From: an uncultured bacterium
Lineage (GTDB): Bacteria > Cyanobacteriota > Vampirovibrionia > Gastranaerophilales > Gastranaerophilaceae
Assembly (NCBI GenBank): GCA_950022695.1
Contig: CATLLN010000001.1
Location: 512,539-576,538, forward strand
DNA length: 64,000 nt
Direction: 5' to 3'
This document shows, piece after piece, positions 1 to 64,000 of this stretch. Every line of letters starts with the position of its first letter. Within the stretch, counting starts at the first letter, position 1. The translations under genes were made by a program, and so were the position numbers. The notes below the pieces were generated by a model. The model saw nothing but the letters and a program-made list of their open reading frames with translations, did not search any database and was not told where the DNA came from.

Positions 1-25
1 TGTTTGTTCTGTTTTCTAATCTCAT
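1..25 (-). CDS. 5' end of an unidentified gene (cut by the window edge)
   Basis: The minus strand shows AAAGGAG five bases before an ATG at position 25, and the frame stays open to the window edge (MRLENRTN). It follows the zinc-ribbon-like gene by 10 bases, so it is probably the next gene of the same leftward operon. Too little is visible to name it. Confidence 0.45.
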
Positions 26-35
26 ATATTCTCCT

Positions 36-263
36 TTATTTTAGCTCGTTTGAATAATCCCACATATAAATCTGTCCGCAGTATCTGCAAACCGCGTGCT
101 GATTCATAAACTGTAAATCCGGTACAAAAACATAACCGTCAACTGTAATTTCAATTTCGCCTTTTTCGTTTGTTTTTTGCGAAAAATTTTTGTCACCCGT
201 GTAATCGGGAGAAAACATTAGTTCAAATTTATCAATTGATTTACAGTTCTTGCAGATAAACAT
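36..263 (-). CDS. small CxxC/CxxC protein, probable zinc ribbon
   Basis: A 75-residue protein of unknown function. Two CxxC knuckles, Cys4/Cys7 and Cys59/Cys62, lie at opposite ends of the chain, the usual spacing of a metal-binding ribbon; zinc is the likely ligand, by inference. There is no signal peptide or membrane segment, so it is cytoplasmic. A GAGGAAG ribosome site precedes the start, and the gene begins just inside the tail of the upstream membrane-protein gene (gap of 3 bases), so the two are probably co-transcribed. Confidence 0.6.
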   Translation of the reverse strand: MFICKNCKSIDKFELMFSPDYTGDKNFSQKTNEKGEIEITVDGYVFVPDLQFMNQHAVCRYCGQIYMWDYSNELK

Positions 264-266
264 TTG

Positions 267-1196
267 TTATTCTTCCTCAAGTTTTTCGCGTTTTGATTTT
301 CTACCCCTTTTTGTTTGTGATTGGTTATTTTGTTCCAGAAGATTAGCATACCATAATGTCCAGCAAATGCTTCTTATCGGGAGGGTTAGACCTGTTACGA
401 TAAATGACAGGATTGAAAATAAAATTGTTCTGGATATCATTTCCGGTGTAATTATTGGTTGTTTAAGGTATGTCAGTACTTTATTTGTAAAATCCAGAGG
501 GATTGTATTTGTAATAAAGTTAAACAGTGTACAGATTTTTTCTGTCAGATTTAAATAGTCTAATACTACGCTTATGCCTTCAGTTATTATATATATTGAA
601 AAGAAGCCCAAAATTGCCATAAGTAAAAATGTTCTTAGCCAATTTCCTTTAATAAGTTGAAAACTTCGTTTAAAGTATTCAGGTATCTCAAGGTCAGGTT
701 CAAATGTGAACACTTGATAAACAAGGATAAAATAAATCCAGAGTACAAATGCAGGAATTATAAAAAATATGCTTGAACCTATAGAACTTAAAATCCCTAT
801 TGATAATAAAAGCAATACATATTGGAAAGTTCTTCGGGTTGCGACTTCGTTATGCGATTGGAAATCGTAAACTTTACCTGTATTTAAAGCACCTTCAGTC
901 ATTGAGTTTAGAGCAACATAAGCAACCATAAAATCCCAAAATGCTTTTATAAAAATCAAAAGTCCCGGTAAAGCCAAAAGGATTACAAATAACAACGCAC
1001 TTCCAATACTTGCTGCTTTGGCTGTTATTGTATCTGCAAACCCTAAAGATAAGCCAAAAGCTAATGATATACCGATTATCTGTCCGAAAACCGGAAATAA
1101 CATATACATAAAAAATTTATCAATGTTTGAAAAATAAATTTTAATACCTTCAGCTAAAACAAACCATATGCTATTCTTTATTTTTAATTTGGACAT
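267..1196 (-). CDS. polytopic membrane protein of unknown function
   Basis: A 309-residue protein with about six hydrophobic segments, in three pairs (roughly residues 25-50, 65-105, 120-170, 185-215, 255-285), and a basic C-terminal tail rich in Lys/Arg/Glu that should be cytoplasmic. The overall look, with long amphipathic loops between helix pairs, resembles the YihY/'DUF975/DUF4013' kind of integral membrane protein, but I cannot assign a family. An AAAGGAGAG site precedes the ATG. It heads a leftward operon with the zinc-ribbon gene and the partial gene at the edge, and is divergent from the PHP-domain gene. Confidence 0.65.
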   Translation of the reverse strand: MSKLKIKNSIWFVLAEGIKIYFSNIDKFFMYMLFPVFGQIIGISLAFGLSLGFADTITAKAASIGSALLFVILLALPGLLIFIKAFWDFMVAYVALNSMTEGALNTGKVYDFQSHNEVATRRTFQYVLLLLSIGILSSIGSSIFFIIPAFVLWIYFILVYQVFTFEPDLEIPEYFKRSFQLIKGNWLRTFLLMAILGFFSIYIITEGISVVLDYLNLTEKICTLFNFITNTIPLDFTNKVLTYLKQPIITPEMISRTILFSILSFIVTGLTLPIRSICWTLWYANLLEQNNQSQTKRGRKSKREKLEEE

Positions 1197-1248
1197 AAAC
1201 TCTCCTTTATTGTAGTATAATTTTATTACAAATAGGTTTAGAAAAACA

Positions 1249-1878
1249 ATGAAAAATTACAAAGATTTAATCAAACAGATGCCATTCAAAGATTATAAAG
1301 CTAATCGGATTAATTTACATATTCATTCTAAGCATTCTGACGGTTTAGCTTCGTTTGAAGATATTGAAAAACAAGCAGTTCAAATAAAAAGATATAAACA
1401 TTTTTCAATAACTGATCATAATACTGTTCAAGGATATCTTGAGCACCCTGAAACAAAAGCGATACCGGGTGTTGAATTTGATGTGTGGTATAAGTATATT
1501 TTTCTTCACCTTCTGGCATATGGGATTGATGTTCATAATGAAAAATTACAAAAGTTTTATTCAAAAGATAAGCGCGGTACAGAAGCAGATATTATAAGGA
1601 TTTTTGCAAAACGAAATATAAAAGAGCTTATAGAAGCTATACATGAAGCCGGCGGAATCGCAGTACTTGCTCATCCTTGCTGTTGCTGGGCTTTATCTTT
1701 GGAAACTTTTATAAAAGATTTAAAAGCTCTGGGGCTTGACGGGGTAGAAGTTTATTATCCATATCCTAGATGGAGAAAGTATATAAAGTTTTCTAACCCT
1801 GATCAGGTTGCTAAAATCGCTGATAAATACGGACTTATCAAAACTGGCGGCACAGATTGTCACAGCGAATTTATTTAA
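1249..1878 (+). CDS. PHP-domain metal-dependent phosphoesterase
   Basis: A 209-residue protein with the PHP fold. The first metal motif is HIHSKHSDG (His24, His26), followed by the SITDHN motif (about residues 53-58), an EFD metal ligand near residue 77, an AHP motif (about residue 140) and the closing TDCH near the C-terminus. These are the ligand clusters of PHP phosphoesterases related to RNase AM/YciV and histidinol-phosphate phosphatases. It lacks extra domains, so the substrate (nucleotide, oligonucleotide or sugar phosphate) cannot be told. A TATAAT box at 1216-1221 lies about 27 bases before the ATG. It is monocistronic, with no clear terminator. Confidence 0.8.
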   Translation: MKNYKDLIKQMPFKDYKANRINLHIHSKHSDGLASFEDIEKQAVQIKRYKHFSITDHNTVQGYLEHPETKAIPGVEFDVWYKYIFLHLLAYGIDVHNEKLQKFYSKDKRGTEADIIRIFAKRNIKELIEAIHEAGGIAVLAHPCCCWALSLETFIKDLKALGLDGVEVYYPYPRWRKYIKFSNPDQVAKIADKYGLIKTGGTDCHSEFI

Positions 1879-1939
1879 TGTTTTTTATTAACATTATTTT
1901 GTTCAATATTCAAATTTATAAATTATTTATTTTTCAAGA

Positions 1940-2560
1940 TTAATCTTCTTTTAAATGTTTAATGTGTTTCCAGATATAGATTCCGCCTAAAATAAGAATG
2001 GCAAGAATTATCACTATATCAAATTTATGCCATATATCTTTTAGTTTATCTAAGTGCTCGCCAAGTTTTACGCCTACATAAACAAGTAAGTAACTCCAGA
2101 TTAGTGAACCTAAAAATGTAAGTGTGAAAAAAGTACGTTTTTTAGCTTTTAAAATACCTGCCGGAAGTGAGATAAATGTTCTTATTACAGGCAGCATTCT
2201 GCAAATGAAAAATGCCCAGTCTCCGTATTTTTCAACCCATTTATCAGCATCATCAAGGTCTTTTTTGGATACAAGCATGTATTTGCCGTATTTTTCAAAG
2301 AATTTTCTTCCGCCAAAGTAACCCAGATAATATGATGGAATTGAACCTAATACACATCCGATAGCGCCTGCAAATGAGGCAGCATGAAATCCCATTTCAC
2401 CTTTTGAAACCAGATAACCTGCAAACGGTAATACAGCTTCACTTGGCAGTGGAATATTGCATGACTCAATTGCCATTAAAAGTGCAATTCCTGAAGGTCC
2501 CATGGCTGTAATAACACTTTCTATCCAGCTGATTAAACCTGCTAATATTGTATCAAGCAT
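1940..2560 (-). CDS. DedA-family membrane protein
   Basis: A 206-residue inner-membrane protein of the DedA/SNARE-associated (VTT) family. The family signatures are visible: an N-terminal E-S-x-x-x-P-L-P-S-E segment (about residues 32-41), the G-x-x-x-G-Y-x-x-G-x-x-x-G stretch around residues 68-84, and the F-x-x-R-x-x-P-x-x-R-T-F motif near residues 118-128. Known members act as lipid scramblases/flippases (undecaprenyl phosphate or phosphatidylethanolamine recycling) and depend on the proton-motive force. A GGGAGAAG ribosome site precedes the ATG. It is read alone, leftward, and the next gene downstream is on the other strand. Confidence 0.9.
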   Translation of the reverse strand: MLDTILAGLISWIESVITAMGPSGIALLMAIESCNIPLPSEAVLPFAGYLVSKGEMGFHAASFAGAIGCVLGSIPSYYLGYFGGRKFFEKYGKYMLVSKKDLDDADKWVEKYGDWAFFICRMLPVIRTFISLPAGILKAKKRTFFTLTFLGSLIWSYLLVYVGVKLGEHLDKLKDIWHKFDIVIILAILILGGIYIWKHIKHLKED

Positions 2561-2621
2561 TTTATCTTCTCCCTAATTCTTTATTTTAATAATATCATGA
2601 AAATGATTCAGGTTCTTCTTC

Positions 2622-2653
2622 AAAAAAGAGCTCCCGTTATAAACGAGAGCTCC
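2622..2653 (-). terminator. Rho-independent terminator of the HU gene
   Basis: On the minus strand a GAGCTCTCGTT / AACGGGAGCTC hairpin (one G-U pair, four-base loop) is followed by six T, 25 bases after the HU stop codon. Confidence 0.85.
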
Positions 2654-2678
2654 GATATCTTTAATATCGTTATAGAAA

Positions 2679-2957
2679 CTATTTTCCGTTAACGATAGTT
2701 TTGAATTTTTTACCAGCTGAGAAAGCAGGAACTGTTTTTGCAGGAATTTTTAATTCTTTACCAGTTTGAGGGTTTCTGCCAGTTCTAGCAGCTCTTTTGC
2801 GAGGTTCGAAAGTACCGAAACCTACTAAAGTAACTTTTTTACCTTTAGCAACTGTTTTTTGGATTGTATCTACTAATGAAGATAAAACTTCAGCTGCTTC
2901 TTTTTGAGTAACGTTAGCTTTTTTAGAAATTTCTTGTACTAATTCTTCTTTGTTCAT
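2679..2957 (-). CDS. hup: HU-family nucleoid DNA-binding protein
   Basis: A 92-residue histone-like HU/IHF protein that bends and compacts DNA as a dimer. It has the standard length and the family core: VGFGTFEPRKRAARTGRNPQ (about residues 46-65) is the DNA-binding arm with its conserved Arg/Pro tip, followed by the closing PAFSAGKKFK. The arm Pro-x-T-G-x-x-I variant reads NPQTGKEL, as in HU rather than IHF. An AAGGAG site precedes the ATG. It is a single-gene unit with its own terminator immediately downstream. Confidence 0.97.
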   Translation of the reverse strand: MNKEELVQEISKKANVTQKEAAEVLSSLVDTIQKTVAKGKKVTLVGFGTFEPRKRAARTGRNPQTGKELKIPAKTVPAFSAGKKFKTIVNGK

Positions 2958-3091
2958 AAATAAAACTCCTTCTTCTTGTGTACTTTCTCATTATATAAAA
3001 AATTTTAATCAATGCAAGTATTTTAACGAATTTTAACACTTTTTATCCGAAAAAACCTCTTTATGGTGGATAATAAGTATAAAAGCCCTGC

Positions 3092-3104
3092 CAAGCTGAG
3101 CAAT
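3092..3104 (-). repeat. 13-base repeat, partner of 3662-3674
   Basis: The minus strand reads ATTGCTCAGCTTG here, identical to the + strand at 3662-3674. Both copies are followed within about 25 bases by a GGGCTTTT stretch. The two flank the small exported-protein gene. It may be a degenerate terminator-linked element; its function is unknown. Confidence 0.45.
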
Positions 3105-3143
3105 TGGGATGATTTTAAAATAATTGATAGCAATTATTTACCC

Positions 3144-3497
3144 CTATTTGACTCCTTGAATCCGTATTTTTCCGTCTTCACCTTTGACGAATTGCATGCC
3201 AGCAGAATTTGGTCGTGAGTTTTGAAGATTCATTTGTGGTTGGCGATGTCCAACATCAACTTTTCCTGCCTGATAGTCTAAAAACTTCTCTTTTTTTTCT
3301 CTTTTATCTTTGTATTGTTCCGGATTATTAACAAAGTCCAAAGTTTCTTCTTTCTCAAACTGGTGCTGCTTTAATGTTGCAAAATTTCTGTTTCCTTCGT
3401 TTTGCGGACCTAAGAAACCGTATGGTGAATTTGCCATAGCTGCTTGTCCTAAACAAAAAATCCCTGCAATTAAACTTGTAAATAGTATCTTTTTCAT
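3144..3497 (-). CDS. small exported protein of unknown function
   Basis: A 117-residue protein with a classical Sec signal peptide: MKK, a hydrophobic core (residues 4-19) and a likely cleavage after AMA (residue 22). The mature part is polar, rich in Asn/Gln/Lys/Glu, and has no recognisable domain or cysteines, so it is probably a periplasmic or loosely structured envelope protein. An AGGAGT site precedes the ATG. It is monocistronic. Its 3' flank shares a 13-base sequence with the putative small transcript on the other side of the gene. Confidence 0.6.
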   Translation of the reverse strand: MKKILFTSLIAGIFCLGQAAMANSPYGFLGPQNEGNRNFATLKQHQFEKEETLDFVNNPEQYKDKREKKEKFLDYQAGKVDVGHRQPQMNLQNSRPNSAGMQFVKGEDGKIRIQGVK

Positions 3498-3644
3498 ATG
3501 TTACTCCTATTTTCTAATAACGATATTTTATCATATGTGTATATAAATTACAATTATTCACTACTTTAAGCTAATATTTTTTAATTATTGATTGATATTT
3601 TAGTTAATGAAATACGACTGAAATACTCTTATTATAATCATGTA

Positions 3645-3705
3645 AATCCTCAACTCTTCTGATTGCTCAGCTTGCCTCTCTTTTTTAAGAGGGGCTTTTC
3701 TTTTC
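3645..3705 (+). ncRNA. possible small transcript ending in a terminator
   Basis: The 278-base gap 3498-3775 holds no gene. On the + strand a TATAAT box (3633-3638) is followed about 35 bases later by a hairpin, GCCTCTC / AAGAGGGGC with a T-rich loop (3673-3697), and then TTTTCTTTTC. That would give a ~60-nt RNA. No good -35 box is seen, and no family is recognised. The 13-mer ATTGCTCAGCTTG (3662-3674) recurs in inverted position at 3092-3104. Confidence 0.3.
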
Positions 3706-3775
3706 TTAACATTATGCCATTGTTATCAAATTCGTGTATAATTACACTATATAGATATATTTAGAAAGGGTAAAG

Positions 3776-4366
3776 ATGAGAGAATTAGTTGTTGAAAATC
3801 AGGAAATATTAATGATTCCGCAAAATTTTAGGTTCGCAAACAGAGGTAAAGTTACATCTGTACGAGCAGGAGATTTTACATTAGAACTTGAGTATGAGCC
3901 TGAAGGTGTGTTGGTTGATACTTATTGCGAGTTTTATACCCAAACAAGTCATGGAAAACTTTATTTTGACTCTTATGCAAAAGAAATTAATGGCAAGACC
4001 CTGATTATTGCAAGCCCTGCAAAACATAAATTCTTGCAAAGACGTCAATATACCCGTATTAAATATATGAACGAACTTGAATTATTAATGGATGGTAACA
4101 GCTATAAAATTTCAACACTTGATATTTCAGCAGGCGGTATGAAATTGAAAACAAATGAAAATCTTAATATTGAAGGCACATATGATGTTACACTTCCTTT
4201 ATCTGATACTGTTAATTTGAATTGTAAATTCCAGCCTATTCGTATTGAAAAGCGTAGTGAAGGCGGATATACACTATCAGGACAGTTTGTATATGAATCA
4301 AGTCATGACAAAATGGTTTTAACCCAGTTTTGTGCAAAACGTAGTGTAGAGATTAAGAATAAATAG
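3776..4366 (+). CDS. PilZ-domain c-di-GMP receptor-like protein
   Basis: A 196-residue cytoplasmic protein. The C-terminal half is a PilZ domain with both c-di-GMP-binding motifs: the RxxxR loop (Arg90-xxx-Arg94, in LQRRQYTR) and the D-x-S-x-x-G strand (Asp116, Ser118, Gly121, in LDISAGGMK). The N-terminal ~85 residues form a YcgR-like flagellar-brake/PilZN type beta domain. It would bind c-di-GMP and modulate a surface machine; given the many pilin-like genes here, a type IV pilus role is a fair inference. A GGTAAAG site precedes the ATG. The next gene starts 7 bases after its stop, so they are co-transcribed. Confidence 0.85.
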   Translation: MRELVVENQEILMIPQNFRFANRGKVTSVRAGDFTLELEYEPEGVLVDTYCEFYTQTSHGKLYFDSYAKEINGKTLIIASPAKHKFLQRRQYTRIKYMNELELLMDGNSYKISTLDISAGGMKLKTNENLNIEGTYDVTLPLSDTVNLNCKFQPIRIEKRSEGGYTLSGQFVYESSHDKMVLTQFCAKRSVEIKNK

Positions 4367-4373
4367 GAATATA

Positions 4374-5411
4374 ATGAGTTTAGTTCGATTATTAGGTAAA
4401 AAGACTGATAAGATATTATATACAACGCCATCACACGGACAAAAATGTTTTATATATGAGCCTCTAAAAGAGGTATATAAAATGGATATTTCTGAAACAG
4501 AATGTCATGACCCGCAGGAAGCCCTGGAAATGGCACAGCTTGCAGCTCGTTCTATTTATCGTACATATTCAACAACATTTTTAACAAATGGTTCTACAAG
4601 CGGGATTATTGCAGCAGTTTTATCTTGTACACAGGTTGGAGATAAGGTATTAATTGCCTCAAATTCTCATCCTTGTCATTTTAATGCCGTAAAACTTGCC
4701 GGCGCAAGAGCTTTAACTTATGACCTTGAAATTGATGAAGAATGGGGTGTACCGCTTGAAGTTAAACCGGAAGTTATTGATTATTATTTAAGCAGATATA
4801 GTATTAGAACAGTTATTATTACATCGCCTTCTTATGAGGGTATAATTTCTGATATTGAAGAAATCAAAGCAATTTGTGAACGTCACGGAGCATTTTTAAT
4901 TGTTGATGAAGCACATGGCGCGTTGTATCCGTTTTCAGAACTTTTACCGTTATCTGCTGTTAATATCGCAGATTTTACGGTTCAATCACTTCACAAAACA
5001 GCAGGCGGTTTGAACCCTACAGCACTTCTTCACTGTAACTGCGAAATTGATGTGAAACCGGCTTTAAACATGTTTACAACAACATCACCGTCATATCCGC
5101 TTTTGGCATCAATCGAGGATAATATTGCGTACTTGAATTCGCGTGAAGGCAGAAAAGAAATAGATAATCTTGTAACAAGACTTGATAAAATTAGAGAAAA
5201 ATGCCGAGGATGTGAATTCTTTGGAGATGATCCTACAAAAGTTTTAATCAAAGTTCCTGGGATTTCAGGATATGAACTTTCTGAAATGCTTTATGAAGAT
5301 TTTAATATCGAAGATGAAAAAACTAACGAAAAATCTACAATGCTTTTATGCGGCATAGGAACAGATAATAAAAAGTTAGATAAGTTACAACAAGTTTTAT
5401 CAAAATTATAG
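4374..5411 (+). CDS. PLP-dependent Orn/Lys/Arg decarboxylase-like enzyme (compact)
   Basis: A 345-residue fold-type-I PLP enzyme. It shows the TNGSTSGI phosphate-binding segment (about residues 71-78), the VDEAHG motif with the pyridine-nitrogen Asp178, and the Schiff-base lysine Lys208 in SLHKTAGG, the hallmark of the Orn/Lys/Arg decarboxylase major domain. It is shorter than the usual 450-700 residues: the wing and most of the C-terminal domain are missing, as in YaaO-like relatives of uncertain substrate. It could decarboxylate a basic amino acid, feeding polyamine synthesis with the SAM decarboxylase at 17253, but substrate is an inference. It follows the PilZ gene by 7 bases and precedes a prepilin gene by 59. 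Confidence 0.8.
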   Translation: MSLVRLLGKKTDKILYTTPSHGQKCFIYEPLKEVYKMDISETECHDPQEALEMAQLAARSIYRTYSTTFLTNGSTSGIIAAVLSCTQVGDKVLIASNSHPCHFNAVKLAGARALTYDLEIDEEWGVPLEVKPEVIDYYLSRYSIRTVIITSPSYEGIISDIEEIKAICERHGAFLIVDEAHGALYPFSELLPLSAVNIADFTVQSLHKTAGGLNPTALLHCNCEIDVKPALNMFTTTSPSYPLLASIEDNIAYLNSREGRKEIDNLVTRLDKIREKCRGCEFFGDDPTKVLIKVPGISGYELSEMLYEDFNIEDEKTNEKSTMLLCGIGTDNKKLDKLQQVLSKL

Positions 5412-5470
5412 GAAAGAAAGGGGTAAAGGGGTAAATATATACCTTTATCACCTGGAAAAGGAGAGAAATT

Positions 5471-6189
5471 ATGAAATTAACTAACAAATTCACAAAACGG
5501 GGGGGGGTAACCTTTATTGCCTAAATTCAGGCGCGTTTCAGTTATCTCCTTTCAAGTTTAACACCGGCTTCACTTTAGCCGAAGTTCTCATAACCCTTGG
5601 TATCATCGGTGTTGTTGCTGCAATTACGATTCCAAATCTTATTCAAAAGAATTTTGAACGGCAAACAGTTGTTAAGCTTCGGGAAACCCAATCTATCTTA
5701 ACCCAAGCTATAAAAATGGCTGAAGAAGAATACGGAGAAGTCCCAGGCTGGGGTATTACCGGTCCTGATGTACAATCTGCCAATCTGATTTTTAATAATA
5801 TTAAACCATTTTTAAAAATTGCATTGGATTGTGGATTTGATGACAGTAAAGGCAGATGTATGTATCCGAAAAATTATAAAATGTTAAACGGGCAGACTTA
5901 TATTGGCAATCATGCAATAGGTAATTATTATAAATTTCTATTGTTAAATGGTTCTGGAATATGGTGTCGCGGGGATGCTGCAGTATATTGGTCAATGGTT
6001 TGCTATATTGATGTAAATGGAAAATCTCAGCCGAACACTATAGGAAAAGATTTATTTGATTTCCATTATAGTAATGGTTCTATAGTTCCTGTAGGAGGTC
6101 CAAAAGATAAAAGATGTAATAAAAACGATAGTGGCTGGGGATGCGCATGGCAGGTTTTACATAATCAAAATATGAATTATTTACACTAA
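5471..6189 (+). CDS. type IV prepilin-like protein, frame interrupted at a nine-G tract (probably phase-OFF)
   Basis: AAAGGAGAG lies 6 bases before an ATG at 5471. That frame reads MKLTNKFTKRGGVTFIA and stops. The pilin frame (GFTLAEVLITLGIIGVVAA, 5572 onward) is one base out and has no ATG/GTG/TTG after an in-frame stop at 5482-5484, so it cannot be started independently. One extra G in the nine-G tract at 5499-5507 joins both parts into a ~239-residue prepilin with a ~34-residue leader, cleaved before FTLAE (Glu+5 present). The body (5716-6189) resembles the pilin at 34770 closely (VVKLR-TQSILTQAI, F-LKIA-DCG, NTIGKDLF, WGCA). Its role would be a minor pilin/pseudopilin on the surface. An assembly error in the homopolymer is the alternative. 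Confidence 0.8.
5499..5507 (+). repeat. nine-G homopolymer, putative phase-variation switch
   Basis: Nine G between codon 10 of the leader and GTAAC. As written the ATG frame closes 17 codons in; a tract of ten (or seven) G opens the complete prepilin. Long G tracts inside the 5' coding region are the standard slipped-strand contingency signal in host-associated bacteria. An identical tract sits at the same codon in the gene at 38821. Confidence 0.85.
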
Positions 6190-6927
6190 TTACAGATAAT
6201 TAGACAAAATATTTTTGACATAATTCTGGGTTTCTTTATAAGGTGGAACCCCAGAATATTTGTCTACAGCTCCCGGGCCAGCATTATATGCAGCAAGTGC
6301 TAAAATTATATTCCCGTTATATTTGTTTAACATTGATTTTAAATATCTTACGCCGCCATCAACATTTTGAGCCGCATTATAAGGATCGTTTACACCTAAA
6401 GATTTTGCGGTTGAAGGCATTAATTGCATCAATCCCATTGCGCCTGTTCTTGAAGTTGCATTAGGATTAAAGCCTGATTCTTGTTTAATTACTGCTTGTA
6501 CAAGTTTTTCATCTATACCGTGGCGTTGTGCAACTTTATTTATCATGCCTAAAAGTTGTGTTTTATTAGATTCTGGATGATATTTTCTTGATGCATCGTT
6601 AACTTCTTGAATTGCTTTTCTTAATGTTGCATTGCTAATCCCCGAAGTATCAATATCATCATCATAAATATTACCACTTACATTTAAAGATTTTGGATTC
6701 AAAAGCAGTGAGCCGAAATTTGTTTGAGTAGTATTTGCTAAAATCTTTTCAAAAGATTGGACATTGTCTGCAGATGGTGGATAAATTGCATCAAGCGAAT
6801 TTGCCATACTCTGTTGAGTATTTATTTTCGATGTGTTTTTTGCATAATTATTTAACTGAGCTGCTCGTTGCATAGCTGCTCCATGTCCACCTGAATTTAG
6901 TAATCCTTGAATCATTTCTGAGAACAT
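6190..6927 (-). CDS. lytic transglycosylase (SLT domain)
   Basis: A 245-residue protein whose C-terminal ~115 residues form a Slt/MltC-type GH23 domain: the catalytic glutamate Glu150 in KQESGFNP, then the [10 protein letters not shown] motif (about residues 162-171) and the [10 protein letters not shown] motif (about 211-220). It cleaves peptidoglycan glycan strands with 1,6-anhydro-MurNAc formation, typically to open the wall for pili or secretion machines. The N-terminal 120 residues are low-complexity and Asn/Gln/Ala-rich with no signal peptide visible, so export is unclear. Its stop codon abuts the stop of the convergent prepilin gene, with no base between them. Confidence 0.92.
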
Positions 6928-7022
6928 GTTCTTATACTACCTCCCGTACATTATTATTCTACTCAATATTAGAAATTAATGTATCCACCATATGGTTTAA
7001 GGTTTTTTATAAAAATGTCAAG

Positions 7023-7712
7023 TTAGTGATTTCTTACGATTTTGTTAAAATAGGTTGGATCATTCAAGGCTTTATATGCACAAGTCATTCCATTAACGAC
7101 TTCTTTATTCGTATCACTACAATATTTATCAACCGATGCTGCAAATTTTGTTCCTTTATCTCCCAGTGGCTTGATTACTCCATCTATCATTTGGAATGTA
7201 AATAAGTCATGACCTGCAATGTTGGGAGGAGTCGTAAAACCGTTCAAATCAACAGAGATGAAAATTGTTTGATTATCAGCGTTTTCAAAGTATAAAATTG
7301 AACCGTCTTGTAATAATAATGAACCGTCATCAAGATACCCTGCTGTAAATTTATTTGTATTACTGAAATTTTTATAATCATCGCTGCCGTTGTAGCGATA
7401 TGTTCGACAAGGTTTAGGTCGTTTCAAAGCCGCATGACCGCAGTCAGTGCTTCCATTTAAGTATTGTTGAAAAGTTTTATAATAAGTTAAAGGTTTATAT
7501 GTAGCAGGGTCTATAGATATATCATCAGATTCCATACGTTTAAAAACTTGTTGGATTGTTGAATATGACTTTAAAAATTGTGAACGGTAACGTTTTGCTT
7601 TATATGTTGCAATAAGGTTAGGAATTGTCATAGCTGCAACAACACCGATTATCCCAAGAGTTATAAGTATTTCAGCTAATGTAAAACCGATTTTTGTATA
7701 CTCATTCTTCAT
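7023..7712 (-). CDS. type IV prepilin-like protein
   Basis: A 229-residue prepilin. I start it at 7712, where AGAAAGG precedes the ATG, instead of 28 codons upstream. The leader MKNEYTKIG is cleaved before FTLAEILITLGIIGVVAA, with Glu at +5 and a ~25-residue hydrophobic helix. The C-terminal domain has a D-L-N-G-x-x-x-P-N-x-x-G-x-D-L-F segment, the same core as the other pilins here, and scattered cysteines. It would be processed by a prepilin peptidase and built into a pilus or pseudopilus. No poly-G tract is present. It is divergent from the small HTH gene at 7837. Confidence 0.88.
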   Translation of the reverse strand: MKNEYTKIGFTLAEILITLGIIGVVAAMTIPNLIATYKAKRYRSQFLKSYSTIQQVFKRMESDDISIDPATYKPLTYYKTFQQYLNGSTDCGHAALKRPKPCRTYRYNGSDDYKNFSNTNKFTAGYLDDGSLLLQDGSILYFENADNQTIFISVDLNGFTTPPNIAGHDLFTFQMIDGVIKPLGDKGTKFAASVDKYCSDTNKEVVNGMTCAYKALNDPTYFNKIVRNH

Positions 7713-7836
7713 ATTTATATTCCTTTCTGTCGTTAAAATCAAATAAATTATAGTCTTACAATTAATAATTATATGTGTACAACTATAAAATGTCAATTAG
7801 TTTGTTTTTATCAAGCGTAGAGTATAACATAGAAAA

Positions 7837-8067
7837 ATGGAATATAAATTTGACAATATAAAAATTATTGATTTTATAAAGACTTTAACTATTTATAAAG
7901 GTTTGTCACTAAGAAAACTCGTAAGTCGTATTGCGCAAAGTAAAAATACTAGCGATTGTTATTCAAATTTTTATGCAAAGTTAAAAAAAGAAACGATAAA
8001 GTTCTCTGAAGTTGCAGATGTTGCTGAAACTTTAGGATACGAGATAATTTTTCGAGAAAAGGGGTAA
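7837..8067 (+). CDS. small helix-turn-helix-like protein
   Basis: A 76-residue, all-helical looking protein (SLRKLVSRIA, then VADVAETLGYEIIF), which has the length and pattern of a small Cro/XRE-like DNA-binding protein, though no family was recognised with certainty. No SD is visible; a TATAAC box (7823-7828) lies 8 bases before the ATG, so the mRNA is probably leaderless. It stands divergent to the prepilin gene at 7023-7712 and could regulate it (inference). It is followed head-on by queA. Confidence 0.55.
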   Translation: MEYKFDNIKIIDFIKTLTIYKGLSLRKLVSRIAQSKNTSDCYSNFYAKLKKETIKFSEVADVAETLGYEIIFREKG

Positions 8068-8071
8068 TTTT

Positions 8072-9118
8072 TTATTTGATAAGCATGCAATCGCCGTAGC
8101 TGAAAAATCTATATTCATTTTTAATAGCTTCTTTGTATGCATTGAAAATGAAATCTTTGCCGGCAAGTGCGCTTACAAGCATTAAAAGGGTCGATTTTGG
8201 CAGATGGAAATTTGTTATGAGTTTGTCTACGACTTTAAATTCATACGGCGGGTAAATAAAAAGCTCCGAATGGTCATGACATGCTTTGATGCATCCGTAT
8301 TTTTGATATGCTGTTTCAAGTGTACGTACAGTTGTAGTACCCACTGCAATAAGCTTTTTCCCTTGTTCTTTTGCACAATTGATTTTATCTGCAGCTTCTT
8401 GGGTTATTTCAAAAGTCTCAGAGTGCATTTTATGTTCTAAAATGTTTTCACATTTTACGGGTCTAAAAGTACCTAAGCCTACATTTAAAGTTACATAAAC
8501 AATTTCAACTCCTTTTGCTTTTAGTTTTTCAAGGATTTCTTGAGTAAAGTGTAAGCCTGCAGTTGGAGCTGCAACAGAACCTTCATCTTTAGCGTAAACC
8601 GTTTGATAGCGTTCCATATCAAATTGTTTTAATTCGTCTGATTTTAATTTTCTTTCAATATATGGCGGAAGCGGAATATTACCGACTTTATGTAATATTT
8701 CAAATAGATCTCCTTCATGAATTAGTTCAACCAACCATTCGCCATCATCTTCAAGCCGTTTTATCGGGCGAACTTTTAATTCTTCGCTAATAGTTATAAT
8801 ATTATCCGGTTTAACTCTTTTGGAAGGTTTAATAAGGCAAGACCAGTAATTTGTTTTATTTTGAGCTTCCAAAAGAAATACTTCGATTTTTGCACCAGTT
8901 TCTTTCGTCCCGTATAGGCGGGCAGGAAGGACTTTTGTATTATTTAGAACAAGAATAGAATTGCTGTCAATATAGTCTGTTATGTCGAAAAAATGTTTAT
9001 GTTCAAGTGTTTGCTTATTTTTGTCAAGCACGAGCATTTTTGAATTTTCTCTTTTATCAGCAGGTAATTGTGCTATTAAATTTTCTGGTAATACGTAATC
9101 AAATTCTGAAATATTCAT
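8072..9118 (-). CDS. queA: S-adenosylmethionine:tRNA ribosyltransferase-isomerase
   Basis: A 348-residue enzyme that transfers the ribosyl part of SAM to 7-deazaguanine in tRNA, giving epoxyqueuosine. I begin it at 9118 (AAGGAAG then ATG), 10 codons inside the longest frame. Family landmarks: the DYVLPENLIAQLPADKR start (residues 5-21), KVLPARLYG (about 69-77), PLPPYI, the SVAAPTAGLHFT motif (about residues 180-191), GLGTFRPV and the closing NFHLPKSTLLMLVSA. Length is normal. It sits downstream of yidC but behind yidC's own terminator side, so it appears to be its own unit. Confidence 0.97.
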   Translation of the reverse strand: MNISEFDYVLPENLIAQLPADKRENSKMLVLDKNKQTLEHKHFFDITDYIDSNSILVLNNTKVLPARLYGTKETGAKIEVFLLEAQNKTNYWSCLIKPSKRVKPDNIITISEELKVRPIKRLEDDGEWLVELIHEGDLFEILHKVGNIPLPPYIERKLKSDELKQFDMERYQTVYAKDEGSVAAPTAGLHFTQEILEKLKAKGVEIVYVTLNVGLGTFRPVKCENILEHKMHSETFEITQEAADKINCAKEQGKKLIAVGTTTVRTLETAYQKYGCIKACHDHSELFIYPPYEFKVVDKLITNFHLPKSTLLMLVSALAGKDFIFNAYKEAIKNEYRFFSYGDCMLIK

Positions 9119-9136
9119 AAGCTTCCTTTGTAAATA

Positions 9137-9170
9137 AAACAGCTCCAATAGTATGCATTGGAGCTGTTTT
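9137..9170 (-). terminator. terminator of yidC
   Basis: A perfect 13-bp hairpin AAACAGCTCCAAT / ATTGGAGCTGTTT with a 7-base loop and flanking A/T runs. On the minus strand it ends in TTTTATTT, just after the yidC stop, and separates yidC from queA. It can also work on the + strand. Confidence 0.9.
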
Positions 9171-9183
9171 TATATTTGTTTAA

Positions 9184-10263
9184 TTATTTTTCGTTAATTT
9201 TTTTCGCATTTTTTAGTTCATCATCATTAACAGCTTCTTTTTTCTTAGCTTGTTCAGCGTCAATTTGTTTGTTTATGATAATAGTTTGAAGGATTTGGAT
9301 AATGTTACTTGTAATCAAGTACAATAATACACCTGCCGGAATCGGAATAATCACAAATGTTGCGATAATCATAAGCGGCATAAATGTTCCCATTGATTTT
9401 TGCAATGCTTGCTGAGTAGGATCAGCAGAATCGTTTTTATTCATTGCCATCATAATTTTTTGGGAAATTAACATTGTAATTGCAAATAACGCGATTAGCA
9501 ATAAAACATCCCAATGAAGTTTTTTCGCTACAGCAACTGTAGGTACTGTTGCTTTTAATATTCCTCCATCTCTGACAAATGTAATTGTTTCGTTTTCACG
9601 GATATTGCTGTTAGTTACAGTTAAATCAGCTTTTTCAATTTTATCTTGTTGGCTGAATTTTAATTTGATATGGTCAAGACTTACTGCTAAATCTACATCT
9701 TTACCAGGTTCAAGTTCTCCTTGGATTTCAACAGCAGTTGCCGGATCTGCAACTTTTACACCTTTGATTTCTTCCCCCGGAAGATAAACTGTTGCAGTGT
9801 TGCCAAGGATAAATTTATCACCTTTGGCAGCTCCGAGAGCTCCATTTTCAGAGATTCCTGCGGTTGCTCTCATGGTTGTAGCTAAACTTTTAACAAATAA
9901 AAAGTGCTGATCGCCTGCGACTTGAATAAATTGAGGGCTTATTAATGCTGAATATAACAGGATAAATATCGGCATTTGGATTAAAAGTGGCAAGCATCCA
10001 CCCATTGGGTTAAATTTGTGTTCTTTGTAGAACTCCATCATTTTTTGCTGCATAACCTGCGGGTTACTTTGGTATCTGTCTTGAATAGCTTTCATTTTTG
10101 GCTGAAGAGTTTGCATCATCTTCATAGAGCGCTGCTGCTGAACATTTAAATGCCACATTGCTCCTCTAACTATAATTGTTAAAAGAATAATTGCTAACCC
10201 GTAATTACCAACAAAATCAGCTAACAGAGTTAAAAACTTTATTGTTAATGAAATAAAATCCAC
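9184..10263 (-). CDS. yidC: YidC/Oxa1 membrane protein insertase with a periplasmic insertion
   Basis: A 359-residue inner-membrane insertase/chaperone for membrane proteins. Visible parts: TM helix at ~18-38 with the groove arginine Arg34 (IVRGAMW), the cytoplasmic coiled-coil hairpin (~42-83, QQRSMKMMQTLQPKMKAIQ), the second and third membrane segments (GGCLPLLIQMPIFILLYSAL, ~88-107), then TM segments at ~250-270 and ~298-335. The large N-terminal P1 domain of proteobacterial YidC is absent. Instead residues ~133-248 form an extra beta-rich periplasmic domain between TM segments, as I recall from cyanobacterial YidC. It lies 70 bases after tRNA-Pro but behind that tRNA's terminator. Confidence 0.95.
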   Translation of the reverse strand: MDFISLTIKFLTLLADFVGNYGLAIILLTIIVRGAMWHLNVQQQRSMKMMQTLQPKMKAIQDRYQSNPQVMQQKMMEFYKEHKFNPMGGCLPLLIQMPIFILLYSALISPQFIQVAGDQHFLFVKSLATTMRATAGISENGALGAAKGDKFILGNTATVYLPGEEIKGVKVADPATAVEIQGELEPGKDVDLAVSLDHIKLKFSQQDKIEKADLTVTNSNIRENETITFVRDGGILKATVPTVAVAKKLHWDVLLLIALFAITMLISQKIMMAMNKNDSADPTQQALQKSMGTFMPLMIIATFVIIPIPAGVLLYLITSNIIQILQTIIINKQIDAEQAKKKEAVNDDELKNAKKINEK

Positions 10264-10294
10264 TTTTCTTATCCCTCATCTTTGTCTATTTACT

Positions 10295-10325
10295 AAAAAA
10301 GACCGTTTTTAAGAAACGGCCTTTT
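10295..10325 (-). terminator. terminator after tRNA-Pro
   Basis: On the minus strand GGCCGTTT / AAACGGTC with a five-base loop is followed by TTTTTT, six bases after the tRNA 3' CCA. Confidence 0.85.
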
Positions 10326-10330
10326 GAAAA

Positions 10331-10407
10331 TGGTCGGGATGACACGATTTGAACGTGCGGCCCCCTCGTCCCAAGCGAGGTGCGCTACCAAGCTGCGCCA
10401 CATCCCG
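10331..10407 (-). tRNA. tRNA-Pro (UGG)
   Basis: A 77-nt cloverleaf on the minus strand. The acceptor CGGGATG pairs with CATCCCG, the discriminator is A and CCA is encoded. The anticodon stem is CCTCG/CGAGG around the loop CTTGGGA, anticodon TGG. The T-arm carries GTTCAAATC. It reads the four Pro codons with a modified U34. Confidence 0.96.
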
Positions 10408-10533
10408 GTGTAACCACATTTATGATTCTAAGCCAAACATTTTTTTCTGTCAAGAACTTTTTTTGCTTTATTTTATAATTTACAAATTTAATAATCTGTC
10501 TTTTGGCTTTTTGTGTGGTACAATTATTATACT

Positions 10534-11202
10534 ATGGTTAGGCTTATAAACAGAAATAACATGAAGCAAGTTTCGGATCTTGCATATAAAATAATGAAAG
10601 TGCAGGAATTCTTCACTTATATTAGGGAATATAATAATCCTAAAATTACTCCGTGTATTTATGCTATGTGGCATGAAAACCAGTTTTGTGTACATGGACT
10701 TCCAGATAGAGAAAATGTTAATATATTAATTAGTAATTCTTTAGATGGTGAAATTATTGCAAAAGTTTGTGAAAAATGGGGATTTCAGCTATGCCGCGGT
10801 TCATCTAATCGTAAAGGTTCTGTTTCCGGAACTTTAAAAATGATTTCAAAGTTGAAAAATGGAGAAAACATTGCAATTATGGTTGATGGACCTAGAGGCC
10901 CGGCACATAAAGTTAAATCTGGTGCGATAGTTCTTGCGCGTGAAGCTAATGTTCCAATTGTACCGGTACATTGGTATTCAACAGATTTCACATTTGTAAG
11001 ATTTCCGTCATGGGATAAAATGACTTCTCCTATCGGTCCTTGCAGGCTTTTAAATATATATGGTGAGCCTATTTATACTGATGGCAAAACCGATGAGCAG
11101 GTTGCAGAAGAGATTAGGAATTCATTGCTTGCACTTGAAAAATCTGCACCGGAAAAATATAAGCAAGCGAGAAAGCTTAAATTATGGAACAAAAGAAAAT
11201 AA
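10534..11202 (+). CDS. lysophospholipid acyltransferase family protein (DUF374)
   Basis: About 222 residues of the DUF374 branch of the lysophospholipid/lipid A acyltransferase superfamily. Motifs: MWHENQF (H-x-x-x-x block variant, near residue 43), the GSSNRKGS block (~90), VDGPRGPAH (~118) and the SGAIVLAREANVPIVPVH segment (~133-150). It would acylate a lipid or LPS precursor at the inner membrane; exact substrate unknown. I take the ATG at 10534, 9 bases after a TACAAT box (leaderless); an ATG at 10561 is possible. It overlaps the nitrilase gene by 19 bases, heading a probable operon through 13345. Confidence 0.85.
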   Translation: MVRLINRNNMKQVSDLAYKIMKVQEFFTYIREYNNPKITPCIYAMWHENQFCVHGLPDRENVNILISNSLDGEIIAKVCEKWGFQLCRGSSNRKGSVSGTLKMISKLKNGENIAIMVDGPRGPAHKVKSGAIVLAREANVPIVPVHWYSTDFTFVRFPSWDKMTSPIGPCRLLNIYGEPIYTDGKTDEQVAEEIRNSLLALEKSAPEKYKQARKLKLWNKRK

Positions 11203-12008
11203 AAATTTCAATGCTTCAAATGTCATCTGTGATAGGTGATATTGAGGCAAATATCCAAAAAGTTAAATCTATAGTTGAAAAAGAGCTTCCGTCAGGTACG
11301 GATGTTTTAATTTTACCTGAGGTTTGGACTGTTGGTTGGTCTTGTTCTAATTTTATAAAAACGGCTCAGAATTTACTGGATGGTGATGTTTCAAAATTCT
11401 TATCTGAACTTGCTAAAAAGTATTCGATAAATATTATCGGGGGCAGTTATATAACAGAATTAAACGGGAAATATTATAATACCTGTCCTGTTTTTGACAG
11501 ATGCGGAAGGCTTTTGGCATCATACTCTAAAAATCATCTGTATTCGTATTACGGCTGTGACGAGGGGAAATATATTACATCGGGAGATTCGCCAGTTATG
11601 GTAAATTTTGACGGAATAAATTTTGGTTTAACAGTTTGTTATGATATAAGATTTCCTGAAATCTATAGGGCATATGCAAAATCAGGTGCTGATGTTTTGG
11701 TTAATTGTGCGGCATGGGGTTCTAAAAAGCCTATACCTTGGGAGATGATGACAAAGTCACGTGCAATTGAAAATCAGTGCTATATGATTGCTTTAACCCA
11801 GTCAGGATATATAGAAAACGAAGAATATAATCTTGGCGAATCCCGTATAATAGATTATAAAGGAGAAGAACTTGCGTCTATTATGAATGGGGAAGGAATT
11901 GTATCTGCGGAGCTCAAAATGGATGAGATGTATGAATTCCGAACAAAAAATCCGGTATTAAATGATATAAAAAATAATTATGAGGTAAAAGTATTATGCG
12001 AAAAATAA
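11184..12008 (+). CDS. nitrilase-superfamily C-N hydrolase (omega-amidase-like)
   Basis: A 274-residue cytoplasmic amidohydrolase. The catalytic triad is plainly visible: Glu46 (LILPEVW), Lys116 (SKNHLY) and Cys152 (TVCYDIRFPE). The C-Y-D-I-R-F-P-E block and the length fit the omega-amidase/Nit2-like branch, which hydrolyses alpha-ketoglutaramate and similar amides; a different small amide is possible. It overlaps both neighbours (19 bases with the acyltransferase, 13 with the PBP4 gene), so all three are translated from one transcript with translational coupling. Confidence 0.93.
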   Translation: MEQKKIKISMLQMSSVIGDIEANIQKVKSIVEKELPSGTDVLILPEVWTVGWSCSNFIKTAQNLLDGDVSKFLSELAKKYSINIIGGSYITELNGKYYNTCPVFDRCGRLLASYSKNHLYSYYGCDEGKYITSGDSPVMVNFDGINFGLTVCYDIRFPEIYRAYAKSGADVLVNCAAWGSKKPIPWEMMTKSRAIENQCYMIALTQSGYIENEEYNLGESRIIDYKGEELASIMNGEGIVSAELKMDEMYEFRTKNPVLNDIKNNYEVKVLCEK

Positions 12009-13345
12009 TCGGTTTGTTTTTAAGTTTTATTTTTACAATGTCAACGGTAAGCGCTGAATCCTTAACCAAGACAATAAAATCTTTAGGTATAAATAACAGT
12101 GCAATTTCTGTTTCTGTGAAAGATACCGCATCAAAAAATTCTGTATTTTCACTTAATGAAAGAGTGCCAAGACAGCCTGCTTCAACTCTAAAGCTTGTGA
12201 CTTCTTCTGCGGCTGTTGATATGCTTGGCGCGGATTATACTTTTAAAACTTCGTTATATAAAAGTACCAATAATGATTTATATCTAAAACTTTCTGGTGA
12301 TCCGCTTCTTACAACATCAGATTTGGAAAAGCTTATTGAAACAGCAAAAAGTAAAAACATTGCGCCAAAAACTTTCTATGTTGATGAAAGTATATTCGAT
12401 AATGTTGAATGGGGTGAAGGATGGCAGTGGGATGATGATATGAATCCTTTAATGCCAAAATTCAGTGCGTACAACATAAATAAAAACCTTATAAAAATTG
12501 ATGTCACTCCGACAGGTAATAATGTTGCAGCAAAACTTACAGTCAAACCATTTTACCCTTTGACTTTTATGAATCTTGTTGTTACTGATTTAACAGTACC
12601 TACAAATATTAAAGTCGAAAAAAATACAACAATTGCTGCAAATATGCTTAATGTATCAGGAAGTGTCTCAAAAATTTCATCTGTAATGCTTCCTGTAACA
12701 AGTCCTAAAATGAATTTTGTATTGCGTCTTGAAGAAGCCATAAGAAGTAAGAAATTTGAGTACTTTGCACAGGTTAAAAATGCGAAACTCCCGGGAAATA
12801 ATGTTTATCACGTTGATACAATAGAACACGATTTTGGAACAGTTCTTGCACCAATCTTGAAAAATAGCAACAATTTGGCGGCAGAAAGCTTGTTTAAATA
12901 CGCAGGTGCTGTCTGGAACTCTTCACAAGGCAGTCTTTCAAATTCTCTTGCAATGCTTGATGAGTATTTGAAAAAAGTGAACTTGAATTCTGATGATATA
13001 AAAATAGTAGATGGCAGCGGTGTTTCAAAAAATAACCTTATGACATCTGATTTTATGACAGATTTTCTTGTTTATAAAGCTTCAAATGAAGATTTTGAAG
13101 GCTTTAAACAATATCTTCCAAAACCAGGTGAAGGAACTTTGAAAAACAGAATGCTTTATTTTAAAGATAGTTTAAGGGCAAAAACCGGTACATTATCTGA
13201 TACTAGTGCTATTGCCGGATATATAACTACAAGAAGAGGAAAAGTTTACGCATTTGATATTATGATTAATGATGCAAAAACATCTCCTGCAGATAAGAAA
13301 AATATAGAAGAACAAATTCTTCGCAATGTTTATTTGAATTACTAA
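11996..13345 (+). CDS. dacB: D-alanyl-D-alanine carboxypeptidase/endopeptidase (PBP4 family)
   Basis: A 449-residue penicillin-binding protein of the peptidase S13 family with a signal peptide (residues 1-20, cleavage after VSA). The active-site motifs are S63-T-L-K66 (PASTLK), the SxN motif in DGSGVSKNN (about residues 342-350) and KTG in RAKTGTLSD (about residues 400-408). The long insertion between the first two motifs is typical of PBP4. It trims or cleaves peptidoglycan peptides in the periplasm. Start overlaps the nitrilase gene by 13 bases. The glycosyltransferase gene follows after 18 bases. Confidence 0.95.
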   Translation: MRKIIGLFLSFIFTMSTVSAESLTKTIKSLGINNSAISVSVKDTASKNSVFSLNERVPRQPASTLKLVTSSAAVDMLGADYTFKTSLYKSTNNDLYLKLSGDPLLTTSDLEKLIETAKSKNIAPKTFYVDESIFDNVEWGEGWQWDDDMNPLMPKFSAYNINKNLIKIDVTPTGNNVAAKLTVKPFYPLTFMNLVVTDLTVPTNIKVEKNTTIAANMLNVSGSVSKISSVMLPVTSPKMNFVLRLEEAIRSKKFEYFAQVKNAKLPGNNVYHVDTIEHDFGTVLAPILKNSNNLAAESLFKYAGAVWNSSQGSLSNSLAMLDEYLKKVNLNSDDIKIVDGSGVSKNNLMTSDFMTDFLVYKASNEDFEGFKQYLPKPGEGTLKNRMLYFKDSLRAKTGTLSDTSAIAGYITTRRGKVYAFDIMINDAKTSPADKKNIEEQILRNVYLNY

Positions 13346-13363
13346 ATATAAGGAATAAAAATT

Positions 13364-14245
13364 ATGTATGAACCTGATGTGACCATAATTACACCAACTT
13401 CAAATATCGTAGAAAACGGGCAAGCAGATGATTTTACCTTGCTAATAAATTTGCTTGATAAACAAACTTATCCTCAAGTTGAACATATTATTATTGATAA
13501 TGCTTCATCTGACGGGACTGAAGTTTTATTAAAAGAATATAAAAATTCAGGTTTTATTTCATTTTTTTCAGAACCTGACAGAGGTAAATTTGATGCGATG
13601 AATAAGGGCTTACTTAGAGCTAAAGGTAAGTATGTTGCCTTCTTAAGTTGTGATGATTTTTATCAAGATATAACCGCAATTTCAAATATAGTTGATGTAA
13701 TGGAAGAAAATGATGCTGATTTTTGTTACTTCCCGGCTTATTGCTGTCCGCCTGACGGGTATGTTTTTGAATTTACTCCGGCGATATTAAATACTTTTCA
13801 GGTTTCACCTTGTGCAAGACAGGCGTTATTTTTCAAAAAATCAGTATTAAGTGAACTTAGAGGTTTTGATGAAAAATTTAAGCTTCTTGCGGATTATGAT
13901 TTAATCATAAGACTTGTTATGGGTGGTTATAACGGAATTTTATATGATAAAAATGTTGTAACATATAAGCTTGGTACACAGGTTTCTAAGTATTCATCAC
14001 AGGTTGAAGCGGAATGTAATCATATTTTTTATAAAAATTACAAACCACTGTATCCTTTAACAAATGAACAGCTTGACAGAATGGTGAGTCTTTCTGAAAT
14101 ACCAAGACCACTACTTGATAAGCTTGCAAGTATATTTCCTGATGAATATAGAGATATGTTTTTTGAACGTTATGAGCAAATGTATAATATGCGTGTTGAA
14201 AATGCACGTGCGTTAAGAGAGCAGGAAAGACGAAACAGATACTAA
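13364..14245 (+). CDS. family 2 glycosyltransferase
   Basis: A 293-residue GT-A enzyme. The N-terminal VTIITPTSN strand, the IIDNASSDGT motif (about residues 44-53), SEPDRGKFDAMNKG (about 70-83) and the metal-binding S-C-D-D (about 98-101, the DxD equivalent) fit the WcaA-like GT2 enzymes that add sugars to surface polysaccharides. The C-terminal part has a LADYDLIIRLVMGG acceptor-side motif. There is no membrane segment. A TAAGGAATAAAAATT spacer links it to dacB, so it belongs to the envelope operon, though the sugar and acceptor are unknown. Confidence 0.92.
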   Translation: MYEPDVTIITPTSNIVENGQADDFTLLINLLDKQTYPQVEHIIIDNASSDGTEVLLKEYKNSGFISFFSEPDRGKFDAMNKGLLRAKGKYVAFLSCDDFYQDITAISNIVDVMEENDADFCYFPAYCCPPDGYVFEFTPAILNTFQVSPCARQALFFKKSVLSELRGFDEKFKLLADYDLIIRLVMGGYNGILYDKNVVTYKLGTQVSKYSSQVEAECNHIFYKNYKPLYPLTNEQLDRMVSLSEIPRPLLDKLASIFPDEYRDMFFERYEQMYNMRVENARALREQERRNRY

Positions 14246-14322
14246 TGTAAAGTATTTGCAAAATATCTTTTCAAGTTTATAATTAAGATAAGAATAGTTA
14301 AATATAAGAAGGTTAGGGAAAT

Positions 14323-15324
14323 ATGAGTGAACAAAAAATTGCAGTATTAGGTTGCGGATTATGGGGAAGAAATATTGTCCGTAATTTTTATAATCTGAAT
14401 GCTTTAGGCATGGTTTGTGATTTGGATGATGAAAATCTGGCAAAAGTTAAAGAACAATATCCAGATGTGAAAACTACAAAAGATTTTAATGATATTTTAA
14501 ATAGTGATGAGATAACAGGGGTTGTTGTAGTAACACCGAGCCATACTCACTATAAGTTTGTAAAAGCAATGCTTGAGGCTGGTAAACACGTATATGTTGA
14601 AAAACCTATTTCAACTGTAGCGCAGGAAGCAAGAGATTTGACAGATTTAGCAGATAGCAAAGGACTTGTTCTGATGGTTGGTCACTTATTGCTGTACCAT
14701 CCTGCAGTAAACCGTTTAAAAATGCTTGTTGAAGAAGGTGTATTAGGTGATATTGTTTACGCACAAAGCGACAGATTAAATATCAATTACTTCAAAAATG
14801 ACAGAAGTGTAATGTGGGATTTAGCGCCTCATGATGTTTCTATGATTAGTTATGTTCTTGGTAAAAATCCAAAACGTGTAATTTCTGCAATCGGAGCTTC
14901 TTCTGATAATAACGATATTATGGATATTACGCATATCGGGATTCAGATGGAAGGCGGAGCAATTGCTCATATTTCAGATAGTTGGATTACACCTAGAAAA
15001 CACGTTCAGTTGCTTGTCAGAGGTACCAAAGCTACTGCTATTCTGGATGATACTGTGGCAGAACATAAATTGACAATTTACGATAACTTTAAAGCCGGAA
15101 CTATTGAAAATGTTCAGCTTGATTATCTTGAAATTGAACCTTTAAAACTTGAATGCCAGCACTTTATCAGCTGTTGTGAATCCGGTAAAAAAGCTCGTTC
15201 AGACGGTGAAAACGGATTTATTGTTGTTAGTATTTTAGAAGAAGCTGAAAAAATTATGCTTGGTGATAGAGCTAAAAATCTTGATAACTTTGATTGGGCA
15301 CTTTCAAGATCAAAAAAATTATAA
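14323..15324 (+). CDS. Gfo/Idh/MocA-family NAD(P)-dependent sugar oxidoreductase
   Basis: A 333-residue dehydrogenase. The Rossmann motif GCGLWGRN (residues 10-17) binds NAD(P), and the family EKP motif is present in VYVEKPIST (about residues 91-99). The C-terminal alpha/beta domain includes the H-D-V-S-M segment (WDLAPHDVSM) that usually lies in the active site. Such enzymes oxidise or dehydrate nucleotide-activated or free sugars; placed next to a glycosyltransferase, a surface-sugar role is likely (inference). TAGGGAAAT precedes the ATG. The next gene follows after 24 bases. Confidence 0.92.
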   Translation: MSEQKIAVLGCGLWGRNIVRNFYNLNALGMVCDLDDENLAKVKEQYPDVKTTKDFNDILNSDEITGVVVVTPSHTHYKFVKAMLEAGKHVYVEKPISTVAQEARDLTDLADSKGLVLMVGHLLLYHPAVNRLKMLVEEGVLGDIVYAQSDRLNINYFKNDRSVMWDLAPHDVSMISYVLGKNPKRVISAIGASSDNNDIMDITHIGIQMEGGAIAHISDSWITPRKHVQLLVRGTKATAILDDTVAEHKLTIYDNFKAGTIENVQLDYLEIEPLKLECQHFISCCESGKKARSDGENGFIVVSILEEAEKIMLGDRAKNLDNFDWALSRSKKL

Positions 15325-15348
15325 TTAGTAAAAGAGGAATTTTTTAAA

Positions 15349-15969
15349 ATGGATATTAAAAATAACACAGCAAATATTGTATCAATAAGCAGAATCTTTA
15401 TTGCTTTTATAGCAATCGGGTTATTATTTATACATACTACATCCGCTTATGTTTGGTCTGTAGTTTTGACAATCATAGCTTTTGCAATGGACGGGGTTGA
15501 CGGTTATATTGCGAGAAAATATAATCAAGCATCAGAACTTGGTTCTGTACTTGATATTATGGGCGACAGAATTGTTGAAGTCTCATATTGGATTGCATTT
15601 GCGGTATTGGGTTGGTTGAATATTTTATTCCCGATAGTATGTGTAACAAGAGCATTTACTACAGACAGTATCCGAAGTGTTGCGTTGTCAAAAGGTATGA
15701 CGGCATTTGGTGATAAATCTATGCAATCTACAGCGTGGGGTAAATTTATTTGCGGTTCAAAATTTATGAGAATAAGTTATGCAGTAGCTAAAGTTGCGGC
15801 TTTTATTCTTTTGATAGTAGCGTATATTCCGAATATGAATCCTAACAGCTGCGGAATTATACGTTTAATTGCAGAAATATTGGCATGGATTGCAATTATT
15901 TTCTGTGTAGTAAGAGCGATTCCTGTTGTAGCAGAAAGCGGAAAGTTGTTTGACAATGGGAAAGCTTAA
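15349..15969 (+). CDS. CDP-alcohol phosphatidyltransferase family protein
   Basis: A 206-residue integral membrane enzyme with the full signature D-G-x2-A-R-x8-G-x3-D-x3-D: Asp48, Asp51, Ala55-Arg56, Gly65, Asp69 and Asp73. About five to six membrane segments follow. It moves a phosphatidyl or similar group from CDP-diacylglycerol to an alcohol, as PgsA (glycerol phosphate) or inositol-phosphate synthases do; the acceptor is not evident. AGAGGAAT precedes the ATG. The trmL start lies inside its last codons (overlap 14 bases). Confidence 0.93.
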   Translation: MDIKNNTANIVSISRIFIAFIAIGLLFIHTTSAYVWSVVLTIIAFAMDGVDGYIARKYNQASELGSVLDIMGDRIVEVSYWIAFAVLGWLNILFPIVCVTRAFTTDSIRSVALSKGMTAFGDKSMQSTAWGKFICGSKFMRISYAVAKVAAFILLIVAYIPNMNPNSCGIIRLIAEILAWIAIIFCVVRAIPVVAESGKLFDNGKA

Positions 15970-16405
15970 TATTGTACTGTATGAACCTGAAATCCCGCAA
16001 AATACCGGAAATATTGCAAGACTTTGTGCATGTTGCGGTGCAAGTTTGTATTTAGTAGGGAAGCTTGGTTTTTCACTGTCAAGTAAATATACAAAGCGTG
16101 CAGGGCTTGATTACTGGGAAAGTGTGGATTTACATAAAGTTGACACAATGGAACAGTTGTACGATGAATTTCCTGACGGTACGTTTTATTATCTGACAAC
16201 AAAGACTGATAAATTGTATACAGATATTGATTTTAAAGATGGAGATTTTATTGTATTCGGACCGGAAACAAGAGGTTTACCTGATAAATACGTTAAAGAT
16301 TCTCATGCCAGGACGATTCCAATGAATGAAGGGCAAAGAAGTCTTAATCTATCAAATTCTGTAGCAATTGTAGCTTATGAGGCAATAAGGCAGAATGGAT
16401 TATAA
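15956..16405 (+). CDS. trmL: tRNA (cytidine/uridine-34 2'-O)-methyltransferase
   Basis: A 149-residue minimal SPOUT methyltransferase with the TrmL pattern: LYEPEIPQNTGNIARLC at the N-terminus, FGPETRGLP (about residues 100-108) and the knot motif IPMNEGQRSLNLSNSVAIVAYE. It methylates the wobble ribose of tRNA-Leu isoacceptors using SAM. I start it at the ATG at 15956 (MGKLNIVLYEP) instead of a TTG two codons earlier. The gene overlaps the CDP-alcohol transferase gene by 14 bases and nnrD by 11, so it is embedded in the operon. Confidence 0.95.
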   Translation: MGKLNIVLYEPEIPQNTGNIARLCACCGASLYLVGKLGFSLSSKYTKRAGLDYWESVDLHKVDTMEQLYDEFPDGTFYYLTTKTDKLYTDIDFKDGDFIVFGPETRGLPDKYVKDSHARTIPMNEGQRSLNLSNSVAIVAYEAIRQNGL

Positions 16406-17216
16406 GCTTCCAAAGCGTATTGAAAATTCTAATAAGGGAACTTATGGTAAAGTTTTAAATATAGCAGGTTCTGATTATATGCCTGGAGCGGCTTATTTAT
16501 CAAGTGTTTCTACGCTTAAAGTCGGTTGTGGGTATTGTTTTTTAGCTTCAACTGAGCGTGTAATTGATTCAGTTGCTGCACAAACATCTAATTTAGTATT
16601 TTTATCTAGGAAAGATATTTTAAAGCATCTTTCTGAGTGTAATGTTGTTGAAATTGGCTGTGGTTTGTCACAAGATTCAGATGCGATAGATATATTTCAA
16701 ACAGTAATTGAAAGTTTACAAAAACATTTGCCTCTAATAATTGATGCTGACGGGTTAAATATTTTATCAAAAATGCCGGAGTTTTTTACATCTAAAAAGC
16801 TTATAAATGTTATATTTACCCCTCATCCGAAAGAAGCATCAAGACTTTTGGACTGTGCATTAGATGAGGTTTTAAATGATACGGAAAAAGCCGCAGAAAA
16901 GATTTCTAAGATTTATAACGCTATAACCGTTTTAAAGACTCATAAGACAGTAGTTATTTCGCCAGATGGAAGAAAGTATATAAATACAACAGGTAATAAT
17001 TCTATGGCAAAAGCAGGTTCAGGTGATGTTTTAACAGGCATGATCGCAGGACTTGCCGCTCAGGGTATGAATTTATATGAAGCATCAGCTCTTGGAGTTT
17101 ATTTACACGGACTTTGCGGTGATATTGCGGCAGAAAATTTAACTGCTTATTCAGTTATGGCACAAGATTTAATTAATTTTATACCGGAAGCAATAAAAAA
17201 AATCCGATTTATTTAA
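16395..17216 (+). CDS. nnrD: ADP/ATP-dependent NAD(P)H-hydrate dehydratase
   Basis: A 273-residue ribokinase-like enzyme that repairs hydrated NAD(P)H. Landmarks: KGTYGKVLNIAGSDYMPGA (about residues 13-31), DADGLN (about 118), TPHPKEASRL (about 140) and the C-terminal anion-hole motif KAGSGDVLTGMIAGL (about 212-226). In many bacteria it is fused to the NnrE epimerase; here only the dehydratase domain is present, and no epimerase lies next to it. Overlaps trmL by 11 bases. It ends the operon, immediately followed by a terminator. Confidence 0.95.
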   Translation: MDYKLPKRIENSNKGTYGKVLNIAGSDYMPGAAYLSSVSTLKVGCGYCFLASTERVIDSVAAQTSNLVFLSRKDILKHLSECNVVEIGCGLSQDSDAIDIFQTVIESLQKHLPLIIDADGLNILSKMPEFFTSKKLINVIFTPHPKEASRLLDCALDEVLNDTEKAAEKISKIYNAITVLKTHKTVVISPDGRKYINTTGNNSMAKAGSGDVLTGMIAGLAAQGMNLYEASALGVYLHGLCGDIAAENLTAYSVMAQDLINFIPEAIKKIRFI

Positions 17217-17232
17217 TTAAATCGGATTTTTT
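17195..17232 (+). terminator. bidirectional terminator between nnrD and the SAM decarboxylase gene
   Basis: The stem AAATCCGATTTA / TAAATCGGATTT with a short loop has A's on the left and T's on the right, and overlaps the nnrD stop codon. It serves both convergent genes. Confidence 0.9.
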
Positions 17233-17252
17233 AGTATTTATTAAACTTATTA

Positions 17253-17708
17253 TTAGCTTTCAATTTGTTCCATTATTTCAAAAGGTTTTTCTATGACTTT
17301 CATAGTTTCTTCAGATAGAATACCTCTTTTTAATTCTGTAAAGCTTGCTCTTTTAGAGCTGAATTTCTTTTTCAAGAATTCATAAGCAACTTTAGGGTCA
17401 CATTTTGAACCGCAAGTAAATAAATCAACTGCAGCATAACCAAGTTCAGGCCAAGTATGGATTGCAAGATGGCTTTCTGCAATAATTACTACCCCTGAAA
17501 CTCCATATGGATTAAACATATGGAAACATTTTTGAACAATAGTAGCTCCGCATTCTAAAGCAGAATCTATCATATATTTTTCAACTTTATCTAAGCTATT
17601 CAATGTATTTGGATCACATTCAAAAAATTCAGCAAGAACGTGTTGTCCTAAATGTCTTTCGTGTTGTTCAGAACCTGCTTGAAACATTTCTAAAGGTGTA
17701 TCTGTCAA
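17253..17708 (-). CDS. speH: S-adenosylmethionine decarboxylase proenzyme
   Basis: A 151-residue, prokaryotic class 1B AdoMetDC. The self-cleavage site is Glu78-Ser79 in AESHLAIHTWPE; Ser79 becomes the pyruvoyl cofactor. The C-terminal FTCGSKCDP supplies the catalytic cysteine region. It makes decarboxylated SAM for spermidine synthesis. The N-terminus is ~15 residues longer than the compact SpeH forms; an ATG seven codons inside is possible. AAGGAG precedes the start. No spermidine synthase is linked; the PLP decarboxylase-like gene at 4374 may belong to the same pathway (inference). Confidence 0.95.
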   Translation of the reverse strand: MTDTPLEMFQAGSEQHERHLGQHVLAEFFECDPNTLNSLDKVEKYMIDSALECGATIVQKCFHMFNPYGVSGVVIIAESHLAIHTWPELGYAAVDLFTCGSKCDPKVAYEFLKKKFSSKRASFTELKRGILSEETMKVIEKPFEIMEQIES

Positions 17709-17921
17709 TTTGCGTTTCTCCTTATAAAATAAATGTATATTTTCACACTACTACATAATATAATAAAAAATAAAAATTTGTTAGTTTTTTGCTTTTAACC
17801 TTTTAATCAAAATTTAATAAACGTCATAAAGACACTTATACGTTAGTTTTACGTGTTTTTATTATGTTAAGTTTTATGAATGCTATTTTAAAAAGTATTC
17901 CTTTGTATTAGAATTTTTATT

Positions 17922-18620
17922 ATGAATAATAAGATTTTGGTTATAGATGATGATATTGCAATAAATGAGTTAATCAAGGTTAATTTAGAATTAGCCGGTT
18001 ATAATGTTATCCAGGCATATGATGGTGTTAAAGGTTTTGCACTTGTCAAACAGGAGCTTCCTTGGCTTGTTGTACTGGATGTTATGATGCCTGAGGTTGA
18101 CGGTTTTACTGTAGCTAAAAGAATAAGGCAAAATGAAGAAACAAAAAATATCCCAATTATTATGTTGACAGCATTATCTCAGCTTAATGATAAAGTGAAT
18201 GGTTTTAATATTGGGGTGGATGATTATCTCGTAAAACCGTTTGAAATTGAGGAACTTCTGGTGAGGGTGCGTGCTCTTTTAAAACGAACTAATCATATCC
18301 CCGAATCCGCTTCTGTGAGAGATTTACTTACATTAGGCGAAATCACTTTATTGCCGGAGCTTTATAGTGTTAAAATTGGAGATAAGCAAGTAAAATTAAC
18401 ACCTATAGAATTTGAAATTTTTAACCTTTTATTTCAGAATCATGGAAATATGGTGTCTTCAGCAAAGCTTTTGAAAGATATCTGGGGATATTCTCCGGAT
18501 GATGATATCGAAACAATACGTGTTCATATCAGACACTTAAGAAGTAAAATTGATAAAATTGCTGATGGAAAAAAATATATAGAAACGATTTATGGCGGTG
18601 GTTATAAATTAAGTGTTTAA
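17922..18620 (+). CDS. OmpR/PhoB-type response regulator, orphan
   Basis: A 232-residue regulator. Receiver domain at residues 4-118: acidic pair Asp9/Asp10, phospho-acceptor Asp53 (VVLDVMMPE), Thr in MLTAL and Lys in YLVKPFE. The C-terminal winged helix (about 135-231) ends with the ETIYGGGYKL motif. No histidine kinase is adjacent, so it is an orphan; RpaB-like regulators of Cyanobacteria have a similar make-up. No SD is visible; a TAGAAT box (17909-17914) lies 7 bases before the ATG, suggesting a leaderless mRNA. It ends at a terminator shared with rpsP. Confidence 0.94.
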   Translation: MNNKILVIDDDIAINELIKVNLELAGYNVIQAYDGVKGFALVKQELPWLVVLDVMMPEVDGFTVAKRIRQNEETKNIPIIMLTALSQLNDKVNGFNIGVDDYLVKPFEIEELLVRVRALLKRTNHIPESASVRDLLTLGEITLLPELYSVKIGDKQVKLTPIEFEIFNLLFQNHGNMVSSAKLLKDIWGYSPDDDIETIRVHIRHLRSKIDKIADGKKYIETIYGGGYKLSV

Positions 18621-18651
18621 AAAAAGAGCTCTTATTAAAGAGCTCTTTTTT
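18618..18651 (+). terminator. bidirectional terminator between the response regulator and rpsP
   Basis: AAAAAAAGAGCTCTT and AAGAGCTCTTTTTT flank a short loop. The stem overlaps the regulator's stop codon and lies 20 bases after the rpsP stop. Confidence 0.9.
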
Positions 18652-18670
18652 ATCATAAGTTTTATGAAAA

Positions 18671-19051
18671 CTATGCTTCAGCAACTTCTTCTGCAGGAGC
18701 TTCAGCTTCTTGTGCTGCTGCTTCAGCGGCTGCTTTTGCAGCTTCTTCTTCAGCTTGTTTTTTAGCCAATGCTTTTTTAGAAAGTTTAACTGTTTCTTTT
18801 TTAACGTAGTTTAAAGTACCGTCATCGTTGCAGTTTTTGATTAAGTATGCAACAGTTTCAGTAGGTTGAGCGCCTTTAGAAATCCAAGCTAAAGCAGCTT
18901 CTTTATTCAATTTCATTTCTTTAGTTTTTGGATTATAGTGACCTAATTCTTCAATTGGTCTACCTTCTCTTTTTGTAGTTGAATTGATAACGATAATTCT
19001 GTATGTAGGGTTTTTCTTAGCACCCAATCTTTTTAATCTGATTTTTAACAT
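18671..19051 (-). CDS. rpsP: 30S ribosomal protein S16
   Basis: A 126-residue S16. The N-terminal core MLKIRLKRLGAKKNPTYRI and GRPIEELGHYNP are diagnostic. I start it at 19051, where AAGGAAAACAACAAA precedes the ATG; the longer frame would add ten non-conserved residues that read through the SD. The last ~35 residues form a Lys/Ala/Glu-rich tail (AEEEAAKAAAEAAAQEAEA) not found in short S16 proteins. It is not followed by rimM/trmD as in many genomes; it is transcribed alone. Confidence 0.96.
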   Translation of the reverse strand: MLKIRLKRLGAKKNPTYRIIVINSTTKREGRPIEELGHYNPKTKEMKLNKEAALAWISKGAQPTETVAYLIKNCNDDGTLNYVKKETVKLSKKALAKKQAEEEAAKAAAEAAAQEAEAPAEEVAEA

Positions 19052-19171
19052 TTTGTTGTTTTCCTTCTTTTTCTTTGTCACTAGCGGTAATCTGGCCGCC
19101 GCTTGCCTGATTTCCTTAACCGGGTTGAAGAGGAATCACCTGATTATATTCTGATTGAAGCACAAATACAA
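19052..19171 (-). promoter_or_regulatory. rpsP promoter and structured 5' leader
   Basis: On the minus strand a -35 TTGTAT (19166-19171) and a -10 TATAAT (19143-19148) are 17 bases apart. The ~85-nt leader that follows can fold: TGATTCC pairs with GGAAATCA around an AACC/GGTT inner stem, and GCGG pairs with CCGC further on. This is a plausible autoregulatory ribosomal-protein leader; no known family is recognised. The rest of the gap up to tig (19310) shows nothing else clear. Confidence 0.5.
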
Positions 19172-19309
19172 TCAGGTTGCAAGTATTTGTAAATAATTGT
19201 GCGAGAAAGGCTATAATAAAGGATATAATCCGTTTATATGAGTTGATTTTATTATTTTTTGCGGTAAAATTTAACAAGATACATGTAAATAATAAAGGAT
19301 ATTAGAAAA

Positions 19310-20623
19310 ATGGAAACAAAGTTAACAAAATTAAAAGACAATGTAGTAAGTATTAGTATGACAATCCCTGCAGCTGAAGCAACAAGTGCTTATAATACTG
19401 CAGCTTCAAAAATTTCACAATATATCAATGTAGACGGTTTTAGAAAAGGTAAAGCTCCACGTGCTGTTGTAGAAAGACACGTTGGTGTTGACAGAATCCG
19501 TCAGGAAGCTTTAGAAATTTTATTGCCTAAATATTTAGGACAAGCTGTTTATGATAACAAATTGGATATTATCACACAGCCTGCAATTACAGATTACAAG
19601 TTTGAAACAGGCAAAGATGTTGAGATTACTTTTGAAGTTGAAACAAGACCGGAAGTTTCTTTAGGTTCTTATAAAGGAATTGATGTGAAAGTTGAAGTTC
19701 CTGCAGCTGACGATAGTGCATTTGATAAAGCTTTGGAAGGTTTCTTGGCTCAACATGCTTCTATGGAACTTGTTCTTGATAGACCTTCAAATGAAACTGA
19801 TACTGTTGTATTCGATTTTGAAGGAACTTGTAACGGTGAACCTATTCAAGGCGGAGCAGCTAAAGGTTATGCTTTAGATTTAGCTCATTCAAACTTTATT
19901 CCTGGGTTTGCAGAACAGTTAGTCGGTCACAACATTAAAGATGAATTCGATATTCAAGTTACTTTCCCTGAAGAATATCATGATGAAAAATTAAAAGGTC
20001 AGCCGGCTACATTTGCTATTAAAATCAATGAAATTAAACAAAGAATTTTACCTGAATTAACAGATGAATTCGTTAAAAAATCAAGCAGATTCTCTACAGT
20101 TGATGAATTAAAAGCTGATATCAAAGATTATGTTGATAATCAAAGAGAAAATATCAAAAAAGTTAATGCAGAAAATGCAGTATTTAAATCAATTGTTGAA
20201 TCAGCATCTGTTGAAATTCCTCAAGGTATGATAAATAGAGAAGTTGAATCTTTAAAAGCTGATTATCAACAAAGATTATCTTATCAAGGAATCAATTGGG
20301 AAGATTTTGTAAAATCTCAAGGTGATGAATTTGAAAAAACTTTAGCTGAAGATGCTATGACAAGAATTAAAAATTCTTTAATTATTGATAAAATTTCAAA
20401 AGAAGCTGATATTAAGGTTGAACAAGCTGATTTCCAAACTAAAATTGCACAAATGGCAGGAGCTTATGGTGTAGGACCTCAAGATTTATTGAAACAATTT
20501 GGTCAAAACCCTGACTTCTTGTCTTCTTTATCTCAACAAATTGTTAACGATAAAGTTAGAGATTATTTGCTTGCTAACAATAACATTGAATATGTTGAAG
20601 TTAAAGAAAAAGTTGAAGCTTAA
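19310..20623 (+). CDS. tig: trigger factor, ribosome-associated chaperone/prolyl isomerase
   Basis: A 437-residue trigger factor. The N-terminal ribosome-binding domain has the signature GFRKGKAPRAVVERHVG (residues 44-60). The middle FKBP-type domain spans about 150-240, with DTVVFDFEG, FIPGFAEQLVG and VTFPEEYHDEKLKGQPATF. The helical C-terminal chaperone domain follows. It shields nascent chains at the exit tunnel and has peptidyl-prolyl isomerase activity. It is the first gene of the classic tig-clpP-clpX cluster; clpP starts 42 bases after its stop. Confidence 0.97.
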   Translation: METKLTKLKDNVVSISMTIPAAEATSAYNTAASKISQYINVDGFRKGKAPRAVVERHVGVDRIRQEALEILLPKYLGQAVYDNKLDIITQPAITDYKFETGKDVEITFEVETRPEVSLGSYKGIDVKVEVPAADDSAFDKALEGFLAQHASMELVLDRPSNETDTVVFDFEGTCNGEPIQGGAAKGYALDLAHSNFIPGFAEQLVGHNIKDEFDIQVTFPEEYHDEKLKGQPATFAIKINEIKQRILPELTDEFVKKSSRFSTVDELKADIKDYVDNQRENIKKVNAENAVFKSIVESASVEIPQGMINREVESLKADYQQRLSYQGINWEDFVKSQGDEFEKTLAEDAMTRIKNSLIIDKISKEADIKVEQADFQTKIAQMAGAYGVGPQDLLKQFGQNPDFLSSLSQQIVNDKVRDYLLANNNIEYVEVKEKVEA

Positions 20624-20665
20624 AAAAACGTAGTTATAATTATAAATAAGAAAGGGAATTAAATC

Positions 20666-21256
20666 ATGAGTTTTGTACCTGTAGTTGTTGAACAATCAAG
20701 CAGAGGTGAAAGATCATTCGATATCTTTTCAAGATTGTTAAGAGAAAGAATTATCTTCTTGGGAACTGCTATTGACGATATGGTTGCTAACTTAGTTGTT
20801 GCACAGTTATTGTTATTAGACAGTGAAAATCCTGAAAAAGATATTATGTTATATATTAACAGCCCGGGCGGAAGCGTAACTGCAGGTTTTGCAATTTATG
20901 ATACTATCCAGCACATTAGAGCAGACGTATCTACAATTTGTTTAGGTCAGGCTGCTTCTATGGGTGCTTTCCTTTTATCTTCTGGTACTAAAGGTAAAAG
21001 AATGGCGTTGCCTCATTCAAGAGTGTTAATTCACCAACCTTTAGGCGGAGCTCAAGGTCAGGCTACTGATATTGAAATCCAAGCTGCAGAAATTATTAGA
21101 ATCAAAAAATCATTGAATGAAATTTTGGCTTCAAATACCGGTCAGCCTGTTAAAAAGATTGAAAAGGATACAGATAGAGACTATATCATGACACCTCAGG
21201 AAGCTTTAGAATACGGTATGATTGATAAAGTTATTTCCCGTGATATTGTTAAATAA
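20666..21256 (+). CDS. clpP: ATP-dependent Clp protease proteolytic subunit
   Basis: A 196-residue serine peptidase of the S14 family. The catalytic Ser98 is in [11 protein letters not shown] and His123 in [11 protein letters not shown]; the Asp lies near residue 172 (DTDRDYIM). [10 protein letters not shown] (residues 65-74) is the oxyanion loop. The N-terminal [20 protein letters not shown] is the axial-loop region. Fourteen copies form the barrel that degrades substrates fed by ClpX, encoded 23 bases downstream. GAAAGGGA precedes the ATG. Confidence 0.98.
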
Positions 21257-21279
21257 TAGAAATTTGGAGATTTAATTAA

Positions 21280-22584
21280 ATGCCAAAAAACGATGATAAA
21301 TTAAAATGTTCTTTTTGCGGAAAGACTCAAGACCAGGTAAAAAAACTTATTGCCGGACCAGAAGTCTATATCTGCGATGAGTGCGTTGAGCTTTGTAATG
21401 AAATTCTTGATGAAGAATTTTTCGAAGCAAAAGAAAAAGATAGCGCAGCAGAAGGTGAAACTCCTGAAAAAGCTGAGAAACCTATCCCGAAACCGCACGA
21501 AATTAAAGAATATTTAGACCAATATATTGTAGGGCAGGATGATGCTAAAAAAGTGTTATCTGTAGCTGTATACAATCATTATAAGAGATTGAAACACAAC
21601 AAAGAAACAGGAAAAGAATCTGTTGAAATTCAAAAATCTAATATTTTATTAGTTGGACCGACAGGTTCTGGGAAAACTTTATTGGCACAAACTCTTGCAA
21701 AAATGCTTGATGTTCCGTTTGCAGTTGCTGATGCTACAACATTAACCGAAGCCGGTTATGTTGGTGATGATGTTGAAAATATTCTTCTTCGTTTGTATCA
21801 GAATGCTGAATTTGATTCTGCTAAAGCTGAACGCGGAATTATTTATATCGATGAAATTGATAAAATTTCAAGAAAGAGTGAAAACACTTCTATTACACGT
21901 GATGTTTCAGGTGAAGGTGTTCAACAGGCATTATTGAAAATGATTGAAGGTACTGTCGCTCACGTTCCTCCGCAAGGTGGAAGAAAACACCCGCATCAGG
22001 AATTTATTGAAATCGATACAAGCAATATTCTTTTTATCGTTGGCGGTGCGTTTGTTGGTTTGGAAAAAATCATCGATGCAAGAGCTGGTGAAGGAAATTC
22101 TGTCGGCTTTGGCGCTAAAGCTGCATTATCTCAAGCTGAAAAAGAAGCTAATGCTGTTAAAATGTTGAAAAAATTACAGCCTGATGATTTGATGAAGTTC
22201 GGTTTAATTCCTGAGTTCATTGGTCGTGTTCCTGTTTATGCAGTTTTAGATCAGTTAAATGAAAAAACATTAAAAATGATTTTAACTGAGCCGAAAAATG
22301 CTGTGTTAAAACAATATCAAGCTCTTTTAAAAATGGATGGTGTAGAGCTTGAATTTGAACCGGAAGCTGTTGAATTGATTTCTAAAGAAGCAATCAGACG
22401 CAAAACCGGAGCTCGCGCACTTCGTTCAATTGTCGAAGAAATTATGCTTGATGTTATGTATGATGTTCCGACAAAAGAAAACCTTGATAAATTTGTTGTA
22501 ACAGCAGATATGGTTAAGAACCATAAAAATGCAGAAGTTCTAAAACTTCCGACAAAGGAAGCATCAGCAGGTATTTCTGCGTAA
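21280..22584 (+). CDS. clpX: ATP-dependent Clp protease ATP-binding subunit ClpX
   Basis: A 434-residue AAA+ unfoldase. The N-terminal C4 zinc-binding domain is intact (Cys10, Cys13, and the CDECVELC pair near residues 32-39). Walker A is GPTGSGKT, Walker [10 protein letters not shown], and the pore-loop and sensor regions [18 protein letters not shown] and [12 protein letters not shown] are present, as is the GIGRV-type [10 protein letters not shown]. It unfolds substrates and feeds ClpP. It ends the tig-clpP-clpX operon before a strong terminator. Confidence 0.98.
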
Positions 22585-22598
22585 GCTTTTATAAATAT

Positions 22599-22633
22599 AA
22601 AAGGCGACGCCTATCTTAAGGCGTCGCCTTTTT
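22599..22633 (+). terminator. terminator after clpX
   Basis: A 13-bp stem AAAAGGCGACGCC / GGCGTCGCCTTTT with an eight-base loop and a T run, 15 bases after the clpX stop. The left A run would also let it end the small minus-strand frame at 22640. Confidence 0.93.
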
Positions 22634-22639
22634 GTTATG

Positions 22640-22795
22640 CTAAAATATTTTCTTAGTGTTTTCTTCAATTTTTGCTTGATCTGTATATTTTTGATCAATT
22701 TGTCCCATTTTGTATAAGTGTTTACTTCTGATATAATCAACTGCCAGTAATGCAGGAAGTGCGATTATTGCAAATGCTTTTGCTTTGCCCGGCAT
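22640..22795 (-). CDS. possible 51-residue membrane-anchored small protein
   Basis: A short minus-strand frame starting MPGKAKAFAIIALPALLAVD, whose first 25 residues include a hydrophobic segment of about 13 residues, followed by a charged tail rich in Lys, Gln and Asp. It ends at the shared clpX terminator, which favours a real transcript. There is no clear SD, so it may be spurious. No family recognised. Confidence 0.35.
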   Translation of the reverse strand: MPGKAKAFAIIALPALLAVDYIRSKHLYKMGQIDQKYTDQAKIEENTKKIF

Positions 22796-22798
22796 TTT

Positions 22799-22845
22799 TA
22801 GTAACTTATCAACAAATTTGTTACTCTTTGGTAACTTTGTTACTT
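22799..22845. repeat. cluster of GTAAC/GTTAC palindromes before polA
   Basis: GTAAC and GTTAC alternate four to five times within about 45 bases (GTTAC-TCTTTG-GTAAC and GTAAC-TTT-GTTAC among them), between the small minus-strand frame and polA. They could be operator half-sites or form alternative hairpins. The remaining bases up to 22901 hold the polA ribosome site. Confidence 0.4.
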
Positions 22846-22901
22846 TAAATTGCCAAAAGCTTTTTTTTATGCGAAAATTTTGTAAAAAGGGAGAATTGTG
22901 G

Positions 22902-25772
22902 ATGGGAGAGTCTAAAACATTAATTTTAATTGATGGTCATGCACTTGCATTTCGTCAATATTACGCGCTTGAACGTACTAATATGAAAACAAAAGACGGA
23001 ACTCCAACCTGGGCTGTCTATGGCTTTTTTAAAGCGGTTTTTGATTTATTGAAAAACGAAGATTTAAAGCCTGATGCAATCGGGGTTGCGTTTGATGTTT
23101 CCCATCACACATTCAGAACCGAACAGTATGATGAATACAAGGCTAATCGTGTTGCTATGCCTGATCCTATGAGGATTCAGATGGGGCTGATTTATGAAGG
23201 TTTAAAGGCGTTTAATATTCCAATTTACACTAAAGAAGGATTTGAGGCTGATGATGTAATTGGTACTATTTCAAAACGTGCGTGTGATCTTGGGCATAAG
23301 GTTTATATTTTGACAGGTGATCAGGATTCTTTTCAGCTTATTCGCGAAAACGGCTGTGTGACTGTAATTATCCCATCGAAAGGTGAGTTAACAGAATATG
23401 ATTGGAATAAAGTCCATGAGAAGTTAGGTGTTTATCCAAATCAGGTAATTGATTATAAAGCGCTTCGCGGTGATACATCTGATAATATCCCGGGAATTCG
23501 CGGAATTGGTGAAAAAACTGCGGTTAAGCTGTTGAGTGAATATAAAACAGTTGATAATGTTCTGGCTAATACTGATAAGCTTACAGGTAAGGTAAAAGAA
23601 AAAATTGTAACCGGTGTTGAAGATGCTAAACTTAGTAAATTTTTAGCAACAATTGTTCAGGATGTCGATATTGAATTCGATTTTGATAAAACGAAAATTG
23701 AGCTGCCTGATATTGCTGCTGTTACTGAATTTTTACGTTCAATGCAGTTTTACAGCTTTTTAAAAAATATTGAATTTATTTTAAAACTTTTTGATAAAAA
23801 TGCTCAGCCTATACTTCTTGAAGCAAAAACAGAAATAAAAGAACAAGAAATTCAGCCTACTATAAAAGTTTCTACTGCTAACGGACAATTGGGGTTATTT
23901 GCGCAAGCTGTTCAGTCTGAAGTTAATAAAGAAGATTTAAATTATAATTCAAAAGTAATAACAGACTCTTCAGATTTAGATTTTCTTGTCGAAAATCTTT
24001 TAAGCAACTCTGTTATAGGATTTAAAATTTTTGCGGATTTTAAAAATGCGCTTAATTCTAAAGTTTATGGTATCGGACTTGGATATAATAGCAATTATGA
24101 ATATGCAGATGGTAAAGTTAATATAAATGAAACATCTGAGCTTACCGAAGCTTTTTATATCCCGATTTCTCATAATATTGATAACCAGTTAAAATTAGAT
24201 TATGTTGTATCTAAATTGAAACCTGTATTTGAAAGCATGACGGTCAAAAAGGTTTCGCACGATATAAAAATCGAAGATTGTATATTGAAATCTTTAGGAA
24301 TTGATTTAAATGGTGTAGTTTTTGATACCATGCTTGCTTCATATATCAAAGATTCAAATGCTAATACGGATTTTGATATTCAGTGTATGGAACAAATAGA
24401 TCATATTTTACCAACAATTGTTTCCAATACTAAAAAAACATCCATTGCAGATAATAATATATCTGTTATGAAGGATTATGCCGGTGATGTTATATCAAGT
24501 CTTTTTGAGCTTACTAAATGCTGGTCTGAAAAACTTGATGAAAAGGAATACAATATTATGACTGATATTGAAATTCCTTTAGCTCATGTTCTTGCAGGTA
24601 TGGAAATTACCGGTGTTTCAGTAGATACGAATTATTTAAAAGTGTTGACTAATGAATTTGATTTTAAAATTAGTGGAATAGAAAAGAAAATATTTAATCT
24701 GGCAGGCGAAGGGTTTAATCTGAATTCTCCAAAACAAGTTGCATATATTTTGTTTGATAAAATGCAGCTAAAAACAACAAAAAAACGTGGTAAATCAAAA
24801 AATTCAACAAGTGCAGAAGTTTTAAATATTTTAGCGGAAGACTATGAAATAGCAAAGCTGATTTTGGAATACAGAAAATATGCAAAACTAAAATCGACTT
24901 ATACGGATTCTCTTCCTGCGCTTATTGATCCGAAAGATAATAGAATTCATACTTCTTATAATCAAACGGTTACGACTACAGGACGTTTATCATCTTCTAA
25001 TCCCAATTTGCAAAATATTCCGATAAGAACAGAAGAAGGTAATAAGATTCGTCAGGCTTTTGTACCGAAAGATAAAAATAATTATTTAATTTTATCTGCT
25101 GATTATTCGCAGGTTGAGTTAAGAATATTAGCTCATGTTTCAGGTGATGAAAACCTTATTAATGCTTTTAATTCCGGGATTGATGTCCATACAATAACTG
25201 CATCCAAGGTTTTTGAGGTTCCGATAAATGAAGTTACAAAAGAAATGCGCTATAAGGCAAAAGCTGTTAATTTTGGTATTGTTTACGGACAAAGTAAGTA
25301 TGGGCTTGCAAAAGCTTTAAAAATAACTTCAACAGAAGCTGATAATTTCATTAATAAATACTTTGAAACATATCCACGGATAAAAGATTATATGCATAAT
25401 ATGGTAGAACTTGTTGAAAAACAGGGGTATGTTGAAACTATCTTTGGCAGACGAAGATATCTGGAAAATGAAATTAATAGTCCTAATGCAATGATTAGAG
25501 AATTTGCAAAACGCGCAGCAATTAATCATCCTATGCAAGGCTCAGCGTCTGATCTTATTAAAATTGCAATGATTGATTTTGCAAGAGTACTAAAAGAAAA
25601 TAACTTAAAATCCCGTCTGATAATACAGGTTCACGATGAATTGGTTGTGGAAATCGCAATTGAAGAACTTGATATCGTCAAAAGATTAATTTTAGAATCA
25701 ATGGAATTAAAGCAACCGTTGAAAGTTCCGCTTCTTATTGATGTTAATGTAGGTGAATCATGGAAAGAATAG
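22902..25772 (+). CDS. polA: DNA polymerase I
   Basis: A 956-residue Pol I. I start at 22902 (AAGGGAG then ATG GGA), dropping 39 unrelated upstream codons. Residues ~5-290 are the 5'-3' (FEN) nuclease: LILIDGHALAFRQYYA, GFEADDVIGT, GDQDSFQL, LRGDTSDNIPGIRGIGEKTA. Residues ~350-560 are the 3'-5' exonuclease-like domain, in which the catalytic D-x-E motif is replaced (VIGFKIFADF), so proofreading is probably lost. Residues ~600-956 are the polymerase: TTGRLSSSNPNLQNIP, SADYSQVELRILAH (motif A), motif B YKAKAVNFGIVYG and QVHDELVVE (motif C). It does repair and Okazaki fragment processing. Confidence 0.97.
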   Translation: MGESKTLILIDGHALAFRQYYALERTNMKTKDGTPTWAVYGFFKAVFDLLKNEDLKPDAIGVAFDVSHHTFRTEQYDEYKANRVAMPDPMRIQMGLIYEGLKAFNIPIYTKEGFEADDVIGTISKRACDLGHKVYILTGDQDSFQLIRENGCVTVIIPSKGELTEYDWNKVHEKLGVYPNQVIDYKALRGDTSDNIPGIRGIGEKTAVKLLSEYKTVDNVLANTDKLTGKVKEKIVTGVEDAKLSKFLATIVQDVDIEFDFDKTKIELPDIAAVTEFLRSMQFYSFLKNIEFILKLFDKNAQPILLEAKTEIKEQEIQPTIKVSTANGQLGLFAQAVQSEVNKEDLNYNSKVITDSSDLDFLVENLLSNSVIGFKIFADFKNALNSKVYGIGLGYNSNYEYADGKVNINETSELTEAFYIPISHNIDNQLKLDYVVSKLKPVFESMTVKKVSHDIKIEDCILKSLGIDLNGVVFDTMLASYIKDSNANTDFDIQCMEQIDHILPTIVSNTKKTSIADNNISVMKDYAGDVISSLFELTKCWSEKLDEKEYNIMTDIEIPLAHVLAGMEITGVSVDTNYLKVLTNEFDFKISGIEKKIFNLAGEGFNLNSPKQVAYILFDKMQLKTTKKRGKSKNSTSAEVLNILAEDYEIAKLILEYRKYAKLKSTYTDSLPALIDPKDNRIHTSYNQTVTTTGRLSSSNPNLQNIPIRTEEGNKIRQAFVPKDKNNYLILSADYSQVELRILAHVSGDENLINAFNSGIDVHTITASKVFEVPINEVTKEMRYKAKAVNFGIVYGQSKYGLAKALKITSTEADNFINKYFETYPRIKDYMHNMVELVEKQGYVETIFGRRRYLENEINSPNAMIREFAKRAAINHPMQGSASDLIKIAMIDFARVLKENNLKSRLIIQVHDELVVEIAIEELDIVKRLILESMELKQPLKVPLLIDVNVGESWKE

Positions 25773-26176
25773 TTAAATTTATTTTATGCTTATGTTTATT
25801 AACTTGTTCTCCTGTTATGGCAGCTGCAGAACAGATGAACTTAAGTACACTTATAACTGCTCAGAATGTGCATTTTGAAAACTGTTATAAGGTTTTTAAT
25901 ACAGATAATGTGTCATTATTTTATCTAACGATTGCTGCTATTAATGCAAACCGTTTTACTATTGATGAAATTCAATCAAAGTCAGGTTATATTTTGTTTA
26001 CTGCTGTAAATAAACAGTTTTTGGCATCAATTTCAAATGTAAATACTAAACAGGGAATGCTAAGAATTACACCTGCTGATAATAATTATTATTTTCAACC
26101 GGGTATTATTTTAAATATTTTTAAATATATCGAATTGAATCTGTCTAAAAAGCCGGAATATATTAACTTAAACTAA
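25760..26176 (+). CDS. small exported protein of unknown function
   Basis: A 138-residue protein with a Sec signal peptide (hydrophobic residues 6-21, cleavage near VMAAA). The mature ~115 residues are mixed alpha/beta with no cysteines and no family I recognise. It begins inside the last codons of polA (overlap 13 bases), so it is translated from the polA transcript; the link to DNA repair is probably only positional. It runs tail-to-tail with tlyA (overlap 9 bases). Confidence 0.6.
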   Translation: MERIVKFILCLCLLTCSPVMAAAEQMNLSTLITAQNVHFENCYKVFNTDNVSLFYLTIAAINANRFTIDEIQSKSGYILFTAVNKQFLASISNVNTKQGMLRITPADNNYYFQPGIILNIFKYIELNLSKKPEYINLN

Positions 26177-26980
26177 ATTTTCAAATGCGTTTGCGACAAT
26201 TTCTTTGATATCATATTTGTTATCAATGTTTTCTGTTGTAAACCATACAAGGTATTCGATGTTGCCAGCAGGACCTTTGATTGAGGAATATGTAAGTCCT
26301 TTTATTGAGTAATTTAAATTTTTTGCATAATTTATTACATTATCTATAACTTCAATGTGTGTTTTAGGGTCTCTTACAACGCCGCCTTTTTCGACTTTAT
26401 CTTTGCCTGCTTCAAATTGAGGTTTTATCAGGCATATCATTTCGTGAAATTCAGGAGCTAAAAGTTTTTTCAAGTTATCCAAAACTTTTGTTAATGAAAT
26501 AAATGATAAATCGCTTACCAGAAGGTCCGCTAATGGCTCGTTTTCTGCGTAAATGTCAGGAATATCACAGATTTTCAAGTTGGTTTTTTCAATTGTTTTA
26601 ACCCTGCTATCGGAACGAATTTTCCAGTCTAACTGCCCATATCCGACATCAACTGCGTATACAAACTTTGCCCCGTTTTGTAAAAGACAATCTGTAAATC
26701 CGCCGGTTGAAGCTCCAGCATCAAAACAAATACGATTTTCGATTTGCGGTTTAAATGTATCAATTGCTTTTTTGAGCTTAAATCCGCCGCGTGATACGTA
26801 TGGCATTGATTTTACCTGAATATCGTATTCCTTGTTTAAATTTATTTGAAAACCTGCTTTTGTAATATATTCATCATTAATTTTAACATTGCCTGCAAGA
26901 ATTGCAGATGCTGCTTTGCTTTTTGTTTCAAAGTAACCTAAATCTGTTAAATATTTATCCAGTCTTTCTTTATTTTGCAT
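26168..26980 (-). CDS. tlyA: TlyA-family rRNA 2'-O-methyltransferase / hemolysin-like
   Basis: About 270 residues from the ATG at 26980 (AAAGGA upstream; MQNKERLDKYLTDLGYF). Residues ~3-60 form an S4 RNA-binding domain; then YVSRGGFKLKKAI (about 66-78) and a Rossmann SAM-binding domain with DAGASTGGFTDCLLQNGA, VDVGYGQLDWKIR and the LVSDLSFISL motif. The family methylates ribosomal RNA; the hemolysin label is historical. It overlaps the upstream tatD gene by 11 bases. Confidence 0.94.
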   Translation of the reverse strand: MQNKERLDKYLTDLGYFETKSKAASAILAGNVKINDEYITKAGFQINLNKEYDIQVKSMPYVSRGGFKLKKAIDTFKPQIENRICFDAGASTGGFTDCLLQNGAKFVYAVDVGYGQLDWKIRSDSRVKTIEKTNLKICDIPDIYAENEPLADLLVSDLSFISLTKVLDNLKKLLAPEFHEMICLIKPQFEAGKDKVEKGGVVRDPKTHIEVIDNVINYAKNLNYSIKGLTYSSIKGPAGNIEYLVWFTTENIDNKYDIKEIVANAFENLV

Positions 26981-27749
26981 TGAAGTTAAAAATCCTTTCA
27001 GCATTTTGGGTTGTAGCTTTAGCAATTTCATCTGTTGTGGTATGGCGAAGTTTTGCAATTTCTTCTGCAACATATTTTACATACATTGGCTGGTTTTCTT
27101 TGCCTCTGAATGGAACGGGAGCAAGATAAGGATCATCAGTCTCGAGTAACAGATTGTCAAGCGGAATCTCTGCTGCAACTTCTTTTGCTTTTACTGCGTT
27201 TTTAAATGTTACAACTCCGCCTAAAGCTATATAAATCCCTTCTTTTATACATTCTTTTGCAAATTCTAAACTGCCTGAAAAACAGTGTAGGATTGCTGTT
27301 GAATTTTTATTGTATTTTTTTAAAATCTCTAAAGTATCAAGATGAGCTTCGCGCGAATGTATATTTAGCGGTAAATTCATCTGATTAGCAAATTCAATTT
27401 GTTTTATAAAAACTTCTTTTTGGAGTTCTTTGAAAGACTTGTCCCAATAATAATCCAGACCTATTTCGCCTATTCCTATAATTTTTTTATTTGTGCGGAT
27501 AATATTTTCCATATCTGAAAGAGTTTTATCAGTAAATGTTTTTACCTCTTCCGGGAAAACTCCAACATAACCGTACACATCATTGTATTTTTGAATAAAT
27601 TCATTGACTTCAAAAATATCTTCTGCTGTACTTGATGGAACGATTGTTATTATTTTCTCGTCTTGTGCATTTTTTATGGCTTTGTCAATATTTGTTTCGC
27701 GAAGCATATTGGCATGAGAATGGGTATTAATAATATATGTGTTTTCCAT
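26970..27749 (-). CDS. TatD-family metal-dependent DNase/hydrolase
   Basis: A 259-residue TIM-barrel hydrolase. Metal ligands: the H-x-H of INTHSHANM (about residues 8-14), Glu in GEIGLDYYW (about 93-101), His in NIHSREA (about 128), His in HCFSG (about 153) and Asp in LLETDDPYLAP (about 202-212). It resembles TatD/YcfH 3'-5' exonucleases or aminoacyl hydrolases. I start at the ATG at 27749; it has no SD but a TATAAT box (27756-27761, minus strand) ends 6 bases before it, consistent with a leaderless mRNA. It leads the tatD-tlyA unit. Confidence 0.93.
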   Translation of the reverse strand: MENTYIINTHSHANMLRETNIDKAIKNAQDEKIITIVPSSTAEDIFEVNEFIQKYNDVYGYVGVFPEEVKTFTDKTLSDMENIIRTNKKIIGIGEIGLDYYWDKSFKELQKEVFIKQIEFANQMNLPLNIHSREAHLDTLEILKKYNKNSTAILHCFSGSLEFAKECIKEGIYIALGGVVTFKNAVKAKEVAAEIPLDNLLLETDDPYLAPVPFRGKENQPMYVKYVAEEIAKLRHTTTDEIAKATTQNAERIFNFNAK

Positions 27750-27765
27750 AATTTGATTATACAAT

Positions 27766-27798
27766 AAAAAACAGACACCTGTTACAGGTGTCTGTTTT
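27766..27798 (-). terminator. terminator of nifJ
   Basis: A 12-bp stem ACAGACACCTGT / ACAGGTGTCTGT with an A run on one side and TTTT on the other. It lies 14 bases after the nifJ stop, just upstream of the tatD promoter. Confidence 0.92.
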
Positions 27799-27811
27799 AA
27801 TATTATTGAGT

Positions 27812-30800
27812 TTACTTCATCAACTCGCCAACTGCTTTATAAACAGCCATTCTCTGAGCTGCATCTTTTTCAGCTTGAGAATATAATTCTTCAGCAGCTT
27901 CAGGATTAGTTTTAAGTAGAGACTTATAACGTCCTTCAGATCTGATAAAGTCTTGGTAGCTTCCGCTAGGGTCTTTTGCATCCCAAGTGAATGGAACTTC
28001 ATTCATAGGGTTGTATCTGTATAGAGGGAAGTAACCTGCTTCTACTGCACGTTTTTGTTCGGTTTGAGTTTTACTCATATCGATACCGTGAGCGATACAT
28101 GGTGCGTAAGCAAATATGATTGATGGTCCGTTATAGCTTTCTGCTTCTTGGAATGCTTTAAGAGTTTGACCTCTGTCAGCACCTAGAGATACAGAAGCTA
28201 CATAAACATAACCGTAAGACATACTCATTAAGCCCATGTTTTTCTTATATGTACGTTTACCGCCTGTAGCAAATTTCGCAACGGCACCTGTTGGAGTTGA
28301 TTTAGAAGCTTGACCGCCAGTGTTTGAGTAAACTTCTGTATCAAGAACCAAAATATTAACGTTTTGATTTTGAGCTAATACGTGGTCAATACCGCCGTAT
28401 CCAATATCGTTTGCCCAACCGTCACCACCGATAATCCAAATTGATTTGTCAGTGAAGTAATCTTGAAGTTCTCTAACTTTAGCTAAATCAGTACATTCAC
28501 AGTCAGAGTATTTTGCAAGAACTTCTTTAGCTTTATTTTGAGCAGCAACAGCTTCTTCTGTTTTTGAATTTTCGAAGTGAGACATAGCACCTTCTAGAGC
28601 TTCTTTAAGATCAGCCGGTGTTTTTTCGTTTCCAAGAACTTTTTCAACATAAGTTTTTAAAGTATCTCTGTTTTGGTCTACAGCAAGTCTCATACCGAAA
28701 CCGAATTCAGCGTTATCTTCAAATAGTGAGTTAGCCCAAGCCGGTCCTCTTCCTTCTTTGTTAGTAGTGTAAGGAATTGTAGGGAATGTACCTGAGTAAA
28801 TTGAAGAACAACCTGTTGCGTTAGCTACAATTGCGTTTTCACCGAACAATTGTGAAACTAATTTAACGTAAGGAGTTTCACCACATCCTGCGCAAGCGCC
28901 TGAGAATTCAAATAAAGGTTTTCTAAGCATAGCGCCTTTAATTGTTTTTGTAGTGTTTTTGCCCATAACGTTATCAGGTAATTCGTCAAAGAATTTTTCG
29001 TTAACAAGTTCACAATCTTCAACTTCTTTTTCAATTGTGGACCAAGTTAAAGCGTGTTTTGCTTTATCCGGATTTCTTAATGTAGGACATTGATCTAAAC
29101 ACACACCGCATCCTGTACAATCTTCGCAGTATACTTGAACTTTGAATTTTTCACCGTTAAGATTTGGTCTTGCATCAATTGTTTTAAATGATTCAGGAGC
29201 ATCTTTTAGGTTTTCTGCTTCAACAAGTTTTGTTCTGATAGCTGCGTGCGGACAAGCTGATGCGCAGATACCGCATTGTAAACAGTTTTCAGGATTCCAG
29301 TGAGGAACACGAGGAGCGATACCGCGTTTTTCAAGGCAAGCTGTACCTGTCGGAATTACACCATCAGCGGACATAGCTGAAACAGGAATATCATCACCTT
29401 TTTGTCTCATTGAAGGTTCAATGATTTTTTTTGCAAATTCTGAAGCATCGTCTGAGATTAATTTAACATCATCAACACATCCAACGCCGTCTAATGATTC
29501 CGGAACAGGAACTTCTTCTGTTGCGTTAACAGCTGCATCAATTAATGCTAAGTTCATATTCACAACATCATCGCCTTTTTTCTTGAATGTTTTAGTTGTC
29601 ATGGCTCTCATACCTTCAAGAGCTTGTTCAAACGGAATGATTCCTGAAACTTTGAAGTATGCAACCATCATAACTGTATTCGCGCCTTTTCCTCTAAGAC
29701 CCGGTTGTTCTTTGATAAGTTTTTCAGCATCTACGTTGTAGAATTTGATTTTCTTTTCAATAATAGTTTTTTGAAGGTCTCTTGTTAAATGAGCGAAAGC
29801 TTCATCTTTAGAGTATGGAGAATTCAATAAGAATGTTCCGCCTTCTTTAATACCTTTTAACAGGTCGTATCTGCCAACGTAAGCATGGGCTGAACAAGAT
29901 ACAAAATCTGGTGCAGTAATTAAATATGTTGATTTAATTGGTTTGTCACCGAAACGTAAGTGAGAAACTGTAACACCGAAAGATTTTTTAGAGTCATAAG
30001 CAAAGTATGCTTGAGCATCTTTTTCTGTGTATTGTCCGATAATTTTGATTGAGTTTTTGTTAGCACCAACGGTACCATCTGAACCCAAGCCCCAGAACAT
30101 ACAATTTGTAGTACCAACCGGTTCAGTAACGATGTGTTCGTCAACTTTTAAAGATTTGTTAGTAACGTCATCTTCAATACCTACTGTGAATCCGTGGAAA
30201 CCGTTGTTTTCTGAGTGTTTGTAAATTGCAAGAACCATTGATGGTGTAAATTCTTTAGAAGATAAACCGTAACGGCCACCGATAACTCTGATGTCTTTGT
30301 TTTCTAAAGCTGCAACAACATCTAAGTATAACGGTTCTCCGATTGAACCAGGTTCTTTTGTTCTGTCTAGAACGGCAATACGTTTAACTGATTTAGGTAA
30401 AGCTTCGTTGAAGCGTTTAACATCGAACGGTCTGTATAATCTTACTTTAACTAAACCGTATTTAGTACCGCGTTTTTCGTTTAAGTATTCAATTGTTTCT
30501 TCAATAGTTTCGCAACCTGAACCGATAGCAACGATAACGTCTGTAGCATCAGGTGCACCAACATAATCAAACGGATGATATTGTCTGCCTGTTACAGCTG
30601 CAACTTTATCCATGTATTCTTGAACGATATCAGGAACTGCATCGTAGTATTTGTTAACTGTTTCACGACCTTGGAAGTAAACATCAGTGTTTTGAGCTCC
30701 GACTTTACATATAGGAGCTTCAGGACGTAGTGCGCGTTTTCTGAATTCTTCAATATATTTAGGTTCAACTAATTTTGCAATGTCAGCGTAATCAATTTCT

Positions 30801-31351
30801 TCAATTTTATGAATTTCGTGAGAAGTTCTGAAACCATCAAAGAATTGAAGGAATGGAACTTTAGCTTTGTATGTTGCTAAGTGTGCAACTAAAGCCATAT
30901 CCATTTCTTCTTGAACAGAATTAGCAGCAAGCATTGCATACCCTGTATTACGGCAACCCATAACGTCTGTATGGTCACCGAAAATTGCTAATGATTGAGC
31001 TGCTAATGCACGTGCAGATACGTGGATTACATGAGGAAGCATTTCCCCTGCAACTTTGTGCATTACAGGAATCATCAATAACAAACCTTGAGATGCAGTA
31101 TATGTAGAAGTTAGAGAACCTGCAGCCAAAGAACCGTGAACAGCACCTGCTGCTCCTGCTTCAGATTGCATTTCTGCTACTTTTACTTCTTTTCCCCAAA
31201 TGTTTTTCTTACCTTGTGAAGCCCATTCATCAATCCATTCACCCATAGTAGATGAAGGTGTGATTGGGTAAATTGCTGACACTTCACTCAAAGCATAAGC
31301 TATGTGAGCGGCAGCATAATTGCCATCAACTGTAATTGTTTTTCCAGGCAT
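27812..31351 (-). CDS. nifJ: pyruvate:ferredoxin (flavodoxin) oxidoreductase, single-chain
   Basis: A 1,179-residue homodimeric-type PFOR. Domain I-II start: ITVDGNYAAAHIAYALSEVSAIYPITPSS. The two 4Fe-4S ferredoxin motifs are CLQCGICASACPHAA (about 683-697) and CEDCTGCGVCLDQCP (about 738-752). The TPP-binding domain starts with CAGCGETPYVKL and includes the IGGDGWANDIGYGG pyrophosphate motif; further cluster cysteines are CxxC in the same part. It converts pyruvate + CoA to acetyl-CoA, CO2 and reduced ferredoxin, marking an anaerobic fermentative metabolism. The SD is AAGGAGGG; a promoter is visible upstream and a terminator downstream. Monocistronic. Confidence 0.98.
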   Translation of the reverse strand: MPGKTITVDGNYAAAHIAYALSEVSAIYPITPSSTMGEWIDEWASQGKKNIWGKEVKVAEMQSEAGAAGAVHGSLAAGSLTSTYTASQGLLLMIPVMHKVAGEMLPHVIHVSARALAAQSLAIFGDHTDVMGCRNTGYAMLAANSVQEEMDMALVAHLATYKAKVPFLQFFDGFRTSHEIHKIEEIDYADIAKLVEPKYIEEFRKRALRPEAPICKVGAQNTDVYFQGRETVNKYYDAVPDIVQEYMDKVAAVTGRQYHPFDYVGAPDATDVIVAIGSGCETIEETIEYLNEKRGTKYGLVKVRLYRPFDVKRFNEALPKSVKRIAVLDRTKEPGSIGEPLYLDVVAALENKDIRVIGGRYGLSSKEFTPSMVLAIYKHSENNGFHGFTVGIEDDVTNKSLKVDEHIVTEPVGTTNCMFWGLGSDGTVGANKNSIKIIGQYTEKDAQAYFAYDSKKSFGVTVSHLRFGDKPIKSTYLITAPDFVSCSAHAYVGRYDLLKGIKEGGTFLLNSPYSKDEAFAHLTRDLQKTIIEKKIKFYNVDAEKLIKEQPGLRGKGANTVMMVAYFKVSGIIPFEQALEGMRAMTTKTFKKKGDDVVNMNLALIDAAVNATEEVPVPESLDGVGCVDDVKLISDDASEFAKKIIEPSMRQKGDDIPVSAMSADGVIPTGTACLEKRGIAPRVPHWNPENCLQCGICASACPHAAIRTKLVEAENLKDAPESFKTIDARPNLNGEKFKVQVYCEDCTGCGVCLDQCPTLRNPDKAKHALTWSTIEKEVEDCELVNEKFFDELPDNVMGKNTTKTIKGAMLRKPLFEFSGACAGCGETPYVKLVSQLFGENAIVANATGCSSIYSGTFPTIPYTTNKEGRGPAWANSLFEDNAEFGFGMRLAVDQNRDTLKTYVEKVLGNEKTPADLKEALEGAMSHFENSKTEEAVAAQNKAKEVLAKYSDCECTDLAKVRELQDYFTDKSIWIIGGDGWANDIGYGGIDHVLAQNQNVNILVLDTEVYSNTGGQASKSTPTGAVAKFATGGKRTYKKNMGLMSMSYGYVYVASVSLGADRGQTLKAFQEAESYNGPSIIFAYAPCIAHGIDMSKTQTEQKRAVEAGYFPLYRYNPMNEVPFTWDAKDPSGSYQDFIRSEGRYKSLLKTNPEAAEELYSQAEKDAAQRMAVYKAVGELMK

Positions 31352-31373
31352 ATTAACCCTCCTTATTTTGTAT

Positions 31374-31402
31374 GCTATAACTTAACTACAACTGTACTAC
31401 AA
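31374..31402 (-). promoter_or_regulatory. nifJ promoter
   Basis: On the minus strand TTGTAG (31397-31402) and TATAGC (31374-31379) are 17 bases apart, ahead of the AAGGAGGG site. The sequence TTGTAGT is repeated 12 bases away, giving a possible direct-repeat operator. The rest of the gap to 31553 is AT-rich without recognised features. Confidence 0.55.
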
Positions 31403-31552
31403 CATGATAATACAAACATATCTTTTAACCAAATTTTAATCTTTTTTAACTTTTTGTTGTAAATTAATGTAACAATTTTTTATTTTAATGAATTTCTTAG
31501 TAAAATTAAAAAACCTTTAAACGTTTTATACATTTAAGTAGAAGGTCAAATT

Positions 31553-32791
31553 ATGAATGTAAATTTTTTAATACCAAAATTTTCAAACAGTGTTCAAAAT
31601 GCTCAAAATTCGCATTACAGTAACCCTGTAATGCCTTCAAAGCTATCACCTTTGAAGGCAGATACTGTATCCTTTACAGGAAGTGGGACAAAAATTGCTG
31701 ACTTTTTGGAAGGGCAGTTTATTGCAGATAATCCGAGATTACTGCGGATTGCGACAACTTATCTTGATGTTTTGGAATCGGTAGCTTTTAAGTTGAAAGA
31801 AAAAGGTTTTTCTTTCGATAGAGCATATTGTGAGTTAAGTCCTGTAAAATCACCTGCTGCAAGAACAAGTAAAATAGTGCGTTCCGGCAGTATGAAAGTT
31901 CCGGATACAATTCGTGCGACATTGTATTGTAATGATCCGTATGATTTAGCTAAGTTAAATGATGAACTTCTCCCGTTGATGAAACAGCGCGGGTATGTGC
32001 TTGCAGATACAAAAATGAGTGTTCAGGATTTGATGAAGCGCGGTTATATTCCAACAGATGATGAAATAAAACTTTTAGAAAAATTAAAAGCTCATGATTT
32101 TTCAACACCTCAAGAAGAAATGGAATTGGTATTAAAATTAACGAAATATGTCCCTGATTTAGATATCAGGCTGGAAGATGTTTCAGATCAAATAACCAAA
32201 TTATCTCCTGAATTGCGATATAGTATTGGTAAACCTCAAAAATCAGGTTATGAAGATCTTCAAATGCGTTTTATCCGCGATTTTGATAAAAAGAAAAATC
32301 CGATTCAGCATGAATTGATTATTTTATTTGGACCTAATTATAGTGCAGCTAAACATGAAGAATCAAGTCGAATTTATAATCATTTGAGAAAACTTGACGA
32401 GTTAAATGTGGATACAGCCGGAGTTTCTTCTACTCAATCCAATGCAGGGAAATTTGAACGTTATATTGATTTAGTTAAACAAATGTTCAGGGGAAAAGTT
32501 TCTCAAAAACTATTCTTGAATGGTAAGAATAAGGATTATGCAGATATCCCTGATGAAGCAGTTATAAATTTCTCGCCTGAAGATATAAACTTATTTGAAG
32601 GTTATTTTAATGGATTACGCTTAAGGTTGTCTAATTTGCATAAGGAGGCTTTAAAGTCTACCGATGTGTCAAGTGTAAGACGACAACTTTGCAAGGACTA
32701 TAAGGCTGATAAGGATACAATAGAAAATGTTTATAATGGTTTAAAGGATGCGATTGAGCATTATAATTATCAGGCTGATTTGAAGAAGTAA
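31553..32791 (+). CDS. unassigned protein with a RelA/SpoT-like nucleotidyltransferase pattern
   Basis: A 412-residue protein. After a low-complexity N-terminus ending in DTVSFTG (about 38-44), residues ~85-290 follow the order of a RelA/SpoT synthetase domain: K-V-P-D-T-I-R-A-T-L-Y with DPYDLAKLNDELLP (matching D-x-x-G-x-R-I...dlY), then a ~90-residue insertion, KPQKSGYEDLQMRF (matching the P-K-x-x-G-Y-x-S-x-H loop) and HELIILFGPNYSAAKHEES (matching E-I-Q-I-R-T). The canonical His and Arg are changed, so activity is uncertain. The C-terminal ~110 residues are helical. Whether it makes (p)ppGpp, modifies tRNA/ATP like toxic SAS proteins, or is inactive cannot be told. Confidence 0.5.
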   Translation: MNVNFLIPKFSNSVQNAQNSHYSNPVMPSKLSPLKADTVSFTGSGTKIADFLEGQFIADNPRLLRIATTYLDVLESVAFKLKEKGFSFDRAYCELSPVKSPAARTSKIVRSGSMKVPDTIRATLYCNDPYDLAKLNDELLPLMKQRGYVLADTKMSVQDLMKRGYIPTDDEIKLLEKLKAHDFSTPQEEMELVLKLTKYVPDLDIRLEDVSDQITKLSPELRYSIGKPQKSGYEDLQMRFIRDFDKKKNPIQHELIILFGPNYSAAKHEESSRIYNHLRKLDELNVDTAGVSSTQSNAGKFERYIDLVKQMFRGKVSQKLFLNGKNKDYADIPDEAVINFSPEDINLFEGYFNGLRLRLSNLHKEALKSTDVSSVRRQLCKDYKADKDTIENVYNGLKDAIEHYNYQADLKK

Positions 32792-32792
32792 A

Positions 32793-32826
32793 TAAAAAAT
32801 CCCTCTCAAAAGAGAGGGATTTTTTA
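32793..32826 (+). terminator. bidirectional terminator between 31553 gene and thrS
   Basis: AAAAAATCCCTCTC / GAGAGGGATTTTTT with a short loop, 2 bases after the + strand stop codon and 2 bases before the thrS stop. Confidence 0.9.
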
Positions 32827-32827
32827 T

Positions 32828-34627
32828 TTATTCAGCTTTCTTTGCAAATGATTCATTTGCGCGGGATTTAATTTCTGAGACAATTTTGTCGATGAACTCA
32901 TCAACAGTGAAGGTTCCAACTTGTCCAATTCCGCGTGCACGAACCGCAACAGAATTTGCTTCAATTTCTTTATCACCGATCACGCAAACGTAAGGGATTT
33001 TCTTATCTTGAAGAGATTCTCTGATTTTGTAGTTCATAGATTCAGAGCGGTCGTCAAGATTTGCTCTAATACCAGCTTCGCGCATTTTTTTGTAAACTTG
33101 TTCAGCAAAATCAACGTGTTTTTCGTTTGAAATTGGAACGATATTTACTTGAGTCGGAGCAAGCCATGTTGGGAATGCACCTGCGTAATGCTCGATTAAG
33201 ATACCGTGGAAACGTTCCATTGAACCAAAAATTACACGGTGAAGCATTAGAGGAGTTTTTAATTGCCCGTCTTTGTCCTGATATTTGATATCAAATCTTG
33301 CAGGAAGGTTAAAGTCTAACTGAATAGTAGCACATTGCCAAGTTCTGCCGATTGCGTCTTTAATTTTGAAGTCAATTTTCGGACCGTAAAATGCTCCGTC
33401 ACCTTCATTGATTTCGTAAACCATTCCGCGGCGTTCCATTGCTTCTTTTAATCCTGCTTCTGCTTTATCCCAGTTTTCGATTTCGCCTACAAAGCTTTCA
33501 GGACGGGTTGATAATTCAACTTCAAATTTCATATTGAAAATAGCCATTGTATCTGCTACAAAGTCTATAATTGCGTTGATTTCATCAACAAGCTGCTCAG
33601 GTGTACAGAAGATGTGAGCATCGTCTTGTGTGAAGCCTTGAACACGGGTTAAACCTGATAATGCACCGGATTTTTCTTTACGATAAACTGTACCTAATTC
33701 TGCCATACGTAATGGTAGTGAACGATACGAATATCTGTTTGCTTGGTATATCAAAATATGGAACGGGCAATTCATTGGTTTTACAACAAATTGTTCATCT
33801 GAATCTTCGTCTTTTTGAACAAAGAACATATTTTCTTTGTAGTGATCCATATGACCTGATATTTCCCATAATTTAGATTTAGCGATTTGCGGGGTTTGAA
33901 CGATAACGTAACCGCGTTTTCTGTGTTCTTCTCTCCAATAGTTTTCAATTTGTTCTCGAACCACAGCAAGGTTTGGATGCCATAATACCAAGCCGCCGCC
34001 TAACTCTTCACGTGTTGAGAACAGGTCAAGTTTTGTTCCTAGTTTCCTGTGGTCACGTTTTTCGGCTTCTTCAATAAATGTTAAATATGCCTGTAAATCT
34101 TCTTTGTTCCAGTAAGCTGTAGCATAAATACGTTGTAACATTTTATTATTTTCGTTACCGCGCCAGTATGCGCCTGCAACTTTTAATAATTTAATAGCGT
34201 TTGCTTTAATATATGATGTATTTGGAAGGTGAGGACCTGCGCAAAGGTCATTAAATAAAGCATTTCCGTCTTTGTCTTTTGTAATATATAAAGTCGGATT
34301 GTCGTTTTTGTGTTCTTCTAAAAGTTCAGCTTTGTAGATTTCACCTTCATCTTTGAAAGCTTTAATTTGTGCTTCAACATCAGGGATTACGTATTTTTCA
34401 AATGTAAGATTTTGTTTAATAATTTCTTTCATTTTTTCTTCGATTTTTTGCAAATCTTCTTCTGTAAAAGCATGTCCGTCAGTTAAATCGAAATCGTAAT
34501 AAAAACCATCAGCTGTTGCCGGTCCTATTGCTAACTTTGCAGATGGGAACAGGCTTTGTACGGCTTGTGCCATGATGTGAGATGTTGAGTGTCGTAAGAT
34601 ACTCAAAGTTTCGTTGTTTTTTTCCAT
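32828..34627 (-). CDS. thrS: threonyl-tRNA synthetase lacking the TGS domain
   Basis: A 599-residue class II synthetase. It begins directly with the SAD editing domain (LRHSTSHIMAQAV, with H-x-x-x-H ligands; CAGPHLPNT near residue 130), followed by the catalytic core: motif 1 PQIAKSK region, motif 2 YRKEKSGALSGLTRVQGFTQDDAHIF, zinc/His ligands in KPMNCPFH, motif 3 LMLHRVIFGSMERF, and the anticodon-binding domain (QVNIVPISN onward). The ~60-residue N-terminal TGS domain found in most bacterial ThrRS is missing, and no start further upstream would add it. A TATAAT box (around 34750) gives a ~110-nt leader. I see no T-box motif. Confidence 0.97.
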   Translation of the reverse strand: MEKNNETLSILRHSTSHIMAQAVQSLFPSAKLAIGPATADGFYYDFDLTDGHAFTEEDLQKIEEKMKEIIKQNLTFEKYVIPDVEAQIKAFKDEGEIYKAELLEEHKNDNPTLYITKDKDGNALFNDLCAGPHLPNTSYIKANAIKLLKVAGAYWRGNENNKMLQRIYATAYWNKEDLQAYLTFIEEAEKRDHRKLGTKLDLFSTREELGGGLVLWHPNLAVVREQIENYWREEHRKRGYVIVQTPQIAKSKLWEISGHMDHYKENMFFVQKDEDSDEQFVVKPMNCPFHILIYQANRYSYRSLPLRMAELGTVYRKEKSGALSGLTRVQGFTQDDAHIFCTPEQLVDEINAIIDFVADTMAIFNMKFEVELSTRPESFVGEIENWDKAEAGLKEAMERRGMVYEINEGDGAFYGPKIDFKIKDAIGRTWQCATIQLDFNLPARFDIKYQDKDGQLKTPLMLHRVIFGSMERFHGILIEHYAGAFPTWLAPTQVNIVPISNEKHVDFAEQVYKKMREAGIRANLDDRSESMNYKIRESLQDKKIPYVCVIGDKEIEANSVAVRARGIGQVGTFTVDEFIDKIVSEIKSRANESFAKKAE

Positions 34628-34769
34628 TATTCTTCTTTCTATCCTTTTGGGTTATTGTAAATCTTTTCGGTTAAACCGTTTCAGTCAAAAACATTTGAAA
34701 GAATTATTTACCCCAGGGCGGATCCCCTTAACTATTAACTATTTAATTATAACATAAATAGAAAAGACA

Positions 34770-35432
34770 TTATTTTATTTTGCGTAAATAATTCATATTA
34801 TTGTTATGTAAGACGTAATAAGCACATCCCCAGCTTATATTCATTGAACATTCTCTGACATATGGAGAATTAGGACCACCTTCAGGATATAGTGATTTGT
34901 TATAATAAGAAAATAAGAATAAATCTTTACCTATTGTATTAGGAAGAGATTTTCCATTGGTGTCTACATAAAACCATAAAATTGCACCATAAGTTTTTGG
35001 GTCAGGAGCGACAAACCATATTGATGTTCCGTTTAATAAGCTCATTTTGTAATAATATGGTGAAGTTCTGTAGCCTTTTGATACAGAATCTATGCCTCCT
35101 GCAAAAGTACGATACCCGTTAGCCGGTACACAATGACCTTTTACATCATTTGTGCCGCAATCTATAGCTATTTTTAAGAAATGTTTTAAATTATCTGCCG
35201 CTTTTTTTATGGAGTTTACGTCTTTAGTTTTTATGCCCCAATTTTCAATATCTCCATATTCTTCTTCAGTCATTCTTATTGCTTGGGTTAATATAGATTG
35301 GGTTTGTCGAAGCTTTACTACGGTTTGTCTTTCATAGTTTTTTTGAAGCAAGGTAGGTATTGTCATTGCTGCAACAATTCCTATTATACCTAATGTTATT
35401 AACACTTCCGCTAAAGTAAAGCCCTTTTTCAT
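34770..35432 (-). CDS. type IV prepilin-like protein
   Basis: A 220-residue prepilin with the shortest possible leader: MKKG, cleaved before FTLAEVLITLGIIGIVAA. The hydrophobic N-terminal helix is followed by ERQTVVKLRQTQSILTQAI and a C-terminal domain with cysteine pairs (DCGTND...GHC, and REC...WGCAY) and NTIGKDLF. It is a close paralogue of the phase-interrupted pilin at 5471 (same VVKLR-TQSILTQAI-MxEEEYG and LKIAxDCG blocks) but has no poly-G tract, so it would be constitutively readable. GGAGAAG precedes the ATG. Divergent from an XRE regulator. Confidence 0.9.
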   Translation of the reverse strand: MKKGFTLAEVLITLGIIGIVAAMTIPTLLQKNYERQTVVKLRQTQSILTQAIRMTEEEYGDIENWGIKTKDVNSIKKAADNLKHFLKIAIDCGTNDVKGHCVPANGYRTFAGGIDSVSKGYRTSPYYYKMSLLNGTSIWFVAPDPKTYGAILWFYVDTNGKSLPNTIGKDLFLFSYYNKSLYPEGGPNSPYVRECSMNISWGCAYYVLHNNNMNYLRKIK

Positions 35433-35491
35433 ATCTTCTCCGTTCTGATATTAGCACAACTTGTTCTTAATTTAGCACTAATATTTAATTT

Positions 35492-35764
35492 ATGCAAGAG
35501 GTTTATTTTAATAATAAGAAGTTAATGCAGCGAGCTTTATCTTCAATAATAAAGAAGTACCGTATTGAAAGAAATAAATCAATCAGTTTGATATCGGATG
35601 AAATCGGTATGACAAAATCTATGTGGGCTGATTTGGAAAAGTCTATTAAAGATCCTCAGCTATCAACACTGTGGAGAATCTCTGAGGCTTTAGATATTCC
35701 GTTGTCTGTTATTGTTATTGAATTGGAAAACGCTCTTGGTGAAAATTTTACATTAGTAAATTAG
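35492..35764 (+). CDS. XRE-family transcriptional regulator
   Basis: A 90-residue Cro/CI-type protein: the helix-turn-helix covers about residues 28-75 (SISLISDEIGMTKSMWADLE, then PQLSTLWRISEALDIPLS). It has no effector domain. No SD is seen; a TAATAT box (35479-35484) lies 7 bases before the ATG, so a leaderless transcript is likely. The 59-base gap to the divergent prepilin gene contains TTAGCAC twice and an ATATTAG/CTAATAT inverted pair, a possible operator; control of the pilin gene is an inference. It overlaps the tail of the flavoprotein gene by 4 bases. Confidence 0.85.
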   Translation: MQEVYFNNKKLMQRALSSIIKKYRIERNKSISLISDEIGMTKSMWADLEKSIKDPQLSTLWRISEALDIPLSVIVIELENALGENFTLVN

Positions 35765-36936
35765 TTTTCATTGATAGATTGAGCGACAATGAAACCTGTT
35801 GACCAACAGTTTTGGAGGTTAAATCCTCCGCAAAGACCGTCTATATCTAAAACTTCACCACAAAAGTATAACCCGGGGTATTGTTTGCTTTCTAATGTTT
35901 TAGCATTTACCTCTTTTAAGTCAACACCACCGCAGGTGACTACTTCGCCATTTTTCATTTTCCCGTTTATGTGAAGTTTGAAGTTTTCTAATGTGTTCAG
36001 AAGCTTTTGGTGAGATGTCCTGCCAAGCCAGGAACCTGCAATGTCAGGTTCTTTTCCCAGTGTTGTTAAAATATATTTTGTTAAAGATTTTGGAACATAT
36101 GGTTTTAGTTGGTTGCATACTTCCATTCGGCTTTTTTCAAGAAAATACTGCGGCGAATCGGTAAAATCCGCAAATTTGAAGGTGATTTCATATGGGAATT
36201 CTTTCCTTGCATATATAGATGAAATCGTATAGATTACCGGGCCGCTTACACCGTGGTGAGTAAAAAGGATATCTCCTTTGTATGTTTTTTTATCAATTTT
36301 AACTTCTGCATTTGCAACCTTTACACCTGAAAGTTGTGATAAATCTTCTTCTGTTGTCAGCCCAACAAGTGCTTGAGTCGGTGACTGAATTTTAATATTA
36401 AGTTTTTTTAGAAGTTCATAACCGGCATGTCCGCCTACTGCTATAATTACGTAATCAAATAAGTATGAATTGTTATTTGTTTGAATTTTCCAACCGTTAG
36501 CTAAAGGTAATATCTCATTTACTCCTTCTCTGGCAAAAGAACACTTTGAAATACTTTTTAAAAACTTTTCTCTTACGTCTGCAGCTGAATTGGAAACCGG
36601 AAAAATTCTGTTGTCCTCTTGTGTGTAAGTTTTTACTCCTATGTTTTTAAAAAAGTCTATGGTGTCTTGTGTTCCGAATCTTGAAAATACGGAATATAAA
36701 AATTTCTCTCCGCGCGGATAGTTTTTGGCAAGTTCTCTAAAATCATACTCTGCGTGTGCTAAATTACACCTGCCGCCGCCGGTTGGAAGTATTGTTCGTA
36801 AAAATTTACCTTTATCAAAAAGAGTTACATCAAAATTGTTTTGCAAATAATAAGCGCAAATACATCCTGCAGGACCTCCGCCGATTATTGCAATTCTTTT
36901 ACTACATTTACCCCTAGAAGTCGACTCGTGTGCCAT
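35761..36936 (-). CDS. FAD-dependent oxidoreductase, HI0933/BaiN-like
   Basis: A 391-residue flavoprotein. The FAD-binding G-x-G-x-x-G is IAIIGGGPAGCICAYYL (about 15-31), followed by the family-specific PTGGGRCNLAH motif (about 50-60), a second dinucleotide strand VIIAVGGHAG (about 163-172) and the C-terminal GEVLDIDGLCGGFNLQ (about 362-377) that closes the FAD site. The HI0933/YhiN family includes BaiN, a bile-acid 12-dehydro reductase from gut bacteria; whether this protein acts on bile acids is unknown. It begins inside folK (overlap 23 bases), so the two are co-expressed. Confidence 0.92.
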   Translation of the reverse strand: MAHESTSRGKCSKRIAIIGGGPAGCICAYYLQNNFDVTLFDKGKFLRTILPTGGGRCNLAHAEYDFRELAKNYPRGEKFLYSVFSRFGTQDTIDFFKNIGVKTYTQEDNRIFPVSNSAADVREKFLKSISKCSFAREGVNEILPLANGWKIQTNNNSYLFDYVIIAVGGHAGYELLKKLNIKIQSPTQALVGLTTEEDLSQLSGVKVANAEVKIDKKTYKGDILFTHHGVSGPVIYTISSIYARKEFPYEITFKFADFTDSPQYFLEKSRMEVCNQLKPYVPKSLTKYILTTLGKEPDIAGSWLGRTSHQKLLNTLENFKLHINGKMKNGEVVTCGGVDLKEVNAKTLESKQYPGLYFCGEVLDIDGLCGGFNLQNCWSTGFIVAQSINEN

Positions 36937-37420
36937 ATAAAAATACCATTTCAGGGTTTTCTAAATCAGAGTGCATTTCAACTATGTTTTTATGCAATAC
37001 GGGGTGAATATATTCAGAATTTAATTCCATCATCGGTACAAGTGTAAATGCTCTTAAATGCACGTATTTATGAGGAATTGTAAGATTTTCTTCATTGATT
37101 ACATCCTTATTGTAAAATAAAATGTCAATATCAATGGTTCTGTCTTTGTAATCCTGACCATCTTTTTTTATTCTTCCAAGTTGTTTTTCAATTCTTTGAC
37201 AAATTTCAAGCAAATCTTTTGGAGAGTATTTTGTTTTAATTTCAACAATTGCATTGACAAACCAGGTTTGTGTATTCATATTCCAAGGCTCTGTTTCGTA
37301 AAATGCTGATGTTCGAACAATAGTAATCCCATCATCTGCACCCAGCAGACTTGCAGCTTGTTGTACATAACCTATACGGTCACCCTTATTTGATCCTAGA
37401 CTTAAATAAACTATTGCCAT
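36914..37420 (-). CDS. folK: 2-amino-4-hydroxy-6-hydroxymethyldihydropteridine pyrophosphokinase
   Basis: A 168-residue HPPK. It transfers pyrophosphate from ATP to the pterin in folate synthesis. The LSLGSNKGDR start (residues 6-15), SAFYETEPW (about 39-47), FVNAIVEI, and the ATP/Mg signature KDRTIDIDILFYN (with the two Asp ligands, about 95-107) are all present, as is the closing PHKYVHLRAFTLVPM. Length is standard. No folP or folB is adjacent. The flavoprotein gene overlaps its 3' end. Confidence 0.97.
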   Translation of the reverse strand: MAIVYLSLGSNKGDRIGYVQQAASLLGADDGITIVRTSAFYETEPWNMNTQTWFVNAIVEIKTKYSPKDLLEICQRIEKQLGRIKKDGQDYKDRTIDIDILFYNKDVINEENLTIPHKYVHLRAFTLVPMMELNSEYIHPVLHKNIVEMHSDLENPEMVFLYGTRVDF

Positions 37421-37489
37421 ATTCTGATTTTATAAATTTTTGTATCTAATGTCAACATGTTCAAACATTTGTTGTATAATTTTCTTATT

Positions 37490-38791
37490 ATGATTACATA
37501 TTCTATTATTCTGGTTTTAATTTTAATACTTGTTGTATCAATGTTTAATGAGTTATTTTTATACGGTATTGTATCAACTCTTTTATTTATTTTGTTACTG
37601 CCGTTTTATTACATTGTGAGAGTTTTTAATGGCAAATTCTTATATGGTTGGAAAGAAAAGCTGGGATTTTTTCAACCTCAAAGTTTAGGTGATAAGGTAA
37701 TAATGTATCATGGAGTTTCTGTTGGTGAAATTATTGCTTTAGAAAATCTAATTAAAAAAACAAAAGAAGAATTTCCTGATTATAAAATCGTAGTTACTAC
37801 AGGTACTAAAACAGGTCAAGAAATTGCTCAGAAGAAATTTTCAAATGTTGCAGATTTTATTACTTATTTCCCTTTTGATATTTTTTTCTGTGTAGATTCT
37901 TTTTTGACAAAAATTAAACCAACTATTGTTTTAATTGCCGAAACTGAATTGTGGCCGGTATTTTCTTTTTCATGCCGCGCAAGAAACATAAAACTTTATA
38001 CAATTAATGGAAGAATGTCTGATTCAACTTATAATTTGTATAAGTTATTCAAATTCTTTTTTAAACCTGTGTTATCAAAATATACAAAAATTCTTACACA
38101 AAGTGAAATAGACAAAAATAAACTTGTCTCAATCGGAGCTCCTGTTGATAGAACCTTTGTTATGAAGAATCTTAAATTTGATGTAAAAAAATCAGATGAA
38201 ACCGTTGATATCGGACAAGCTGACTATAGAGTCATTATTGCCGGCAGTACACATAAAGGTGAAGATGAAATAATTCTTGAAATTTTTAAAGAAAAACACC
38301 AAAAATATTCTGATACAAAATTACTTCTTGTGCCTCGTCATTTGACTAGATTGTCTCAAATTACACCTATTCTTGATACTTTAGGGCTAGGCTATGGATT
38401 GCGCTCTAAAGGTGACACATTCAAAGAAAAAGATGTAATTATTCTTGATACAATGGGTGAACTTTCAAAGATGTATTCAATATGTGATTTTGCGTTTATT
38501 GGTGGAAGTTTTAATAAAACAGGCGGTCACAATCCTTTGGAAGCTTCTGTGTATTCAAAACCTACTATTACAGGACCATCTATTCATAATTTCCGTGATA
38601 TTTATTGGCTGCTTGCACGTACAAATGCTGGAAAAATCGTTAAAAATCCTAAAGAATTAAGTGAATATATTGAAAAACTTTTATCTGATAAAGAGTTTTA
38701 TCAGCAGGCTTGCAAAGATTGTGAAACAGTGTTTAACGATCAGCAAGGCGCATTAGATGTTGTAATTAATGAATTAAAACAAGCTATATAA
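37490..38791 (+). CDS. waaA: 3-deoxy-D-manno-octulosonic acid (Kdo) transferase
   Basis: A 433-residue GT30 enzyme anchored by an N-terminal membrane segment (residues ~3-45, two hydrophobic stretches). Motifs: HGVSVGEI (about 79-86), TTGTKTGQ (about 111-118), the AETELWP catalytic region (about 155-161), INGRMSD, and the C-terminal GHNPLEASV (CMP-Kdo site). It attaches Kdo to lipid A precursors, so the organism makes LPS. I use the ATG at 37490: a TATAAT box at 37475-37480 ends 9 bases before it, which excludes the ATG at 37457. The frame-interrupted prepilin gene follows after 29 bases. Confidence 0.95.
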   Translation: MITYSIILVLILILVVSMFNELFLYGIVSTLLFILLLPFYYIVRVFNGKFLYGWKEKLGFFQPQSLGDKVIMYHGVSVGEIIALENLIKKTKEEFPDYKIVVTTGTKTGQEIAQKKFSNVADFITYFPFDIFFCVDSFLTKIKPTIVLIAETELWPVFSFSCRARNIKLYTINGRMSDSTYNLYKLFKFFFKPVLSKYTKILTQSEIDKNKLVSIGAPVDRTFVMKNLKFDVKKSDETVDIGQADYRVIIAGSTHKGEDEIILEIFKEKHQKYSDTKLLLVPRHLTRLSQITPILDTLGLGYGLRSKGDTFKEKDVIILDTMGELSKMYSICDFAFIGGSFNKTGGHNPLEASVYSKPTITGPSIHNFRDIYWLLARTNAGKIVKNPKELSEYIEKLLSDKEFYQQACKDCETVFNDQQGALDVVINELKQAI

Positions 38792-38820
38792 AAATGGTGA
38801 ACTAAAGAAGGAGAGAAATT

Positions 38821-39590
38821 ATGAAAATAACAAACGAATTAAGAAAGCGGGGGGGGGTAACTGCTTAAAGCTTATTTTAGGCGTTTTTGAGCTATCTCCT
38901 AAAAAAGCATTTACATTAGCTGAAACATTAATTACTCTTGGCATCATTGGAGTTGTTACAACGATTACTATTCCGACTTTAATGACTAAGATTAAAAATC
39001 ACCAAATTGAGACTGTATTGAAAGAGGACTATTCGATTTTACAGCAGATGATGATTTCTGCAAATGAAGAAGGTGCTATAAGTTCTATTCCAAAAAATAA
39101 TAATATGGATTTGATGCGTGCTTGGTTTGAAACTTATATGCTTCCATATATAAAAGTTGCGCGAGTTTGTTATGATGAAAAAGGTTGTTGGGCTGAAACC
39201 AAAAAACTTAATGGCGTAATTCAACATTCATATTCAAATTATCCGGGATGTGGAGTAAAATCAATAGGTATGGTTCTTAATAATGGAAGTTTTGTATGTC
39301 TAGATGATTTTGGTCCGGATCAAATGAAATCTGTATTTGGTATAAAAACTTCTGTAAGTAAAGAAGTTACTCTTGTATTTTATATTGATACAAATGGTAT
39401 TAAGCCGCCTAATGTATTTGGAAAAGATATTTATATTCTAGGTTTCAAAGAAGAATTAGGAAGATTAGTTCCTGCCGGAACAGATACTACAAACGCAGAA
39501 CAGGTTAAAGATTGCAGCAAAACCGGTACTGGCTTCTTTTGTTTATCTCTTGTTAAAAATCGCGGTTGGAAACTTGTTGATATTAAATAA
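38821..39590 (+). CDS. type IV prepilin-like protein, frame interrupted at a nine-G tract (probably phase-OFF)
   Basis: AAGGAGAG precedes an ATG at 38821. As written that frame gives MKITNELRKRGGVTA and stops. The pilin frame (FTLAETLITLGIIGVV, near 38910) is one base out. One added G in the nine-G tract (38849-38857) produces a ~256-residue prepilin with a ~31-residue leader ending SPKKA before FTLAE (Ala instead of Gly at -1, Glu at +5). The body contains D-T-N-G-x-x-P-P-N-V-F-G-K-D-I and four to six cysteines. Leader and tract match the gene at 5471, while the bodies differ. Located 29 bases after waaA and ending at a strong terminator. Confidence 0.8.
38849..38857 (+). repeat. nine-G homopolymer, putative phase-variation switch
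   Basis: Nine G starting in codon 10 after the ATG, the same codon and length as at 5499-5507. Adding one G (or removing two) restores the prepilin frame. The flanks CGGGGGGGGGTAAC are identical between the two loci. Confidence 0.85.
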
Positions 39591-39594
39591 TTAC

Positions 39595-39632
39595 AAAATG
39601 CCGGCATTGAATTTATTCAATGCCGGCATTTT
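39595..39632 (+). terminator. bidirectional terminator between the prepilin and exbD genes
   Basis: A perfect 18-bp palindromic stem (AAAATGCCGGCATTGAAT and its complement, two-base loop) followed by GTTTTA on the + strand, 4 bases after the prepilin stop and 15 bases after the convergent exbD stop. Confidence 0.92.
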
Positions 39633-39647
39633 GTTTTATAAGAATTA

Positions 39648-40028
39648 TTAAATTTGGTCAAGTGATATAGCTTTTACTCCTGCATATCTTGCTTTATCCA
39701 TAAGTTTTGCAACTGCACCGTGGGTTGAATCCCCATCAGCCTGAATTAAAAGCCCGTCAGGATAGTTTTTAATTTCCTGGCTTAAGATTGTTCCCAGCAT
39801 ATCAGGAGAAATTTCTTCATTATGGATGAAGTATTTGTCATTTTGAGAAACAACAACTGTCAAGATTTGAGGATCTTTATCAATCTGACTTTGCTCAACA
39901 TTTTCCGGAACTGTAAGACTTATACCTTGCTGATCCAGTAAAGGTGCGATTACCATCATAATAATCAGCAAAACCAGAAAGATATCTGTTAATGGTGTGA
40001 TATTGATTTCGTTAAATGTTTCTCTCAT
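39648..40028 (-). CDS. ExbD/TolR-family biopolymer transport protein
   Basis: A 126-residue protein with one N-terminal membrane helix (about residues 14-32) preceded by the family motif FNEINITPLTDIFLVLLIIM, whose Asp is the proton-pathway residue. The periplasmic domain has the usual QAD-G-x-x-x-H-G-x-x-x-x-x-x-D core (QADGDSTHGAVAKLMD). It couples proton flow through ExbB/TolQ to the TonB/TolA-like protein encoded two genes upstream. Its start codon overlaps the stop of the preceding exbD paralogue, so the two are translationally coupled. Confidence 0.92.
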   Translation of the reverse strand: MRETFNEINITPLTDIFLVLLIIMMVIAPLLDQQGISLTVPENVEQSQIDKDPQILTVVVSQNDKYFIHNEEISPDMLGTILSQEIKNYPDGLLIQADGDSTHGAVAKLMDKARYAGVKAISLDQI

Positions 40029-40495
40029 TATTCTCCGTCCTGTGGAATTTCTACATTTTTATTTTTTTCAAGTTCTTTTTGCTCTTTTTTATTTAAAGGT
40101 TCGCCTGCAACTACAAGTTTTTTGTATTCTGCATTTTGTGCAGCGTTCATTACATCCATAATAGTTGCGCTTTTAATTGTTTTATCTGCTTTTACAATCA
40201 CTTCCGGAGCTTCGATATCGCCTTTAGCTGCAATTAACTTGTCTGTTAATTGTGCATTTTGGATACTTTCGCCGTTGACAAACATTGCTCCGTCTTTTGT
40301 AATAGATACGGTAACCTTTGATTCTTCAATATTTACTCCGTTGTTAACCTCCGGAACTTCAACGGCATTATCCATTGATTGGAATGAAGGTGCAACAACC
40401 ATCATTATGATTAACAGAACCAGAAAGATATCTGTTAACGGTGTAATATTGATTTCATTGAACATTTTTTGTTTTTTATTTGTTGAAAAAGCCAT
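40028..40495 (-). CDS. ExbD/TolR-family biopolymer transport protein (second copy)
   Basis: A 155-residue paralogue of the next gene, with the same MFNEINITPLTDIFLVLLI helix (about residues 11-35, Asp conserved) and a periplasmic domain ending VVAGEPL, followed by a charged Lys/Glu tail (about 135-155) that the shorter copy lacks. Two different ExbD-like subunits beside one ExbB suggest a hetero-oligomeric stator or division of labour, as seen in some TonB and gliding systems. It follows exbB by 12 bases. Confidence 0.92.
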   Translation of the reverse strand: MAFSTNKKQKMFNEINITPLTDIFLVLLIIMMVVAPSFQSMDNAVEVPEVNNGVNIEESKVTVSITKDGAMFVNGESIQNAQLTDKLIAAKGDIEAPEVIVKADKTIKSATIMDVMNAAQNAEYKKLVVAGEPLNKKEQKELEKNKNVEIPQDGE

Positions 40496-40507
40496 TTTCT
40501 TTACCTG

Positions 40508-41158
40508 TTATAAGTTAACTTTTGATGATGAATATTTTGTTTGAGTTTCGTTTTCAGCATCTACAAAGCTTAAGAATAATAATTTAATAAGCTGGAAGTC
40601 GTCTTCGTAGTGTTTAACAATTGATTGGAAAGAGTTGAAGAAAATAACCGCAACAATCGCAACACCAAGACCGAAAGCTGTAGCAATCAATGCTGAACCG
40701 ATACCTGAAGCAACTGTTGCTGCCTGATTTCCTGAATCAGCTAAGATGTTGAATGTCAAAAGAATTCTGACAACAGTACCAAACAAACCTAAGAATGGTG
40801 CTACACCGCCGATTGTACCTAAAATTGTTAAGTGGCTTTCAAGTTTTCTTGTAGCTAATGCTGCTGAAATATCAAATGAACGTGAAAATCCGTTTCTTTG
40901 TTCAGAGAAAATTCTGACAGCTTCTTCAATAACTTCACCGATAACACCGCCGCAGCGAACTGCTGTATTTTGTGCTGCAGATAAGTCATTTTTTGATAAG
41001 TTTTTGTTTAATTCTCTCATGTAGATTGTAATATCACGTTGGTTTTTTTGATAGAAAGACCATTTGTTGATTACAACGCCCAGTACCAAAATTGAACATG
41101 CAAAGATTGGTAACAATACCGGCCAGTCCATTTTAATTGACTCTAATAATAATTCCAT
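40508..41158 (-). CDS. MotA/TolQ/ExbB-family proton channel protein
   Basis: A 216-residue inner-membrane protein with three membrane helices: about 13-30, 116-140 (GTIGGVAPFLGLFGTVVRILLTF, the G-x-x-x-P-x-L-G-L-x-G-T-V family signature) and 148-175 (VASGIGSALIATAFGLGVAI). A pentamer of this protein with ExbD dimers forms the proton-driven motor. It is the second gene of the tonB-exbB-exbD-exbD operon, 35 bases after tonB's stop. Confidence 0.93.
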   Translation of the reverse strand: MELLLESIKMDWPVLLPIFACSILVLGVVINKWSFYQKNQRDITIYMRELNKNLSKNDLSAAQNTAVRCGGVIGEVIEEAVRIFSEQRNGFSRSFDISAALATRKLESHLTILGTIGGVAPFLGLFGTVVRILLTFNILADSGNQAATVASGIGSALIATAFGLGVAIVAVIFFNSFQSIVKHYEDDFQLIKLLFLSFVDAENETQTKYSSSKVNL

Positions 41159-41193
41159 AGTTTTTTATCCTCATTTCTTGTAATAACTTTTCC

Positions 41194-42435
41194 CTAATAT
41201 CTTGTTGCTCCAAATACATTATAGTCAAATGTGAATTGGATATCTATGCTTTGTCCTTTGAATTCCGGCGGAAGCGGTCTGAACGGAGCGGCTAAGTGAA
41301 CCGCGTTAAGTGCAGCCTTATCAGCGTTTGGTAATCCTGAAGATTTAAATACCGAACAAGATAATAATCTTCCGTCTTTAGCGATTTTGAATAAAAGAAC
41401 AACACGTTTACTTTCGTTTCCTTTTGGCGGATCCCAGTTCATTTTGATTCTTCTTTGAAGTTCTCTCATGTATGGTCCGAAATCAGGTTCGCGAATTGCA
41501 TCAATTCCCGGACGTCCTCCGCCTCCACCAGGGTTTCCGCCTCCGGAGCCAGAACCTTTACCATATCCTGAGCCTGTTCCTGATGACCCTGAACCGGTTT
41601 TACCTGAACCAGATGATGCCAGTTTATTCCCGGAACCTGAACCTACAGGTGCAAGTGAAGGATTTGGAGAATATGTTCCGCTTCCTTTGGTTCCGCCTTT
41701 ATTTGAAGAACCTGAACCGCTGATTGGACCTGTTGCATATTGACCGGCTTTTGTTCCTCCAGGTGGAACAGGAACTTTAAACGGTGAATTGGTTGGTTTT
41801 TGTACTGTTTTTGGTGTCATTGGCGGTTTTACAGAAGGTCTTGCTGTAGGTGGCTGTGGTTTTGCCACTTGAGGTTTTGGAACTGCCTGTTGAACCGTTG
41901 GTGACGGTGTAATATTTTTCTGAGGTGTTGTCACCTTTGGTTGTGATTGAGTTGGAGTTTTTTGCGGTGCAACACTTTGTGTAATTTTATTTACAATAGA
42001 TTGTTTTTTAGGCGCCGGAGCAGGTGATGATGGTGCAGGTTTTGATGCAGGCTTAGATGATGGCATAGATACCGGTTTTTTAGGATCATTTATGCCGCCA
42101 GTTCTTGAATTCCTGTCTGCTCTGAATCTTGTATTAGGATCTTTTGGTTTTTCTTCCTTATCTACAAGTACAAATTCGATGTCATTAACTTTAGGTTTTG
42201 GTTTTTCAAATATGTTATAAATCCCAAAGAATGCAAGTATTGTTATTACAAGCCAAAAAACAACGATAGCTGCAGGGTGTAAAATTGCAGAAATTGTCAT
42301 TGCTTTTTTTAGAGGGATTGCTTCTTTATCCTCTCTTGTTACTGCGGGCATTCTGTATTCAAGATGTTTTGATGAAATCCCTGATTCTTGTTCTAAACTA
42401 TTTGTACTGTTTGTGTATCTACCTAATATTGACAT
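41194..42435 (-). CDS. TonB/TolA-like energy transducer
   Basis: A 413-residue periplasm-spanning protein. I start at 42435 (AGGGAAG then ATG). One membrane helix lies near residues 45-70; then comes a long Pro/Lys/Ser/Thr-rich spacer (~95-250), a Gly/Ser-rich segment (~255-320) and a C-terminal TonB/TolA domain (~325-413) with MRELQRRIKMNWDPPK, VVLLFKIAKDG and AALNAV-AAPFRPLP. It carries proton-driven motion from ExbB/ExbD to outer-membrane partners, either TonB-dependent receptors or a Tol-like wall/outer-membrane link; no receptor or pal gene is seen here. First gene of the operon. Confidence 0.9.
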   Translation of the reverse strand: MSILGRYTNSTNSLEQESGISSKHLEYRMPAVTREDKEAIPLKKAMTISAILHPAAIVVFWLVITILAFFGIYNIFEKPKPKVNDIEFVLVDKEEKPKDPNTRFRADRNSRTGGINDPKKPVSMPSSKPASKPAPSSPAPAPKKQSIVNKITQSVAPQKTPTQSQPKVTTPQKNITPSPTVQQAVPKPQVAKPQPPTARPSVKPPMTPKTVQKPTNSPFKVPVPPGGTKAGQYATGPISGSGSSNKGGTKGSGTYSPNPSLAPVGSGSGNKLASSGSGKTGSGSSGTGSGYGKGSGSGGGNPGGGGGRPGIDAIREPDFGPYMRELQRRIKMNWDPPKGNESKRVVLLFKIAKDGRLLSCSVFKSSGLPNADKAALNAVHLAAPFRPLPPEFKGQSIDIQFTFDYNVFGATRY

Positions 42436-42505
42436 TTTCTTCCCTAACAACAAATATTTTTTATCTCTTATTTGTTAATGATTTTATTTTAAAGTTTCAA
42501 TAATA

Positions 42506-43222
42506 TTATTGCCCGAATGACTTATCTTCATTATTAACCGGGTTCACAGTTATCGGTTGTGTAAGTATAAGGTCGATTACTGTATTAACGGGTATAACAA
42601 CATCGTTGCCTTTATCCCAAATTGATTTAACAAGTCCGCCGCCAGAACCCACTGCTGTTGCTAAAGCTGTACCACGACCGATACTTCCTCCTGCAAGAGG
42701 GGAAATTACAACACCTGCTAAAGCTCCTGCGCTTGCGCCGACTGCTATATCTTTTGCGTATTCTTTTGTGGTATCAAGTGCAGTTCCACCGATGAGCGTG
42801 CCTGTATTATCGTCTGTTTTTACAACTGCAGAAATTGGGATTGTTTGCCCCATTGGTGTAATAATTTGGGTAAATCTTAAAGTTAACTTACCGTTTAAAC
42901 TTCCGTGTTTAGCTTTTGATGTTTCGATTACTGTTCCGTATATTGAACTTCCTGCAGGTGCAATTTTGCTGCCGTTATAATACAAATCCGAACTCAAAGC
43001 AAGAGTTACGCTTTGACCTGTTACAGCGTTTTCTGAGCTTACAGGTGATGTTACAACTGCCTTAAACGTTTCACCTGCCGGAACTGTTACAACTCTACCT
43101 TTTAAGGTTGTCGGAAGTTGGTAACTCTGTGGTTCTGTATTTTGCTGCAGGTTGAAATTTGGTGCCGCAAATGCACAATTAACCGAAAACAATATTACAG
43201 ACAATATAAATAATTTTTTCAT
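42506..43222 (-). CDS. exported protein of unknown function, paralogue of 43287 gene
   Basis: A 238-residue protein with a signal peptide (residues 1-19, cleavage after AFA). Residues ~42-140 form a beta domain (VPAGETFKAVV, APAGSSIYGTV, ITPMGQTIPISAVV) that also occurs in the next upstream gene (shared pattern P-x-G-x-x-I-P-x-x-x-x-x-x-T-x-x-N-x-L-I-G-G). A Gly/Ala-rich stretch with small-residue periodicity (about 160-195) could be a glycine-zipper membrane or surface segment. The tail returns to beta (VVIPVNTVIDLILTQPI). The look is that of TrbI/VirB10-like or outer-membrane-associated beta proteins, but no assignment is made. Confidence 0.6.
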   Translation of the reverse strand: MKKLFILSVILFSVNCAFAAPNFNLQQNTEPQSYQLPTTLKGRVVTVPAGETFKAVVTSPVSSENAVTGQSVTLALSSDLYYNGSKIAPAGSSIYGTVIETSKAKHGSLNGKLTLRFTQIITPMGQTIPISAVVKTDDNTGTLIGGTALDTTKEYAKDIAVGASAGALAGVVISPLAGGSIGRGTALATAVGSGGGLVKSIWDKGNDVVIPVNTVIDLILTQPITVNPVNNEDKSFGQ

Positions 43223-43286
43223 TAAATTGCTCCCTAAGACATAATATAACTATATTTTACTCCATATATTAATTTTGTCAATTTGT

Positions 43287-43895
43287 TTACTCGGTTATAG
43301 TGTGAGTAATACCTGTTGGAGCTGTCAGTATAATTATTTGTTGATCTCCTGCAGGAATTTTAGTATGAGTTCCCATACTTCTTTTACCGCCCGGTCTTAA
43401 TTGAAGAGTTGCAGCTCTGTGATTCCAGGAAATTCCCTGAAACTTACCTTGGTAATGCGGTATTTTAACCCATTCTGATGGTGGTGTAAGTTCTCCGCCT
43501 ATCAGGTTATTGTTTGAAGTATAAATATAACCTTTTGTTGGAATCTCAAACCCGTCAGGCATTAAGATTTTTGTAATTTTTATTTTCATAGATGCATTTG
43601 TGCCGATTACAGGCTCATTGATTTTTTCTATATATCCGAAGAATTCTGTATTTCTTGGAATTATGTTTGTCTCATACATAAAAAGGTCACTTGTTGCAAT
43701 GAATTTTAATTTATAACCTTCAGGACAGGTTTCTGTTGAAATTTCCTGAGTGGTCATAACTGGAATAAATGAACCTACAGGAAGTACAATTTCATCATAA
43801 TCACGCATTTCGAGTGTATTAACTTCAAATTCTTCGGCTTGTACCGGAATATTTATAATAAATATCGCAGTTAATAATATTAATAATCTTTTCAT
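43287..43895 (-). CDS. exported protein of unknown function, paralogue of 42506 gene
   Basis: About 202 residues from the internal start MKRLLILLTAIFIINIPVQA, a clear signal peptide; the longer frame from a GTG at 43991 overlaps dus and adds 32 codons with no signal. The mature part repeats the beta domain of the 42506 protein (LPVGSFIPVMT, IPRNTEFFGYIEK, LMPDGFEIPTKGYIYTS then NLIGGEL) without the glycine-zipper part. It is co-oriented with and 64 bases before its paralogue. Function unknown; an envelope role near the TonB-like operon is inferred only from position. Confidence 0.6.
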   Translation of the reverse strand: MKRLLILLTAIFIINIPVQAEEFEVNTLEMRDYDEIVLPVGSFIPVMTTQEISTETCPEGYKLKFIATSDLFMYETNIIPRNTEFFGYIEKINEPVIGTNASMKIKITKILMPDGFEIPTKGYIYTSNNNLIGGELTPPSEWVKIPHYQGKFQGISWNHRAATLQLRPGGKRSMGTHTKIPAGDQQIIILTAPTGITHTITE

Positions 43896-43981
43896 AAGAG
43901 TTATTATAACAGTTTTTTTATTTTTATCAACAGGGGTAAATGTATAGCGTGAATGTATTTGTTGTACAAATTTCAAACTAA

Positions 43982-44956
43982 TTATACACACTGAACTGAG
44001 TTTTCTTTTCTTATGTACTCAATATATTCTAAGATTTTATTATAATCGTCTTCAATAACCATAACTCCACGGATTTTTGAAGCATTTCTAATTCCTGCAA
44101 TATAGTAAGGGTAAAATTTTCTAAAAAACTTTATTGCTACAGCTTCTCCACGTAATTTGATTTCTTCATCAAGATGCCATTTCATCATATCAAGTTTTTC
44201 ATCCAAAGATGGTTCAGGGAGTTTTTCTCCGGTTTTAAGATAATGTGCAACGCGTCCTATTAATGTCGGGTCACCAAGTATTCCTCTGCCTATTGCAATT
44301 CCGTCAGCCTTACTTTTTTCCAGGCATTCAACAGCAGTTTCAATTGATGTTATATCTCCGTTAGCAAAAACCGGCACATCTACATTCTCTTTCAGCAGGC
44401 GGATTTTTTCCCAATCTGCTTTCCCTGCATAAAACTGTGAGCGGGTTCTGCCGTGAATTGTTATAAATTCTGCTCCGGCTTCTTGCATTTGCTGGCCAAA
44501 TTCTACAAAATTCATCTCATCTGCAGTGTACCCAAGACGAAATTTTACACTTACAGGTTTATTAGTACCTTCTTTAACCGCTTTTACAAGGTCAGCAGCA
44601 AGTGATGGGTTACGCATTAAGGCTGCTCCGTCCTGACCTTTTACGACTTTATTAACAGGACATCCCATATTTATATCAAGCATATCTGCAAATTGAGTTA
44701 GATATTGTGAAGCACCTCTCATTAGATGAGGTTTGTGACCGTTTATTTGATAAACTATCGGGTGGTGTGTTTCATCAAGTTTAGTGATTTCTGTTCGAAC
44801 ATTTTGAGCCAAAAATTCAGAACTAATCATCTCGGTTGTTAAAAGTGCATCCGGTGCATATTTTCTTACAAGCGAACGCAAGACATAATCAGTTATACCT
44901 GCCATTGGAGCAAGTGAAACTTTGCTTTGTATTAAGTTTTGAACTCTATTTTGCAT
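43982..44956 (-). CDS. dus: tRNA-dihydrouridine synthase
   Basis: A 324-residue FMN-dependent TIM-barrel enzyme that reduces uridines in the tRNA D-arm. Motifs: VSLAPMAGITDYVLRSL (about 13-29), MLDINMGCPVNKVVKGQDGAALMRNP with the catalytic cysteine (about 91-116), VSVKFRLGY, TIHGRTRSQFYAGKADW (about 166-182) and FANGDI with GIAIGRGILGDP (FMN phosphate site). It is most like the DusB branch. The start codon lies in the end of the TPR gene (overlap 11 bases), so they are co-expressed. Confidence 0.95.
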   Translation of the reverse strand: MQNRVQNLIQSKVSLAPMAGITDYVLRSLVRKYAPDALLTTEMISSEFLAQNVRTEITKLDETHHPIVYQINGHKPHLMRGASQYLTQFADMLDINMGCPVNKVVKGQDGAALMRNPSLAADLVKAVKEGTNKPVSVKFRLGYTADEMNFVEFGQQMQEAGAEFITIHGRTRSQFYAGKADWEKIRLLKENVDVPVFANGDITSIETAVECLEKSKADGIAIGRGILGDPTLIGRVAHYLKTGEKLPEPSLDEKLDMMKWHLDEEIKLRGEAVAIKFFRKFYPYYIAGIRNASKIRGVMVIEDDYNKILEYIEYIRKENSVQCV

Positions 44957-47075
44957 ATTCCTTTAATTCTTCGGCGCGGGCTTTAGCATATTGCTTGTAT
45001 TCATCATCCTGAACCTCTGAATTTGCGTATGCTGTGTAATATGTATATGCATCTTTGTATTTACCCATTGCATCATAGTCAGAAGCTATTAAGTAATTAC
45101 AAATAGTAAATTCATTATTCAGGCTGTAAGCTTTTTTAAGATCAGCAATTGCTTCATTGCGTTTTTCTTTTGTATCATAAATCATACCACGATAATATAA
45201 TGCGTATGAATTTTGTGAATCTTTTGATAACAATTCGTTAAATTTCACAAGGCTTTCATCTAAATTATTTGCTTCATATAAAGCAATAGCATCGTTAAGT
45301 AGATTAGCCCTGTCTGATTCGTCTATAGATTTTAGATATTCTGCTGCTTGTTTATTGTTTTTATTAAAAGCAAGTGATTTTTGTAAGTATTCTTTTGCAT
45401 TTGCATAATCTTCGTTTTCACCGTACAGGCATGCAATGTAGTATGCAATATCAGAATCTACAGGTTTTAGTTCAAGTGCTTTTTTATAATATGTAATAGC
45501 GTTAGCTCTATCTCCAAGTTCTTGATATGATGTTGCAGCACCAATCATAGTATCAACTGTTGCAGGTGTTACTGATAAGTAATATTTTATCGCGTTGTGA
45601 TAATCCTTATTGTTGTAAGCTTCAGCTGCTTTTGTTAATTGATTATCTGTTTTCATTGAAGATATATTTTTTACTGTAGATGCTATTGATGATTCTTTAG
45701 GAAATTTTGCTTGTGCTGATTTTAATGTTGTAAGTGCTCCATCAAAATCATTTCCTTGAGCTTGAGCTAAAGCAAGGTTTACAAAAATCTCAGGATTCTT
45801 GCTATTAGTTTTTATAGCTGCATTATACATATATATAGCATTGTCGATTTTTCCGTTTTTGTGTAATTCGATAGCGTAATCATACAATACATCTGCAGGA
45901 TTCATATTTGCCATGTTAGAATTTACGTAATCCACAAATTGTTCAGGAGTCATAGTTTTTTTAGCACTTTCTACCATTTGAGCTTTTAGGTAGTCGTTGT
46001 TCGGGTCAAGCGCCATGACTTTTTTAAACCCTTCTTGAGCAATTTTTGAATCTCCAAGTTTATCATAGCATTGTGCTCTATACAGGTTGGCATTAACATT
46101 GTTCGGATAAAGTATTAGAACTGATTCATACGCTTTAATTGCAGTTTTGTAATCTCCTTTTTGCTGATATAAAGTTCCGGTGTTAATTCTTGTATTAATA
46201 TTTGAAGGGTCAAGAGTTTCAGCTTGTTTATAATACGATAAAGCTTCATCCAGTCTGCCTTCTTTTTGTAAAATTGCCCCCATATTTGCGTTTAAATTTG
46301 CATTATTTGGTGATGCTGTAAGTTTTTTCTTGAATGTTCTTTCAAGTGTATATAATAAGTCTTTATTATCAGCTGTAGTTCTTGCAAGTACAAAGCTGTA
46401 TTCGTTTAATGCTTCATCTGATGAACCCAGGTTATCCAGAATTTTTGCATATGCAAGTCTTATGTTTAAATCGTTAGGTGCAACAGCTGTGGCTTTTTTA
46501 TAATATTCAGCGGCTTTTGGTTCGTTACCTAAAATTTTCATAATACTTGCAACTTGTTCAAAGCTGTCTTTTTGCAGGTTTTTACTTCCCAATGCTTGCA
46601 TAAATTCATAAGCTGCCGCAGGGAAATTCCCCTCTGCACGTAGCTTCTTAGCGTAATTAAATCTGCCTTCAGGTGACATATCAAATTTGCTTATATTAAG
46701 GCAATTGCTAAGATTTTTTTGATTACTTATAATTGAAGAATGTGAATTTTGAATTTGGGTTTCTGTTGCCGGATAATACATTAAATAAAATAATGCACTT
46801 CTAAAATCATTTGCCGCCTTTTCATAAGCTTTATCTTTTGTTGCATATTCAGCCCCTCTTGAAATATACGCGTTAATGATACCGACACGAGCCGAGTTAT
46901 CAAGGTAATTTATTCTCAACGCGCTTTTAAATTCAGTAATTGCTCCTGAATATTGATATTGTGACATGTAGCTTTGCCCTAAATCAAAGTGTTCTTTAAA
47001 ATCCGCAAATGCACATCCGCCCAGTAAACAGGTAATTACAGATATTTTTGCAAGAGTAACTAATGTATTTTTCAT
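44946..47075 (-). CDS. TPR-repeat lipoprotein
   Basis: A 709-residue protein. The signal peptide ends in a lipobox, LLGGC, with Cys21 as the lipidation site, so it is anchored in a membrane facing the periplasm. The rest is almost entirely tetratricopeptide repeats, roughly fifteen of them (for example YSGAITEFKSALRINYLD, AISYYKQAETLDPSNIN-type, AITYYKKALELKPVDSD). Such solenoids scaffold protein complexes, often pilus assembly (PilF/PilW-like) or outer-membrane machinery; it is much longer than those. GGGAGC precedes the ATG. Leads an operon with dus. Confidence 0.9.
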   Translation of the reverse strand: MKNTLVTLAKISVITCLLGGCAFADFKEHFDLGQSYMSQYQYSGAITEFKSALRINYLDNSARVGIINAYISRGAEYATKDKAYEKAANDFRSALFYLMYYPATETQIQNSHSSIISNQKNLSNCLNISKFDMSPEGRFNYAKKLRAEGNFPAAAYEFMQALGSKNLQKDSFEQVASIMKILGNEPKAAEYYKKATAVAPNDLNIRLAYAKILDNLGSSDEALNEYSFVLARTTADNKDLLYTLERTFKKKLTASPNNANLNANMGAILQKEGRLDEALSYYKQAETLDPSNINTRINTGTLYQQKGDYKTAIKAYESVLILYPNNVNANLYRAQCYDKLGDSKIAQEGFKKVMALDPNNDYLKAQMVESAKKTMTPEQFVDYVNSNMANMNPADVLYDYAIELHKNGKIDNAIYMYNAAIKTNSKNPEIFVNLALAQAQGNDFDGALTTLKSAQAKFPKESSIASTVKNISSMKTDNQLTKAAEAYNNKDYHNAIKYYLSVTPATVDTMIGAATSYQELGDRANAITYYKKALELKPVDSDIAYYIACLYGENEDYANAKEYLQKSLAFNKNNKQAAEYLKSIDESDRANLLNDAIALYEANNLDESLVKFNELLSKDSQNSYALYYRGMIYDTKEKRNEAIADLKKAYSLNNEFTICNYLIASDYDAMGKYKDAYTYYTAYANSEVQDDEYKQYAKARAEELKEYAK

Positions 47076-47166
47076 GTTTGCTCCCTTTTAGCCACTATTT
47101 TATTACAACTTTGATTTTCTGTATATACACAACAGTCTAATTGTAAATTTCTGTATAGTAAAACAA

Positions 47167-47200
47167 AAAGAGTAAGATATGTGATTTATCTTACTCTTTT
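47167..47200 (-). terminator. terminator of the 47-residue gene
   Basis: AAAAGAGTAAGATA / TATCTTACTCTTTT, a 14-bp stem with a 6-7-base loop, 20 bases downstream of the small minus-strand gene's stop. It would work on both strands. Confidence 0.88.
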
Positions 47201-47220
47201 ATTTAGTACATTTTTAGGTA

Positions 47221-47364
47221 TTAAATGTTAAAATCTTTCACAGAAATAAAATTTAAACACTCGTCAAATAGTGTTTGCAGTGGCTGTGTGATATCAATCT
47301 CCATAGTTTCTGCTCTTGACACTTCCATAGATGCTACAATTGCTTCAGTCTGTGATTTTTCCAT
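47221..47364 (-). CDS. 47-residue acidic small protein
   Basis: A short minus-strand gene with a good SD (AAGGAG, 10 bases before the ATG) and a strong terminator 20 bases after its stop, so it looks like a genuine monocistronic gene. The peptide begins MEKSQTEAIVASMEVSRAET and ends VKDFNI; it is acidic, soluble and has one cysteine near residue 38. No family recognised. The opposing longer + strand frame has no SD and runs against the transcript. The 250 bases between it and infC show only AT-rich sequence and the infC promoter. Confidence 0.6.
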   Translation of the reverse strand: MEKSQTEAIVASMEVSRAETMEIDITQPLQTLFDECLNFISVKDFNI

Positions 47365-47616
47365 ACTTAAATGCTCCTTATTTAATTATTTTCGGGTAAA
47401 TATCCTTAATCTTGACAAATTAGTTATCGGAAGATTTTATCTAAAACTTTAATTAAAATTTTAATTTGTATTTGTCTATACACTCAAAACTATATATATA
47501 GCTGTTATCTGGCTTGTAACAAAACTTAATAATGGTTTAATGTTACACTATAGCTTTATTTTTATTTTTATGTTATAGTGAACACGTAGTATAACTTTAA
47601 TATAGGAGATAAAAAA

Positions 47617-48159
47617 ATAGCTAACGATACTAGATCCCAAAGGGATAAGGACAAAACAATAATGAATGAACGTATTCGTTCAAAAGAAGTAAGATTAATT
47701 GACGATAAAGGAACAAATCACGGTGTAGTTCCAACATCAAAAGCACTTAGTATGGCAGAAGATGCCGGTTTAGATTTAGTATTGATTAGCCCAAACCAGG
47801 CTCCACCGGTTGCAAAAATTCTTGATTACGGCAAGTATAAATATGAAATGGCTAAAAAAGCCAAAGAAGCTAAGAAAAAACAACACGTAGTTGAAGTTAA
47901 AGAAGTAAAAGTTCGTTATAAAATTGATGTACATGATTATGAAGTTCGTATAAAAAGTGTTAGGAAGTTTATTGCACAAGGTAATAAAGTTAAAATCGTA
48001 GTAATGCTTCGTGGTCGTGAAATGCAACATTCTAACTTAGCTTTTGAACTTGCAAATAGATTTCTTGCGGATTTGGAAAATGATCCGATACAAGTTGAAA
48101 AGAAACCTCAGCTTGAAGGTAGAAATGTTACATTATACTTAGCTCCTCAAGCATCATAA
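47617..48159 (+). CDS. infC: translation initiation factor IF-3, apparent AUA start
   Basis: IF-3 prevents premature subunit joining and proofreads start codons. The N-domain NERIRSKEVRLIDDKG, LDYGKYKYE linker and C-domain (KEVKVRYKIDVHDYEVRIK, VVMLRGREM) are clear. The first ATG (47662) has no SD, but AGGAG (47604-47608) lies 8 bases before an in-frame ATA at 47617, which adds 15 residues (ANDTRSQRDKDKTIM...) of the type that precede NERIR in other IF-3 proteins, for 180 residues. A rare start codon is the rule for infC in Enterobacteria (AUU), where IF-3 represses its own synthesis. rpmI/rplT do not follow; tRNA-Phe does. Confidence 0.9.
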   Translation: MANDTRSQRDKDKTIMNERIRSKEVRLIDDKGTNHGVVPTSKALSMAEDAGLDLVLISPNQAPPVAKILDYGKYKYEMAKKAKEAKKKQHVVEVKEVKVRYKIDVHDYEVRIKSVRKFIAQGNKVKIVVMLRGREMQHSNLAFELANRFLADLENDPIQVEKKPQLEGRNVTLYLAPQAS

Positions 48160-48261
48160 TAAATAATTATTCTGTTTTGAAAAATAAAAGTTCTTGACTT
48201 TAAACTTTGAGCACATATAATAAAAGACGTAGCCAACATGGTTACACAAAACAGAATACTA

Positions 48262-48337
48262 GCCGCAATAGCTCAGTTGGTAGAGCAAGGGACTGAAAAT
48301 CCCTGTGTCCTTGGTTCAATTCCGAGTTGCGGCACCA
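48262..48337 (+). tRNA. tRNA-Phe (GAA), integration target
   Basis: A 76-nt cloverleaf. Acceptor GCCGCAA / TTGCGGC, discriminator A, CCA encoded; anticodon stem GGGA/TCCC around CTGAAAA (anticodon GAA); T-arm GGTTCAATTCC. From base 48291 (anticodon stem) onward it is part of the 92-bp repeat that bounds the integrated element. Confidence 0.97.
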
Positions 48338-48382
48338 TTTAAAAGATAAGTATAACGAGGGTTTTAACCCTCGTTTCTTTTT
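48291..48382 (+). repeat. attL-type direct repeat (92 bp) within tRNA-Phe
   Basis: From GACTGAAAATCCC in the anticodon arm through the tRNA 3' end, the short spacer and the terminator hairpin to TCTTTTT. Identical to 57591-57682. Confidence 0.95.
48354..48382 (+). terminator. terminator of tRNA-Phe
   Basis: AACGAGGGTT / AACCCTCGTT with a two-base loop followed by TCTTTTT, 16 bases after the tRNA CCA. It is duplicated at 57654-57682. Confidence 0.92.
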
Positions 48383-48403
48383 GGCTTAATTGCCAATAAA
48401 TGC

Positions 48404-48425
48404 AAAATGGTACAATAATGGTACA
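48404..48425 (+). repeat. paired ATGGTACA repeats, left end (candidate integrase arm site)
   Basis: Two ATGGTACA octamers with an 11-base period (ATGGTACAATAATGGTACA), 22 bases inside the left repeat. The same 22-base unit recurs at 57453-57474 near the right end, in the same orientation. Tandem short sites on both flanks are typical of arm-type integrase or Xis binding sites. Confidence 0.65.
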
Positions 48426-48531
48426 GTTGGTTTTGAAAAAATATTTAACTTTACATATCTTCATGAAGAAGTTTTAATTTGCATATTAAATTCTTTTTAT
48501 AATATTTGTTCATTGATTTTATTTTTTATAT

Positions 48532-48557
48532 AGGGGGGTAACAGTCGAATACCCCCT
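48532..48557. repeat. GC hairpin AGGGGG / CCCCCT
   Basis: AGGGGGG and CCCCCT are separated by 13 bases in an AT-rich gap upstream of the HD gene. It may be a regulatory hairpin or protein site. The rest of 48338-48654 holds the arm-type repeat and the promoter of the HD gene; no other gene is seen. Confidence 0.35.
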
Positions 48558-48654
48558 AGCAAATATTTTTCATCTTATATCTGGTTTATAGATGTATACA
48601 CGAGGCTTTTTTGTAACCCTTTATAAATTTAAAGCAACAGGTTATAATATAAAT

Positions 48655-49212
48655 ATGAATGTTTCGGAATTGTTTAAACAACAAAACTTTGAGAATATAA
48701 AAGATGAATACTTAAAATGGTCTGCCATTCTTGAGCAAGATATAACTTTTTCGCTAAAAAATTCTAAAGACCATACAAAAGAACATTCTAAACGTGTGTT
48801 ATTGTTTTCATTACTTATGTCTGAAAAACTAGGATTATCCTATTTTGATAGGGAAACTTTGTGTATAGCTTCTATATTTCACGATACAAGACGACAAAAT
48901 GATTGGTTGGATGTAGGACACGGATATCAGGCAGCAAAATATTATAAGCAATTTTGCAAAGATAATAATTTGGACTTTAATAAGTCTGTATTCATAATAA
49001 TGGCTTATCATGATGTTGAAGATGATACAGCAATAGTAGATATTGATAAGTTTCAAATTCAAAATGCGACAATGTTATACAGAGTGTTTAAAGATTCGGA
49101 TGCTTTAGATAGATTTAGATTTGGCGAAGATAATCTTGAACTATCAATGCTTAGATTTCAGGAATCGAAGTCTTTAATAAATTTTGCCAGATGTTTAAAT
49201 TTAATGTTATAG
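48655..49212 (+). CDS. HD-domain phosphohydrolase-like protein (element cargo)
   Basis: A 185-residue protein from the ATG at 48655. HD-superfamily ligands are visible: H-x-x-x-H (HTKEHSKRVLLFS, about 37-49), the H-D pair in SIFHDTRR (about 75-82), H in GHGYQAA and D in DSDALDRFRF (about 150). These enzymes hydrolyse nucleotides or cyclic nucleotides; the substrate is unknown, though nucleotide-depleting HD proteins occur in mobile-element defence. TATAAT (48643-48648) ends 6 bases before the ATG and there is no SD, so the mRNA is probably leaderless. An ATG 21 codons upstream lies before that box and is rejected. Confidence 0.75.
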   Translation: MNVSELFKQQNFENIKDEYLKWSAILEQDITFSLKNSKDHTKEHSKRVLLFSLLMSEKLGLSYFDRETLCIASIFHDTRRQNDWLDVGHGYQAAKYYKQFCKDNNLDFNKSVFIIMAYHDVEDDTAIVDIDKFQIQNATMLYRVFKDSDALDRFRFGEDNLELSMLRFQESKSLINFARCLNLML

Positions 49213-49249
49213 AGTGGGGTGTTTGCAATATTTATTCAAGGCTTTATAG

Positions 49250-49276
49250 TATCATATACGAATAACATATATGATA
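49250..49276. promoter_or_regulatory. inverted repeat in the element's non-coding region
   Basis: A perfect 9-bp inverted repeat TATCATATA-N9-TATATGATA, just downstream of the HD gene. In the 323-base gene-free stretch 49213-49535 there is also a hairpin AAAAGCAG / CTGCTTTT (49327-49358, possible terminator of the HD gene) and a second hairpin at 49459-49485. It could be an operator, an origin or a transfer site; nothing decides between them. Confidence 0.4.
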
Positions 49277-49458
49277 AAAATACATTGTTTTCGTAGATAA
49301 ATAATGTACATTTTTATATGAACAACAAAAAGCAGCGGGCGGAACCCTTACTGCTTTTCATAGTTTTATACATTATAATAATATTATATTAAAAGAAAAC
49401 GTGCTCAAGACAATATTATATTGTAGTATAATCCCCATTTAATATTTGTACGTTAATT

Positions 49459-49485
49459 TAACACCTTGCAAGGTGTTATTTTTAT
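49459..49485 (+). terminator. hairpin with T-rich tail
   Basis: TAACACCTT / AAGGTGTTA with a two-base loop, followed by TTTTTAT on the + strand. A TATAAT box lies about 35 bases upstream, so a very short transcript could end here. On the minus strand the T run is missing, so it is a poor terminator for the gene at 49536. Confidence 0.45.
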
Positions 49486-49535
49486 ATCTGTTTGATAGTA
49501 AATTTATACCTTGTAAAAAAACTAAATATTATAGT

Positions 49536-49820
49536 CTATATCTTAAACCTATTTCTATCAATTACAAATTTTTCCAAGCAGTCAAAACCACCATTTCTAT
49601 TTTTTACTTTTCTAGAACCTAATAAATTTATTTTGATGAGTCTTCTAATTGCTTTGTGGATAGTTGATTTGCTTACATTAAATAAGCTTGCTAGTTGATT
49701 TTCGCTGCGAATTAGTTTTTCTTTAAAATTTAATGTATAAGAAAATATAAGTAATTCAATTGGTGATAGTTTATACTCTTGAGCTATCCCATTGTAAATT
49801 ATAAAATAATCTTTTCGCAT
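49536..49820 (-). CDS. winged-helix DNA-binding protein (element)
   Basis: A 94-residue protein from the ATG at 49820 (AGGAG, 9 bases upstream). The pattern LSPIELLIFSYTLNF, then ENQLASLFNVSKSTIHKAIRRLIKINLLG and a basic wing (SRKVKNRNGG), is the MarR/replication-initiator style winged helix used by many mobile elements for regulation or replication. It follows the excisionase-like gene by one base and shares its transcript, hence also the riboswitch. Confidence 0.75.
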   Translation of the reverse strand: MRKDYFIIYNGIAQEYKLSPIELLIFSYTLNFKEKLIRSENQLASLFNVSKSTIHKAIRRLIKINLLGSRKVKNRNGGFDCLEKFVIDRNRFKI

Positions 49821-49821
49821 T

Positions 49822-50034
49822 TTATACATCTCCTTTCTGTTGTTCTTCAAGCCATTCAAAAAATGCTGTTACATCAATTAAAATTTTTCCACGACGACCG
49901 GTAGGACTAAAGCGCTTGATGACTTTGTTAAAACCATTAGTGTTAGCGTGAAAGATTAAAGCTCTCAATCCTCCCATTGTGAATGCAGGATAAAGTTTGA
50001 TAAATTGTGATAGGGTTATAATTTCTGTTGGCAT
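49822..50034 (-). CDS. excisionase/AlpA-like DNA-binding protein (element)
   Basis: A 70-residue protein. TLSQFIKLYPAFTMGGLRALIFHA (residues 7-30, not written as one motif in any family I can name with certainty), a basic turn FSPTGRRGKILIDVTAFFEWL and an acidic tail match the small HTH proteins that accompany tyrosine integrases and act as excisionases or activators. AGGAGAAAAAAC precedes the ATG. It is the first gene downstream of the SAM riboswitch and its terminator, with nothing between, so its expression should depend on SAM. Xis function is an inference from size, fold and context. Confidence 0.6.
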   Translation of the reverse strand: MPTEIITLSQFIKLYPAFTMGGLRALIFHANTNGFNKVIKRFSPTGRRGKILIDVTAFFEWLEEQQKGDV

Positions 50035-50066
50035 GTTTTTTCTCCTATTTATTTGCCAGTGTCAGT

Positions 50067-50203
50067 AAAATAAAAAGACTCATCTAGTGTAGATGAGCCT
50101 TTTTATTTTTATATTTGCTCATCGTTCTAAGCTTTAGCACCTTGCCTTTAGGTAGGTTGCTGTTCCTTCATCGAGCTTAGTCTCTCCGGAACTCTTTATG
50201 AGT
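50067..50203 (-). ncRNA. SAM-I-superfamily riboswitch with terminator, upstream of the excisionase-like gene
   Basis: The aptamer (50117-50203, minus strand) has the S-box order: P1 CTCAT...ATGAG, AAGAG, P2 GTTCC/GGAAC, P2b loop GACTAAGCTC, GATGAA, AGCAACC, P3, AAGGTGCTAA, then CTTAG, which pairs with CTAAG in the P2b loop to form the pseudoknot. No separate P4 stem is seen, as in SAM-I/IV variants. The expression platform is a perfect 10-bp terminator GGCTCATCTA/TAGATGAGTC with TTTTTATTTT (50067-50099). P1's 3' strand GATGAGC is complementary to the terminator's GCTCATC, the expected antiterminator switch: SAM bound means OFF. Confidence 0.88.
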
Positions 50204-50215
50204 TTTTCTATATAT

Positions 50216-50221
50216 ATTATA
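50216..50221 (-). promoter_or_regulatory. -10 box of the riboswitch transcript
   Basis: TATAAT on the minus strand, about 14 bases before the P1 stem, so transcription would begin right before the aptamer. A weak TTTTTA -35 is upstream. The region to 50262 is otherwise the 3' flank of the autotransporter gene, with no clear terminator for it. Confidence 0.55.
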
Positions 50222-50262
50222 ACATCTGTTTTTATAAAAATTATGGCTAATATTAAGATTTA

Positions 50263-53200
50263 TTACACTTTTTCTTTACCTTTTTTGTTTTTACCTAGCA
50301 TATAGCGGAATCCCCCATTCCCTGCGATACCGTTCCTGCCTCCGTTACGCAGTACAACTTGTAAGAATGCTGTTAATCTTTCACCAACTGTTTTTTGAAC
50401 CCCTACGCCGTATTGTACATAAGGTTTAACATACATATCAGGTAAAGAAGTTTGGTTTGCAGTTACATCTGTTCCCATTATATTCCAATTCATGCCTGCT
50501 GTTAAATAAGGTTGCCAACCTGATTTTGTGTTCATTACAAATTTTAAATTTGGTGAGATTTGCAATGCGTTTAAGGCGTCTGAATGGATTTTTACTCCTG
50601 CGCTATTTGTATAATTAAAGGTGTCAACCATAGTATAACTTAATAATACGCTAGGTTGAATAATGAATTTACCATCATCGAATTCGAAATTATAACCGGT
50701 TTTACTTGCAACACCTGTCATAAACATTCCAAAATCATCGTGTCCATACATAGTATTTGATTCTGCAACATTTGCACCTACTCCAACTGTTAAACCAGTA
50801 AAGAAGTTTCCTTTGTATAAGGTTCCGGTTAAGCCCAAGCTTCCGCCATTTTGGTATATTGAATTACCAGAGTAACTTTGATGACTTCCTTGGTATGCTA
50901 TATATGGTGTTAATACCCCACTAAATCCGTTTCTAAATGATTTAACTCCGGTATCACCTCCAATAAATGAACCATAAGACATATTATTTACTTTTGGACC
51001 GTGTTTAAGTCTTACACTGTCATAACTCACATAAGGTTTAAACCAAGCTCCGCTTGAATTCATTTCGTTTGAGTAATAACTTTGAGGTTGGTCTGATATT
51101 GCGTATTTATTAGCATTCATTTCTGCCATTCTAATACTAGCAGGTTTTAACATATTCATATCCATGTGAGAGAACGCATTGGAATAGTTGTCTAACATCC
51201 CCATGTATCCACCCATTTGTGCTGCAACCGGACTTGCTAAAACTGCAGGGTTAAAAGTATTTATATCAGAGCCGGCGCCTCTAGTGAAGGTGAATTGTCC
51301 AGAGGTTTTATTGTAGCCGACTCCGTATTTGTAAATTGGAGAATATGCAACTTCTTCAACTGTTGTAGTTACATTATTTTTTAATTTATCATCTGCAAAC
51401 AAAATATTTGTTGTTGTTTCTTTAGCGTCTGATAATAAATTTAACTTAGAAACGTTAAGGTTTTTATTTTCAAGATTGTAGTTATCAGCTGTTAACCTGT
51501 CCATTTTTTTGTTTGCTAAATCTACATCGACCATAACATTTGAATTTGAGTTGATATTTAGTGAATTTAGGTGAATAGTATTTACTTCACCATTTGCAAT
51601 ATCTAAGGTCCCACCATTGAAATAAATAGAGTTTTTATTTTTAACTCCATTTAAGTATGTGTCATTTGTAAAATGAACCTTACCACTATTAAGGTTATAA
51701 ACAACACCATCTATATAATTATTATGAACTGTATTTTCATTTTCATTGTATAAAATGACAGGGTCTCCAATTTCATTGACTGTTATTTTCCCGTTGCCTT
51801 TTAGGTAAATTTCATTAGATTTGTTAGATGAACGCATTGGGTCGTTTATTGTAATTGATTTTTTATTTTCAGTTATGAAATATGCTTTAGAAGATGTGCC
51901 ATCTAAATAAACAATATTTGTATTTTCTTTTTTATCAGCAGTAGTTCCGTCTAAAGTTACATCTTTATTTCTAGCAACAACTTCTAGTGTGCCATTATTA
52001 ACATTTAAAGCGCCCTTACGTTCGTTATTTGTTTTAAATCCTGTTATATTTGTATCCACAAACGATAGCTTTTGTTCATCTGATATATTTATCCCTTGGT
52101 TTTGGTTTCCTTGTAAGGTATAACCTCTACCAATTACAGTTAATTCTTTTCCGCCAAGTTCACCTGTCCAACCTTCTGTGATATTTTTACCAGTTATGTT
52201 TATATCTTTATTGGCAGTAAATACACGTTCATCTGATAATGATACTTGAGAACCATTTATATTTCCTTCTTTATTTACGGCAAGGGTAAAGCCGTCAATT
52301 TGTATGGCATTCCCATTATTATCAGAAAGTCTGGTGATTGTTATATTTTTACCATCTGCAATTGTTGTGTATAAATATTCATTAGTAGCGCTGTTAACCC
52401 CTTCGTCTTGAGTTTTTATTTGTAAACTTTCAGCTATATCTAAATCTTTGTTAATATCAATTACAATAGGATTTATCATATTATCCGGCATGTCTGATAA
52501 TACACTAATTCCTGTTATGTTTAAACTACCTTGAGAATCTGCGTTGGTATCAATAAAGTCAAATATTTGTTCCGTATTTCCAAAATCAACGTCTAATTTA
52601 ATGTTACCATTATTAGAAGTTAAGCTGTTTAATTCAGCATTACCGATTTCGCTATTCATCATATCTAAAGTTGAGCTATCAGCTAAAGTTAAATCTACAC
52701 CATTTAAATAGTTATCACGAGTAAGTTTTAAGTTTCCAACATTTACATTGACATTTATTGATGATTTTTTGTTTGAGTCTGGTGAAACGTATTCTAAATC
52801 AGGTGTAATAAAGTTGTTTACAACAACTGTTCCTGTTGAATTTATATCATCATATAAGTCTTTAGTATTTATGTTTATTGTAGAGTTAACCCCGCTGATG
52901 CCTCCATCAAATGTAATCTTTTTGCCTTCTGCAGCATTAAGATTAACTGTTCCGTTATCGATATAAATATCACTACCTTTATTAGCTTTATTTCCAGAAA
53001 AAGTTATGTCTTTATCTTTTGCAATTATATTAGTTGCTATGCTAGTAGTATCTTCTGATGATGTATATCCAGATACATAAATAGCTCCGCCTTTATCAGA
53101 TGTATTGTTTGCAAAATTAGTATCTACTATTGTAGTATTTCCGGTTGTGTAAATAGCTCCACCTCGTCCAACTTTCATTTCATTATAAGTTTTATTTGTG

Positions 53201-55242
53201 GTATTTCCTTCTGAATCTTTATAAGTTGCAATTATTTTGTTTGTTCCGTGCGCTTTGTTACCTTCAAATTGGCTATTTGTTACAGTTAAATTTTTAGAAG
53301 TTGCAATCGCACCACCATATACGGCTTTATTATTGATAAATTTTGAATTATTTATATTTGTATCCTCATTTGTGCTTATGGCTCCGCCGAAACCATAGGG
53401 GTTTGTTTGTTGTGTGATTTTTTCAAGATTATCTAGTTCTATATCAGGGGAAAAAGGATTAATATCAATATCTTTAAAAGCCTCAATTATTTCTTTTCCT
53501 ATTTCAATTTGACCATTTTTGAAATTAACTGCGTTGTTGTTAAATGTACTATCGGTAATACTAATTTTATTTGTATCGGTATCTTCCTTTTCGTTATTAC
53601 TATAGCTTTGTTTTATTTGTATTGCTCCCCCTTCGTATTCTGCTGAGTTTGAGTCAAATAAGGTATTGTTTATAGATAGATTTTTAGTACTTATATAGGC
53701 TGCTCCTCCTTCATTTTCTGATTTGTTTGTTTTAAATGTTGAATTGTTGATATTAACTGAATTGTTGTAGTTTTCAGTACTAATAGCTCCACCATTACCT
53801 AGTGTGTTATTAGTATTGAATGTAGAATTATCAATATTTGCAACTTTGCTATTTAGATAGATAGCACCACCTCCATCTAAACCTGATGAATTATTTTCAA
53901 ATGTTGAATGGTTTATTTTTAAATTTTCATCATATGATTGTATTGCTCCACCTGCACCTTGAATTTGGTCTAATTCTAGTTTCCTATCATTTGTTCTGTC
54001 ATAATATGTTCCTTTTAAATTCCACTTGGCATTATTGTTTTTAAATGTTGAATCGGAAATTTCTAAACTGTCAGTGCAACTTGATATGGCTCCACCATAA
54101 GATGATTTGTTGCCTTCAAATTCACTGTTTTTTATTAAAGTTTGTTTATTCCAAGTTGAGATTGCTCCACCTTCGCCATTATAATTATCTAAAATATAAT
54201 ATCTTTGAGTGTCTGGATTGAATTCACCTTCGTCTATCCATGTGTGTTCGTATGTTTCACCGTCAATGGTTTCTCTTTGCGTATCAATATATGTTGCTTC
54301 ATTATTCTTAAATTTACTGTTTTCAATAGTTAATGTTACTGTATTTTGATTATCATTATCTAATGAGTCCCAATCAGCATATATTGCACCCCCACTGCTA
54401 GCTTTATTGCCTGTAAATGTGCTATCTTTTATCGTTGTATTTCCATCTGTATAAATAGCTCCACCAATAGCATCATGACGTGTATGGTAATGATTATCAT
54501 AAGTAACTGAGTTCTTTTTATAAGCAATATTATTACTAAATTCAGAATTTTCTATTACTAAATCTCCATTCATATTATGAATAGCACCACCGCTAGCCAG
54601 TCCAAAAACATTATCGTTAGTACCTTCAATTTTATTATTCTTGAATGTCGAATTTTTTATTTTTAAATAATTCCCGTTGTTATAGATAGCACCACCATGG
54701 GTTGTTGCTGTATTATTTTCAAAATTAGAATTAGATATTAACTCTATACTGGAATCTTTTGAACTATATATGGCTCCTCCTCCGCCAACTTTGTGAGCGG
54801 TGCCTATAGATATATATTTATAAGTTGAGCTTCCATCTTCTTCAATAATTTCTTTTGTATATCCAATATCCCATTCTTCAATAGTATCATCATCTACTTC
54901 CAAGCCTTCTATATATGCATCAATAATTTCTCCATCTTTTTTTAAGGTCTTTGTTTCAGTATCATAGCTATATCCGTCATTAAGTTTTATTTCAAATCCA
55001 TTTTTTGATATTGCTGAATTATTAATAAATGAAGAATTTTCAATTTTTGAAATTTGACCGCTGTTGTATATAGCTCCCCCGTTATCTTCTCTAACCGTTA
55101 AATTTGTAAAACTTTCGTTTGAAATATTTTTATTTCTTACATTATCTTGGATAACTTGTCTATCTGTTGCTAAAACAATATTACTACTAGCTAAAAGTGT
55201 TGCTAAAGTTAAGGACGTAAATAGCTGTCTCTTTAATTCCAT
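50263..55242 (-). CDS. autotransporter with Pmp-like GGAI/FxxN repeats (element cargo)
   Basis: A 1,659-residue surface protein from the ATG at 55242 (GGAGA upstream). Signal peptide residues ~5-26 (LASSNIVLA end). The passenger carries about 17 GGAI/GGAA-Y/S motifs (GGAIYNSG, GGAIYADW, GGAISTEN) alternating with FxxN motifs (FENN, FKNN, FTGN), the signature of chlamydial polymorphic membrane proteins and other right-handed beta-helix adhesins. From about residue 1370 (GAWFKPYVSYD) comes a ~285-residue autotransporter beta-barrel, ending in strand FRYMLG with an unusual charged tail (KNKKGKEKV). It would be an adhesin or host-interaction factor carried by the element. It lies opposite an XRE regulator. 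Confidence 0.92.
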   Translation of the reverse strand: MELKRQLFTSLTLATLLASSNIVLATDRQVIQDNVRNKNISNESFTNLTVREDNGGAIYNSGQISKIENSSFINNSAISKNGFEIKLNDGYSYDTETKTLKKDGEIIDAYIEGLEVDDDTIEEWDIGYTKEIIEEDGSSTYKYISIGTAHKVGGGGAIYSSKDSSIELISNSNFENNTATTHGGAIYNNGNYLKIKNSTFKNNKIEGTNDNVFGLASGGAIHNMNGDLVIENSEFSNNIAYKKNSVTYDNHYHTRHDAIGGAIYTDGNTTIKDSTFTGNKASSGGAIYADWDSLDNDNQNTVTLTIENSKFKNNEATYIDTQRETIDGETYEHTWIDEGEFNPDTQRYYILDNYNGEGGAISTWNKQTLIKNSEFEGNKSSYGGAISSCTDSLEISDSTFKNNNAKWNLKGTYYDRTNDRKLELDQIQGAGGAIQSYDENLKINHSTFENNSSGLDGGGAIYLNSKVANIDNSTFNTNNTLGNGGAISTENYNNSVNINNSTFKTNKSENEGGAAYISTKNLSINNTLFDSNSAEYEGGAIQIKQSYSNNEKEDTDTNKISITDSTFNNNAVNFKNGQIEIGKEIIEAFKDIDINPFSPDIELDNLEKITQQTNPYGFGGAISTNEDTNINNSKFINNKAVYGGAIATSKNLTVTNSQFEGNKAHGTNKIIATYKDSEGNTTNKTYNEMKVGRGGAIYTTGNTTIVDTNFANNTSDKGGAIYVSGYTSSEDTTSIATNIIAKDKDITFSGNKANKGSDIYIDNGTVNLNAAEGKKITFDGGISGVNSTININTKDLYDDINSTGTVVVNNFITPDLEYVSPDSNKKSSINVNVNVGNLKLTRDNYLNGVDLTLADSSTLDMMNSEIGNAELNSLTSNNGNIKLDVDFGNTEQIFDFIDTNADSQGSLNITGISVLSDMPDNMINPIVIDINKDLDIAESLQIKTQDEGVNSATNEYLYTTIADGKNITITRLSDNNGNAIQIDGFTLAVNKEGNINGSQVSLSDERVFTANKDINITGKNITEGWTGELGGKELTVIGRGYTLQGNQNQGINISDEQKLSFVDTNITGFKTNNERKGALNVNNGTLEVVARNKDVTLDGTTADKKENTNIVYLDGTSSKAYFITENKKSITINDPMRSSNKSNEIYLKGNGKITVNEIGDPVILYNENENTVHNNYIDGVVYNLNSGKVHFTNDTYLNGVKNKNSIYFNGGTLDIANGEVNTIHLNSLNINSNSNVMVDVDLANKKMDRLTADNYNLENKNLNVSKLNLLSDAKETTTNILFADDKLKNNVTTTVEEVAYSPIYKYGVGYNKTSGQFTFTRGAGSDINTFNPAVLASPVAAQMGGYMGMLDNYSNAFSHMDMNMLKPASIRMAEMNANKYAISDQPQSYYSNEMNSSGAWFKPYVSYDSVRLKHGPKVNNMSYGSFIGGDTGVKSFRNGFSGVLTPYIAYQGSHQSYSGNSIYQNGGSLGLTGTLYKGNFFTGLTVGVGANVAESNTMYGHDDFGMFMTGVASKTGYNFEFDDGKFIIQPSVLLSYTMVDTFNYTNSAGVKIHSDALNALQISPNLKFVMNTKSGWQPYLTAGMNWNIMGTDVTANQTSLPDMYVKPYVQYGVGVQKTVGERLTAFLQVVLRNGGRNGIAGNGGFRYMLGKNKKGKEKV

Positions 55243-55288
55243 TAATTTATTTCTCCATGTTATCAATACATCTTATAGTAAACTAGAC

Positions 55289-55308
55289 ATGTAAAACGGT
55301 TTTTACAT
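55289..55308. promoter_or_regulatory. operator-like palindrome between the autotransporter and XRE genes
   Basis: Perfect 8-bp inverted repeat ATGTAAAA-CGGT-TTTTACAT. On the minus strand it overlaps the likely -35 region of the autotransporter promoter (-10 TATAAG, 47 bases before the start codon area). It is the natural site for the divergently encoded XRE protein; that pairing is inferred. Confidence 0.6.
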
Positions 55309-55408
55309 ATTTTGTACTACTACAATGATACTTTATCATATTTAAGTAATCATGCAATATTGTTAAGAAATAAATACATCATAAGTATTATGAGAAAAAG
55401 GGGATTGC

Positions 55409-55729
55409 ATGAAAACGACAAAACAACTTCTAGCACTTAGATTAAAAGAACTGCGAAAAAGTCGTGGGTTAACTCAGGAAAAATTAGCTGAAATGATTGG
55501 TCGTGATACTAAGCATATCTCTAAACTTGAAATTGCCGGTTCTTATCCTTCAATAGAAACTCTTGAAAGAATTGCTCTCGCCTTGAATGTTGAACTAAAA
55601 GAAATTTTTAACTTTGATGGGTTGCAGGATAAAAATTATATTATCGGAGAATTTGAAAAACTTTTAAAATATTCAGATGAAAAACATCTGCAGATTTTAT
55701 ATAAGATTCATAAGAATTTGATAAATTAA
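55409..55729 (+). CDS. XRE-family transcriptional regulator (element)
   Basis: A 106-residue Cro/CI-type protein. The helix-turn-helix spans about residues 10-64 (LRLKELRKSRGLTQEKLAEM, HISKLE, PSIETLERIALALNVELKEIF), followed by a ~35-residue helical tail that could dimerise. AAAAGGGG precedes the ATG. It is divergent from the autotransporter gene with a palindrome between them, so it probably represses or activates it. Its end meets the antitoxin-like gene tail-to-tail with 2 bases between. Confidence 0.9.
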   Translation: MKTTKQLLALRLKELRKSRGLTQEKLAEMIGRDTKHISKLEIAGSYPSIETLERIALALNVELKEIFNFDGLQDKNYIIGEFEKLLKYSDEKHLQILYKIHKNLIN

Positions 55730-55731
55730 CT

Positions 55732-56016
55732 TTACATTAATTTCTTTTCATCTCTGTCCATTGCTTGTTTTAGGGTTGATTTTAAATAAGTTTGGTAAGG
55801 CATTCCTAGTTTTTCGGCTATCTTTTTAGCCCGTTTTATTTCAAATTCCGACCAACGAAAGTTTACATTTGCTGTTTGTTTCTTTGATTCGATATCCTTT
55901 TCTGCTTGGTCTTCAAATTGTAGGATTAGTTTTTCTTCTTCCGGAGTTGGAATGTACTCACTTACTTCTGCAAGTCCGACTGTTGGGATGTTTTCTATTC
56001 TGTTTTTGTTAGTCAT
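55732..56016 (-). CDS. ribbon-helix-helix antitoxin-like protein
   Basis: A 94-residue acidic protein. The C-terminal part NFRWSEFEIKRAKKIAEKLG, MPYQTYLKSTLKQAM is the ribbon-helix-helix pattern of CopG/BrnA-type antitoxins (PF12441-like). The N-terminal ~45 residues are acidic and probably disordered, the usual toxin-binding part (here on the opposite end from RelB but possible for BrnA-like proteins). It overlaps the upstream partner gene by 8 bases. It would neutralise the partner and repress the shared promoter. Confidence 0.75.
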   Translation of the reverse strand: MTNKNRIENIPTVGLAEVSEYIPTPEEEKLILQFEDQAEKDIESKKQTANVNFRWSEFEIKRAKKIAEKLGMPYQTYLKSTLKQAMDRDEKKLM

Positions 56017-56299
56017 TTTGTTCTCCTTGGTAGAATGCTGTAATTAATAATACATCTTCTTCTTTTAGATATGTATAATAAACTGTTATATTTTGGCTTT
56101 CGCTATACAGTTCGTATCGGTTGTAATCTTTGTTATAGATTTCTGTTGTTTTAGAAAAGTATGCAGCTATTGCCTGTTGTGGGGTTACCAAATGTCTGAT
56201 ATACATGTGGTATTCAAATTCGTTTGTAAGTGGGTTTAAGTCCATTTTTACAATGAATTTTTTACCTTTGATTTTAAATGCTTGGTATTTGTGTTCCAT
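56009..56299 (-). CDS. candidate toxin of a type II toxin-antitoxin pair
   Basis: A 96-residue alpha/beta protein whose order (toxin first, overlapping RHH antitoxin second) is that of BrnTA or HigBA. The sequence itself (KKFIVKMDLNPLTNEFEYHM, ITVYYTYLKEEDVLLITAFY) is beta-rich and loosely reminiscent of the RelE/BrnT fold, but I do not see catalytic residues I can name, so the assignment rests on context. A perfect palindrome lies 29 bases upstream. It could instead be an unrelated small protein. Confidence 0.5.
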   Translation of the reverse strand: MEHKYQAFKIKGKKFIVKMDLNPLTNEFEYHMYIRHLVTPQQAIAAYFSKTTEIYNKDYNRYELYSESQNITVYYTYLKEEDVLLITAFYQGEQND

Positions 56300-56327
56300 T
56301 AATATTATTCCTTATTGTGTTGAAAAT

Positions 56328-56346
56328 GTCAATACATTGTATTGAC
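56328..56346. promoter_or_regulatory. palindromic operator of the toxin-antitoxin pair
   Basis: Perfect inverted repeat GTCAATAC-ATT-GTATTGAC, placed between the end of the integrase gene and the toxin start, as expected for RHH autoregulation. It starts right after the integrase stop codon. Confidence 0.65.
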
Positions 56347-57429
56347 TTATAAATTTTTGTTAATGTTTGCTATCTCGTTTTGAATGCTTGTTTCCATTAA
56401 ATCTGCTGTATGTTGTTTTGTTAGGTGAGAGTATCTTTTGACCATAGCTAATGTTTTATGTCCTAATATTGTTGCTATATCAAGGGTTGTGGCACCGTTT
56501 ATTGCAAGATAACTGGCTGCGGTATGTCTTAGGTCATGAAAATGAAAATCGCTTATTCCTGCGGCTTCTACAGCCTTGTAGAATTGATTTCTGAAATAGA
56601 TTAGTTTTCCTGTATCATCTGCAAATATGTAATCGGTGTTTAATCTTCTTACTTTTGAAAATTCTTTCAACTCATTAAATGCAATAGACACAATAGGAAC
56701 TCCTCTATCTTCTCCGTTTTTAGTATTTATGAAATGATATTGCTTATTAATAAAATCAATATTTTTCCATTGAAGATTTAATACTTCGCTATATCTGGCA
56801 CCGGATGTTATGGCAATTAAAACAAATAAATATAATTCTTTTGAAATCTTTTTGCATTCGCTTAATAGTTTTTTATTTTCTTCATTAGTTAAATATTTTA
56901 CTCTGCCTCTTGGTTCTGTTTCTCGTTTGATTTTATGTAACGGATTTTCGTCTATGATTTCCCATTCTTTTGTTGCAATAGATAGTACTATAGATAAGCA
57001 CGCAAGATATCTGTTTACAGTAGCTGCGGAGCGTGTTTTGTTTCCGTTTTTAGGTTTTATACTTGGTTCTGTTCCTAGTTTGTTTTTACATTGGTTTAAA
57101 ACTTTAGGGGTAACGTTTGATAATAGCATATAACCGATTTCGTTTTTCCACCATTCAAGTTGCATTTTAAACTTTTTTTGGTCGGATTTTCTCTTTGGTA
57201 ATTCTTCCTCTATGTATTTATCAATGATTTGAGTAAGTGTGTATTTACTTGCATTATAATCTTTTACGTGTTTTGTTCTTTTGATTTCTGGTTCGTGTTG
57301 TTGAATCCAATCTTTAGCATCTGTTTTTCTTGCAAATGTCGCAGTAATTGTTTTGCAACCTTTAATTCTTATCATTGCTCTATATGATACTTTTCCATTC
57401 TTTTTTATTCTTTCTTGTATAACACCCAT
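56347..57429 (-). CDS. int: tyrosine-type site-specific integrase
   Basis: A 360-residue phage-type integrase. The N-terminal AP2-like arm-binding domain (residues ~5-50, SYRAMIRIKGCKTITATFAR), a SAM-like core-binding helical domain (~62-155) and the catalytic domain (~170-345). All catalytic residues are present: Arg212 (SGARYSEVLN), His298 and Arg301 (HDLRHTAASY), His324 (LGHKT) and Tyr333 (KRYSHLT). It would recombine the 92-bp att repeat in tRNA-Phe. GGAGC precedes the start. The gene begins 162 bases from the right repeat, next to the paired ATGGTACA sites that overlap its promoter. Confidence 0.96.
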   Translation of the reverse strand: MGVIQERIKKNGKVSYRAMIRIKGCKTITATFARKTDAKDWIQQHEPEIKRTKHVKDYNASKYTLTQIIDKYIEEELPKRKSDQKKFKMQLEWWKNEIGYMLLSNVTPKVLNQCKNKLGTEPSIKPKNGNKTRSAATVNRYLACLSIVLSIATKEWEIIDENPLHKIKRETEPRGRVKYLTNEENKKLLSECKKISKELYLFVLIAITSGARYSEVLNLQWKNIDFINKQYHFINTKNGEDRGVPIVSIAFNELKEFSKVRRLNTDYIFADDTGKLIYFRNQFYKAVEAAGISDFHFHDLRHTAASYLAINGATTLDIATILGHKTLAMVKRYSHLTKQHTADLMETSIQNEIANINKNL

Positions 57430-57452
57430 TAAGCTTGCTCCTTTGTTATTTG

Positions 57453-57474
57453 AAAATGGTACAATAATGGTACA
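57453..57474 (+). repeat. paired ATGGTACA repeats, right end (candidate integrase arm site)
   Basis: Same 22-base unit as 48404-48425, again two ATGGTACA with an 11-base period. It lies just upstream of the int start codon, so bound integrase could also autoregulate int. The rest of 57475-57590 is AT-rich without clear features. Confidence 0.65.
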
Positions 57475-57590
57475 CTAATTTCTAAAAAACTATGATTTTA
57501 TATAATAAATTATAACATATTTTTCAACTAAAAATCAAGCTATTATTGAGTTTTATTATTATAGATTGTTATAAATTATTCTTGCACAGT

Positions 57591-57682
57591 GACTGAAAAT
57601 CCCTGTGTCCTTGGTTCAATTCCGAGTTGCGGCACCATTTAAAAGATAAGTATAACGAGGGTTTTAACCCTCGTTTCTTTTT
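57591..57682 (+). repeat. attR-type direct repeat (orphan 3' half of tRNA-Phe)
   Basis: Identical over 92 bases to 48291-48382, including the terminator hairpin (57654-57682). It lacks the 5' half of a tRNA (acceptor 5' strand and D-arm absent), so it is not a functional tRNA gene. The following 126 bases to 57808 show only the start region of the next gene. Confidence 0.95.
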
Positions 57683-57808
57683 TGTCTAAAAATCTAAAAT
57701 GTTAAAAATTACGCAATTTTTACGCACTTGAAAATAAATGTTTGTGTTAAGTTTCTTTTATGTATTTATTACATATAATATTTATGTAAAATACTTAAAG
57801 GGGAATTT

Positions 57809-58558
57809 ATGAGTAATATTACAATTATTGAACAAAATTTTGATTCTGGTTTCAGAGGAGAATACAGAGGTTACCACATAGATACAAGGTTAATTGATAA
57901 GCCACAACTTTTTTCTCCAATATATATAAAAATGTCAAATTTTCAGTCTGTTTCTTCATTTATAAATATTTTCATACTTGCTTTCCAATTTTATGATTGT
58001 ATACGATATTTAAATAATAAAATTGAATATATATATCGGTCAAAACCAAAAGCTGTAATTCCGAATATTTATGAAGTAAATATAGAAAAAGAAAATATTA
58101 TACATTCAATGAAACGTATAACTGATGATTTGATAATGGTTCTTTGTATATATTATGATTATAACAATATACTTAAGGATAATAAAATAAAAATAGCATC
58201 TATTGGTGAATTAAAATCTACAAAGGGAGCTATGCAACTAGTTCATCAAATAAAATCTGAGTTGAATTATTCAAAGTTTGAAAGTATTTTTAATACGATA
58301 AATGATTTGCATAATGCATATAAGCATAGTTGCTTATTAAACGAATCCCGAATGTTATTTACATCTGAAGGGATAGCATTATCAGCCTATTATGCGAAGT
58401 ATAACAAGATTGATAAGGTTTACTTTTTAAATCATAATTTTATGCATGTTATTATCGGATTTAGTGATTTCTTATTAGAGTTTTTTGACGTTGAAGTTTG
58501 CCAAAGAATACATTTGATAAATGAAAACACTTATACTCATTCAAATGTGCCTGTTTAA
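57809..58558 (+). CDS. protein of unknown function
   Basis: A 249-residue, mostly helical protein, rich in Ile, Asn, Tyr and Lys. No domain recognised. The segment NDLHNAYKHS (about residues 168-177) resembles the H/N-x-x-Y-K-H motif seen in HEPN-like and AbiV-type helical proteins, but that is only a faint hint. AAAGGGGAA precedes the ATG. Located immediately outside the right repeat of the element and co-oriented with the next gene, with a possible accessory (defence or regulatory) role. Confidence 0.55.
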   Translation: MSNITIIEQNFDSGFRGEYRGYHIDTRLIDKPQLFSPIYIKMSNFQSVSSFINIFILAFQFYDCIRYLNNKIEYIYRSKPKAVIPNIYEVNIEKENIIHSMKRITDDLIMVLCIYYDYNNILKDNKIKIASIGELKSTKGAMQLVHQIKSELNYSKFESIFNTINDLHNAYKHSCLLNESRMLFTSEGIALSAYYAKYNKIDKVYFLNHNFMHVIIGFSDFLLEFFDVEVCQRIHLINENTYTHSNVPV

Positions 58559-58607
58559 GTGTGATAAAATTAAGGTTAAGATTAGGTTTAATCGGAAGGA
58601 TGTAAAA

Positions 58608-59534
58608 ATGAAAAAATGTTGTATGAGTTGTGCGTTTTGTCAAAAAGAAGTTAAATATAATATTTTTGGAATTTTTGTTCCTAATAATAATGATGTTTTT
58701 AACTTGACATTAGATGAATCTAAATCTGCTCTAAATGGTGATTTTTCTTTTATGGATAAAGAAAAAGTATATTATGATAACTGGCATGAAGAGTATAAAG
58801 AAAAGAAATTGGTTAAAGAAAAAGAAAATGAGATAGCTCAAAAACAATATGATAGAATGTTTCCTAGTATTGCCAAATTCAGTGCTTTTACTAATAAGTT
58901 CAATTCAAAATTGAACCTTGGCAGGTTTTATGCTTATGGAGATAAAAGCAGTTATGATGATTATAAGGATTTAGGAATGACTAATCCTCCACCTGATGAT
59001 GTCGAATTTACCGCATTATCTTGTTATCATAAGCGTTGGAAGTCTATAAAAAATACAAATATAAATTCAAATAAAGCTAGATTAGTTGAAGAAAACGATT
59101 GTGAATTTTATTATTCGTTAGAACAAAAGGGCGAGAAAACCTTAGGTGCTTGTGTTAAAGAATTGGAAATGCTTAAACACAAGCGAATGGAGGAACTTAA
59201 GGAAGAAGAAATAAACATATCAAAGCAAGCGTTAGAAATGTCTACAAAAGCTTTAGAAGAAAGTAAAGAAACAAAACAACACATACAATCTATAGCCACT
59301 TCTGTGTCAGAAGCAATGATTATAACAAAAGATATTGCAGAATATACTAAAACCAATCAAAAGTCTGCAAGTAAACAATTCTATGCGTCAATTATAATTT
59401 CAATTATAGCGTTGCTTATTGCTATATTTTCATTTATCTCAAGTTGCAAATCTTCTTCTAATATTGAAAATTCATTAAATACGCATACGGAACAGAATAA
59501 AGAAATAATCGAAATTTTAGAGAATAAAGAATAA
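58608..59534 (+). CDS. membrane-anchored coiled-coil protein with an N-terminal Cys motif
   Basis: About 308 residues from the ATG at 58608 (GGAAGGATGTAAAA upstream); the ATG at 58521 lies inside the preceding gene. N-terminal CCMSCAFC (residues 3-10) may bind metal. Residues ~170-250 are a Glu/Lys-rich coiled coil (EINISKQALEMSTKALEESK). One membrane helix lies at about 262-283 (IIISIIALLIAIFSFIS), followed by a short polar tail. No family recognised. It probably forms a unit with the gene before it, 49 bases upstream. Confidence 0.55.
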   Translation: MKKCCMSCAFCQKEVKYNIFGIFVPNNNDVFNLTLDESKSALNGDFSFMDKEKVYYDNWHEEYKEKKLVKEKENEIAQKQYDRMFPSIAKFSAFTNKFNSKLNLGRFYAYGDKSSYDDYKDLGMTNPPPDDVEFTALSCYHKRWKSIKNTNINSNKARLVEENDCEFYYSLEQKGEKTLGACVKELEMLKHKRMEELKEEEINISKQALEMSTKALEESKETKQHIQSIATSVSEAMIITKDIAEYTKTNQKSASKQFYASIIISIIALLIAIFSFISSCKSSSNIENSLNTHTEQNKEIIEILENKE

Positions 59535-59580
59535 CTTTATTATTAGATATGTGTCCTTTTACAAAAATCAAATTTATATA

Positions 59581-60126
59581 TTATAACTCAAAAGCATTAT
59601 ATGATTCGTCTATTTCATCTTGATCTATTCCTATGTATCTTAATGTAATGTTTGGTGATGAATGATTGAATATCATTTGAAGCATTGCTACATCTTTAAA
59701 TTGTTTATAATGATGGTAGCCAAATGTTTTTCGCATTGTATGTGTTCCAATATTAGCATTTACGCCTGTAGCTGAACAAGCTTCGTTCAATACCCTGTAA
59801 ACTTGTGAACGGTCTAATCTATGCTGCTTTTGAGATTCAAATAAAGGACTATTGTCCGGTTTGTTCATAGTGAATTCATTTAACAGTTTTTCTAGTTTTT
59901 TGTTTATTGGGAATTTTTTTATTTTTCCTGTTTTTTTCTCGCAAAGTTCAATATGTGTTTTATTTCTGACATCACTTATATTTAAAGATAATATATCTGA
60001 TACACGTAATCCGGAGTTTATTTCAAGGCAAAATAACACTTTATTTCTAATACTTTTTTGTGCCAGATAGTTTTCAACTGCTTTTATTTGTTTTTTATCT
60101 CGAATCGGTTCTACCAGATATTTCAT
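59581..60126 (-). CDS. short tyrosine recombinase
   Basis: A 181-residue XerC/D-like catalytic domain without an N-terminal core-binding domain. I start at 60126 (AAGGAG upstream). Catalytic residues are complete: Arg41 (SGLRVSD), Lys in EKKTGK (about 64-68), His129 and Arg132 (HTMRKTFGYH), His155 (NHSS) and Tyr164 (LRYIG). Such minimal recombinases occur in small mobile elements and in invertible-promoter switches. It marks a second accessory segment (57683-60126) beside the tRNA-Phe element. Confidence 0.9.
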   Translation of the reverse strand: MKYLVEPIRDKKQIKAVENYLAQKSIRNKVLFCLEINSGLRVSDILSLNISDVRNKTHIELCEKKTGKIKKFPINKKLEKLLNEFTMNKPDNSPLFESQKQHRLDRSQVYRVLNEACSATGVNANIGTHTMRKTFGYHHYKQFKDVAMLQMIFNHSSPNITLRYIGIDQDEIDESYNAFEL

Positions 60127-60202
60127 TTGTCTTTCTCCTTGTGAAATAATATTAATAAGCAAATAATCCAATGTCAGCCCCTGACCGGCTAAAAATACTA
60201 AA

Positions 60203-60246
60203 TAAAAAACTTCCGAAAATCTTTTTTTTATTTTCGAAAGTTTTTA
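60203..60246 (-). terminator. terminator of the 60271 gene
   Basis: Minus strand AACTTTCGAAAAT / ATTTTCGGAAGTT around an A/G loop, followed by TTTTTTATTT, 25 bases after the stop of the 108-residue gene. It also carries a T run on the + strand. Confidence 0.8.
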
Positions 60247-60270
60247 TATATTAATATTTTATGATTGTTA

Positions 60271-60597
60271 TTATTGTTTGGTAGTTTCAACACCTTTACA
60301 GTCTTTAATTATAAAAGGTCTGACGAACGCATATGTTCCGTACATTGAGGTCAAAACTCCGGCAATACTCACTGTTTTTGCAAGTTTTTTATATTTATTT
60401 ATCAAACTGCCAAGTGTTAATAATGTTGTACCTGTCATTATGCCTAAATATCCTTTAAATATTGTTCGAGGTACAAGGATTGTATCTGTCATATCAGCAG
60501 AATTCTTTGCCTTTTCGTGAAATTGGCTTAAGAAATCGTGCTTTTTAGGTCCGTTTATATTTGCTGTAAAGTTCGGTTCAATTTTATTTATACGCAT
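60271..60597 (-). CDS. small two-helix membrane protein of unknown function
   Basis: A 108-residue protein with two hydrophobic segments (about residues 50-65, YLGIMTGTTLLTLGSLI, and 75-93). The N-terminus MRINKIEPNFTANINGPKK resembles the F-T-G/A stretch seen before the RelA/SpoT-like protein at 31553 (VSFTG), a possible shared N-terminal tag of this lineage. GAGGAAA precedes the ATG. Located between the short recombinase and umuC; likely monocistronic. Confidence 0.55.
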   Translation of the reverse strand: MRINKIEPNFTANINGPKKHDFLSQFHEKAKNSADMTDTILVPRTIFKGYLGIMTGTTLLTLGSLINKYKKLAKTVSIAGVLTSMYGTYAFVRPFIIKDCKGVETTKQ

Positions 60598-60650
60598 AAT
60601 TTTCCTCTTTTTTTGTATTAAAGCACGAACAAAATATTTTTTGCGTGTGT

Positions 60651-61826
60651 TTATTTGTTGGTAAAACCTGTTTTTATAATATTTTTACCAAATTTTGATT
60701 CCAGTTTGTCAAAACATTTTGCAAGTTTTGCTTTCTTTTCTGTTTCTTCAGCGTCAAGGTAGAGTGAAAGCTGTTCAGACCCTGCTTCACCTATCTTTTC
60801 TAAGAAAACACCTGTGCTTCGGTACAAAATATTCGGGTCAAAGATTTCCTCAAGCAGTTTTATTGCAATATTTGAAATTTCCAACTCAAAATCAACAGGA
60901 GCCAAGAGCTCTTTTTTAGTGTAAAACACTCTGAAATCTTTAGTCCGAAGCATAACACCGATTGCCGAACATTTAGTGTTATATGAACGGAGTTTGCGGC
61001 AAGATGTATGAATATGTCTGTTTAGTTCATTTTTTATAAAATTAAAATCAGATGTAAAAATTCCGAAAGCGCGGGTATTTTGAATAGATTTAGGTGGTTT
61101 TTCAGCGTTTGTAACTTCTGAAACCATTTCGCCCAAAAGTTCATGACGCATTTCTATTCCATGAATTCCGATTGTTGATTCGAACCATTTGTCTGTTTTT
61201 TTTATAAGTTCTTCTGCTGTCAGAATTCCGTAGCGTTTCAAACTATTTGTTAAACGCCTCCCGATTCCCCAGACCTCTTCTATTTTGGTCTTTTCAAGTT
61301 CTTTATGAATTTTTTGTTTACCTATCAAATAAACTCCTGAAGATGATTTTTTAGATTTATCAGATGCAAGTTTTGAAAGAGTTTTTGTAGAACTTACCCC
61401 GATAGATACCGGTATATCAGCATCTTGTAATATTTTTTCACGAAGGTAAATTGCAAGTTCTCTGTAATTTTTTTTATAAAGCTTTGTCAAGCCTGTTAGG
61501 TCTACAAATGCTTCATCCACAGAATATACCTGTACATATGGACTGAAATCTTTTAAAATTGACATTACTTGAGTTGAAACGATAGAATAATATTCGTGGT
61601 CCGCAGTAATATATATTGCCTTTGGATGTTCTTTTTTAGCCATAAAATAAGGTTCGCCCATTCGCACGCCCATTTTTTTTGCTTCTTTGGAACGTGAAAT
61701 CACGCACCCGTCGTTGTTTGAAAGTACGCAAACGGGTTTTCCTTTCAATGTAGTATCACGTTTCTGTTCACAGGAAACAAAAAACGAGTCACAATCAACT
61801 AATGCTATGTATTTCTGTTTTGTCAT
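60651..61826 (-). CDS. umuC: UmuC-type Y-family DNA polymerase
   Basis: A 391-residue translesion polymerase. Palm motifs: ALVDCDSFFVSCEQ (first catalytic Asp), YSVDEAFVDL (Asp-Glu pair, about 100-109), SIGVSSTKTLSKLASDKSKK; fingers PVCVLSNNDGCVISRSKEAK; thumb VWGIGRRLTNSLKRYGI (helix-hairpin-helix); a UmuC-style C-terminal domain with the QLSLY clamp-binding-like motif (SEQLSLYLD). I start at 61826: TATAAT (61834-61839) ends 7 bases before it with TTGCAC 18 bases further, and no SD, so leaderless. No umuD is adjacent, and no LexA box is evident. Confidence 0.94.
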   Translation of the reverse strand: MTKQKYIALVDCDSFFVSCEQKRDTTLKGKPVCVLSNNDGCVISRSKEAKKMGVRMGEPYFMAKKEHPKAIYITADHEYYSIVSTQVMSILKDFSPYVQVYSVDEAFVDLTGLTKLYKKNYRELAIYLREKILQDADIPVSIGVSSTKTLSKLASDKSKKSSSGVYLIGKQKIHKELEKTKIEEVWGIGRRLTNSLKRYGILTAEELIKKTDKWFESTIGIHGIEMRHELLGEMVSEVTNAEKPPKSIQNTRAFGIFTSDFNFIKNELNRHIHTSCRKLRSYNTKCSAIGVMLRTKDFRVFYTKKELLAPVDFELEISNIAIKLLEEIFDPNILYRSTGVFLEKIGEAGSEQLSLYLDAEETEKKAKLAKCFDKLESKFGKNIIKTGFTNK

Positions 61827-61939
61827 ATTAAAGATTATATATCTTTTTGTAACAAAAGTGCAAATTATAGCAAAAAAATCCCTTGATGTTTTTTTACACA
61901 TAGTATATTATTAGAAAGCAAAAGTAGGTAGGAATATAT

Positions 61940-63115
61940 ATGAATTCAAATGAAAATTTTATGTTTCCAAAAAAATCTGATTTAGTGAAGATTAAGATAT
62001 CAGATATTACATTTGAGTTACCGGATTTGAAAAATACAGATGAAGCAAAGGCTATTGTTATAGGAAAATGGCTTGCGGCATGGATTAAAGCAGATTTAGC
62101 TGCCGGTAAAATTGCAATTCGAAATATTTTGCCTTCAAAGTCAGAATTTGCGTACCTGCTAGGTGTCAGTATCGGAACGATGCAAAATGCTTTTCGATAT
62201 ATTGAAGATTTGGGATATGTAGAATCTAAACAATGTATTGGAACAATGGTAAGTGATTACAATAAAAATGATTCAACTGTAAGAAAACTTACATCAAAAA
62301 GGGATTTGGCTGTAGAGGCTGTAAAAAGATATATTCAAACAGGCGGGTTTAAAGTCGGTTCACAACTTCCGTCTTCGCGTACGGTTGCAACGATTGTCGG
62401 TTTTTCAGTAAATACAACAAGGCTTGCATTGGAGACTCTGGCAACTAAAAATATAATTTGTCACAGGTTTAAAAATGCTAAAGATAGTGGTTGGTCTGTT
62501 TTGACATTGGAATTTGATGTTGAGGCAAGAATTTCTAAATCTTCAGAAACTCTTGTAGATATGGTTGTTAAGGATTTAGAAAATTATATTAAAAATAATC
62601 TGAAAATTGGCAGTCGAATTCCTGCACATGCAGCTTTGGCTAAAGCTTTAAAAGCCAGTGTTAAAACTGTTCATGATGCTTTAAAAGTTTTAATTGATCG
62701 CGGGGTATTACTTGCACGTCGCGGGCGCTACGGGACAACAGTAGTGAAAATTCCAGGTGCGGAAATGTCTTTGCAAAAACCTGAAACCTCAATTTTTGCA
62801 CCGGCAAAAAACACTGCATTTTACCATTATGAAAAGACTCAAAATCACATAAAAAGAATGATAGCTTCAGAGTATGAAGTTGGAGATAAACTGCCTTCAA
62901 TTCAGGAGTTATCAAAGTCTTTGGATTTAAGTCCTAATACAATTAGAAAGGCTTTTCATAATCTAGCCAAAGAAGGTTATCTTGTATTTTCGCGTGGACG
63001 TTATGGCGGAACATTTGTAATTGATATTCCGGAAGTTGAATCTCAAACTTTCAAATGGCTTGCCGTTAATCCTCAATATGCTAAAGAATATTCCGAATTG
63101 CAATCAGAAAATTAG
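61940..63115 (+). CDS. regulator with four tandem GntR-type winged-helix domains
   Basis: A 391-residue protein made of four consecutive GntR-like winged helices: about residues 40-105 (ILPSKSEFAYLLGVSIGTMQ), 120-190 (QLPSSRTVATIVGFSVNTTR), 205-270 (RIPAHAALAKALKASVKTVH, then RRGRYGTTVV) and 295-362 (KLPSIQELSKSLDLSPNTIR, then SRGRYGGTFV). There is no FCD, UTRA or aminotransferase effector domain. Domains 3 and 4 are most alike. Four DNA-binding units in one chain could bridge distant sites. GTAGGTAGGAA precedes the ATG. Divergent from umuC and ending directly against the convergent prepilin gene. Confidence 0.85.
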   Translation: MNSNENFMFPKKSDLVKIKISDITFELPDLKNTDEAKAIVIGKWLAAWIKADLAAGKIAIRNILPSKSEFAYLLGVSIGTMQNAFRYIEDLGYVESKQCIGTMVSDYNKNDSTVRKLTSKRDLAVEAVKRYIQTGGFKVGSQLPSSRTVATIVGFSVNTTRLALETLATKNIICHRFKNAKDSGWSVLTLEFDVEARISKSSETLVDMVVKDLENYIKNNLKIGSRIPAHAALAKALKASVKTVHDALKVLIDRGVLLARRGRYGTTVVKIPGAEMSLQKPETSIFAPAKNTAFYHYEKTQNHIKRMIASEYEVGDKLPSIQELSKSLDLSPNTIRKAFHNLAKEGYLVFSRGRYGGTFVIDIPEVESQTFKWLAVNPQYAKEYSELQSEN

Positions 63116-63862
63116 TTACGGCTTTTTAGGAAAACCGGCTTTTTCTAAATCTGGCAGCTTGTCATATGTCAATACATACGCTGCTGGACTTGTTGCGTCC
63201 AGTTTACAGGATTTTGCATTTTGATAGTTACATAGTCCTTTATAGAAAGCTGGAGAAGACCAGGTGTGTATTTTATAATACGGGACTAAATTATAATTAT
63301 CTCCAAAGCTTGTAACAGGAAACATATCTTTTCCCACTCTGTTAGGGGCTGATTTCCCATTTGCATCTATTACAATATTTAATGTTCCGCTATTTCCAAA
63401 TGCATTCATTCTTGACATTGCAACTACTGCTCCGTTGTATAATTTGTAATAGCATACACCTGATTTGTCAGCACCCAAATTTGCACCAATGGAATAGGTT
63501 GAGTAATTAGCATTTGTTCCATCCAGAGCATAACTTCTTTTAGGCAGCCAGCTTAAAAGTTCTTTTCTGTTTCCGGGTAGGTAACACTTTTTATCACTAT
63601 ATTTAAAATGTCTGTCAATATTTGAGGCAATAGCTTCTATTTCCGGTGCTTCATATTTATCATAACAACTGTTTCCTTGACAATCTTCACTTTCTTCCAT
63701 TAGTCTAACTGCATTGTTAATAATAGAATAACTTTGTTTAAATTTATTAACTATCTGTTTTTCAAATAGATGAGCTTTTAATGTTGGAATTGTCATCGCA
63801 GCTACTATACCAATTATCCCGAGTGTAATCAGTGTCTCTGCCAAAGTAAAGCCCTTTTTCAT
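63116..63862 (-). CDS. type IV prepilin-like protein
   Basis: A 248-residue prepilin from the ATG at 63862 (GGAGAGATT upstream; a start 22 codons earlier is rejected). Leader MKKG, cleaved before FTLAETLITLGIIGIVAA. The C-terminal domain is cysteine-rich (C-x5-C pair in EDCQGNSC, later CYLPG, CYYKLYN, CNYQNAKSC) and has the shared D-A-N-G-K-S-A-P-N-R-V-G-K-D-M-F segment. No poly-G tract. Its stop codon abuts that of the GntR-like gene, leaving no intergenic bases. Confidence 0.9.
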   Translation of the reverse strand: MKKGFTLAETLITLGIIGIVAAMTIPTLKAHLFEKQIVNKFKQSYSIINNAVRLMEESEDCQGNSCYDKYEAPEIEAIASNIDRHFKYSDKKCYLPGNRKELLSWLPKRSYALDGTNANYSTYSIGANLGADKSGVCYYKLYNGAVVAMSRMNAFGNSGTLNIVIDANGKSAPNRVGKDMFPVTSFGDNYNLVPYYKIHTWSSPAFYKGLCNYQNAKSCKLDATSPAAYVLTYDKLPDLEKAGFPKKP

Positions 63863-63963
63863 AATCTCTCCTGTCAATATTGTATTATTATCTTTCAATA
63901 TATTGATATTACATGTCATTATATTCACTTATATAAATTTAGTCAAGGTTATATAATTATGCA

Positions 63964-64000
63964 ATGGAGAAAGATTTTAGATATATTATCGGACGTAATA
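63964..64000 (+). CDS. 5' end of a SpoU-type rRNA/tRNA methyltransferase (rlmB-like), cut by the window edge
   Basis: Twelve codons, MEKDFRYIIGRN, match the N-terminal substrate-binding start of RlmB/TrmH-like 2'-O-methyltransferases (Y-I-I-G-R-N). TATAAT (63952-63957) ends 6 bases before the ATG and no SD is present, so a leaderless mRNA is likely. An ATG at 63959 is in another frame. Confidence 0.55.
   Translation, partial: MEKDFRYIIGRN

Follow-up and report, generated by a model that had tools for sequence, protein, structure and literature searches.

A G-tract module at the 5' ends of type IV prepilin genes in gut Gastranaerophilales: probable phase variation with a conserved OFF resting state

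Is a type IV prepilin gene whose start and body are separated by a G-tract and one missing base broken, miscounted, or kept in that condition as part of a switch? This question is raised by locus 1 (5471-6189, forward strand) of the window, i.e., the whole stretch of 64,000 nucleotides analysed here. A Shine-Dalgarno (SD) sequence, AGGAGA (5459..5464), precedes the ATG at 5471 in the same layout as before other tract prepilins, and the ATG opens a 28 nt leader (5471..5498; MKLTNKFTK) that runs into nine G at 5499..5507, much as described in a sequence-only reading of this DNA. The ten codons which that reading placed ahead of the tract are in fact nine whole codons plus one base, since the tenth codon already holds two G. 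Behind the tract lies a frame filter (5508..5524), in which a TAA at 5508-5510 ends one wrong frame and a TAA at 5522-5524 ends the ATG frame after 17 codons, and the open prepilin body of 226 aa occupies 5509..6189, with FTLAE from 5569. The earlier description was also accurate in placing FTLAE out of frame by one base and in giving ~239 residues for the opened frame; FTLAE lies in the -1 frame, which is interrupted by stops further upstream and lacks an ATG, GTG or TTG start of its own.

The body carries the prepilin cleavage and methylation motif, scores 23.3 bits against N_methyl (cut-off 21.2) and 23.3 against TIGR02532 (cut-off 16.3), and yields an AF2 model (mean pLDDT 90.6) that shows an N-terminal helix of 53 residues and a head rich in beta structure. 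A Foldseek search with this model gave no significant match; the best match in a second look was the PAK pilin of Pseudomonas (1oqw_A), at a middling Z of 4.9 (rmsd 3.5, 118 residues aligned) and with unrelated chains close behind. The anatomy of locus 1 recurs at locus 2 (ATG 38821, forward strand), where the leader (38821..38848; MKITNELRK), the G9 tract (38849..38857) and the frame filter TAACTGCTTAA (38858..38868), whose TAA codons at 38858-38860 and 38866-38868 end the two wrong frames, are followed by an open body of 243 aa (38859..39590) that passes TIGR02532 (17.6 over a cut-off of 16.3) and falls below the N_methyl cut-off (19.3 against 21.2). A tract-free prepilin gene with profile matches (7023..7796, reverse strand) is available in the window for comparison.

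Runs of G or C with lengths 3, 4, 5 and 6 occur 351, 69, 9 and 1 times in the window, none has length 7 or 8, and two have length 9; with 0.006 G9 runs expected per 64 kb (first-order estimate), a chance homopolymer is ruled out. The genome as a whole contains 22 tracts with a length of exactly nine G; pattern and stretch searches throughout it found none of 8 or of at least 10. Eighteen of these tracts lie in the 5' ends of prepilin genes, whose bodies are all shifted out of frame by a single base and in one direction, a phase shared by a further prepilin with seven G (L064). There are thus ~19 tract-prepilin genes in this genome, nearly all with a leader of 28 nt. The other four G9 tracts comprise two C9 runs in unrelated genes, both in frame at nine (L016 and L060), one in a prepilin remnant that lacks a start (L024), and one between two cytidylyltransferase genes (L019). 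N_methyl matches number 76 at E ≤1, 68 of which pass the cut-off on their own, and the tract-free prepilins readable among the 30 best matches have an in-frame start, nearly always of the SD-ATG kind.

Some further features of this genome (G000) may be recorded here. It holds ~70 prepilin-like genes in 1.95 Mb, the majority of them without a G-tract. The 22 nine-G tracts lie almost entirely on one strand of each contig (C1, 8/9 plus; C2, 5/5 minus; C4-C6, 8/8 plus), which perhaps reflects replication direction. Three prepilins (L319, L325 and L326) have the FTLAEVL start motif in tandem duplicate, and the piece between the copies resembles a dispersed repeat, GGGGTAATATGCTACC.

The stops behind the tract are a consistent part of the module: both wrong frames end within 30 nt of the tract in 121 of 128 genes, against a proportion of ~0.38 expected from body positions, and in many genes of this genome it is TAACNNNTTAA that supplies them. 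Every exact copy of TAACNNNTTAARGCTTNNTTTA in this genome lies behind a G9 tract, a confinement that, together with the contribution of its stops to much of the conservation, led us to reject a free-standing mobile element; no match to the motif was found in IMG/VR viral contigs. Its copies in other genes, frames and orientation are explained only in part. The leader is an exchangeable piece. That of locus 2 is 99% identical to the leader of its paralogue L011, whereas the two bodies are just 26% identical; conversely, the orthologue of locus 2 in the sister species G044 has a body 80% identical and an identical upstream stretch, but a leader only 68% identical. These comparisons show an exchange of leaders between paralogues, which may add to the uniformity of tract lengths. 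Recent gene duplication is not enough to account for equal lengths, because paralogous bodies share a median identity of 33%. Prepilin processing is well established, and because the module lies upstream of the cleavage motif, it should be lost when the leader peptide is cut off, leaving the mature pilin unchanged.

The same architecture was found in 31 of 146 genomes, representing 9 of the 36 genera of the family, while the reversed pattern had zero matches in these 146 genomes and 36 genera. Motif-bearing records include Candidatus Gastranaerophilales metagenome-assembled genomes (MAGs), a Melainabacteria MAG, an 'uncultured bacterium' MAG and one record labelled Muribaculaceae bacterium (JAMPCZ01, here G014); the latter is placed in the genus of the window and carries the tract prepilins, and its label is probably wrong. 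Leaders and flanks vary between groups of the family. Tracts in the assemblies of relatives range from 7 to 13 G, so that the single fixed length that would have spoken against a switch is not what is seen, and the commonest length differs by genome, being 8, 9 or 11 within the genus of the window and 8 to 12 across the phased set. This set comprises 206 tract prepilins from 35 genomes, all from one family of gut Gastranaerophilales. One gene (L289, G001:C62:333087) was excluded from the counts owing to a scaffold gap (NN) inside its G-run, itself a sign that the assembler had left the tract length unsettled.

Among the 206 genes, 109 need one additional base to be in frame, 81 need one base fewer, and 16 are in frame; the in-frame state is the commonest in none of the 17 genomes with at least three tract prepilins. 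The direction of the required change depends on length. With at most 10 G, the ON state needs an insertion in 94 genes versus a deletion in 22, and with at least 11 G, a deletion in 59 versus an insertion in 15; counted by genome, the rule holds in 9/10 and 7/7 (p=4e-4). Judged against permutation of lengths within genomes, the shared phase was observed in 143 genes where 126 were expected (p=1e-4) and the in-frame state in 15 where 33 were expected (p=5e-5), and after removal of edge changes the values were p=0.0005 to 0.002 and 5e-5, respectively, all of these p values serving as guides since there is no independence among related genes or genomes. The off-by-one phase is preserved where leader and tract lengths both differ. 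For instance, the leaders of G111 and G087 fall into three phases, mostly paired with 11, 12 and 13 G, such that all genes are off in one way, and the interrupted tracts of L288 and L256 retain the common phase. G014 is an exception, as nine G is found there behind leaders that differ in phase, of which there are two.

That tract length sets the state of the gene is seen in close copies. Identical leaders in G039 carry eight G (off) in one gene and nine G (on) in another (L102/L110), and in G044 a ten-G gene that is on (L154) and a nine-G gene that is off (L159) have two differences in 68 flanking bases. The neighbours L390 and L391 of G065 encode one leader peptide, with ten and twelve G, and L017 and L157, which are orthologous, carry nine and eleven. 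Near-identical copies therefore exist as in-frame and out-of-frame alleles, and the ten-G genes with an open frame that were sought in relatives are present in G044 (L154 and L146). Bodies of sister-species orthologues are under purifying selection, with dN/dS from 0.09 to 0.27. This includes the G044 orthologues of loci 1 and 2, which are likewise off at nine G (dN/dS 0.15 and 0.27), and since selection is maintained although both members of each pair are off, the pilin proteins appear to be used.

Taken together, a repeat tract lies in the 5' coding region and its length sets the reading frame, as in an SSR contingency locus, and slipped-strand phase variation with a conserved OFF resting state is in our judgement the probable explanation of the tract prepilins. 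According to this explanation, the module that ~19 prepilins of this genome share, made of a strong SD, an ATG, a short leader, a G-tract and stops in both wrong frames, would act as a switch. Slippage by one G would join leader and body and turn the gene ON, and the usual length is OFF by one, mostly in the direction in which the tract tends to slip, namely insertion at up to 10 G and deletion from 11 G onwards. Each locus would then be OFF in most of the population, with a minority of cells expressing one or a few of the many pilins. We infer replication slippage as the cause, together with switching in living populations and a surface display that is of benefit. The sequence-only reading had proposed a phase-variable pilin captured OFF. 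It is partly borne out by the other lengths in relatives, by the ten-G genes of G044 and by L102/L110 of G039, all of which tie length to ON or OFF, and reversible switching within a population is presumed; the gene is indeed OFF, and the word "captured" understates the matter, as genes of this class are usually OFF by one throughout a bacterial family. What counts against the explanation is the equal length of the 18 nine-G prepilins, for a neutral equilibrium at C. jejuni rates puts only 43% of tracts at nine, which gives 5e-7 for 17/17, and also the point at which the direction changes over, 10-11 G in these genes but 9-10 G in C. jejuni.

The most serious alternative turns the resting state into the working one: ribosome or RNA polymerase would slip at the G-tract during expression, dozens of pilins per genome would be expressed to some extent from off-by-one DNA, selection would hold the phase, and slippage of the DNA would be a second, rarer layer. 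A phase that is maintained despite differing leader and tract lengths, and even in the interrupted tracts of L288 and L256, would follow naturally, as would the conservation of bodies that are out of frame in both sister species, and the slippery heptamer of a -1 ribosomal frameshift, G_GGG_GGG, is present in the initial ATG frame of the genes needing an additional base, including the seven-G L064. One shift does not serve all members, however: in 81 of the 206 genes the shift would have to go the other way, and in 16 none is needed, which is unlike a single ribosomal mechanism and led us to reject ribosomal frameshifting in one direction. RNA polymerase slippage in both directions is possible, but DNA tract lengths vary between close copies, and we regard expression from out-of-frame genes as unlikely.

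Lower still do we rate neutral drift, in which tracts would sit at equilibrium lengths, with no selection on phase, and out-of-frame genes would be inactive in most cells. The tracts outside intact prepilins of this genome (L016, L019, L024 and L060) also number nine, and G014 has nine G with two leader phases, as drift would allow; the permutation tests, the lack of any genome mainly in frame and the conserved bodies nevertheless make it very improbable. A neutral slippage equilibrium alone fits poorly, 17/17 at nine being improbable at published rates and length tracking leader phase. Finally, true tracts might be in frame and merely miscounted in sequencing or assembly, an idea prompted by every long G tract of this assembly reading nine. 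Yet nine keeps the frame in the C9 runs of two unrelated genes of the same assembly, lengths of 7 to 13 are read in other assemblies, with genes off both ways, and it is implausible for a miscount to bypass the in-frame length in 17 assemblies. The homopolymer error against which the base call was to be checked is thus hardly credible, and the in-frame C9 controls and the varied lengths of relatives make an undercall unlikely.

Tracts are also found apart from prepilins. L019 (G000:C4:30535) and its G044 counterpart L136 have G9 with the same flank, nine in both species; the upstream cytidylyltransferase gene ends just past the tract, and another length would carry its frame to the next ATG (ATGA overlap), making a switch of translational coupling possible. 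L016 and its G044 orthologue L158 encode an unrelated protein and have a C9 on the coding strand, which at nine is in frame in either species; the flank resembles the tract motif in reverse orientation. Genes of relatives with signal-peptide-like N-termini (VTLKALSxAALA; L067, L094 of G003, L093 of G001, L184, L187 and L188 of G010, L199 and L200 of G040) share the G-tract of the prepilins together with its flank but use a different frame for both, and some of these genes are in frame and others out; in relatives, the switch extends beyond pilins. A second dispersed repeat of relatives, a G-run of variable length followed by TAAATGTTGCTACC (L068, L080, L082, L086 and L197), is mostly intergenic, and some pilin leaders contain insertions of similar pieces.

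G-tract phase variation as such is already known. In Neisseria, type IV pili are varied by a G-tract in pilC and by gene conversion of pilE. The likeness lies in type IV pili being varied by a G-tract and recombination; in Neisseria, however, the tract sits in an adhesin gene and conversion changes the body of one pilin, whereas here each pilin gene has its tract and exchange affects the leader instead of the body. The closest known case is the pilus G-tract of Bifidobacterium breve UCC2003, in which bbr_0113 usually has G11 or G12 and is OFF, and the minority with G10, which is ON, is ~10x more frequent in mice (PMC9187656). In bbr_0113 and bbr_1889 (PMC9187656), as here, a coding G-tract lies in a pilus gene of a gut commensal, but these are two sortase-dependent loci, in contrast to type IV prepilins that can occupy dozens of loci in one genome, and only here are there a common leader, exchangeable and equipped with stops, and a usual phase that varies with tract length across genera. 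C. jejuni shares coding G-tracts of 7 to 13 and a length-dependent bias between insertion and deletion, with up to 29 poly-G loci per genome (PMC8224891, PMC4965091, PMC6321876). Its slippage is biased to insertion at G8-G9 and to deletion at G10-G11 (PMC8224891), so that the direction crosses over at 9-10, near but not identical to the 10-11 observed here. The genes with tracts are diverse in that species (zero words starting with 'pilin' occur in the PhasomeIt paper used for this comparison), unlike the one gene class, common module and mostly OFF-by-one assembled states of the present set.

A full-text literature search found no published report of phase variation in Gastranaerophilales, and what is new here is the scale, the type IV prepilins, the shared, stop-bearing and exchangeable leader, and a usual phase tuned across genera. 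The arrangement looks like an organised design, in which a single slip, in the direction that slippage favours, would take a gene from its usual state to ON across uncultured gut genera, and it yields a testable rule on how contingency loci are tuned. It also suggests that these commensals possess a large hidden repertoire of surface pilins, in genes that standard annotation would label as broken.
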